Positions 1 through 32,079 of a stretch of DNA of 32,079 nt are shown one piece after another. The first letter of the stretch is position 1. Every line of letters begins with the position of its first letter. The DNA is from a virus: the IMG/VR virus record IMGVR_UViG_3300042353_000254, positions 1 to 32,079 of that record. The stretch is one strand, 5' to 3'. The notes under the pieces were generated by a model. It was given only the letters and a program-made list of their open reading frames with translations, did no database searches and was not told the DNA's origin. The position numbers and the translations under genes are program-made.

Positions 1-136
1 GGTGGATGGTGGCGCTGGTGGGGCTGGCGGTCAAGGCGGTGGTGGTGGTGGCGGTGGCGGGCTGACTATCGCGGGCAATACCGGCGGAAGGGGCGGCGAC
101 GGCGGAAAAGGCTATTGCGTTGTGATTAGCTGGTGA
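1..136 (+). CDS. Glycine-rich tail adhesin, C-terminal fragment (partial)
   Basis: This is an open frame entering from the left edge and ending at TGA 134-136; the first full codon is at position 2. It encodes 44 residues of almost pure Gly with Ala, ending in GYCVVISW. The first 105 bases are identical to 1299-1403 inside the next gene, so this is the tail of a paralogue of that gene. By analogy with glycine-rich phage adhesins it is probably a tail-fibre tip or surface protein, but only the end is visible. Its stop overlaps the GTG start of the next gene as GTGA, which suggests translational coupling. Confidence 0.75.
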   Translation, partial: VDGGAGGAGGQGGGGGGGGGLTIAGNTGGRGGDGGKGYCVVISW

Positions 137-1424
137 TAAACCTTGAATCAACCGACTCGCTAACGCTAGGCACAGCAACGGCTGGCGCTATCAGCGCGAC
201 TGTAAGTTGGGTTGATCAGCTAACTACTACTATCACACCCGGAAACACCAACACGGCGTCCATTACATCGGTAGCAACTACGCCTATTTTGGGTTCGCCA
301 GCGGCTAGCACGTTGCGGAACGCAAAGTTCATCAGCATCTCTAATACGCACGCTACCCTGTCAAACGTCCTAACGCTTAAACACACCGACGGCACAAACC
401 TCATTACGCTGCTTACGATCAATTTAGGTGTGGGAGAAGCCGTATCGTGGGTCGAAGGGCGCGGCTGGACGCGATTTAATAGCAATGGCGTCCCAATTAT
501 TCTTGGCAATACCGGTCCTGTAGACATCCAGACATTTACTACTGATACCAAAAATTGGGTCAAACCCACAGCGTTCGTACCCACTCAAGTGCTAGTCAAA
601 CTTTGGGGCAGTGGCGGCGGCGGAGGTGGCGGGGGATCTGTTGCGTTTGCTACAGCTTGCAAGGGAGGTGTTGGCGGCGGCGGTGGCGCGTGCGCCATTA
701 AGTATTTCTTAGCCTCCGAACTAACCGCAACTGTTGTAGTTGGGCTGGGCGCGGCTGGCTCTGGCGGCAACGGCAACTTATCTGCCGCGGGCAGCGCAGG
801 CGGGAACGGCGCTATCTCTACCTTTGGCAGCTACCTGTCGGCCTACGGCGGTGGCGGGGGCGCTGGCGGCGCAGCATCAGGAGCAACCACACAATCCGGC
901 GGCGGCGGTGGAACAGGCAGCGCCGCGGTTCTCGTCGCCGCAGGACTGCCAAACGGACAATTTGACGGCGGCGCTATTGGCGGGACTACCTCAACCCTTG
1001 TGTCGTTAACAGAATTTGGCGGAAACAACGGTGTAGGCACTGGTAGTGCTGCGTTTGCTACCGGAACGTCCACCGGGGTTTCTTCCATTTTCGGCGGCTC
1101 TGGCGGTGGCGCGGCAGGCTGGCGCACAGCCAGCGGGCAAGCAATTGGGCCTAATAGCAGCCAGCAAGCCTGTGGCCGATTCCCCGGCGGCGCGGGCATT
1201 ACCGGCACGGCCCCAACCGCTGGCGCTGCTGGCGGCCCGGCCAATTCCATCTGGGGTGGCTCTGGCGGTGGCGCTGGAGGCAACAGCAGAAACACTGCGG
1301 TGGATGGTGGCGCTGGTGGGGCTGGCGGTCAAGGCGGTGGTGGTGGTGGCGGTGGCGGGCTGACTATCGCGGGCAATACCGGCGGAAGGGGCGGCGACGG
1401 CGGTAGAGGCTATTGCGTTGTGAT
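1..1424 (+). repeat. Direct duplication of the glycine-rich 3' gene end (1-126 and 1299-1424)
   Basis: Positions 1-105 match 1299-1403 without a difference. After that there are two substitutions (106 A/T and 108 A/G, a Lys to Arg change), then identity resumes to 126/1424, just before the two stop codons. The offset is 1298 bases, close to one gene length, so this is a tandem paralogous gene pair with homogenised 3' ends. The coordinates given here span from the first to the second copy. Confidence 0.9.
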
Positions 1425-1434
1425 TTCTTGGTAA
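133..1434 (+). CDS. Glycine-rich tail fibre/adhesin protein
   Basis: The protein has 433 residues and a GTG start that overlaps the preceding stop (GTGA). Residues 1 to about 120 look like a beta-rich structural domain containing a KFISISNTHAT segment, a type I recall from phage tail proteins. Residues about 135-155 link to a low-complexity region from about 155 to the end. That region is dominated by runs of Gly with Ala and Ser, broken by hydrophobic stretches, and ends in GYCVVISW. Glycine-rich domains of this kind form polyglycine-helix receptor-binding tips in some phages such as the S16 gp38 family; whether this one does is inference. It sits in a run of four adhesin-like genes, and its C-terminus is nearly identical to the upstream partial gene. 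No convincing Shine-Dalgarno sequence is seen, so coupling to the upstream gene is likely. The GC-rich Gly codons create long antisense shadow frames. Confidence 0.7.
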   Translation: MINLESTDSLTLGTATAGAISATVSWVDQLTTTITPGNTNTASITSVATTPILGSPAASTLRNAKFISISNTHATLSNVLTLKHTDGTNLITLLTINLGVGEAVSWVEGRGWTRFNSNGVPIILGNTGPVDIQTFTTDTKNWVKPTAFVPTQVLVKLWGSGGGGGGGGSVAFATACKGGVGGGGGACAIKYFLASELTATVVVGLGAAGSGGNGNLSAAGSAGGNGAISTFGSYLSAYGGGGGAGGAASGATTQSGGGGGTGSAAVLVAAGLPNGQFDGGAIGGTTSTLVSLTEFGGNNGVGTGSAAFATGTSTGVSSIFGGSGGGAAGWRTASGQAIGPNSSQQACGRFPGGAGITGTAPTAGAAGGPANSIWGGSGGGAGGNSRNTAVDGGAGGAGGQGGGGGGGGGLTIAGNTGGRGGDGGRGYCVVISW

Positions 1435-2574
1435 ATGGCACGCTTAGGGGCATTTGACCCAACCTTAGTTCCTGCTGGCTGGTACGACGAAAGTGCCGTA
1501 GTTGAGGGGTTCTTTGATCAGTCGTTAATTCAGTTAACGGCTACCGGGACGTCGATAACAAGTGCTACGACCAACGGCGCGGACATTAGCGCTGGGGTAA
1601 TCAACCCCGCGCTCTCCGTTACGAGCGCTACGACCAACGGCGCGGACATTAGCGCTGGGGTAATCAACCCCGCGCTCTCCGTTACGAGCGCTACGACCAA
1701 CGGCGCGGATATTAGCGTTGGGGTAATCAACCCCGCGCTCTCCGTTACGAACGGTACGACCAACGGCGCGGACATTAGCGTTGGGGTAATCAACCCCGCG
1801 CTCTCCGTTACGAGCGCTACGACCAACGGTCCGGATATTAGCGCGGGGATAATTAACGCTGCTATTGTCACATCGATAACAAGCGCTACGACCAACGGTC
1901 AGGACATCAGCGCGGGGGTCATAGATCTCCCAGCCGTTATAGGTATTACAAGTGCCACGACCAACGGTCAGGACATCAGCGCGGGGGCAATCGCGCTTCT
2001 AGCTGATACGAGCGTTACGAGCGCTACGACCAACGGCGCGGACATTAGCGATGGGGTAATCAACCCCGCGCTCTCCGTTACGAACGGTACGACCAACGGC
2101 GCGGACATTAGCGTTGGGGTAATCAACCCCGCGCTCTCCGTTACGAGCGCTACGACCAACGGCGCGGACATTAGCGATGGGGTAATCAACCCCATATTCG
2201 AGATTACGAGCGCTACGACCAACGGCGCGGACATTAGCGTTGGGGTAATCAACCCCGCGCTCTCCGTTACGAGCGCTACGACCAACGGCGCGGACATTAG
2301 CGCTGGGGCCATTGACCCCATATTTGGTGTTACAAGCGCTACGACCAACGGTGCGGATATTAGTGTCGGAATAATCTTCTTTGACACGCTTATCGTAAGC
2401 GCCACGACCAACGGCGCGGATATAGTAAATGCCTTTTTAGTCGCCGCAACATGGTACCCTGTGAACGATTCGGTAGGAACGGTATGGGGCCCTACAGCGC
2501 CTGCGGCGGATGGCGGATGGGGCGCAGTACCGGCAACGCAAGCCCCCAACTGGCAAGACTTAGTAACCTCTTAA
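1435..2574 (+). CDS. Repeat-built tail fibre-like protein (about 14 x 21-23 residues)
   Basis: The protein has 379 residues, with ATG directly after the upstream TAA. The N-terminal 41 residues (WYDESAVVEGFFDQSL) resemble short attachment segments seen in other phage structural proteins. From residue 42, about 14 consecutive units follow the pattern TSATTNGADISxGVINPALSV. Most are exactly 21 residues and two or three are 23. The last about 60 residues are unique and Trp/Pro-rich, ending in PNWQDLVTS. The regular Thr/Asn/Gly/Ile pattern suggests a beta-solenoid or fibrous shaft; this is inference from periodicity. Neighbours on both sides are adhesin-like, which supports a role in the tail fibre or virion surface. 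I do not recognise a named family. Confidence 0.65.
   Translation: MARLGAFDPTLVPAGWYDESAVVEGFFDQSLIQLTATGTSITSATTNGADISAGVINPALSVTSATTNGADISAGVINPALSVTSATTNGADISVGVINPALSVTNGTTNGADISVGVINPALSVTSATTNGPDISAGIINAAIVTSITSATTNGQDISAGVIDLPAVIGITSATTNGQDISAGAIALLADTSVTSATTNGADISDGVINPALSVTNGTTNGADISVGVINPALSVTSATTNGADISDGVINPIFEITSATTNGADISVGVINPALSVTSATTNGADISAGAIDPIFGVTSATTNGADISVGIIFFDTLIVSATTNGADIVNAFLVAATWYPVNDSVGTVWGPTAPAADGGWGAVPATQAPNWQDLVTS
1558..2430 (+). repeat. In-frame 63-bp tandem repeat array, about 14 units
   Basis: Units begin at 1558, 1621, 1684, 1747 and 1810 with an exact period of 63, then some are 69 bases. The core ACGACCAACGGCGCGGA recurs in almost every unit. Units 1 and 2 are nearly identical over the whole 63 bases, and the variant unit beginning with a TNGTTNG peptide occurs twice (about 1747 and 2089). 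This indicates recent local duplication. The array is entirely coding and stays in frame. Confidence 0.92.
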
Positions 2575-2589
2575 TTTCAGGAATCTGAT

Positions 2590-3564
2590 ATGGTCGCATA
2601 TACCAATCTTGGGATTACCCAAATTGATACCGGGGCTGAAGCGGGTACTTGGGGGGCTACCACCAACACCAACTTTGACTTCTTTGACACGGCGATTTGC
2701 GGGATAGGAAATATTATTGCGCCCGGTACAGGGACTGCATCGGTACCAAACAACCTACCCATCACCGACGCCACAGCGTCCGATGGGCGGAACCGGGTAC
2801 TTAATTTTACCAGCGCGTCAGATTTACTGACTACCGTGTATTACCAGATTACCCCCAACAATTTTACGGGGTACTACTTCGTCCAGAACAACCTACTGGG
2901 TTCGCGCGACCTGACTATTTTTCAAGGAACGTACGACGTTGGCCGCGCGCTGACGATCTCCGGAGGTCAAGACGCGGTGATTATGTGCAGTGGCCTTGGC
3001 GCGGTACTGTCCACCGTCACCGCTGTGCTCGCCGATATGACGTTTAATTCGTTGAACGTCACCGCCGCGCCAACCGTTGGCACTAGCGTCATGAACCAAA
3101 CGGCGGTAGCTGCGGCAATCACGACGGCGGGCTCTTCGGGCATTACGTTTGTAGCGGGCAATCAGATCTTATTTCGAGGCGCGGCGTTTCCAAGCGGTTG
3201 GGTTATTGCCACCGGCCCAACTACCAACAGCGCCCTACGTATTGTTGGCGGTCTTGCTAGCGCCCCGTCGTCTGGCGGGTCGGTTGTGTTCACTACGGTG
3301 TTTAACGGTACGACGATAACGGGATCTACGACTCTAACCTCCGCGCAAAGCGGCGTCGGGGCGCATACGCATCCGTATACGTACGTAGCCCCCGCCGAGT
3401 CATATGTCCTCGGGTTTGCAAATGGGTCGGGGAACACGTCGGCGCAGACAATTTCCTCCAACACAAACACCGCTAGCACTTCCAACGCTTCCTCGGGCCA
3501 CACCCACCCCTTGAACTCGAACGCCGTGTTGTACTACGACATGCAAGTCATTCAGAAGACCTAA
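2590..3564 (+). CDS. Tail fibre protein with collar-like C-terminal domain
   Basis: The protein has 324 residues; ATG follows an AGGA 8 bases upstream. The N-terminus (YTNLGITQIDTGAEAGTWG) is a Gly/Asn/Trp motif I recall at the start of many environmental phage fibre proteins. Residues about 195-215 (ILFRGAAFPSGW) resemble the entry to phage tail-collar/receptor-binding domains. The C-terminal part has two HTH triplets, in GAHTHPY and SGHTHPL, before the final MQVIQKT. Histidine triplets of the HxH type bind metal in the needle of T4 gp37; use here as a metal-stabilised trimer is inference. It is probably a receptor-binding fibre. The gene is followed one base later by a small Cys-rich gene. 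Confidence 0.7.
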   Translation: MVAYTNLGITQIDTGAEAGTWGATTNTNFDFFDTAICGIGNIIAPGTGTASVPNNLPITDATASDGRNRVLNFTSASDLLTTVYYQITPNNFTGYYFVQNNLLGSRDLTIFQGTYDVGRALTISGGQDAVIMCSGLGAVLSTVTAVLADMTFNSLNVTAAPTVGTSVMNQTAVAAAITTAGSSGITFVAGNQILFRGAAFPSGWVIATGPTTNSALRIVGGLASAPSSGGSVVFTTVFNGTTITGSTTLTSAQSGVGAHTHPYTYVAPAESYVLGFANGSGNTSAQTISSNTNTASTSNASSGHTHPLNSNAVLYYDMQVIQKT

Positions 3565-3565
3565 C

Positions 3566-3841
3566 ATGGTTAAAAAATGCCCGCTCGTGCAGGGGGAATG
3601 CATGGAACATGGATGTCATTGGTACACGCATTTGATGGGGGCGAACCCTCAGACAGGTGCGGCGATAGACGAATTTGGCTGTGCGGTAAGCATGCTGCCG
3701 ATGTTGCTGATAGAGAACGCTAAGCATGCAAGAGAAGGGGTTGCTCGGGTAGATCAGGTTAGGGAATTAGTCACCCAAGTAGTCCGGTCAAATGTTTTGC
3801 GCGCACCCACGGATGAACTGAAACGGTTAACAGGATTGTGA
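3566..3841 (+). CDS. Small Cys/His-rich conserved phage protein
   Basis: The protein has 91 residues, and ATG lies one base after the upstream stop. The first 45 residues hold cysteines at 5, 12, 17 and 39, several histidines, and the stretches CHWYTH and NPQTG. An LPMLLIENA helix follows and then a charged tail. The cysteine and histidine pattern could bind zinc or an Fe-S cluster. I recall similar small proteins (CPL...C...H...WY...NPQTG...C) next to lysis or tail genes in other phages, all without known function. No function is assigned. Confidence 0.65.
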   Translation: MVKKCPLVQGECMEHGCHWYTHLMGANPQTGAAIDEFGCAVSMLPMLLIENAKHAREGVARVDQVRELVTQVVRSNVLRAPTDELKRLTGL

Positions 3842-3843
3842 CT

Positions 3844-4077
3844 ATGGAATTTCAACAAATTACAAACGCTGTGATAGGGGTCGGTATGTCCATTTTAGGC
3901 TGGTTCGCCAGAGAACTATGGTCTGCGGGGAAAGACCTAAAGAATGATGTGTCCAACCTTAGAGAGCATCTTCCTCGTACCTATGTCACCCGCGAAGATT
4001 ATCGAGCCGATATTAAGGAAGTTAAAGCCCTTCTCATGGGGATAGTTGAGCGCCTTGGCGAGAAAGCCAACCGATGA
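3844..4077 (+). CDS. Small membrane/coiled-coil protein of the lysis cassette
   Basis: I chose ATG 3844 because AGGA (3832-3835) is 8 bases upstream. A GTG at 3838 overlapping the previous stop is also possible and would give 79 residues. The 77-residue product has one hydrophobic segment (residues about 8-20, AVIGVGMSILGWF) followed by a charged, heptad-like region with the motif TYVTREDYRADI. It ends in an ATGA overlap with the endolysin gene. This architecture (N-terminal membrane anchor plus helix beside a lysin) is common in lysis accessory proteins of the XhlA type; that role is inferred from context only. Confidence 0.6.
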   Translation: MEFQQITNAVIGVGMSILGWFARELWSAGKDLKNDVSNLREHLPRTYVTREDYRADIKEVKALLMGIVERLGEKANR

Positions 4078-4544
4078 ATTTCGATGAGTCGTTTAAGGTA
4101 CTCATCGGGCACGAAGGCGGCTACGGATGGGACCCGCGTGACCCCGGTGGTGAGACCAAGTACGGCATTAGCAAGCGGATATATCCCGACGAGGACATCA
4201 AGAATTTGACGTTAGATCGCGCAAAAGAAATCTACAAGCGGGACTACTGGAGCCCCCTTAAATTAGACGCGCTCCCGGAAAATCTACGTTTCATGTTGTT
4301 TGATGCCGGGGTCAATTCGGGGCTTGGGACAGCGGCCAAGTGGCTGCAACGTTGCCTTGGTGTCAAAGACGATGGCGTTATTGGCCCGACGACGTTGGCA
4401 ACAGCGAACGCCACCAACGTGTACAAATTAGCCGCCCGTTTTAACGGTATGCGGCTACAAGCGTTAACAAACCTGCCGACATTTAACACGTTTGGCCGGG
4501 GGTGGGCGCGACGGATTGCCGAGAACCTAATAAATATTACCTAA
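4074..4544 (+). CDS. Endolysin, GH108-type N-acetylmuramidase
   Basis: The protein has 156 residues, and ATGA overlaps the preceding stop. Residues 1-85 match the glycosyl hydrolase family 108 pattern: a HEGGY motif near residue 13 (Glu14 is the expected catalytic residue), then DPRDPGGETKYGIS and a YWSPLKLDALP segment. Residues about 90-150 (LQRCLGVKDDGVIGPTT) match the peptidoglycan-binding domain usually paired with GH108 (PG_binding_3). The enzyme would cleave the glycan backbone of peptidoglycan during lysis. No signal peptide is seen, so release through a holin is expected, and a holin-like gene follows 13 bases downstream. The length is typical of the family. Confidence 0.88.
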   Translation: MNFDESFKVLIGHEGGYGWDPRDPGGETKYGISKRIYPDEDIKNLTLDRAKEIYKRDYWSPLKLDALPENLRFMLFDAGVNSGLGTAAKWLQRCLGVKDDGVIGPTTLATANATNVYKLAARFNGMRLQALTNLPTFNTFGRGWARRIAENLINIT

Positions 4545-4557
4545 ATGGAGCGCTGAC

Positions 4558-4743
4558 ATGGATAATGTACCCAACAAGTATTTGGTGTTCGTCCTAGACC
4601 GGTCGAAAGAACCCTCCACGTGGCGCGGTGTGGCCTTGTTGTTAGGTGTGTTAGGGGTAGGGTACAACCCCGACGCGATCATGCAGATCGGAGTCATGGT
4701 CGGCGCGGCGGTATCGGCAATTGAGATTGGCCGCAAAGGATAA
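4558..4743 (+). CDS. Holin-like small membrane protein
   Basis: The protein has 61 residues; GGAG (4547-4550) is 7 bases before ATG. After a charged start with a STWRG motif there are two short hydrophobic stretches (about 23-36 and 40-57) separated by a short turn, and the end is basic (IGRKG). The STWRG-then-hydrophobic pattern is one I recall from small phage holins. It lies immediately after the endolysin, which supports a pore-forming or lysis-timing role at the inner membrane. It is short for a holin, and a different small membrane protein cannot be excluded. Confidence 0.6.
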   Translation: MDNVPNKYLVFVLDRSKEPSTWRGVALLLGVLGVGYNPDAIMQIGVMVGAAVSAIEIGRKG

Positions 4744-4749
4744 CCGCTC

Positions 4750-7700
4750 ATGGCGCTCAAGAAACTTATCTTCCAACCCGGGATTAACCGGGATACCACC
4801 AACTACTCGCAGGGTAGCGGCAGTCCCGATGGGCAGGCTGGGTGGTATTCGGCCAATAAGATTCGTTTCTTGTCGGGGTTCCCCCAGAAACTCGGTGGTT
4901 GGAAGCTCTACAAAACCGGCGTGGAGTTCGCCGGGGTAGTCCGGACGCTGTTCAACTGGTCTAAGGACGCTTATAACTTACTCGCCGTTGGCACTAATAC
5001 CAACGTGTTTGTGGAATATGAGGGGGTGTACCACAACATAACCCCTATCCGCGCGACGTTTGTCTCCCCCGATTCAGATAACTGCTTCAGTACGGTCTCT
5101 GACGCGGTGATCGCCGCGCACCCGACGTGGATTAAAGTAGTATTCGCCCCCCCTGTAGCGCTGAATGCAAATGCCGGAGATACCGTCATTTTCAGTGGGG
5201 CAACAACTTTTGCTGGGATTCCCATTGGGACGCTAAACGCCGCCCATATTGTGCTTGAAGACCTTGGCCTGCTGCCGTATAGCGCCAATTCTTTTTACAT
5301 TGACGTAGGATTGACCCCAACTGCCGGGCTTACTGGCGGCGGAACCGCGATCACCGTTGAGTTCGAGGTCGGGATTGGCGGCAATGTCGCGTACTCCGGT
5401 GGCGGTTGGGGCGCGCCGTCGTGGGGCGGTTCCGTAGAGTCTCCGCAATTAGGCTGGGGAGACGGGTCACTAACCCCCATTTTCCTCCCGATACGTATTG
5501 TTTATTTTGATAAGTTTACCAACGATTTATTTTTTAATTACCGATATAGCGGCCCAAATACGGCGCTAGTTAGCGTGCCGCAAAGCATGTACCGCTGGCT
5601 TTTCCCCGACCCCTTTACGTTTGCCAATAGGGCGGAATCCATAGCCGACGCGGCAGCCGCAGCCGGGTTTTCCAGCGCGGACGTTCCTCCAGAAGTTACG
5701 CAGATATTGTTCGACGACAACAGCAACACGTTGATGGCCTTTGGCTGTAATCCGTACGATGTGACCCCGCAGCCCCTAGATCCGTTGCTTATCCGGTGGG
5801 CAAGCCAAGCCGACTATTTGAACTGGACACCCAGCGACGACATTGGGATTTCCACGGCGGGGTACCTCCGTATCCAGAGCGGGTCTAATATTTTGCAGGC
5901 GGTGAGCAATGCCAAGGAAATATTGGTATTCACGGAATCCTCCATCACGTCCGTGCAGTACACCTACTCCTACCCGAACCTGTTTAGTCAGACGTTAATT
6001 TCTGCCAATATATCGTTATTCGCTCCGCGAGCAGTAACTGCGATTAACAACACGCTGTACTGGATGGGCCGGGATAAGTTCTACATCTACAACGGTAGAG
6101 CAGAAGCACTTGACTGCACGCTGACCTTGCACGTGTTTGATAACCTGAATTTTGATCAGAGCGATCAGTGCTTCGCAGTTCACGTTGAAAAATATTTGGA
6201 AGTCTGGTGGTTCTACTGCTCGGGAAGCAGCACCGTTGTCAACAGCTACGTCGTGTACAAATACGACGACAACATCTGGTATTACGGCAACTGCGACGAT
6301 GGTTTTGTACGTACAGGGTGGTCGTCGTCGCCGTTGCGTCCGTTCCCACAAGCGGCTGAGCCCACGGTTGTCGATGGGGTATATACGGGGACCAGTCGGC
6401 TTTACAACCAAGAATCTGGCGTAGACGCTGGGTTACTTCCCATGACGTCGTACATCCAGTCGGCGGACATCGACTTGCCGGAAAGCGGCGAACACTTTGT
6501 GCTCATTAAACGTATTATCCCAGACTTGTCCTTTGCCGATTCGGAGGGATTTGCGCAGGTTAATTTTACGGTAGCCCCACGGAATTTCCCCGGGTCCCCG
6601 TACATGACGGAAAACCAAGAGGGACAGCTATTCCCTCGCCGCGTGGATTTGCAAAGCACGACCGTTATGAACGAGTTCACTGAGCAAGTGTTTGTTCGGG
6701 CGCGGGCTCGCCAGATGGCGATCGCCGTATCTTCCGATACGCTGGGCACGCACTGGTCGTTAGGCGCGGTCCGCGCGGATGTCGTACCCGACGGACGTCG
6801 TGGGATTGGCACCCCTCCGGGGATTCTCGTGTTTGGAAGAACCACGAACGGCGCGGATATTTGCGTTGGTGCCGTCAGCACGTTCTACCAAGGGCTCACG
6901 GTTGAGGGTGTGGAGTCTTTAGGGCAAATCGGCCTCGTGGGCGATTCCGGCCCGCTGATTCCCGACTTAATGGTCGGCGGTGTGGAGGCTTTTGGCGGGA
7001 TAGGCAATGTCACAGCGGGGTCGGTAGTTCTCCCAGCAACCCCGTTACTCCGGCTAGACGCAGACGACCCGGCGTCTTATTCCGGTACGGGAGATATTTG
7101 GTACGACATCAGCGGAAATAACTACGACACGTCCCTGAATTCCAACACGGTGTTCAACAGCGGCGGTGGCGCGCCCGCGATGCAATTCGCCAATCCGCTA
7201 AGGCAGCTAGCGTCTGGCACCGCCATCGTGGGCACGGCTGGTGTGATCACTTGTACTGCTCTGGCTACCCCGGTGTACGTCGGGTCTATGGTGCGAGTAT
7301 CCGGAGCCCCTAGCGGTAGCGGGGCAATTTCTGGTTACATCAACCCCACAACGTATTTTGTTATCCCAACTACAAACGGATCTACGTCGTTTACGTTATC
7401 CACGACGCTCGGCGGCGCGGCGGTTACTACTACGGCGGGCACGACCACGGGGTTAACGTTTAATATTACGTCTAATTCCTACGCGCGCGTACCTACCGCG
7501 ATGATCGAGACGCTGTCAGTAGATACCGGGGTAGGAACCACAGTTAATACAGCCTATACATTTGATGTGTGGGTTAAATTCTCCGACTTAAGCCCATTTG
7601 TACAAATAAATACCCCGGCGGGGAACGCTAATTTTACAAATGGGGCGATGATTTTAGACAGTATTGCAAGTAGTCAAGGGTTTAAATTAGTTAGATTAGG

Positions 7701-9369
7701 TTCGGTGGATGGGGGGTCATACCTTAGAGTGGGGATAGATCAACCGGATAGTGGGATCTCAAAAAACTCTTCTACAGGCCCGTGGGCACCGTTAGTAGAC
7801 CGTTGGTATAACCTGACAATGGTGTATACAAACATCCAAGCAAACTCTGACGCAATAAAACTGTACGTTGACGGAACGCTTGTCAGCTCCGGGCGGGCTT
7901 ATTCGGGGGCAGACCCGTCAAACATAACTGGAATATTTAGGAATAGCTCAGGAAATAATGCACTAAATATTGGGGCTAACACATTTACGGGGCAAGATAC
8001 GTCTCAGTATGTTCATTATAGCCAATCCATAATTGGATGGATCCCCGTCGTTAACGGATACGCCCGAGCATTAACAGCGCTTGAAATCCAAGACAGCTAC
8101 GCATATTACTCGCCACGGTTCACTAATCCTGCGCTACCAGCGGTGGTATCCCCAGCACTTGTCGGTACCCCCATTGCGTTGTACGACACCGCTATCACGG
8201 ACTACGGGCAGTATGGCGACTATGCCGTCGGAGATTCGTTGTTCTTACCCACGTTTGGCAACGGGTCTAATTCTTACACCTCTACTAGCGGGTTGGTCAA
8301 TCAGGTAGATTATCTCACCACGACGCCCGTGACGCTAACAGTATCGGGGGTTGACGCTAATGGCGTAATAACATACTCCACAATTTCGGCGACTTACCCC
8401 GCTGGTTTACCCCCAATGACGCCTATTGTTATAACGGGGACAAATACTGGTACTGGGAATCTGAGGGCAACGTACGTAAGCGGGAGCGTGTGGTGGACAG
8501 CGGGAGCCAATTATAGCTCTACGGCAAACACTACTTCCTCAACTATTTACCCCAACGGACCTAACGAACATTCTTTCCATTCTTCTTCGGCGGATTATAA
8601 CGGTGGTGGGTCAGTAGCATCCCCAATGAATTCCACCGCCGGGACACTAACGGGGCTTATTTTTACTGCGTATCCCAATACTAACCCATTAGCTTCTCTT
8701 AACTTTGGGACCTACGGGGCGTATTACGATAACAGCGCTGGGCTTCTACCGACAACACTGACCAGCGCGCGTCCGTTATATGTCACCTATGTGGGAGATT
8801 CGTCGCTTGCCATAGTCCCCGCAGAAAATCTTCGGACTATATTAACTACGCGCGCGTCGTTCTCTGTCAATGTGTGGTATTACCACACAGCGTTCCCAAC
8901 AAAGTACGGTTCGGTTATAGCGCAGTTATACGAAGGATCAGTCTACGCGCCAAGTGGGGGTAATTCCGACATCGGTATGTTTATCGGGAATAACACTGGG
9001 ACCGGTGGGACGAAAGACGACGAGATCCGCGCGGGCATATACAATAGAAGTATAGGTGCGTGGGCAGATACCCCGGTGGTAGTAGCGATGTTAAATGTCT
9101 GGTACAACTACACCATGACGTTTAATTCCGGTACGGGAATAATAACGTTCTACCGCAATAATGTTTCGTATGGTACTGCGTCTGTTACCGGTAGTATTAC
9201 GCAACCCAGCCCAGTTAATGTTATACACGTAACCCGAAATTGGCGTAATCAAGTTGACCCATCGGTAATGCCCGGCAAACTCGGCGCGCTCCAAATCTAC
9301 GACGTGGCATTAAACAGCACGCAGGTGACGCAGAACTGGGATCACTTTAAGACGCGGTACGGGTACTAG
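4750..9369 (+). CDS. Tail nozzle-like protein fused to two lectin-like (LamG) domains
   Basis: The protein has 1539 residues; AAAGGA (4735-4740) is 9 bases before ATG. Residues 1 to about 690 resemble phage tail/nozzle or DNA-stabilisation proteins in the broad style of P22 gp10. They carry the N-terminal motif PGINRDTTNYSQ, then RFLSGFPQKLGGW, and repeated Trp/Tyr beta-rich segments. Residues about 698-760 are a linker with TTNGADICVGAV and two GVE(S/A) repeats. Residues about 766-1125 and 1270-1539 each look like a concanavalin A/LamG-type lectin fold, with TFDVWVKF and SVNVWYYH strands and closing GYARALTALEI and LGALQIYDVALN motifs. The product is probably a virion tail protein with carbohydrate-binding arms. 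The N-terminal assignment is the weaker part. The lectin region is locally AT-richer than its flanks. Confidence 0.65.
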   Translation: MALKKLIFQPGINRDTTNYSQGSGSPDGQAGWYSANKIRFLSGFPQKLGGWKLYKTGVEFAGVVRTLFNWSKDAYNLLAVGTNTNVFVEYEGVYHNITPIRATFVSPDSDNCFSTVSDAVIAAHPTWIKVVFAPPVALNANAGDTVIFSGATTFAGIPIGTLNAAHIVLEDLGLLPYSANSFYIDVGLTPTAGLTGGGTAITVEFEVGIGGNVAYSGGGWGAPSWGGSVESPQLGWGDGSLTPIFLPIRIVYFDKFTNDLFFNYRYSGPNTALVSVPQSMYRWLFPDPFTFANRAESIADAAAAAGFSSADVPPEVTQILFDDNSNTLMAFGCNPYDVTPQPLDPLLIRWASQADYLNWTPSDDIGISTAGYLRIQSGSNILQAVSNAKEILVFTESSITSVQYTYSYPNLFSQTLISANISLFAPRAVTAINNTLYWMGRDKFYIYNGRAEALDCTLTLHVFDNLNFDQSDQCFAVHVEKYLEVWWFYCSGSSTVVNSYVVYKYDDNIWYYGNCDDGFVRTGWSSSPLRPFPQAAEPTVVDGVYTGTSRLYNQESGVDAGLLPMTSYIQSADIDLPESGEHFVLIKRIIPDLSFADSEGFAQVNFTVAPRNFPGSPYMTENQEGQLFPRRVDLQSTTVMNEFTEQVFVRARARQMAIAVSSDTLGTHWSLGAVRADVVPDGRRGIGTPPGILVFGRTTNGADICVGAVSTFYQGLTVEGVESLGQIGLVGDSGPLIPDLMVGGVEAFGGIGNVTAGSVVLPATPLLRLDADDPASYSGTGDIWYDISGNNYDTSLNSNTVFNSGGGAPAMQFANPLRQLASGTAIVGTAGVITCTALATPVYVGSMVRVSGAPSGSGAISGYINPTTYFVIPTTNGSTSFTLSTTLGGAAVTTTAGTTTGLTFNITSNSYARVPTAMIETLSVDTGVGTTVNTAYTFDVWVKFSDLSPFVQINTPAGNANFTNGAMILDSIASSQGFKLVRLGSVDGGSYLRVGIDQPDSGISKNSSTGPWAPLVDRWYNLTMVYTNIQANSDAIKLYVDGTLVSSGRAYSGADPSNITGIFRNSSGNNALNIGANTFTGQDTSQYVHYSQSIIGWIPVVNGYARALTALEIQDSYAYYSPRFTNPALPAVVSPALVGTPIALYDTAITDYGQYGDYAVGDSLFLPTFGNGSNSYTSTSGLVNQVDYLTTTPVTLTVSGVDANGVITYSTISATYPAGLPPMTPIVITGTNTGTGNLRATYVSGSVWWTAGANYSSTANTTSSTIYPNGPNEHSFHSSSADYNGGGSVASPMNSTAGTLTGLIFTAYPNTNPLASLNFGTYGAYYDNSAGLLPTTLTSARPLYVTYVGDSSLAIVPAENLRTILTTRASFSVNVWYYHTAFPTKYGSVIAQLYEGSVYAPSGGNSDIGMFIGNNTGTGGTKDDEIRAGIYNRSIGAWADTPVVVAMLNVWYNYTMTFNSGTGIITFYRNNVSYGTASVTGSITQPSPVNVIHVTRNWRNQVDPSVMPGKLGALQIYDVALNSTQVTQNWDHFKTRYGY

Positions 9370-9371
9370 CG

Positions 9372-9854
9372 ATGGCGTTTGACAACTACAGTTCCCCGAA
9401 CCTCCCGGCCCCGCCGCGTACTTACAGCCGGGACTATTTCATGCAGTTGGTGCGGGCGCTGGGGACGTTCTTCAAGATCTCGGATTCTCGCGCGGGGCTA
9501 ACCATAGACAGCATTACGACCACGATGCTCCGGTTACCCGTCGCGCAGTTTGTTGGAGTTAACGGGGCAAATAATAACGTCTCGTTAGCGTCCGCGAGCT
9601 TTATTCGGGTTGCCGGACCTACCGGGGCGTTCTCTCTTACGGGGATGTCCGGTGGCCTTGACGGTAGAGTGCTGGTTCTATTTAATTCAACGGTTCATAA
9701 TATGACGATTGCCAATGAAAGTGTCAGCAGCGTCGCCAATAATCGGGTTATCACGGGCACGGGCGCGGATATTGTGACCTCCGGGCAAGGGGCAGTCACA
9801 CTGCTCTACTCTATAAATGACCACAGGTGGATCGTCACTTCTCTCCAAGCGTAG
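9372..9854 (+). CDS. Small virion/tail protein
   Basis: The protein has 160 residues and begins two bases after the upstream stop. Residues 1-45 contain PAPPRTYSRDYFMQLVRALG. The remainder is beta-rich and ends in GTGADIVTSGQGAVTLLY plus a Trp-containing tail (RWIVTSLQA). A similar C-terminal pattern occurs at the end of many phage fibre or tail-surface proteins that I recall. Its position between the nozzle-like protein and the ejection proteins supports a structural role. The exact role is unknown. Confidence 0.6.
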   Translation: MAFDNYSSPNLPAPPRTYSRDYFMQLVRALGTFFKISDSRAGLTIDSITTTMLRLPVAQFVGVNGANNNVSLASASFIRVAGPTGAFSLTGMSGGLDGRVLVLFNSTVHNMTIANESVSSVANNRVITGTGADIVTSGQGAVTLLYSINDHRWIVTSLQA

Positions 9855-9865
9855 GATAAAAAATC

Positions 9866-11143
9866 ATGAGTCGAGCACGCAAGCACGATTACAAAGGCAT
9901 CGCGGCTCTAGGGCGCGGCGAAGACACCATGCTCGTGCACATGACCCCGCGCGAAGTCCAGAGCCTTCAAGATCTCGCCGCCGCTCACGGCGGCTCCCTC
10001 ACGGTTAACCCCGACACCGGCTACCCCGAAGCTGGGTGGTTGAGCAGTCTTCTTCCCATAGTCGCCGGTATTGGCGCGTCCATCCTGCTCCCCGGAATTG
10101 GGACTCTTGCTACCGCAGGACTTTCGGGGGCTACTAGCGCCTTGGCAACGGGGGTTGAGACCGGGTTTGACCTGAAAAAGATGGGTATCGCGGGGCTAAC
10201 CGGCGCAATAGCTGGAGGCTCCGCTAAAGCATTGGGGTCTGGACTACAAGCAGCCGCGAATCCAGCAGCGGGGGCGGTAGGAGCGGCGGCACCACTAAGC
10301 GCGGTGCCGGGAGCAGCAAGCGCAATCCCCTTGAATTTCGGGACTCCACTACAAGCAGCAGTAAATCCAGTAGCGGGATCCGCAAGCGCAATTCCTCTAA
10401 ATTTAGCAGCCGCGCCGGTTATACCCAACCCTACTGTGTTGGCGGAAGGAATATCCAACCCTACTGCGTTAGGGCGTTTAGGAAATATCGGAAAAGGGGT
10501 TGAAAACCTCTATAAAGCTAAGGATTTTTCCACTTACGGCGGGGTTGGCGGGGGCGGCGGCGCGAAACTGTTATCCAATACAGCGGGCACGTTTGGCCCC
10601 ATTGTAACGGCGGGTTTATCTGGGGAGCTAAGTGGCCCCATGAAAGATATGTCGCCTAAAAACAAGTCTCCCTACGAGCCTTACGTGGGGCCGTACTCGA
10701 TGCAGCGTCCGGGAGGTGGCCCCACCGAGGAAGAATTAGCCCAGTACTACGCCAGCAATAATACGGGCAACATCAACTATTTCCCCGGGCAGAACACGTT
10801 TACTTCCCCCAACGGTCCGACGTTCACGAGTTACGCAGAAGGTGGTATTGCGAGCCTCCCCGGTCCGCAGGAGTCTGCCCCCGGTGCTGTAGAGGGCATG
10901 TTGTCGGGTCCGGGTGACGGCATGAGTGACTCCATCCCCGCCAATATCGACGGTAAACAAGAAGCTCGGTTAGCTGACGGCGAGTTTGTTATCCCGGCGG
11001 ATGTGGTTTCTCACATCGGCAACGGGTCGTCAAAGTCCGGTTCCCAGCGGTTGTACGCGATGATGGACGCAATCCGAGAAGCAAGAACTGGTAACCCAGC
11101 CCAAGGCAAGCAGATCAACGCCAATGAGTTCTTACCCGCATGA
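9866..11143 (+). CDS. Putative internal virion/tail protein with hydrophobic Ala-Gly region
   Basis: The protein has 425 residues; AGGA (9853-9856) is 9 bases before ATG. A charged N-terminus contains MLVHMTPREVQSLQDLA. A long hydrophobic Ala/Gly stretch follows (about 53-110) that could insert in a membrane. The middle is low-complexity and contains internally repeated AIPLNF/AIPLNL segments (about residues 150-180). The C-terminal about 100 residues contain YAEGGIASLP, GPGDGMSDSIPA and LADGEFVIPADVVSHIGNG, a block I recall from many podovirus structural clusters. Genes downstream look like ejection proteins, so a role in the virion interior or DNA ejection is likely but inferred. It overlaps the next gene by ATGA. 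Confidence 0.6.
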   Translation: MSRARKHDYKGIAALGRGEDTMLVHMTPREVQSLQDLAAAHGGSLTVNPDTGYPEAGWLSSLLPIVAGIGASILLPGIGTLATAGLSGATSALATGVETGFDLKKMGIAGLTGAIAGGSAKALGSGLQAAANPAAGAVGAAAPLSAVPGAASAIPLNFGTPLQAAVNPVAGSASAIPLNLAAAPVIPNPTVLAEGISNPTALGRLGNIGKGVENLYKAKDFSTYGGVGGGGGAKLLSNTAGTFGPIVTAGLSGELSGPMKDMSPKNKSPYEPYVGPYSMQRPGGGPTEEELAQYYASNNTGNINYFPGQNTFTSPNGPTFTSYAEGGIASLPGPQESAPGAVEGMLSGPGDGMSDSIPANIDGKQEARLADGEFVIPADVVSHIGNGSSKSGSQRLYAMMDAIREARTGNPAQGKQINANEFLPA

Positions 11144-11577
11144 AAATGGCGCTAGTGCTCTATGACGACATAGACACTATCTGGGAGGAAGTGAGTCAAC
11201 ACCTACTCCCGGCAATCCAGTTTTCTAAAATGGATACGCTAGAAAACCTACGCAAGAATTTAAATATCGAAGGGCACGGGCTTTGGATTCTCTTTAACAA
11301 GAACCAAGATATTTTTGGTGCGGCGACTACCGCCCTTAGGGAATATCCAACCCGCAAAGTGCTCTTAATTGAATACCTAGGCACGCCCCCCGGTATCCTG
11401 AAGAAATATGCGTCCACCGTGATGGATATGTTTAAGAGCTACGCTTACGATACGGACTGCGATGTAATTGAACTGCAGGGGCGAAAAGGCTGGGGCAAGG
11501 CGCTCCACAAATACGGTGCGGTCGCAACCCGCTACATTTACGAAATGCCCCCGGGCAATAGCGGATTAAGGAGATAG
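11140..11577 (+). CDS. GNAT-like protein of the internal virion cluster
   Basis: The protein has 145 residues, and ATGA overlaps the preceding stop. The alpha/beta pattern, with GHGLWILFNKNQDIFGAAT, VLLIEYLG and ELQGRKGWGKALHKYG, resembles the acetyltransferase (GNAT) fold. The QGRKGWGKAL segment sits where the acetyl-CoA loop would be. Small GNAT-like proteins at this position in podovirus gene order have been compared with T7 gp13. Enzymatic activity is uncertain, and a purely structural or assembly role is possible. Confidence 0.55.
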   Translation: MKMALVLYDDIDTIWEEVSQHLLPAIQFSKMDTLENLRKNLNIEGHGLWILFNKNQDIFGAATTALREYPTRKVLLIEYLGTPPGILKKYASTVMDMFKSYAYDTDCDVIELQGRKGWGKALHKYGAVATRYIYEMPPGNSGLRR

Positions 11578-11580
11578 ACC

Positions 11581-12480
11581 ATGAGTGGTGGTAGCAGCGC
11601 CCCTTCTAAAACGAGTACGCAGGTCACGCAGAACACCATCGATCCTGCGATGATCCCGTACTTCACGAGTATAGCGAAACGTGCACAAGGTTTAGGCAAT
11701 ACCCCGTATGTCGGATACAAGGGGGAAAGCATTGCCGGGTTCAACCCAGCGGAAACCAAAGCGCAGCAGGACATCGCAGCCCTTACCAGCCCCGGCGAAT
11801 ACGATCAGGCGCAAGCCGGGTATCAACGCGGCATGGACTACAACCCGGGGATGTTCGGTGCCGCTGAAGCCGCGCAGTATATGTCGCCGTACCAAAGAAA
11901 CGTCACGGACATTGGCATTCGGGATTTAAACGAACAAGCCGCGCGCAGTATGGCCTTGGCGGGGATTAACTCCGCGCGCGGTGGCGGCTACGGTAGCAGC
12001 GGCAACGCAATTACGAACGCTATGACGGCGAGAACACTGAACCGTGATGTGGGCGATCTGTCTACTAAAGGTGCGCAAGCCGCGTATGACAACGCGCAGC
12101 AGCAGTATCAGCGCGACCGCGCCGCACGCGAGTACGCACAAACCCTAGGCCAGAATTCCGCTTCCGGATTAGCGTCGTTAGGCACCACTCGGCAGACTGC
12201 GGACCTTGCTAGGATTGGCGCGCAGAACGCGGCGGGTTCAGCGGCCCGCGACTTGCAGCAACGTCGCGACGACTTGCAGAAAGAAGAGTTCATCAATCAG
12301 CGGGACTACGCCAAGAACCAGCTCAACTTTGAGTCCGGTATTCTCCAAGGTTTGCCGCAAGGTTCGTTCGAGCAGCAGACGGGGTACAAGGTCCCGACGA
12401 ATACCGCAGGCCAATTGCTCGGGGCAGCGACGACAGCGGCAGGGTTGTATAACAACTCCAAAGGGACGGGCACGTCATGA
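11581..12480 (+). CDS. Putative DNA ejection/internal virion protein
   Basis: The protein has 299 residues, and a strong AAGGAG lies just upstream of ATG. It is rich in Ala, Gln, Arg and Gly, with a long predicted helical region (residues about 110-260) containing ARGGGYGSSGNA, AYDNAQQQYQRDRAAREYAQ and LQQRRDDLQKEEF. Ala/Gln-rich helical proteins of this size, set before larger Ala-rich proteins, are typical of podovirus ejection (internal core) proteins. It ends in an ATGA overlap with the next gene. The assignment rests on composition and gene order rather than a diagnostic motif. Confidence 0.58.
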   Translation: MSGGSSAPSKTSTQVTQNTIDPAMIPYFTSIAKRAQGLGNTPYVGYKGESIAGFNPAETKAQQDIAALTSPGEYDQAQAGYQRGMDYNPGMFGAAEAAQYMSPYQRNVTDIGIRDLNEQAARSMALAGINSARGGGYGSSGNAITNAMTARTLNRDVGDLSTKGAQAAYDNAQQQYQRDRAAREYAQTLGQNSASGLASLGTTRQTADLARIGAQNAAGSAARDLQQRRDDLQKEEFINQRDYAKNQLNFESGILQGLPQGSFEQQTGYKVPTNTAGQLLGAATTAAGLYNNSKGTGTS

Positions 12481-14075
12481 GCAGTTTAACCACCGGGCCG
12501 TTCCAGAATCTTAGCGCCACATGGGCGCGGCTTATGCAGCTAACGCCGCAGCAGATGGCTAATGCCAGCGCGCCGGACTATCTGAAAATTGCTGCCATAG
12601 ACGCACAGAATAATATCCGGCAGCAAGGGCAGCCCGCAGCAGGTCCAGCCGCGCCGCCCGTCGCTCAGCAAATCGTCGATAAGTCGGTAGGTGCGCCACC
12701 TGCGGGGCAGGCTATGCCCGCTCCTCAAGCCCCCACGCAGATGGCGGCGCGTGGTGGGTACATCCACGACTACGGTGTTGCAAGCCTCCCGTACGAGGCC
12801 AATTACGGGCACGGTGGGATTGTGTCGTTCGCCGAAGGTGGCGAGCCCGAAGCGAAAGCCGAAGATCCCGAGGGGTTCGTGCAGCAATTAAAGACGGCTA
12901 TTAATGAAAACCCCACTACCGCAAAAGTTATAGCGGGGGCAGGCACGCTGGCGTCGTTTAAGTTGCCGGGCTTAGTAGGAAAAGCGTGGGGATTACTTCC
13001 CCCAAAAGTGAAAAAAAATATCGTAGAGTACGCAAAAAAGGCGATTATCCCAAGCGCGGTAGTGGGCGCGGGGGTTGGGGCAGAAAGTTACTTAGCTAGC
13101 AGACTCAATGCTCCTGCGGCTGAACCCGTCGGAATTGCATCCGACACGGCATTAGCCGGTGAGCCCGTTGTTACAGGGGAATCCGAAGACCCCGGACTGG
13201 GGATAGCGGGGCTAGGCGGCGGGGCCCCTAATTTAGACCGCACTATGCTCCCCGAGTATGTGCCACGGGTCGTACCAAAAGCCCAGTCAGCGGAGCAGCT
13301 TCAGGCTGATCAAGACCGCGTCAACAATTTGTATGGCTTAGGTAAAGACTTCTACGAGCAAGAAAAAGCTCAGAACGAAGCAAAACTCTCTGCGTTGGAA
13401 GCCGAGCGTAAAGGCGTCTTTTCAGGACAGGGGCTGATGGATTTCGGCGCGGCGCTGTCGGCTCAAGAGGGATCTAATTTCCTTGATAATTTCTCCAAAG
13501 CCATACCCGCATACACCGGTGCAGTCAAAGAGGGGAATCAATACTCTCGCAGTCGCCAAGAGCTGCTAGATACTCGCGCAGATCTGTTGCGTGGACAGCA
13601 ACGCGGTGAGGCCCGTAGTGACGCCGCCAATACGTTGGCTGCGGAGAAAGCCTCGGCAGCAGAAGAGCGGGCCCTGAATGAAGCCAATAGAGTAGAGGCG
13701 TACAACGCAAAAGTGGCGCAGGTGGAACTAGACCAAAAAAGAGCAATAGCGCTTGCAGAACTTGCTAACAGCGCATTAGATCGTGGGTCTAGAGAAGCTA
13801 TAGCAACTATAGGGGCTGCGGTAAGAGCACAAGCGGGAGGCGGGCGAGGGTTAACTGCCAATCAACGGATAATTGCGTTCCAAAAGTATTCGGAGACTGC
13901 GGCTCCAGCCATTACAGCACTATTAGACGAAAAGAAAACTCCCAAGGCAGCCCAAGCTCCCTTGTTAAACGCGGCGCTAATGGAGGGGTTTAGAAAACTT
14001 TTAGACGAAACGGGTGTAAGCGTATCTCCAATCGGGACTTCTAGTAACGCGAGTGCAGGCGACGGGTTGGAGTAA
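12477..14075 (+). CDS. Putative internal virion/ejection protein
   Basis: The protein has 532 residues and overlaps the preceding stop by ATGA. The N-terminus begins with LTPQQMANASAPDYLKIAAI, then comes a Pro/Ala-rich region, then DYGVASLP and GGIVSFAEGG. This is the same small motif type as AEGGIASLP in the 9866-11143 protein. A hydrophobic stretch (about 150-200) may contact membrane. Residues about 275-440 form a long charged helix or coiled coil (AEQLQADQDRVNNLYGLG onward). This fits a DNA-ejection protein, but no catalytic motif is seen. Confidence 0.57.
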   Translation: MSSLTTGPFQNLSATWARLMQLTPQQMANASAPDYLKIAAIDAQNNIRQQGQPAAGPAAPPVAQQIVDKSVGAPPAGQAMPAPQAPTQMAARGGYIHDYGVASLPYEANYGHGGIVSFAEGGEPEAKAEDPEGFVQQLKTAINENPTTAKVIAGAGTLASFKLPGLVGKAWGLLPPKVKKNIVEYAKKAIIPSAVVGAGVGAESYLASRLNAPAAEPVGIASDTALAGEPVVTGESEDPGLGIAGLGGGAPNLDRTMLPEYVPRVVPKAQSAEQLQADQDRVNNLYGLGKDFYEQEKAQNEAKLSALEAERKGVFSGQGLMDFGAALSAQEGSNFLDNFSKAIPAYTGAVKEGNQYSRSRQELLDTRADLLRGQQRGEARSDAANTLAAEKASAAEERALNEANRVEAYNAKVAQVELDQKRAIALAELANSALDRGSREAIATIGAAVRAQAGGGRGLTANQRIIAFQKYSETAAPAITALLDEKKTPKAAQAPLLNAALMEGFRKLLDETGVSVSPIGTSSNASAGDGLE

Positions 14076-14081
14076 GGGAAC

Positions 14082-17000
14082 ATGCCGAATACATTTGAAG
14101 TACAAAGATATAACGGCAAGAAATACAAAGTTACGCTGCCGGGGGACGACGCGACAGAAGAAGACGCGAACGCCTATCTAGACAATAAGTACGGGGCGAA
14201 GCCCGTAGAAGAAATGTCCGCTATGGAGCGCATCCAGATGCTCCCGGATAAGCGGTCGTTTGGAGAGGCCCTTGGAGCAGGTGGGCTGCGGTCTCTTTCG
14301 CGCCTAAAGTCCACGGTCACGAACGTCTTACCGGCAATGTTGGACGACGCCATCGGGCGCAAGGACCTTGCAGAAAACAGGCTCATAAACGCGCGGTACG
14401 CGGAAGCCCAGCTCCAACGGGAGAACCCCTCGGAGTTTCGGTCGTTATCGGATGTTAAGGGTTTGGGGGACGTCTCGAATTTCCTAGCCGAGAACTTTGG
14501 TGAGCAGGGCGCGAACATCGCGTTGACGGTAGCCACCGGCGGGCTTGGGGCTTTAGTAGGTCGAGGGATGGCCGCTAGGGGATTAGCTTCCCGAACAGCG
14601 GTAGGAGGAACCGGAGCCGCTGCTCAGAACCTAGATCGGGTGGCGTTGCAAAGAGCGCAGAACGCTGCCGATTTTAACTACGCCAGAAATCCTCCGCCCT
14701 CATTCGTAGGGCCTGTTAGAGCCCCATTTCCGCCGGGGAGGTCGCCTGTTGCTGCTACACCCGAGGCGATTGCGGCGGCTAGGAACCGGCTCGTCACTAA
14801 CACCCTACTCCCACAAGCAAAACGCGCAGGCGCTGCGGCAGGTGCTGGTGTCGGCGTAGCCCTTGGGTCGTTCGCGCAAACCGCCCCGGAAGTTTACGAA
14901 GGTGTGTACGAAAAGACGGGCAAGCTGTCGCTACCCGCAGCGATTATTGGTGGCGGCGTTAACGCGGCGTTAGAGGCGGTCGTGCCCACCGCTGTACTAA
15001 GTGCGTTTAAGAAGACTCCGGGCTTGCAGGCGGCGGTTGCCCAAACCCTGCTCCGTAATTCGGGAATGACTCCGGGGCTTGTGAAGACCGTCGGCAAGAC
15101 CGTGTTTAAGACCGCTGTGAAAGAAGGTGTTACTGAGGGCGCGCAAGAATCCGTAAACATCGCAGCAGAGCGGATTGTCGGAGAGAACTCCGAGGCTCTT
15201 ACGTCCGAAGATTTTAATCGCGTCTTCGAGGCATCGGTACGCGGAGCCGCTGCGGGTGGTCCGTTCGGCGTTGTCGAGGGGGTTGGGAAATACTCAGAGA
15301 CCCGTGCAGAGGGCGACCGTCAGCTTTCAGCGACGCAAGATCGCGAGGCACGTATTGCCAAGAACCAGCAAATCATCCAGACCCGCAAAGACCTTGCAGA
15401 AGCCCGCGCGGCGGTAAGGATTTCTAGCGGAGATCCCGTGGCAGACGCGGAAGCGGCTAAGAAAGTTACGGACCTGCAGAGCCAGTTGGATGGGCTTCTC
15501 AACATCCCAGTCGCAGCGTCTGCACCTGCTGCGGGCACGGCCGCCGCAAGTAAGGTAAAGGACATCCTAACAGCGGCGGGGATCAGTATGTCCAAGGGCA
15601 ATAAGTCTGGCATCCCGAATGCCCTTAGGTATGAAAAACCCATCACGGCGGCCAATGCGCAGGCCATGCGGGACTTCCTGCAGTCTAAGATAGACGACCC
15701 GGCTACTGATGCAGAAACCAAGGCTAAAATACAGAATCAGTTAGATACGAATGAGGCACTTCAGCCACGGACTGATGTCGCTATTAGTAAAGACATTGAG
15801 GCGCAAACCAAGGTTGTTGCAGATAAGCAAGCGAACATGGCGGCCATCAATAATCCACGGTATACGGCAGATCAGACTTTATTAGCCCAAGAGAACAACA
15901 AGCTAAAAACTCTACAAGATGAGCTGACGTACTACAACGCTGATGACGCTGGCAAGATAACCATTGACCAGAATAATTTGCGGGAACAGATAAGCAACCC
16001 CGGAGATTTGTACCAGTACGTCCACGCGGCCAAAACCCCACAAGGCGGCGGGCTAAGAAAGAAAGAGCTTCAAGAATTGGGCGCGCAATTCGGTGGTGAA
16101 ACCACGAACGAACACCCCGACCTAGTGCGGCAGATTGTCCAACGTAAGCTAGACGTACTGAAAAAGAAACCCCCGGGTGTCGCTGCCAACACCAAGGAAA
16201 TTACACGGCTAGGGGCAATCCTAGACCTACCGGAATTCAGCGAGGCTTTTGCCGAACTGAAGGCTAGGGCCCGTACCGCTGGGCCTGCCCCAACTCCCGG
16301 CCCTGCGCCAGTAGTGGAAGAACCCGCGCCAGTAGTGGAAGAACCCGCGCCAGTAGTGGAAGAACCCGCGCCAGTAGTGGAAGAACCCGCGCCCGTAGTG
16401 GAAGAACCCGTAGCGGCTGCGCCCGTGGAAGAACCCGTAGCGGCTGCGCCCGTGGAAGCGCCCGTAGCGGCTGCGCCCGTGGAAGCGCCCGTAGTGGCTG
16501 CGCCCGTGGAAGCGCCCGTAGCGGCTGCGCCCGTGGAAGAACCCGCATTTGAAGGTTTTATTGACCCTGACGAGGACTTAATAGCCTCGGAACGCAAATT
16601 AGACCTAGCGAATAGACGGAAGAAAAAATTAAACGCATTTAGCGACGATGTAAACGAGTCTCTATCCGGCCAATCCGATGGTGATGATTATTTAATGCGG
16701 TCGCCGCCTCCAGTAGGTTACGCAGCGGGGACGTCAGCCCACACCCGCGCTGTGGCGGAGCAGATAAACGTCAAGCTTGGAAGTAACATATTTGATACCT
16801 CTAAATCTACCGAATATTTTGTTCATTCGGTATACGGGGGAAAGATATTTGTAGGTACCCGCGCGGCGTTTAAAACGTTCTACGGGAAAGAAGATTTAAA
16901 TCTAGAGGGTGTAAGTGGGATAGCCGCAGGAAACCGCCAAGGGAGATCTGGTGGTGGCGAGTGGATAGCCGCCGTGTTTTCCGATGGGGTTTCCGTTGAC

Positions 17001-20000
17001 GAAGCGTTTGGTGCGTTCTTACATGAGCTGGCAGGGCATATCGGTATACGAAAGATAATTCGTAACGACTTTGTATTCAAAGGTTTAGTAGGACAAATAA
17101 AAAGCTGGTCTGAATCTACAGAAACTAAAGTTGAAAATTTAATTTCCCGCAAAGCCCGCGAAGCGCTAAAACTTTACGAAAAAGATTCGCAGTATCTTAA
17201 CGAGGACGGAACGCCCAACGTAGCCGCGCTTAATGAAGAATTACTAGCGCAGTTCATATCTTTTGCGGCGGAAGACATTAAGCTGACTGGCCCCGCCAAT
17301 AAAAAAGTTATTCTTGAGTTCCTAAATAAAATAATCCAGCGGGTAAAAGCACTATTTGGCGGGAAGTCCACAGGGACTCAGCCCCCTCTAACGGCGGAAG
17401 ACATACTGGGATTAGCCCGTGGCGCGGCGCTGTATATGACGGGCCCTGAGGTCGTCAAGATACAGACTGAAACAGAGAAAGCTACGGAGTCTCGCGCCGA
17501 CGGGGCCGATGATTCCGCCGCATTCATGCGGATGCCGTACCCAGAACTAGAGACCCAGCTCTACACCGCAATCGACAACGGCTTAGCCCACACGCCTGCG
17601 GCTGTCCGGCGCACAATAAAGGCTGGGGTGGAGACGCTATCTAACGTTCCTACGCCGATCCGAAACTTCGTAAACTCGCTCCGCAGTCTTACGTCGATGG
17701 CGGACTACATCCGCCCCATCAACAAAAAGATGGCCGACCTAATCGAACAGTTGCGCGACGTCATTAACGCCCGCGCACAAGATTCGGCGAACCGTAAAGA
17801 AATTCTAGAGGAGATTCTGGTCCGGGCTAAAACCCTGACGGATAGATACTCTAGCGCGACGATGGAAGAATTTAACCGGATAGCACACGACTCCACTATT
17901 GATGGGATAGATTTCTCTGACCCCGCTAACAGCGGGAACCCGTTATACAGAGAATTCTACGCCTTGGATAAGCCGCTCCGAGACATGTATTTTGAGATTG
18001 TAGATAGATACAAACAGTACTCCGTCGAGTATCTGGAGATGTTGGAGAAAATGGGAGGGACGGCGTTTACCCCTGCCATGAAAGAGAAGCAACTGCGGAT
18101 GCAGCGTAAATTGGTCCCATACCTCCCCTTGTACCGGGAGGGGGATTACTGGGTGGGGTACACCAACGCCACCGGAGATTCTGTGATCGAGGCGTTCGAG
18201 AGTCGGAAAGACCGCTTGCAACGAATCAGTTTTCTAAAGGCTAATGGCATAGCGAACCCCGTGGAGTTCGCGCGTCGGGAGAACATCACCACGGGATCTA
18301 TGCCGCCCACGGCGGCGTTCGCGGAAATCCTCAAGACCCTGAAAGAAGCCAACGTAACCGACGCGGTTATCCAAGATGTGTACCGCACATACTTGTCCTT
18401 GTTCCCCGATAAATCCATCAAGCAGCAGTTTAGGCCCCGGCAAAATACGGCGGGTTACCGCCAAGATATTTTCCGTAATTTCGCGGCTGTCGGGTCGAAG
18501 ATGGCTAATGACTTAGCACAGTTTGCTGTGACTAGTCCCTTGGATGAGATTTACAGGGCGTTACGTAGTGAAGAGGTCATTGGTAAACATCCCAGTGAGA
18601 TAGAGAAATCCGTCGGGAATAGTTTAGATATGCAGGAGGCGTTCGTGCGTTCCCCGGTACCCTCTAGGGCCTCGGCCTTTTTGGGAACCCTCAGCTATTG
18701 GTGGTTCATCCTAGGAAATATATCGTCGGGCATTGTCAATCTCACGACCCTGCCGATGGTGACGTATTCCCTGCTGGCGGGGAAGCACGGGATCGGTAAA
18801 ACGAACGCCGCGATGGCTAAAGCAATGCGGATGTATTTTTCGGGCGGCAAAGATCACACGACCTTGATGACGGTGCCGGGTACCAAAATTTCCCTTACGG
18901 ACGTGTCCTTCATGGGAGATAAGGGCCGCGCTAAGTTTGCAAGCAGTCGTCCTGACTTGATCAATGCCTACGAAGCTGCGGTCACCCGTGGCGCTATCCG
19001 ACGGTCTACGGGCTTGGATATTTCGGAGTTCAGGAAACAAAACCTTGAGGATTTCACAGGGACATTCATCCAAGTCCAAACCACGTTAGGGTGGGTGTTC
19101 CAGAACTCGGAGCGCATGAACCGAGAGGTCACATTCGTAGCGGCGTATGAGCTAGCTCGGGACTCTGGAAAATCCGAGGCGGACGCAATAACCGACGCGA
19201 TATACGTTACTGAACAGGCCAACGGTAGTGCTACGTCGGAAACCGGCCCCCGGTTATTCCAGTCGGGCTTAGGGAAGATTGCGGGCACGTTTAAACGGTT
19301 CCCCATTGCGCAGTTGTTTCTGCAGGCCAAGCTATTTCACGAGGCGTTTATCAGTGCTGGCTCAGGTTCAGAGGCCAAGAGGAATAAAGAGATTGCCCGC
19401 AACCAACTCTTCGGGATCTTAGGAGCGTCGCTGATCTTCACAGGGTCTAGCGGCCTGCCGCTAATGGGGGGCCTGTCTATCCTAGCTAGCATGTTGTTCG
19501 GCGACGACGACGAACCCGCAGATCTAGACCGCTGGATGCTGGAGACATTGGGGGAGTTCTGGACCTACGGGCCGATGAACTACGTGACCAACCTAGACAT
19601 CGCGTCACGCACGCAGCTAGGCTCACTCGTGCGGTTAGATCCGGGACATATCGCGGACGTCGGCCCCTTTATGGCGGCATTAGAGCTTATGGCGGGGCCG
19701 TCGGCATCTATCGCTAAGAATATGTGGGATGGGTATAAATTGTTTACCGAAGGTCACACTGAGCGGGCCATAGAGAAATTTGCGCCCACACCCATTAAAA
19801 ATATATTGAAGGCGGGGCGCTTCGCAGACGAGGGGGTCTTAACAAAGCAAGGCGCGGTTATCCAAGACGACGTAAACCCCGCAAACATCCTCGCGCAAGC
19901 TGTGGGGTTTGCCCCAGCAAATGTTGCAGCGCAAATGACGCTTAACAGCATGCGGGTGACCGGGATGAGAACCGCTGCAAAACGCAAACAAGCGCTACTA

Positions 20001-20228
20001 GACCGTCGGTGGGGTATCACTCAGGGCGGCAATAAACCCGCTGCCGTCAAAGCGTGGCAGGAAGAGCAGGCTAGCTACAATAAGAGTGAGTTCGGTCGCG
20101 CCGACCAGATAACCGACAAATCCGTGAAAACATCTACCAAAAACAAACTCGCCTATATCCGAGATTCTATCGCAGGCGTGTCTACTCCGAAGAAGGTGCG
20201 GGAGGTCGTGAGAGAAATCGGAGAATAA
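14082..20228 (+). CDS. Giant internal virion/polyvalent-type protein with HExxGH motif
   Basis: The protein has 2048 residues; a GGA-rich site (AAGGGAA) lies just upstream of ATG. In order it has: an N-terminal segment (VQRYNGKKYKVTLPG); Ala/Gly hydrophobic helices (about 140-320); long coiled coils (about 400-660); a Pro/Glu/Val repeat (about 741-821); and an HELAGH motif at 981-986, the HExxGH form I recall in phage large polyvalent proteins and a possible zinc metallopeptidase site. A C-terminal half follows with two hydrophobic stretches (about 1540-1570 and 1777-1807) and an ERMNREVTFVAAYELAR segment (about 1677) resembling the LPD38-type polyvalent domain. It is much longer than T7 gp16. 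It probably enters or spans the host envelope during DNA ejection. No transglycosylase motif was recognised. Confidence 0.62.
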   Translation: MPNTFEVQRYNGKKYKVTLPGDDATEEDANAYLDNKYGAKPVEEMSAMERIQMLPDKRSFGEALGAGGLRSLSRLKSTVTNVLPAMLDDAIGRKDLAENRLINARYAEAQLQRENPSEFRSLSDVKGLGDVSNFLAENFGEQGANIALTVATGGLGALVGRGMAARGLASRTAVGGTGAAAQNLDRVALQRAQNAADFNYARNPPPSFVGPVRAPFPPGRSPVAATPEAIAAARNRLVTNTLLPQAKRAGAAAGAGVGVALGSFAQTAPEVYEGVYEKTGKLSLPAAIIGGGVNAALEAVVPTAVLSAFKKTPGLQAAVAQTLLRNSGMTPGLVKTVGKTVFKTAVKEGVTEGAQESVNIAAERIVGENSEALTSEDFNRVFEASVRGAAAGGPFGVVEGVGKYSETRAEGDRQLSATQDREARIAKNQQIIQTRKDLAEARAAVRISSGDPVADAEAAKKVTDLQSQLDGLLNIPVAASAPAAGTAAASKVKDILTAAGISMSKGNKSGIPNALRYEKPITAANAQAMRDFLQSKIDDPATDAETKAKIQNQLDTNEALQPRTDVAISKDIEAQTKVVADKQANMAAINNPRYTADQTLLAQENNKLKTLQDELTYYNADDAGKITIDQNNLREQISNPGDLYQYVHAAKTPQGGGLRKKELQELGAQFGGETTNEHPDLVRQIVQRKLDVLKKKPPGVAANTKEITRLGAILDLPEFSEAFAELKARARTAGPAPTPGPAPVVEEPAPVVEEPAPVVEEPAPVVEEPAPVVEEPVAAAPVEEPVAAAPVEAPVAAAPVEAPVVAAPVEAPVAAAPVEEPAFEGFIDPDEDLIASERKLDLANRRKKKLNAFSDDVNESLSGQSDGDDYLMRSPPPVGYAAGTSAHTRAVAEQINVKLGSNIFDTSKSTEYFVHSVYGGKIFVGTRAAFKTFYGKEDLNLEGVSGIAAGNRQGRSGGGEWIAAVFSDGVSVDEAFGAFLHELAGHIGIRKIIRNDFVFKGLVGQIKSWSESTETKVENLISRKAREALKLYEKDSQYLNEDGTPNVAALNEELLAQFISFAAEDIKLTGPANKKVILEFLNKIIQRVKALFGGKSTGTQPPLTAEDILGLARGAALYMTGPEVVKIQTETEKATESRADGADDSAAFMRMPYPELETQLYTAIDNGLAHTPAAVRRTIKAGVETLSNVPTPIRNFVNSLRSLTSMADYIRPINKKMADLIEQLRDVINARAQDSANRKEILEEILVRAKTLTDRYSSATMEEFNRIAHDSTIDGIDFSDPANSGNPLYREFYALDKPLRDMYFEIVDRYKQYSVEYLEMLEKMGGTAFTPAMKEKQLRMQRKLVPYLPLYREGDYWVGYTNATGDSVIEAFESRKDRLQRISFLKANGIANPVEFARRENITTGSMPPTAAFAEILKTLKEANVTDAVIQDVYRTYLSLFPDKSIKQQFRPRQNTAGYRQDIFRNFAAVGSKMANDLAQFAVTSPLDEIYRALRSEEVIGKHPSEIEKSVGNSLDMQEAFVRSPVPSRASAFLGTLSYWWFILGNISSGIVNLTTLPMVTYSLLAGKHGIGKTNAAMAKAMRMYFSGGKDHTTLMTVPGTKISLTDVSFMGDKGRAKFASSRPDLINAYEAAVTRGAIRRSTGLDISEFRKQNLEDFTGTFIQVQTTLGWVFQNSERMNREVTFVAAYELARDSGKSEADAITDAIYVTEQANGSATSETGPRLFQSGLGKIAGTFKRFPIAQLFLQAKLFHEAFISAGSGSEAKRNKEIARNQLFGILGASLIFTGSSGLPLMGGLSILASMLFGDDDEPADLDRWMLETLGEFWTYGPMNYVTNLDIASRTQLGSLVRLDPGHIADVGPFMAALELMAGPSASIAKNMWDGYKLFTEGHTERAIEKFAPTPIKNILKAGRFADEGVLTKQGAVIQDDVNPANILAQAVGFAPANVAAQMTLNSMRVTGMRTAAKRKQALLDRRWGITQGGNKPAAVKAWQEEQASYNKSEFGRADQITDKSVKTSTKNKLAYIRDSIAGVSTPKKVREVVREIGE
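16302..16546 (+). repeat. In-frame Pro/Glu/Val/Ala tandem repeat
   Basis: About five 18-base units encode PAPVVEE-type hexapeptides, followed by units of VAAAPVEE and VAAAPVEA. The units are nearly identical at DNA level (GCGCCAGTAGTGGAAGAACC recurring), indicating recent slippage or duplication. They form a proline-rich, probably extended, linker between the coiled-coil half and the HExxGH region of the 2048-residue protein. Confidence 0.9.
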
Positions 20229-20261
20229 AAAAAGCCCCACAGCGGTTGGCGCGGTGGGGCT
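20227..20261 (-). terminator. Intrinsic terminator for the leftward replication operon
   Basis: AGCCCCAC (20233-20240) pairs with GTGGGGCT (20254-20261) around a 13-base loop. On the minus strand the stem is followed by seven or more U residues (A-run 20227-20233). On the plus strand no T-run follows the stem, so efficient termination is expected only for leftward transcription. It lies at the junction of the two convergent modules. The remaining bases up to 20309 show nothing else. Confidence 0.85.
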
Positions 20262-20309
20262 AAGATCAAGACAATGAGCGGGCGAGTGTGTAGGAAAATT
20301 AGTCGTGTG

Positions 20310-20558
20310 TCAATAGTATCGAACCTTATTTGGGGGCAAACGCCACACCCGTATTCCACGAATACCGTTTTCGTTTACTGTGCTTATACGTATCCTTATT
20401 CTACGTGACCCGCAGGCTTTCTTCACAGCCTTCTCGGCTACCTCACAGTTCAAACACGGTATCCAGAACGACGACCCAACCACAAATTCTTTCCACGGGA
20501 TTATAAAATCTATTGTGTGGATTCTAATCGGGGACGGCGATACGAGGTCTTTAGCCAA
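20310..20558 (-). CDS. Small conserved-type phage protein after the primase
   Basis: The protein has 82 residues and starts at TTG (20556-20558) inside the end of the primase gene, an 8-base overlap, so translation is probably coupled. The core FVVGSSFWIPC is followed by a basic region (VAEKAVKKACGSRRIRIRIS) and IRGIRVWRL. I recall small phage proteins with the same pattern of GxSFxxP, then Lys/Arg, then RVWRL, near replication genes; none has a known function. The basic character would suit nucleic-acid contact. It is the last gene before the terminator. The unusual start makes the exact N-terminus uncertain. Confidence 0.6.
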   Translation of the reverse strand: MAKDLVSPSPIRIHTIDFIIPWKEFVVGSSFWIPCLNCEVAEKAVKKACGSRRIRIRISTVNENGIRGIRVWRLPPNKVRYY

Positions 20559-23394
20559 CGTTTAGCCCGGGCATATAGTTGTCGTCTTCTTGGTACGCAA
20601 ATTTAAAACACCAGACTGGCGGCGAAACCACATTCGTGCCAGACGCCAAACGTTTTCGCACCTCCCCCAGATAAATTCCTTTTTTCTTCAGGTCTTCCAG
20701 CAGGTCGCGGCACACCATCTGCTCCGTTGTGCAGTGATCTCGGAATGGCTTGCTCGATAGGTACATGGTCTTCGTGTCTGGTTCTAGCCGGATAACCAGT
20801 TCGTTCGTCGGGAAGCGGTCAGCTAGTTTCCCCCGCCCACTAGCAGGGTCTGGGATGCTGTCTATAATTAATATGTGACTCATGTGCTTGTGCATGAAGA
20901 GCCCCAAGACGTCCGTATACACGTCGTCCATCTCCCGAACAGCACTCTGTATTTGAGGCAGCAAAACACTCTTTGCCCATGCCTCGTGGCGCTCCATATC
21001 AAAGGTGAACAAGCCAATTTCCCGGCACTTATAACCCATATACAACGCATTAGAAATAACCTGCGAATGAAACCGGTCTCTACTTTGTAAATGCGCGTCA
21101 GCATCGAACCTAGCCTGTATCGCGCCTAGGGCAGCTATCTCCTTTGGTAGGTCTTGGAGCAGGGCTTGTATCAGTATGGGCAACGCCATCCCAAAGTTAT
21201 TGTGCAGTGTCTGTTCGTACAATTCGTAGGCTTCTGCCTTTTGTAAGATCCCAGTAGGCGGCATCGTGTACTCCAGCAGCCGCATGACCTCACCGTTGGT
21301 GGCGGCTTTGATGGAATGCAGCTTCTGTACGAGGGAGGAATTCGACGAGCCAATCGCTATCGTCGCCCACGTGGTCTCATTCTTCCGGGCGAGATTAGCC
21401 GCCCCCTGCATCCGCGCGGGCCCTTGCCCCTGCGACGCTGCGTATAACAGGATGGATGTGTTCACAGGAGTTATGTTGGTCAGTTCGTCATAGCAAACGG
21501 GGAGGTTATTGAATACCCCCATCAAATGCAGCTTATAGGCTAGGGTGTCGGTTTCCTTGCTGAGCAGCGCTGTGGGGTGCCCGAAGAAACTATTGACAGC
21601 TTTCTGTGTAGTTGTTTTACCTGTCCCGGAATCCCCGTGCATGACGTTTACAAATGCCCCCCGGTGTCCCGTGAACGGCATCATCAGCGCCCCTATTCCA
21701 GCGAGTAAGGCAAACGCCTGCGGCTCAAACCCGGGCCGGTCGTAGACTTCTATGACCCGACGCCATTCGGCTAGGTCTCCCTTAGAGTAAATCAGCTTGG
21801 CGAGGGACTCGGTTACTTCCGACGGGGGCGAGTAACGGATCTCCGTGGCGGTTATTTCTTTGTCCCCCAGAATGAAACTCGTGTTGTTGTTCGCCCACCC
21901 GAACTGTGGGTGCAGCACTTCAAGATTCAACAGCGTCTGGTGGTATTTAGCCGAGACAATAAGGTAGGCCGTTATCCGCTCCATCTGTTTGCTAGAGCCG
22001 ATTACCCCGTTCGAAGCCAGCAATTCTCGGAGCTTCTCGTTATTGGAAAGATATGTCAGGGGGATAACGAACTCCCGCACTTTCTCCCGTGGCAGGTGCA
22101 ACCGGCACAGCACTAGGTCGCCTCGGGTGTTGTCCCGCATGCGTTTCACTAGGTACAAATCATGCTCGTAGATCAGGACTTCGTCGTCAGAATCCCCGAA
22201 TATAACCCCACCACTCTTTAGGCGGCTGTACCCCGGGGGCATGTCGGGCACGGTGTATACCACCGGTAGGTCCCCATCCATAACAACCAACTCAGGGGAA
22301 TCCGCGAGGATATGCTCCATCCCTAGCTGGATGGGGCTCTTAATTTTCCCTTTGTGGATGCACTTATCACAGAGGTCTGGCACGAGTCTCGAAAACGTCT
22401 CGCAGGTGTAGGGCTTGTCTAGGGTTTCCTCAGCCTTTGCGTGAGTCTTATCGGCGTCGTACTCCGGGTGCCCCGACGATATTTCGTGAATGTATTGCTC
22501 CCAATCCGAGCAGTTTCGTGCGATTGACAAGCCCGCACGCCACTCGGGTTCCGGGATGGTTGCTTGGTCGAGGACAATGCGGTCTATCTGCGCACATCCT
22601 GTCTGGGTATCAACCCTACCCAATATCTTGGAGAACAGCTTGTGCGTCTGATCTATTTTGCGGAGCATCAACGGCGACGGTTCCCGAGGAATATATTCGG
22701 GTAAATCCATGAGGACCTCTACCGCAGGGGCCTCCACTTCCCCCACCACCTGCGGTACCGACACCACTGGCAACCTCGGGACCGCTGGCAGCCCCCCGAG
22801 CAAAGATTTAAACGTGTCGAACGCCATTACGTCGGCGGTACTCAGCACCTCTGTCTCTAATGGTGGCGTGACCTTATGGTTCTGCGAACCGGGGAGCCGC
22901 AATATCCGAGATAAGTCGGCAGTAACCGCGTGGTCAGCGTGGAACTTGGCTTTTATGCACAGGTCTTTCAGGGCCTCTGCGGCGGGCTTCCACTCCGCTG
23001 CGGAAAGGTCGCGATCCATCACCCAGTACAAATGCAGGCCATTGCCGGAATTAACGATCGTGGGCGGGGGCAGCCCAGTCAATTTGCAAAACGCTATTGC
23101 CGCCGTCGCCCCACTGAAGTGGTCAAGGTATGGCTTACCTTTGCCGCAATCTACATCTAAAAAGAATACCTTTATGCATTCTATATTTTTGTTATTTCTA
23201 GCGTTAGATTTAAACTTAGAACATGCAAAATATACGTTGTACTGCTGCTGTATTAACCATTCCGCCCGGGCCTCCGCATCCTCTTGGGTGGCGCAAAAAT
23301 ACTGTTTATTAGATGTTGGCGTGAGCCCTTGGATGCAGTACATCCCCCTCTCTGGTAAAACCAAAGAGAGGAATTCTGAGATACTCATTGTCAT
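20551..23394 (-). CDS. Primase-helicase (AEP-type primase plus DUF927-like ATPase)
   Basis: The protein has 947 residues; AGGAA lies 7 bases before the first of two in-frame ATGs (23394 and 23388). The N-terminal half has archaeo-eukaryotic primase signatures: the FLDVDCG metal-binding acidic pair (Asp80, Asp82), NSGNGLHLYW (116-124) and DLSRILRLPGS (160-170). Cysteines at 331, 342 and 345 may form a metal or Fe-S site. The C-terminal half is a helicase-type ATPase: Walker A HGDSGTGKTT (586-595) and Walker B LPVCYDE (631-637), in the style of DUF927. The enzyme would make primers and unwind DNA at the phage fork. It shares an operon with the HTH protein and candidate ssDNA-binding protein upstream. 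Confidence 0.85.
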   Translation of the reverse strand: MTMSISEFLSLVLPERGMYCIQGLTPTSNKQYFCATQEDAEARAEWLIQQQYNVYFACSKFKSNARNNKNIECIKVFFLDVDCGKGKPYLDHFSGATAAIAFCKLTGLPPPTIVNSGNGLHLYWVMDRDLSAAEWKPAAEALKDLCIKAKFHADHAVTADLSRILRLPGSQNHKVTPPLETEVLSTADVMAFDTFKSLLGGLPAVPRLPVVSVPQVVGEVEAPAVEVLMDLPEYIPREPSPLMLRKIDQTHKLFSKILGRVDTQTGCAQIDRIVLDQATIPEPEWRAGLSIARNCSDWEQYIHEISSGHPEYDADKTHAKAEETLDKPYTCETFSRLVPDLCDKCIHKGKIKSPIQLGMEHILADSPELVVMDGDLPVVYTVPDMPPGYSRLKSGGVIFGDSDDEVLIYEHDLYLVKRMRDNTRGDLVLCRLHLPREKVREFVIPLTYLSNNEKLRELLASNGVIGSSKQMERITAYLIVSAKYHQTLLNLEVLHPQFGWANNNTSFILGDKEITATEIRYSPPSEVTESLAKLIYSKGDLAEWRRVIEVYDRPGFEPQAFALLAGIGALMMPFTGHRGAFVNVMHGDSGTGKTTTQKAVNSFFGHPTALLSKETDTLAYKLHLMGVFNNLPVCYDELTNITPVNTSILLYAASQGQGPARMQGAANLARKNETTWATIAIGSSNSSLVQKLHSIKAATNGEVMRLLEYTMPPTGILQKAEAYELYEQTLHNNFGMALPILIQALLQDLPKEIAALGAIQARFDADAHLQSRDRFHSQVISNALYMGYKCREIGLFTFDMERHEAWAKSVLLPQIQSAVREMDDVYTDVLGLFMHKHMSHILIIDSIPDPASGRGKLADRFPTNELVIRLEPDTKTMYLSSKPFRDHCTTEQMVCRDLLEDLKKKGIYLGEVRKRLASGTNVVSPPVWCFKFAYQEDDNYMPGLNVG

Positions 23395-23423
23395 AAAATA
23401 TTCCTAGCTTCCAGCAATGTACG

Positions 23424-23660
23424 TTACCAGCCTCCTGCGTTTAGCATGCTCCGAATCTTTTCCCCGTATTTTTTACGGGGGGTGGTAGTACCCGAGAACC
23501 ATTTGTAGATAGTCATACGACTAACTTTGAAATACTCTGTGACTTCAGCAACTGGGATGTCTCGGGAGATGCAGTACCTCCCGAGAAGGACGCCGAGGCT
23601 ATCCCCACCAGCTTCCGCATTAGCCGTAATCGTTCTTTGGGAATAGCCTCGTGCGTCCAA
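23424..23660 (-). CDS. Small helix-turn-helix DNA-binding protein
   Basis: The protein has 78 residues with a TTG start at 23658-23660; GGAGGG sits just upstream and overlaps the end of the preceding gene, which supports this start. Residues about 36-60 (VAEVTEYFKVSRMTIYKWF) form a Cro/CI-type helix-turn-helix, followed by a basic TTTPRKKYGEK tail. It probably binds DNA, either as a transcription regulator of the leftward operon or as a replication-origin factor. The position between the candidate ssDNA-binding protein and the primase fits both. I do not recognise a named regulator. Confidence 0.7.
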   Translation of the reverse strand: MDARGYSQRTITANAEAGGDSLGVLLGRYCISRDIPVAEVTEYFKVSRMTIYKWFSGTTTPRKKYGEKIRSMLNAGGW

Positions 23661-23663
23661 GGG

Positions 23664-24521
23664 TTAACCCTCCTCGTCGCTGTCGGAAGCCGTAGACTTA
23701 CCGGCAAACTTCAGCAGCACGTCCTCCATCGCGGGCTTCGCGGCGGGGGTCTCGCGCTTCGGGGCGCTACGTGCCACCTTCGGCTCTTCGGTCTTCCGGG
23801 AGCTATAGCTCACGGTCGTCGCGGCTACCGCTTCCGGGCTGGTGCCGAGTTCTTCGGTGATCGCCAGCATTGCCTCAGACGGAAACCCAATCGCGTTAAA
23901 CAGGAGCTTCGGAGACTCAGCGTCCGTGTCAAAGCTAATGCGGGTCACGAGCCGGTCAATGGAGTAAGACTGTGAGGACACGTACTTGAAGTACTGCTGC
24001 CACGGCATGTGCGCTGGGTCACCCGTACCAAAGATGCTGGTCGCTGGGAGTTCGAGCTGATAGACCCCGCTCGCCAAGTCTCCCGCCAATGCCACTGCCA
24101 ATACCTGCTTGAACCGGCACGCCCGCGACGAGCCCTGTCCACTGCCGCTGATATTCATGCGGCACCCGTTGCACGCTGGGGCCATCGGCTCGGAGATAGA
24201 CTCGTGCGGCACCTTACCGTCGGCGGACCAGCACGCTGGGAGCTGCCCGTCAGCGGCTTTCGGGTCATACGCAGCGGCGTAGTATGTGCGGTGGATGGAC
24301 GGCGCGATGTTCACCACAACGACGTCGATGCTGCCGGTGGTGATTTTAGCCAGCTCTTCACCGCCCACGACAAGGCGGAACACTTTGCCTTTGATGGAGA
24401 TGCGTTTGCTGGTGGTGCCCTTCATGAGGCTCTTGGTCAGATCGCTCTGACCACGGGCACGAATGTGGTCGGGCACAGATGCCGAACCAAATGGAACGAT
24501 GTCGGATTTTGTATTGCTCAT
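23664..24521 (-). CDS. Candidate single-stranded-DNA-binding protein
   Basis: The protein has 285 residues. The core is beta-rich with a conserved-looking block: CWSADGKVPHESISEPMAP, then CNGCRMNISGSGQGSSRACR. This holds four cysteines suited to a zinc site, followed by VLAVALAGDL and a YQLELPATSIFG block. The C-terminus is a Pro/Ala/Lys linker ending in an acidic tail (SDSDEEG). Zinc-containing core plus acidic C-terminal tail is the hallmark architecture of phage ssDNA-binding proteins such as T4 gp32 and, for the tail, T7 gp2.5. Sequence identity to those is not claimed. Location two genes upstream of the primase agrees. I recall this family mostly annotated as hypothetical. Confidence 0.55.
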   Translation of the reverse strand: MSNTKSDIVPFGSASVPDHIRARGQSDLTKSLMKGTTSKRISIKGKVFRLVVGGEELAKITTGSIDVVVVNIAPSIHRTYYAAAYDPKAADGQLPACWSADGKVPHESISEPMAPACNGCRMNISGSGQGSSRACRFKQVLAVALAGDLASGVYQLELPATSIFGTGDPAHMPWQQYFKYVSSQSYSIDRLVTRISFDTDAESPKLLFNAIGFPSEAMLAITEELGTSPEAVAATTVSYSSRKTEEPKVARSAPKRETPAAKPAMEDVLLKFAGKSTASDSDEEG

Positions 24522-24537
24522 ATCTGCTTCTCTTACC

Positions 24538-24921
24538 TTATTTACGACGAATTACGATTGTGTACTCTTGTTCTATGTTTAACCCCGGGGGGAAAACACC
24601 TTCGTTTTCTTCTAGAAACTGCTTCATGTTTTTCTGCTGGATACGTTTCTCTAATAGGTCAAACGCCCCGTGCTCTTGGATAAAGGCGTACATCGACCCC
24701 CAGTCACCGGTCCAGTACTTGGTCTTCAGGCTCCGCATAGCGACGCCGGAGTTGGTCTTGATGCTGTCTGCGTTAATCTCTTTGCATTGCTCCAACAACG
24801 CCTCGGACAGCATCTCTAAATGTGCGTCCAGCACGGCAATCTGCCCCTCCACTTCAGCCTGCAACCTCCGTTTTTCGTCCCGGATTGCTACGTAGGCACT
24901 CACCATCCTATCGGCGTCCAT
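24538..24921 (-). CDS. Gp157-like phage protein with N-terminal coiled coil
   Basis: The protein has 127 residues; TAATG overlaps the preceding stop by one base. Residues 1-48 are a charged helix (AIRDEKRRLQAEVEGQIAVL). The second half has the conserved-looking blocks SIKTNSGVAMRSLKTKYWTGDW, NMKQFLEENEG and FPPGLN. I recall proteins with this pattern in many phages between ssDNA-binding-like and other replication genes, sometimes grouped as Gp157-like, with no experimentally settled function. Conservation and operon position suggest a DNA metabolism role. Confidence 0.6.
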   Translation of the reverse strand: MDADRMVSAYVAIRDEKRRLQAEVEGQIAVLDAHLEMLSEALLEQCKEINADSIKTNSGVAMRSLKTKYWTGDWGSMYAFIQEHGAFDLLEKRIQQKNMKQFLEENEGVFPPGLNIEQEYTIVIRRK

Positions 24922-25295
24922 TACAACATCCCCTTATTTGCCCGCAGTAGCCTGCGGTCTCGCTCAGCTTTATGGTCGCGCTTCCGCACGGGCGGCGGTG
25001 TCTTATTCGGTCCTCGGCGTTTTTTGTCCGACACCAGAGGCTCTTCCACCTCCACCACTTCTACTACCGGTGGCTCATAGGTCGGCTGCGTGCCGTCTAG
25101 ATTCATGCGGACCCGCCACGCCCGACGTGGGCAGTTGGCGTGGTCTAACTGCTTAGCCCTGATCATCGCCACACGGAATTCTTCGGGGTCGGGAAAGTAA
25201 AACCGAAACCCCTCATCACCCGATGGCTCTGATGGATAATGCGGTGTACCCTCACGGATGTTGGTGCGTACCCCCATCCCTTTTTTAGCTGTCAT
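24921..25295 (-). CDS. Basic hypothetical phage protein
   Basis: I chose ATG 25295 because GAGG (25304-25307) is 8 bases upstream of it. An in-frame ATG at 25301 is too close to that site. The 124-residue product has an N-terminal half with GFRFYFPDPEEFRVAMIRAK, a single Cys, then an acidic Val/Glu run (VVEVVEVEEP) and a highly basic Pro-rich tail (KKRRGPNKTPPPVRKRDHKAERDRR). The basic tail may contact nucleic acid. The family is not recognised. It is the first gene after a 70-base gap holding a candidate promoter. Confidence 0.65.
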   Translation of the reverse strand: MTAKKGMGVRTNIREGTPHYPSEPSGDEGFRFYFPDPEEFRVAMIRAKQLDHANCPRRAWRVRMNLDGTQPTYEPPVVEVVEVEEPLVSDKKRRGPNKTPPPVRKRDHKAERDRRLLRANKGML

Positions 25296-25322
25296 CGTCA
25301 TTGCCTCGTTGTCGTTTTTTAC

Positions 25323-25351
25323 ATAGTGAACACTAAAGTATCCTGTGTCAA
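25323..25351 (-). promoter_or_regulatory. Candidate sigma70 promoter and inverted repeat
   Basis: On the minus strand a perfect TTGACA (25346-25351) is followed after 17 bases by CACTAT (25323-25328), a weak -10; TATGTA at 25320-25325 gives a 20-base spacer instead. A short inverted repeat, TAGTG-AA-CACTA (25324-25335), overlaps the -10 and could be an operator. It lies in one of the few gaps in the leftward operon. Confidence 0.4.
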
Positions 25352-25370
25352 CATCATAACCAAAAATAAT

Positions 25371-26939
25371 TTACGGCGTAGTCACTCCCAGCTCTTCATT
25401 GTAAAGTTCAATCAAATCAAAGTGTTGGCCTAGTTTAGTCTGCAGTTTCTGGTACATGCGATGCTCCACGGGACTGCCTGCTAAGTGAAAAATAGTCATT
25501 GTATTTTTCTGGCCCTGCCGGTCTATGCGAGCATTCGCCTGCAGATATATCTCAATACTGATGGGTGGCGCGTACCATATGATCGTGTCGGCAGCGGTCA
25601 GGGTTACCCCGTGCGCTGCGGCCATCGGCTGAATCACGAGCACCTTAATGTCCGAGCTATCCTTTGTCTGAAATCTATTTATTATCTCTGAACGTTTAGT
25701 AACACTAACACTTCCGGATATTACTTCGCAAGGTATATTCTGACTTTTTAAGTGGTTTTCTATTAGTTCTATAGTGTGAGTAAACGGTACGAATACAAGC
25801 ACCTTGTTAGAGGACTCGTCGATTACTTCGGTCATGGCGTTGAGTCGGGGTTGCGCGTCGAACTCTAGGACAGCTTTTGAGTTCGTGTAAATGGCACCGC
25901 AGCTAACCTGCAGTAGTTTGTTTAGATTAACCGCCACGTTGGCCGACGTGACCTGCTCGTCGCCCGACACCATCAGGAACTCTTTCCTCAATATGTCGTA
26001 ATACTTCTTCTGCTGAGCGGTAAGCGGCGCGTCTCGATTGACATACGTGACTTCTGGCAGGTCTAAACAATCTTTTTTGGCATAGCGGATGGCTGGCTGC
26101 AGCGCTTTAAACACCTCATCGGTGGCCGACGCCTTGGGTATCCACCGGAACCGTCCAACAGACACCATCACCATATCCCGGAACGACCCCGCATATTTCG
26201 GAACCCGGTGCGGCACCGTGAGTTTCGCGAGCCCGTAGGCGTCAACCGGTGATTGGGCGGCAGGGGTGCCCGTCATCATCCACATCCACACATTGTCCCC
26301 AGCCAATTGCTTTAGGGCTTTCCAGCGTTTCGTGGTGGGGGTTTTGTAGGCGTTCGCCTCGTCTACGATAACCAAGTCGAACCCACCCGCCAGCAGTTCG
26401 GGGAGGATAATCTCAATTCCGTCGTAATTAATCACCACGTATTCGTATGAATCGGCGACCACCCTGCGGCGTTTCTCTCGGGTGCCGTGGGCTAGCCCGA
26501 CAGATCTGTGGATAGCAAACTGGAATAGGTCACGCTGCCACGCTGCCTGCATGATCGACAGGGGGCAAATGACCAGCACGCGCTTGATGTACCCTGCGGT
26601 CAGCAAGTAGTCGGATGCCCAAATTGCACTTGCGGTCTTGCCAGTTCCCTGCTCGTTGAAGCAGAACGCTCGCCGGTGCAGGGTCAGGAACTCCGACGTC
26701 GTTCGCTGGTGGGCCATCGGGCGGTACATCCCGGGCCATGAGTAATCTCGCAGTATCGGGGAGGGGACGCCCTTAATCTTCACATGCCGCAGCATCTGGG
26801 ATTCCCACAAATCCCACTTGACTGATACGGTAAATATCCCTGAATTATCTTCTATTACTTCGCTATCAGGGATGGCGTCGGTTATTGTTATTGGGTTTCT
26901 TGTCTTAACATGTAAATACTTATTTTGTACAATTTCCAT
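25371..26939 (-). CDS. SNF2-type superfamily 2 helicase/translocase
   Basis: The protein has 522 residues, and ATG overlaps the preceding TAA (TAATG). Helicase motifs appear in order: a Q-like HQRTTSEFL (77-85), motif I NEQGTGKT (95-102), motif II DEAN (193-196) in place of DEAH or DEAD, motif III TGTP (223-226), motif V GVTLTAADTII (444-454) and motif VI QANARIDRQGQ (467-477). This matches the compact SNF2/ERCC3-like helicases found in phages, which act as DNA translocases in recombination or replication restart. The preceding HNH-type and Cas4-like genes suggest a nuclease-helicase partnership. DEAN is a minor variation. Confidence 0.87.
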   Translation of the reverse strand: MEIVQNKYLHVKTRNPITITDAIPDSEVIEDNSGIFTVSVKWDLWESQMLRHVKIKGVPSPILRDYSWPGMYRPMAHQRTTSEFLTLHRRAFCFNEQGTGKTASAIWASDYLLTAGYIKRVLVICPLSIMQAAWQRDLFQFAIHRSVGLAHGTREKRRRVVADSYEYVVINYDGIEIILPELLAGGFDLVIVDEANAYKTPTTKRWKALKQLAGDNVWMWMMTGTPAAQSPVDAYGLAKLTVPHRVPKYAGSFRDMVMVSVGRFRWIPKASATDEVFKALQPAIRYAKKDCLDLPEVTYVNRDAPLTAQQKKYYDILRKEFLMVSGDEQVTSANVAVNLNKLLQVSCGAIYTNSKAVLEFDAQPRLNAMTEVIDESSNKVLVFVPFTHTIELIENHLKSQNIPCEVISGSVSVTKRSEIINRFQTKDSSDIKVLVIQPMAAAHGVTLTAADTIIWYAPPISIEIYLQANARIDRQGQKNTMTIFHLAGSPVEHRMYQKLQTKLGQHFDLIELYNEELGVTTP

Positions 26940-27241
26940 TACACTGTCTTTTTCTTCCTAGATACATTTTTCTTAACTGTGTGGTCTGCGTTTCTATAGA
27001 AACTACGATTGTCGTGAGGGGATTCTAATCGCAAATTATTAGCAGCGCTAGTTCCACCTTTACTTAAAGGTTTGATATGTTCTATATCTTTACCCTTTCG
27101 GTTCACTACTTTACCGTCCTTACCGGGGTTGTCCATTTCGTAGCGGGCTCGTTCTCTAGCCGCCCGAGGAGCCGCCTCGTTTCTGGCTTTCTGCTGCTGG
27201 TATTCTTTCTTGTACGGACGGGGTTTGTTAACGTAGGGCAT
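26939..27241 (-). CDS. HNH endonuclease-like protein
   Basis: I chose ATG 27241 because AAGGA is about 8 bases upstream; this gives 100 residues, and the frame could extend to 27286. The product is very basic. Residues about 68-90 (IEHIKPLSKGGTSAANNL) carry the HNH core pattern of a His in an xHIxPLSxGG turn followed by an NNL and a later His/Asn (SPHDNRSF). Cysteine knuckles seen in many HNH proteins are absent. It is coupled by TAATG to the SNF2 helicase and probably makes DNA nicks or breaks. A homing-type role is possible but not supported, as no intron is visible. Confidence 0.65.
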   Translation of the reverse strand: MPYVNKPRPYKKEYQQQKARNEAAPRAARERARYEMDNPGKDGKVVNRKGKDIEHIKPLSKGGTSAANNLRLESPHDNRSFYRNADHTVKKNVSRKKKTV

Positions 27242-27395
27242 CGCCGAATTCCTTTTGAAAGTCCGATTCGAACCGATCGAAATCAATTTCTACGCGGCAC
27301 AACTTACAGACGAACTCGTCGTCGAATTCATCGCCTTGAAGCACTATGGCTGGGTCAATCTCACAACTACATTCATTACAGGTTTTGTCTTTCAT
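27228..27395 (-). CDS. Small zinc-ribbon-like protein
   Basis: I chose ATG 27395, one base after the upstream stop, because GGGAG is about 8 bases upstream. The 55-residue product has CNECSC near the N-terminus and CKLC about 20 residues later, a four-cysteine pair typical of a zinc ribbon, then an acidic and aromatic tail (EIDFDRFESDFQKEFG). The gene end overlaps the HNH-like gene by 14 bases. The function is unknown. Confidence 0.6.
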   Translation of the reverse strand: MKDKTCNECSCEIDPAIVLQGDEFDDEFVCKLCRVEIDFDRFESDFQKEFGDALR

Positions 27396-27396
27396 A

Positions 27397-28065
27397 TTAA
27401 TTTCTCCCGTTGTGTTCGCAGGTAGTGACCGCACAGAAATTGCGGCAGGTGAAGTTTGTCGAGGGGTTCCAGACGTTATACATATTGCAGTCGTCTAGCC
27501 TTTGGGAAAAGTTCTTCCATTTATCCCACCGAGCCTCAGATCCCTCGCGGTCCACGTGCAGGGTGATGAACTCTTTGCTGACCACAAATAGTAGACCCCC
27601 CTTGACTTTTTTGATATGGGGGTATTGAGCGAATATCGCGAGGGATAAAAGCTCAAGCTGGTCGGTGTCGGCGAACTTGGCGCTCTTGCCGGTTTTGTAG
27701 TCCACCAGCGTGGCCTCATCCCCGTCGCCCGCTGCGGGCACCGCCATGAAGTCCGCGATGCCGCGCCACCATGCGTAGTGAGAATCAAAATCGCAGGCCA
27801 CTAAATCCCGCGTCACCGCGAGTTTTTGCTCGAATAACCGCTCCCCGGATGAGCACATGATCGCGTCGATCATGCTCTTCATGAACTCGAATCGCGCGGG
27901 CAGCGGCACGCCGTCGCGTCCGTAATCCTCCGCCGCTTTGTGCGCGTCGCTACCGTACATCAGGTAGCTTGTCACCGGATCTACGACATCTTTTAGAATA
28001 CGTAGGTGGTGATATTTTCTCGGGCACTGCTTGAACAACGAGATGGAGGAGTACGACCACTGCAT
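27397..28065 (-). CDS. Cas4/RecB-like PD-(D/E)XK exonuclease
   Basis: The protein has 222 residues; ATG follows the upstream TAG by one base. It has a SYSSISLFKQCPRKY start, a GSDAHKAAEDY helix, a GIADFMAV strand with Asp105, then LVDYKTGK (Asp122, Lys124) and QLELLSLAIF (Gln136). These match the PD-(D/E)XK nuclease core. Cysteines at 14, 207, 211 and 216 form the four-Cys set typical of the Fe-S cluster in Cas4/RecB-type enzymes. No CRISPR array or cas1/cas2 lies nearby, so this is best read as a phage exonuclease for replication or recombination. Confidence 0.82.
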   Translation of the reverse strand: MQWSYSSISLFKQCPRKYHHLRILKDVVDPVTSYLMYGSDAHKAAEDYGRDGVPLPARFEFMKSMIDAIMCSSGERLFEQKLAVTRDLVACDFDSHYAWWRGIADFMAVPAAGDGDEATLVDYKTGKSAKFADTDQLELLSLAIFAQYPHIKKVKGGLLFVVSKEFITLHVDREGSEARWDKWKNFSQRLDDCNMYNVWNPSTNFTCRNFCAVTTCEHNGRN

Positions 28066-28066
28066 G

Positions 28067-28306
28067 CTATTTCCCCGCGTAGGTTGTTTTAACCCGATCT
28101 AGTTTCGTCACCGCGTTGTCCGCTAGCACGCTAAGCCGGATGCCCAGCGCCGCAATCTCTGTTGCCACGGCTCCGAACTTCTCCCAATACTCGGGAGTGC
28201 AGGCGACCAGTACGTGCGGGCACTCGTCGTCGAGCCATTTAATCTTTTGCTTCAGCGAGACTAGCAGCTCGGAATAGTCTGTGATGTTTCTCGGCTTAAC
28301 CGCCAT
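28067..28306 (-). CDS. Small phage protein coupled to DNA polymerase
   Basis: I chose ATG 28306 because GGAG is 6 bases upstream; a TTG at 28318 would add four residues. The start lies inside the end of the polymerase gene (11-base overlap). The 79-residue protein is mostly helical (LLVSLKQKIKWLDDE, YWEKFGAVATEIAALGIRLS) with no recognised domain. No function is assigned. Confidence 0.6.
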   Translation of the reverse strand: MAVKPRNITDYSELLVSLKQKIKWLDDECPHVLVACTPEYWEKFGAVATEIAALGIRLSVLADNAVTKLDRVKTTYAGK

Positions 28307-30104
28307 ACGTTTCTCCAATTTTAGATTTACAGGACAGCGGGAGCCCCGGTGCCCAGTCGGGAGCGGTACTCATGTGGTGCTCAACGAAACGCTGAGCCTC
28401 GTCTATTTTATCCGCAGGGACCACCACCGCGATAGCGTCGTGAACCGTTAGAATAGGTCGGTATACTGTGGATATTGCGGCCATCTGATCTGCTATGACA
28501 CACCGTGCGAGCGCCTGCGTTATATTTTCCACGACCTTGCCACCATATATTTTTTGCCGCCCGCTGCGGGATTTGTAGGAAAAGTCACCTTTATCCGATA
28601 ACTCTAACCCGGTGTATTTTAAGTTATACCCACTCGGGAGTATAAAACCATCTTCCCCGCTGAGGGTCACGGCGTCTTTATACACGCCTAAATCACAGTT
28701 CTTATTATCCTTCAGCGCTTTTAAACACCGCGCCGCCGAGGACCATAACTGTGGGATTGCCTTATAGGTATTTCTGTACAGATTAATATTGGTGTCGCAG
28801 TTCTCCAGCGTCGTCACGACCCCGGCCACGGCTAGCTGTCGGTGGAACTTCTCAGCGCCGATGCCGTACCCGCAGCCCAATACCAACGTCTTGCCCATGA
28901 AACGCTCGGCGTCGTTAATTTCCTCGGGCGGTTTACTATAGATAACCCCCGCCATAATCTTGTAGACGTCTTTGCCAGCAGCGAAGTCGGCGACTAAGTC
29001 GTCTTGCCCCGCGAGCCACGCCAGCACCCGCGCCTCGATCTGAGCAGAGTCGCAATCCAATATCAGATACCCGTCCGGCGCACGGATAGCCTGCCGCAAC
29101 ACGGTGCTACCACCGCGTGACGGGAGATTCTGCAAGTTTATCTTGTCAGTCCCGCCCCAGCGGCCTGTGTGCGCGGCATAGTATTTCAGCGGTACCGGCA
29201 GCTTGCCGCGCTTGGCAATGTCGATGAATCGCTGAGCACGTGTCTCTGCAATCGACGACTTGATACCCAGTCGGGCACTGACTGCTGCCTGCACCCGCTC
29301 GTCTTCGTGGGTCATTAGCGCCTGTAAACCCGCGTCGGTCTTCGCGAACGCATAGGTTTCTTTGCCCGTCGTAGGCGAGACCTTCATCGGAACCGTGACG
29401 TCGTAGCTTTCTAATAGCCCCGCGAACTTCGGGTTCGACCGCAGGATGTCCCCGTCAACGCCGCAGGTTTCTAGCAGCGCATCTTTCACAGACCTAAGAT
29501 TCTCCAGATACTGTTCGAGCAATGGCAAGTCTAACTCCAGCACCGGCTCAGCAAACATCTTGATGGTCAGATCTATATTGACTAGCTCGGAATAAGATAT
29601 GCCGTATTTCTCCATGTACAGCAGGAACAACGAGTGTGTTAAATCACAGTCGTTCATGCAGTACTCGCCGTACCGCTGTAGCTCTTCAATCGTGAAGTCT
29701 TTGAGCCGCTTGCCCAGTGCCGCGACTACCTCCTCACCTTTGACGCCTAAGTTATGACGCTCGGCTGCGGCCTTCAGCGAACCGGAAACTTCCAGCCCGT
29801 CGATTGCCCGTGCGATCGACAACGTGTCTATCCACCGTTCGGGATGGTGGTCATATATCCATGACAATATAGCGGCGTCAAACATCGCGTTGTGGGCGAT
29901 GACCATATACTTCGACCAGTCTATCGCCCGCAGCGCCGGGGCCACCGCCTCCCCGGCATACCACACTGCCTGCTTCTTGCCAAACTTAATCCCGACACCC
30001 AGCACTTCAAACCGGTCGTCGCGGATATACTCCTCGGTGGATAGTTTAGATAGACTGAACGCCTTGTCGTAGTATGTTTCAAAGTCTATCGTGACTAGGT
30101 TCAT
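28296..30104 (-). CDS. DNA polymerase, family A, with 3'-5' exonuclease
   Basis: The protein has 602 residues; AAGG lies 7 bases before ATG, and ATGA overlaps the DUF3310 stop. The exonuclease domain has DFE (Asp7, Glu9), HNAMFD (71-76) and YCMND (148-152). The polymerase domain has motif A DSAQIEAR (Asp352), motif B R401-x3-K405-x7-YG and motif C VHDA (Asp556). It is shorter than T7 gp5 (704 residues) but keeps all catalytic residues. It would be the replicative polymerase; the thioredoxin-binding loop of T7 is not evident. Downstream nuclease and helicase genes complete the module. Confidence 0.93.
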   Translation of the reverse strand: MNLVTIDFETYYDKAFSLSKLSTEEYIRDDRFEVLGVGIKFGKKQAVWYAGEAVAPALRAIDWSKYMVIAHNAMFDAAILSWIYDHHPERWIDTLSIARAIDGLEVSGSLKAAAERHNLGVKGEEVVAALGKRLKDFTIEELQRYGEYCMNDCDLTHSLFLLYMEKYGISYSELVNIDLTIKMFAEPVLELDLPLLEQYLENLRSVKDALLETCGVDGDILRSNPKFAGLLESYDVTVPMKVSPTTGKETYAFAKTDAGLQALMTHEDERVQAAVSARLGIKSSIAETRAQRFIDIAKRGKLPVPLKYYAAHTGRWGGTDKINLQNLPSRGGSTVLRQAIRAPDGYLILDCDSAQIEARVLAWLAGQDDLVADFAAGKDVYKIMAGVIYSKPPEEINDAERFMGKTLVLGCGYGIGAEKFHRQLAVAGVVTTLENCDTNINLYRNTYKAIPQLWSSAARCLKALKDNKNCDLGVYKDAVTLSGEDGFILPSGYNLKYTGLELSDKGDFSYKSRSGRQKIYGGKVVENITQALARCVIADQMAAISTVYRPILTVHDAIAVVVPADKIDEAQRFVEHHMSTAPDWAPGLPLSCKSKIGETYGG

Positions 30105-30328
30105 TTGTTGGCCTTATTTAATTCCACAATAAGTTTCTCCAGATACCAGCGGGCCTTTTCTAGGTCTACCAGCCCGGACTTGTGCTTCCAGCGCCACGTG
30201 TATTTAATAATATTGGCGGTACATACGGCTTCAATCCCCGACAGCCCCGTCGTCGCTGCGGCAATTGCGTCAATACATTCGACCGCCCCGGTGGTGTAGT
30301 GCGGGGGGTGGTTAACTTCATCGGTCAT
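30101..30328 (-). CDS. DUF3310 family protein
   Basis: The protein has 75 residues with GGAG 8 bases before ATG. It matches the DUF3310 pattern: NHPPHYTTGAVECIDAI at the N-terminus, then ANIIKYTWRWKHKSG and an LEKARWYLEKLI helix. DUF3310 occurs alone in many phages and as a part of T7 gp1.7, a nucleotide kinase, so a nucleotide-related role is possible but unproven for this short form. It overlaps the polymerase gene by ATGA. Confidence 0.85.
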   Translation of the reverse strand: MTDEVNHPPHYTTGAVECIDAIAAATTGLSGIEAVCTANIIKYTWRWKHKSGLVDLEKARWYLEKLIVELNKANK

Positions 30329-30632
30329 GAAATATTCTCCGGTTATTAGCCAACTGCTTTTCTGCGCGGGCGTGGGCGGCTTGAAACTTTGCTTCCCACA
30401 TCGCGGCTTCCGCCTTCGTCCATTCCGCCGGTGCCTTTGCCATCATCGCCCTCCACGCGGCTTCATCTTCTGCCGCGTCCTCCGTTATTTCGTACTCCTC
30501 GACACGAAACGAATCATGGGCTGAGATTCTGGCATAGCCTTTCGTACCAATTTTCGCTGCGTCAAGCGTTCGAAAAACCCCTACAATGGTTTCGGTGTCG
30601 AGTATTCGGCGTATTACGATGTAGACTTTCAT
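30318..30632 (-). CDS. Hypothetical early phage protein
   Basis: The protein has 104 residues; ATG overlaps the previous TAA by one base. An N-terminal beta-type region (MKVYIVIRR, VGVFRTLDAAKIG, FRVEEYEIT) is followed by a long Ala/Glu/Trp-rich helix (residues about 60-100). N-terminal segments of this kind (VYIV...VFxTxxxA) occur in small phage proteins I cannot name. No function is assigned. Confidence 0.6.
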   Translation of the reverse strand: MKVYIVIRRILDTETIVGVFRTLDAAKIGTKGYARISAHDSFRVEEYEITEDAAEDEAAWRAMMAKAPAEWTKAEAAMWEAKFQAAHARAEKQLANNRRIFHDR

Positions 30633-30862
30633 TACTCAACTCCAAAATATTCAGCAATCCGTCCAATGGCATCAGATGCTAAACCATTTTCATCTTTCCT
30701 AATCTGGCGCATGCATTCGTGAATAATCAATTCAGCAAATTTTTGTAAATCTTCTGTTTCGACAGGATATTCAGAAGGGAAATATCCTTCATTCGTCGGT
30801 GGATAGTCTTGATGAAATAATAGACCAGCATCAAAGGCCATTTTAATAAGTGCATCATTCAT
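30632..30862 (-). CDS. Small AT-rich hypothetical protein
   Basis: I chose ATG 30862 because GGAG is 8 bases upstream; the frame is open further upstream to 30925. The 76-residue product has QDYPPTNEGYFPSEYP followed by a LQKFAELIIHECMRQI helix, a type I recall in early phage proteins (KFAELI...EC). The gene is visibly more AT-rich than its neighbours, with many AAT/ATT codons, which hints at a separate origin. ATGA overlaps the previous stop. Confidence 0.6.
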   Translation of the reverse strand: MNDALIKMAFDAGLLFHQDYPPTNEGYFPSEYPVETEDLQKFAELIIHECMRQIRKDENGLASDAIGRIAEYFGVE

Positions 30863-31050
30863 TCTGGTTTCTCCTGCGCGCAAAACGGGTGCCCGCATTC
30901 TGGCTTCTCCTTCGCTGCATCCCACACCTTGCGCGCCGCCGCCAAGATTTCAAATGCTCTATTCTGCTGCTTTTGCCCCTTGAAATATTCAATGCGCCAC
31001 TTACTCAGTGCCGCCTCCCATACGGCCTCCGCTTTCTCTAATTCGTTCAT
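30859..31050 (-). CDS. Small helical hypothetical protein
   Basis: The protein has 63 residues; GGAG is 8 bases before ATG, and ATGA overlaps the preceding stop. It is charged and Trp-rich helical (VWEAALSKWRIEYFKGQKQQ, ILAAARKVWDAAKEKPE) and ends in CGHPFCAQEKPE, where EKPE occurs twice. The second EKPE codon set doubles as the ribosome-binding site of the next gene. The function is unknown. Confidence 0.55.
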   Translation of the reverse strand: MNELEKAEAVWEAALSKWRIEYFKGQKQQNRAFEILAAARKVWDAAKEKPECGHPFCAQEKPE

Positions 31051-31063
31051 TCTGATTTCTCCT
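30860..31063 (-). repeat. Three copies of a 16-bp translation-start module
   Basis: CATTCTG(G/A)(T/C)TTCTCCT occurs at 30860-30875, 30896-30911 and 31048-31063. On the minus strand it reads AGGAGAAACCAGAATG or a close variant, giving a Shine-Dalgarno plus start codon. Two copies drive the genes starting at 30862 and 31050. The middle copy lies inside the end of the 31050 gene, out of use as a start, and encodes an EKPE peptide. Confidence 0.75.
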
Positions 31064-31229
31064 TTTGCTCGCTGTTGTTTGACTTGAACAAGTATGTCCC
31101 CAGCTCCGTCGGAAACATCCCCGCGTGGTTCTCACAGTGCGAGAACCCGTTGTCTCCCGGGCCGAACTGCCCCCCGCAGTTTGAGCAATACGTCGCCTCA
31201 AATTTGTACGTCTTATTTACACTGTCCAT
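31047..31229 (-). CDS. Small zinc-finger-like protein
   Basis: The protein has 60 residues; AAGGAG is 7 bases before ATG. CSNCGGQFGPGDNGFSHCENH gives a Cys/Cys ... Cys/His pattern that could hold one zinc. The rest (GMFPTELGTYLFKS) is uncharged, with a basic tail. The function is unknown. It is the first gene after the intrinsic terminator, so it needs read-through or a local promoter that I do not see. Confidence 0.6.
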   Translation of the reverse strand: MDSVNKTYKFEATYCSNCGGQFGPGDNGFSHCENHAGMFPTELGTYLFKSNNSEQKEKSE

Positions 31230-31241
31230 ATTATACTCCTT

Positions 31242-31266
31242 AAAAAGCCGGGGGGTTACCCCGGCT
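31242..31266 (-). terminator. Intrinsic terminator/attenuator before 31229 gene
   Basis: AGCCGGGG (31246-31253) pairs with CCCCGGCT (31259-31266) across a 5-base loop. On the minus strand the stem is followed by UUUUU (31242-31246). The U-run is immediately followed by AAGGAG, the Shine-Dalgarno of the next gene, so termination and translation signals abut. Confidence 0.8.
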
Positions 31267-31271
31267 CAGCT

Positions 31272-31481
31272 TTAGGCGTTGTGGATTTCCGCGCCTTTGC
31301 CGACCGCCGTGGCGATCTCCGCCATGTCGGATAGTTTGGCTGCAACCACCGAGACCGTCTCCGACACCGCATAGTTCAGCGCGGCGGTCTTGGAGATTGC
31401 GCGGACGTAATGCGTCTCGCCGTTCATCACAACGATGAACACTTTAGGACTACGCGGGCGGATAGATTTTTCTTCAGTCAT
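31272..31481 (-). CDS. Small conserved-type early phage protein
   Basis: I chose ATG 31481 because the promoter just upstream predicts a transcript starting near 31505, which excludes the GTG at 31526. The 69-residue product has KVFIVVMNGETHYVRAISKTAA followed by helices and ends in VGKGAEIHNA. It resembles small phage and prophage proteins with a VRAxNxAQA...VGKGV pattern that I recall as hypothetical. The Shine-Dalgarno is weak (GAG). A terminator follows directly. Confidence 0.6.
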   Translation of the reverse strand: MTEEKSIRPRSPKVFIVVMNGETHYVRAISKTAALNYAVSETVSVVAAKLSDMAEIATAVGKGAEIHNA

Positions 31482-31511
31482 GTTTTCTACTCGTAAATTG
31501 AATGAATTTGT

Positions 31512-31540
31512 ATCATAGCAAACCACTCAGTACCAAGCAA
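31512..31540 (-). promoter_or_regulatory. Sigma70-type promoter with extended -10
   Basis: On the minus strand TTGCTT (31535-31540) is separated by 17 bases from TATGAT (31512-31517), a five-of-six match to the -10. It is preceded by TGC, giving an extended -10 (TGnTATGAT). The -35 is only a partial match. Transcription would begin near 31505 and run into the 31481 gene. It lies in a 59-base gap between genes. Confidence 0.65.
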
Positions 31541-31723
31541 CTATTTTACGGGCCATCCAGAGTAGTCACCTTTCTTGGGACTATGTTTTGGAGAAAGCAG
31601 CCATCTATCGCCCAGAAAATCCATCGCATTCTGCAACGCACTCTTGCGCTCGGGGGTAATTTTCTTTTCCTCAATCCGCTGCGCGTCTACAATTGACAGT
31701 TTAGGTTTAGCTTTCATCAACAT
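31541..31723 (-). CDS. Small basic hypothetical protein
   Basis: I chose ATG 31723 because GAGGG is 7 bases upstream; ATGs at 31729 and 31717 are in frame. The 60-residue product is basic with LSIVDAQRIEEKKITPERKSALQ and a Trp-rich end (DRWLLSPKHSPKKGDYSGWP). The start lies inside the end of the preceding gene. The function is unknown. Confidence 0.55.
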   Translation of the reverse strand: MLMKAKPKLSIVDAQRIEEKKITPERKSALQNAMDFLGDRWLLSPKHSPKKGDYSGWPVK

Positions 31724-31962
31724 TTCCATGCCCTCAGTGATTTATTAATCCTACTGTTCGGGTCCTTGGCCGTCTTGGCCGATGTTAGTTTCTTTTTCAT
31801 CCCGCCCATTCGGGCGCAGAAAGAATCTTTCCGAGAGCCGCCCTCGGGCTGCGGCGCTTTGAGATTCATCCCCTCGGCCTTAGCCGATGCTCGGCCCTTG
31901 GCGTTCAATCCGCCCGCTGGGTTTTTACCCTCTTTGCGGGTCCACGCCGGTGATTTAGCCAT
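31717..31962 (-). CDS. Conserved basic phage protein (DUF6321-like)
   Basis: The protein has 81 residues; a strong GGAGGA is 7 bases before ATG. It is Lys/Gly/Ser-rich with ordered blocks SPAWTRKEGKNPAGGLNAKG, LKAPQPEGGSRKDSFCARM, GMKKKLTSAKTAKDPNSRI and a closing RAWKC. I recall this layout from many tailed phages, possibly under DUF6321. No function is known; the basic composition would suit DNA or nucleoprotein contact. Confidence 0.75.
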   Translation of the reverse strand: MAKSPAWTRKEGKNPAGGLNAKGRASAKAEGMNLKAPQPEGGSRKDSFCARMGGMKKKLTSAKTAKDPNSRINKSLRAWKC

Positions 31963-31964
31963 GT

Positions 31965-32079
31965 CTAATCCTCCAAATAGATTTCAGCCGCTGCACCTTC
32001 CAGTGCGTTGAGTATCCTCGGTATATCTTCAACCCCGGCACATACAAACGCCAGCCCCTCTGCAGATCTAATAAGCTCT
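31965..32079 (-). CDS. Hypothetical protein, C-terminal fragment (partial)
   Basis: An open frame enters from the right edge and ends at TAG (31965-31967), giving 37 residues with no internal stop. The readable end includes EDIPRILNALEGAAAEIYLED, a helical acidic tail. The start lies outside the window. Its last codons overlap the ribosome-binding site of the next gene, a normal spacing for this operon. Confidence 0.5.
   Translation of the reverse strand, partial: ELIRSAEGLAFVCAGVEDIPRILNALEGAAAEIYLED

Follow-up and report, generated by a model that had tools for sequence, protein, structure and literature searches.

Organization of the locus

The analysed stretch of viral DNA (the window, 32,079 nucleotides) carries an open reading frame in which a tail nozzle is continued by a repeat linker and two lectin-like domains. 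A gene for a repeat fibre-like protein lies 2.2 kb upstream of the nozzle gene. The ORF at 4750-9369 was intact, and identical in a near-identical 50-kb contig (IMGVR 3300046028_003665). The features considered here are the following.

1435-2574, + strand: repeat fibre-like protein, 379 aa, 14 units of ~21 aa with the core TTNG[APQ]DI
4750-9369, + strand: fusion protein, 1539 aa, complete tail nozzle with repeat linker and two lectin-like domains
4750-6801, + strand: nozzle part, residues 1-684 (phrog_3287, nozzle fold, end point of the relatives)
6802-7059, + strand: linker, residues 685-770 (pLDDT <50 from residue 685; three repeat-like units)
6817-6879, + strand: fibre-type 21-residue unit PGILVFGRTTNGADICVGAVS, residues 690-710 (profile score above every background position)
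6841-6876, + strand: core TTNGADICVGAV, residues 698-709, located in the translation of ORF 4750-9369
6895-7038, + strand: two 24-residue units, LTVEGVESLGQIG.. and LMVGGVEAFGGIG.., residues 716-763 (GVxATGxVGxV phage repeat class)
7546-8088, + strand: first Laminin_G_3 (ConA-like lectin) domain, residues ~933-1113 (Pfam PF13385)
8848-9327, + strand: second Laminin_G_3 domain, residues ~1367-1526 (Pfam PF13385; phrog_8510)
9372-9854, + strand: 160-aa gene directly after the nozzle gene, with phmmer homologues at the same place in contigs L215, L222, L226, and L234

Repeats were also seen elsewhere in the window. The glycine-rich 433-aa gene within 1-1434 is a tandem paralogue, with 82% identity in L009 (4051-6676); positions 1-127 share 98% identity with the end of the copy that comes next, and the first position of the window falls in the preceding copy. 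A 2048-aa protein contains Pro/Val/Glu-rich tandem repeats at 16305-16545, with periods of 21 and 27 nt and 95-98% identity.

Residues 1-684 are a complete tail nozzle

Usually, nozzle proteins are regarded as channels for the DNA, and it is the fibres and spikes that are credited with receptor binding. In a profile search, phrog_3287 matched residues 11-684 up to the end of the profile (E=1.6e-38), and solved nozzles were found by a profile of 15 homologues of the nozzle part. The AF2 model of residues 1-684 reached a pTM of 0.78, and when it was compared with known structures by Foldseek, the nozzles of Pa223, SU10, VP1, T7, and P22 were recovered with E-values from 1e-23 to 1e-8; the nozzle of A4 was also among the structure matches. 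Sequence and fold both identify residues 1-684 as a complete tail-nozzle protein, resembling P22 gp10, T7 gp12, Pa223, VP1 gp16, and SU10 gp17.

The sequence relatives compared end at the residue-684 point, whereas the window protein continues. A stop at the equivalent of residue 684 was found in 235 of 235 readable viral-contig relatives (78/78 in a first set and 157/157 in two further sets), which represent the best-scoring part of more than 588 and possibly include some near-duplicates; a C-terminal graft was present in none of these 235. The nozzle gene ended at the same point in 14 named phage records. The usual C-terminus of the relatives is ..R(P)DGRR-stop, after the last strand. A chain end at ..PDGRR is common but not strictly defining, and it is absent here, where 855 more residues follow. 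Because the whole nozzle precedes the extension, we took the extension as an elaboration of a nozzle. The gene order was undisturbed by the graft, since homologues of the gene at 9372-9854 keep their position after the nozzle in all four contigs listed above. The nozzle of SU10 has been elaborated differently, by extra Ig-like domains inserted between the propeller blades (PMC9509320), in contrast to the C-terminal lectin-like extension of the window protein.

The extension is a maintained gene part with two lectin-like domains

The 855 residues after residue 684 comprise a short linker followed by two Laminin_G_3 domains. When each was scanned alone against Pfam PF13385, a ConA-like lectin domain of phage tail proteins, the first scored 31.6 bits and the second 39.9 bits, both above the cut-off of 27.6. 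The second lectin-like region was also matched by phrog_8510, a 1348-aa virion structural protein (E=2.8e-10); the C-terminal 157 positions of this profile correspond to residues 1367-1538, and the remaining profile had no separate match in the window protein. The carrier of the Laminin_G_3 domains is here a nozzle, as opposed to a fibre or spike, and their glycan binding is putative. With a pLDDT of 27, the AF2 model of the extension was disregarded, and the spacer and lectin folds are putative.

A second phage contig, L010, carries the extension at 81% identity with the same next gene following it, which argues for a maintained gene and against a fusion created by assembly. Contig L010 begins at residue 727, and L011, an 82% relative, breaks at residue 683, so that intact junctions were seen in the window and in the near-identical 50-kb contig. 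In window coordinates the graft junction is flanked by the ends of these two related contigs, L011 ending at 6799 and L010 starting at 6928; the breaks possibly reflect chance or local strain variation. The extension gave no tblastn match in 50,697 phage records, and in titles and abstracts of the open-access literature we found none describing a nozzle-lectin fusion or the 21-residue repeat.

Third-position GC content (GC3) was 0.64 over the nozzle and linker and fell to ~0.51 over residues 771-1366. Values similar to that of the nozzle were obtained for the flanking gene P0003 (0.65) and for the fibre array (0.67). Such a drop in the lectin part, with flanks matching the nozzle, is what would be expected of a lectin part of foreign origin, and the composition is consistent with its separate acquisition.

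The linker contains units of two repeat classes

The first-pass annotation had matched TTNGADICVGAV to the core of the fibre repeat and placed it at the junction between the nozzle and the lectin-like domains. Both observations were confirmed: the unit begins 6 residues, and its core 14 residues, past the ancestral nozzle C-terminus, and the lectin-like domains lie downstream of it. A profile was built from 43 units of six viral contigs, none from this phage, and scored against a background of 511,352 positions in 1,317 unselected phage ORFs. Residues 690-710 scored 17.5 bits with this profile, compared to 9.7 for the best background position, and 23.4 bits (background best 15.8) with a profile of the fibre's own units. 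None of 2000 shuffles reached either score. In 2.0 million residues of fetched loci, the higher scorers were repeat-array proteins and one single-unit small protein. Two registers were tried, that of residues 690-710 having been suggested by a phmmer alignment; the first, starting 2 residues before TTNG, gave p ~0.03. In a single-domain phmmer search the unit was not significant (E ~0.6-2 in 18,386 ORFs). The 7-mers of the array occurred nowhere in 255,061 unselected phage residues, and one of them occurs in the nozzle protein. The unit at 690-710, though short, is thus likely homologous to the 21-residue repeat of the fibre, as judged from these scores. A tandem array at the 21-residue period is absent from the linker. 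Because there is a single unit with neighbours of another, 24-residue class, the unit is best regarded as related, and the nozzle protein is no array protein of the TT[DN]GAD family.

Units 2 and 3 contain GVESLGQIG and GVEAFGGIG, respectively, and an internal repeat of this strength was reached in 5 of 1000 shuffles. Their DNA forms a 24-nt direct repeat at 72-nt spacing (79%). Compared with unit 1, they ranked 46 and 27 of 1466, indicating no clear homology. Their pattern is common to the GVxATGxVGxV fibres of L244, L245, L254, and L264, although the linker has two units only, with a 24-residue period. In these four contigs the GVxATGxVGxV class builds a fibre whose gene precedes the nozzle by 2.5-5 kb, and the fibres end in W..I.D.Q.P.W, as does the repeat fibre of the window; it was also observed that W..I.D.QTP.W repeats end these proteins. 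Because the four fibres occupy the place of the window's fibre, the fibre locus of this phage group is served by two stalk-repeat classes, both of them present in the nozzle linker.

The 21-residue repeat family in other viral contigs

Pattern scans located TT[DN]GAD arrays in ~25 other viral contigs (L067, L147, L174, L189, L492, L507, L523, and others). The profile of these arrays matches the linker unit; they hold 3-27 or more tandem copies, whereas the linker holds one. The array proteins are mostly 100-750 residues long, with an acidic C-terminus resembling DDEELLLLM in several. A C-terminal tail rich in Leu and acidic residues (DDEEALLMLL type) was noted in array proteins of L067, L128, L170, L198, L471, L492, L502, L523, and L557, which suggests that array proteins with this tail but different repeat classes are one fibre-like family with exchangeable repeats. 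No PHROG match was obtained for the two array proteins tested, and the fibre had no tblastn match in 50,697 phage records. A paired-unit scan of genome contigs returned 7 stretches, none scoring as family members. Matches of a triple scan for [ND]GxD were rejected on inspection, being mostly collagen-like GxDG repeats. The 21-residue repeat family is large and widespread in viral contigs.

A general occurrence of the TTNGADI core at domain borders was not supported. Among 2.9 million viral contigs, the core occurred in the array of L067, as a single unit in a small protein of L020, L060, and L068, and otherwise at random places. The protein of L504 carries a Laminin_G_3 domain (3.4e-12) at its N-terminus and, after it, an array of related units. 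Large beta-rich N-terminal regions precede the array in L518 and L536, as judged by eye and with no Pfam match. Nearly all of the other TT[DN]GAD carriers have their units as arrays in short fibre-like proteins and not as junction copies. One contig, L202, holds both a repeat array and a nozzle gene.

Comparison of the unit and the fibre array at the DNA level

A close DNA similarity between the nozzle site and the fibre repeats had also been noted, and we found that it does not go beyond the shared amino acids. The word CGGCGCGGATATT occurs exactly at 1701 in the array and at 6849. The longest DNA word common to the array and the nozzle site is 15 nt, AACGGCGCGGATATT, compared to at most 12 nt elsewhere in the tested genes. 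When the residues were fixed and codons were drawn from the usage of the window, at least 19 of 21 matches were obtained in 20% of trials (P = 0.20). Moreover, the Thr-Thr codons are ACG ACC in 14 of 14 fibre units and ACC ACG in the nozzle copy. A near-miss of the array word, GGGCGCGGATATT, encodes TGADI at 9761-9773 in the next, unrelated gene and is likely a chance match; its occurrence there indicates that GADI codons agree easily. With an identity no higher than the residues predict, and with different Thr codons, the site shows no sign of having been copied recently. At the DNA level no trace of recombination linking array and nozzle gene was found, and the codon evidence led us to reject recent gene conversion between the two genes.

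Discussion

The joint between nozzle and lectin-like domains is real and unusual. We consider it probable that the protein is a nozzle of the P22 gp10/T7 gp12 type that gained, exactly at its ancestral stop codon, an 855-residue C-terminal extension providing surface-binding arms. The extension opens with a spacer of ~80 residues containing three short repeat units, of which unit 1 is likely homologous to the stalk repeat of the fibre and units 2 and 3 belong to the second stalk-repeat class, the one that related phages use for the same fibre. In known nozzle structures, including that described in the SU10 paper, the C-terminus attaches at the platform end (PMC9509320). If the nozzle is hexameric here as well, six copies of the extension would hang from this end and give the tail extra arms, probably glycan-binding, and the repeats would form an extended spacer. 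Binding of a host receptor by tail tubular protein B provides a precedent (PMC7241545), and the additional Ig-like domains carried by the SU10 nozzle are another (PMC9509320). A stalk function of the linker unit would be by analogy, as there is one copy of it, next to two divergent units, and no array; it was probably co-opted long ago as a stalk element or spacer joining the nozzle to an adhesin.

Three other explanations were weighed. That an assembly or sequencing error fused two genes into the 1539-aa ORF is scarcely credible. The extension is indeed found in none of the 235 readable nozzle relatives, but the identical ORF appears in an independently named 50-kb contig, and L010 has the extension at 81% identity before the same next gene. 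It is also unlikely that a Gly/Thr/Ala-rich beta linker produced its TTNGADI independently, with no common descent with the fibre repeat. The non-significant phmmer result, the lack of a match for the downstream half of the unit (first register, p ~0.03), and the different class of the neighbouring units agree with such convergence; however, in the matching register and with a profile drawn from other phages, the unit outscored each of the 511,352 background positions, and in 2.0 million residues it also outscored almost all proteins outside the family.

The remaining explanation, which we regard as quite improbable, is the portable linker or recombination seam suggested by the first-pass annotation, in which short DNA similarity between fibre and nozzle was, or still is, used for grafting adhesin modules by recombination at the unit. 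Part of this suggestion stood. A likely member of the repeat family lies exactly at the graft point before two lectin-like domains, the 15-nt word is common with the array, an array follows a LamG domain in the unrelated protein of L504, and the breaks of L011 at 6799 and L010 at 6928 could reflect local strain variation. The recombination itself was not borne out. The DNA match is expected from the residues, ACC ACG stands against ACG ACC in all 14 fibre units, and no second copy of the unit flanks the lectin part. An alternative graft was found in 0 of 235 nozzle relatives and different grafts at one unit were not found; other carriers have arrays, not junction copies, and the unit was not found at domain borders in general. 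The two contig breaks (n=2) may be chance. We retain the reading of a nozzle with a repeat spacer and lectin-like arms. It would be a long shot to go further and regard the stalk-repeat unit as an exchangeable joint that hangs varied adhesins on the nozzle, with a second receptor-binding system independent of the fibre and a junction that is hypervariable in nature.

With a lectin-like graft at its exact C-terminus, this nozzle offers a clean natural case for studying whether nozzles can take part in adsorption. The joint between nozzle and lectin-like domains is likewise a case for studying the reuse of repeat stalks among tail proteins.
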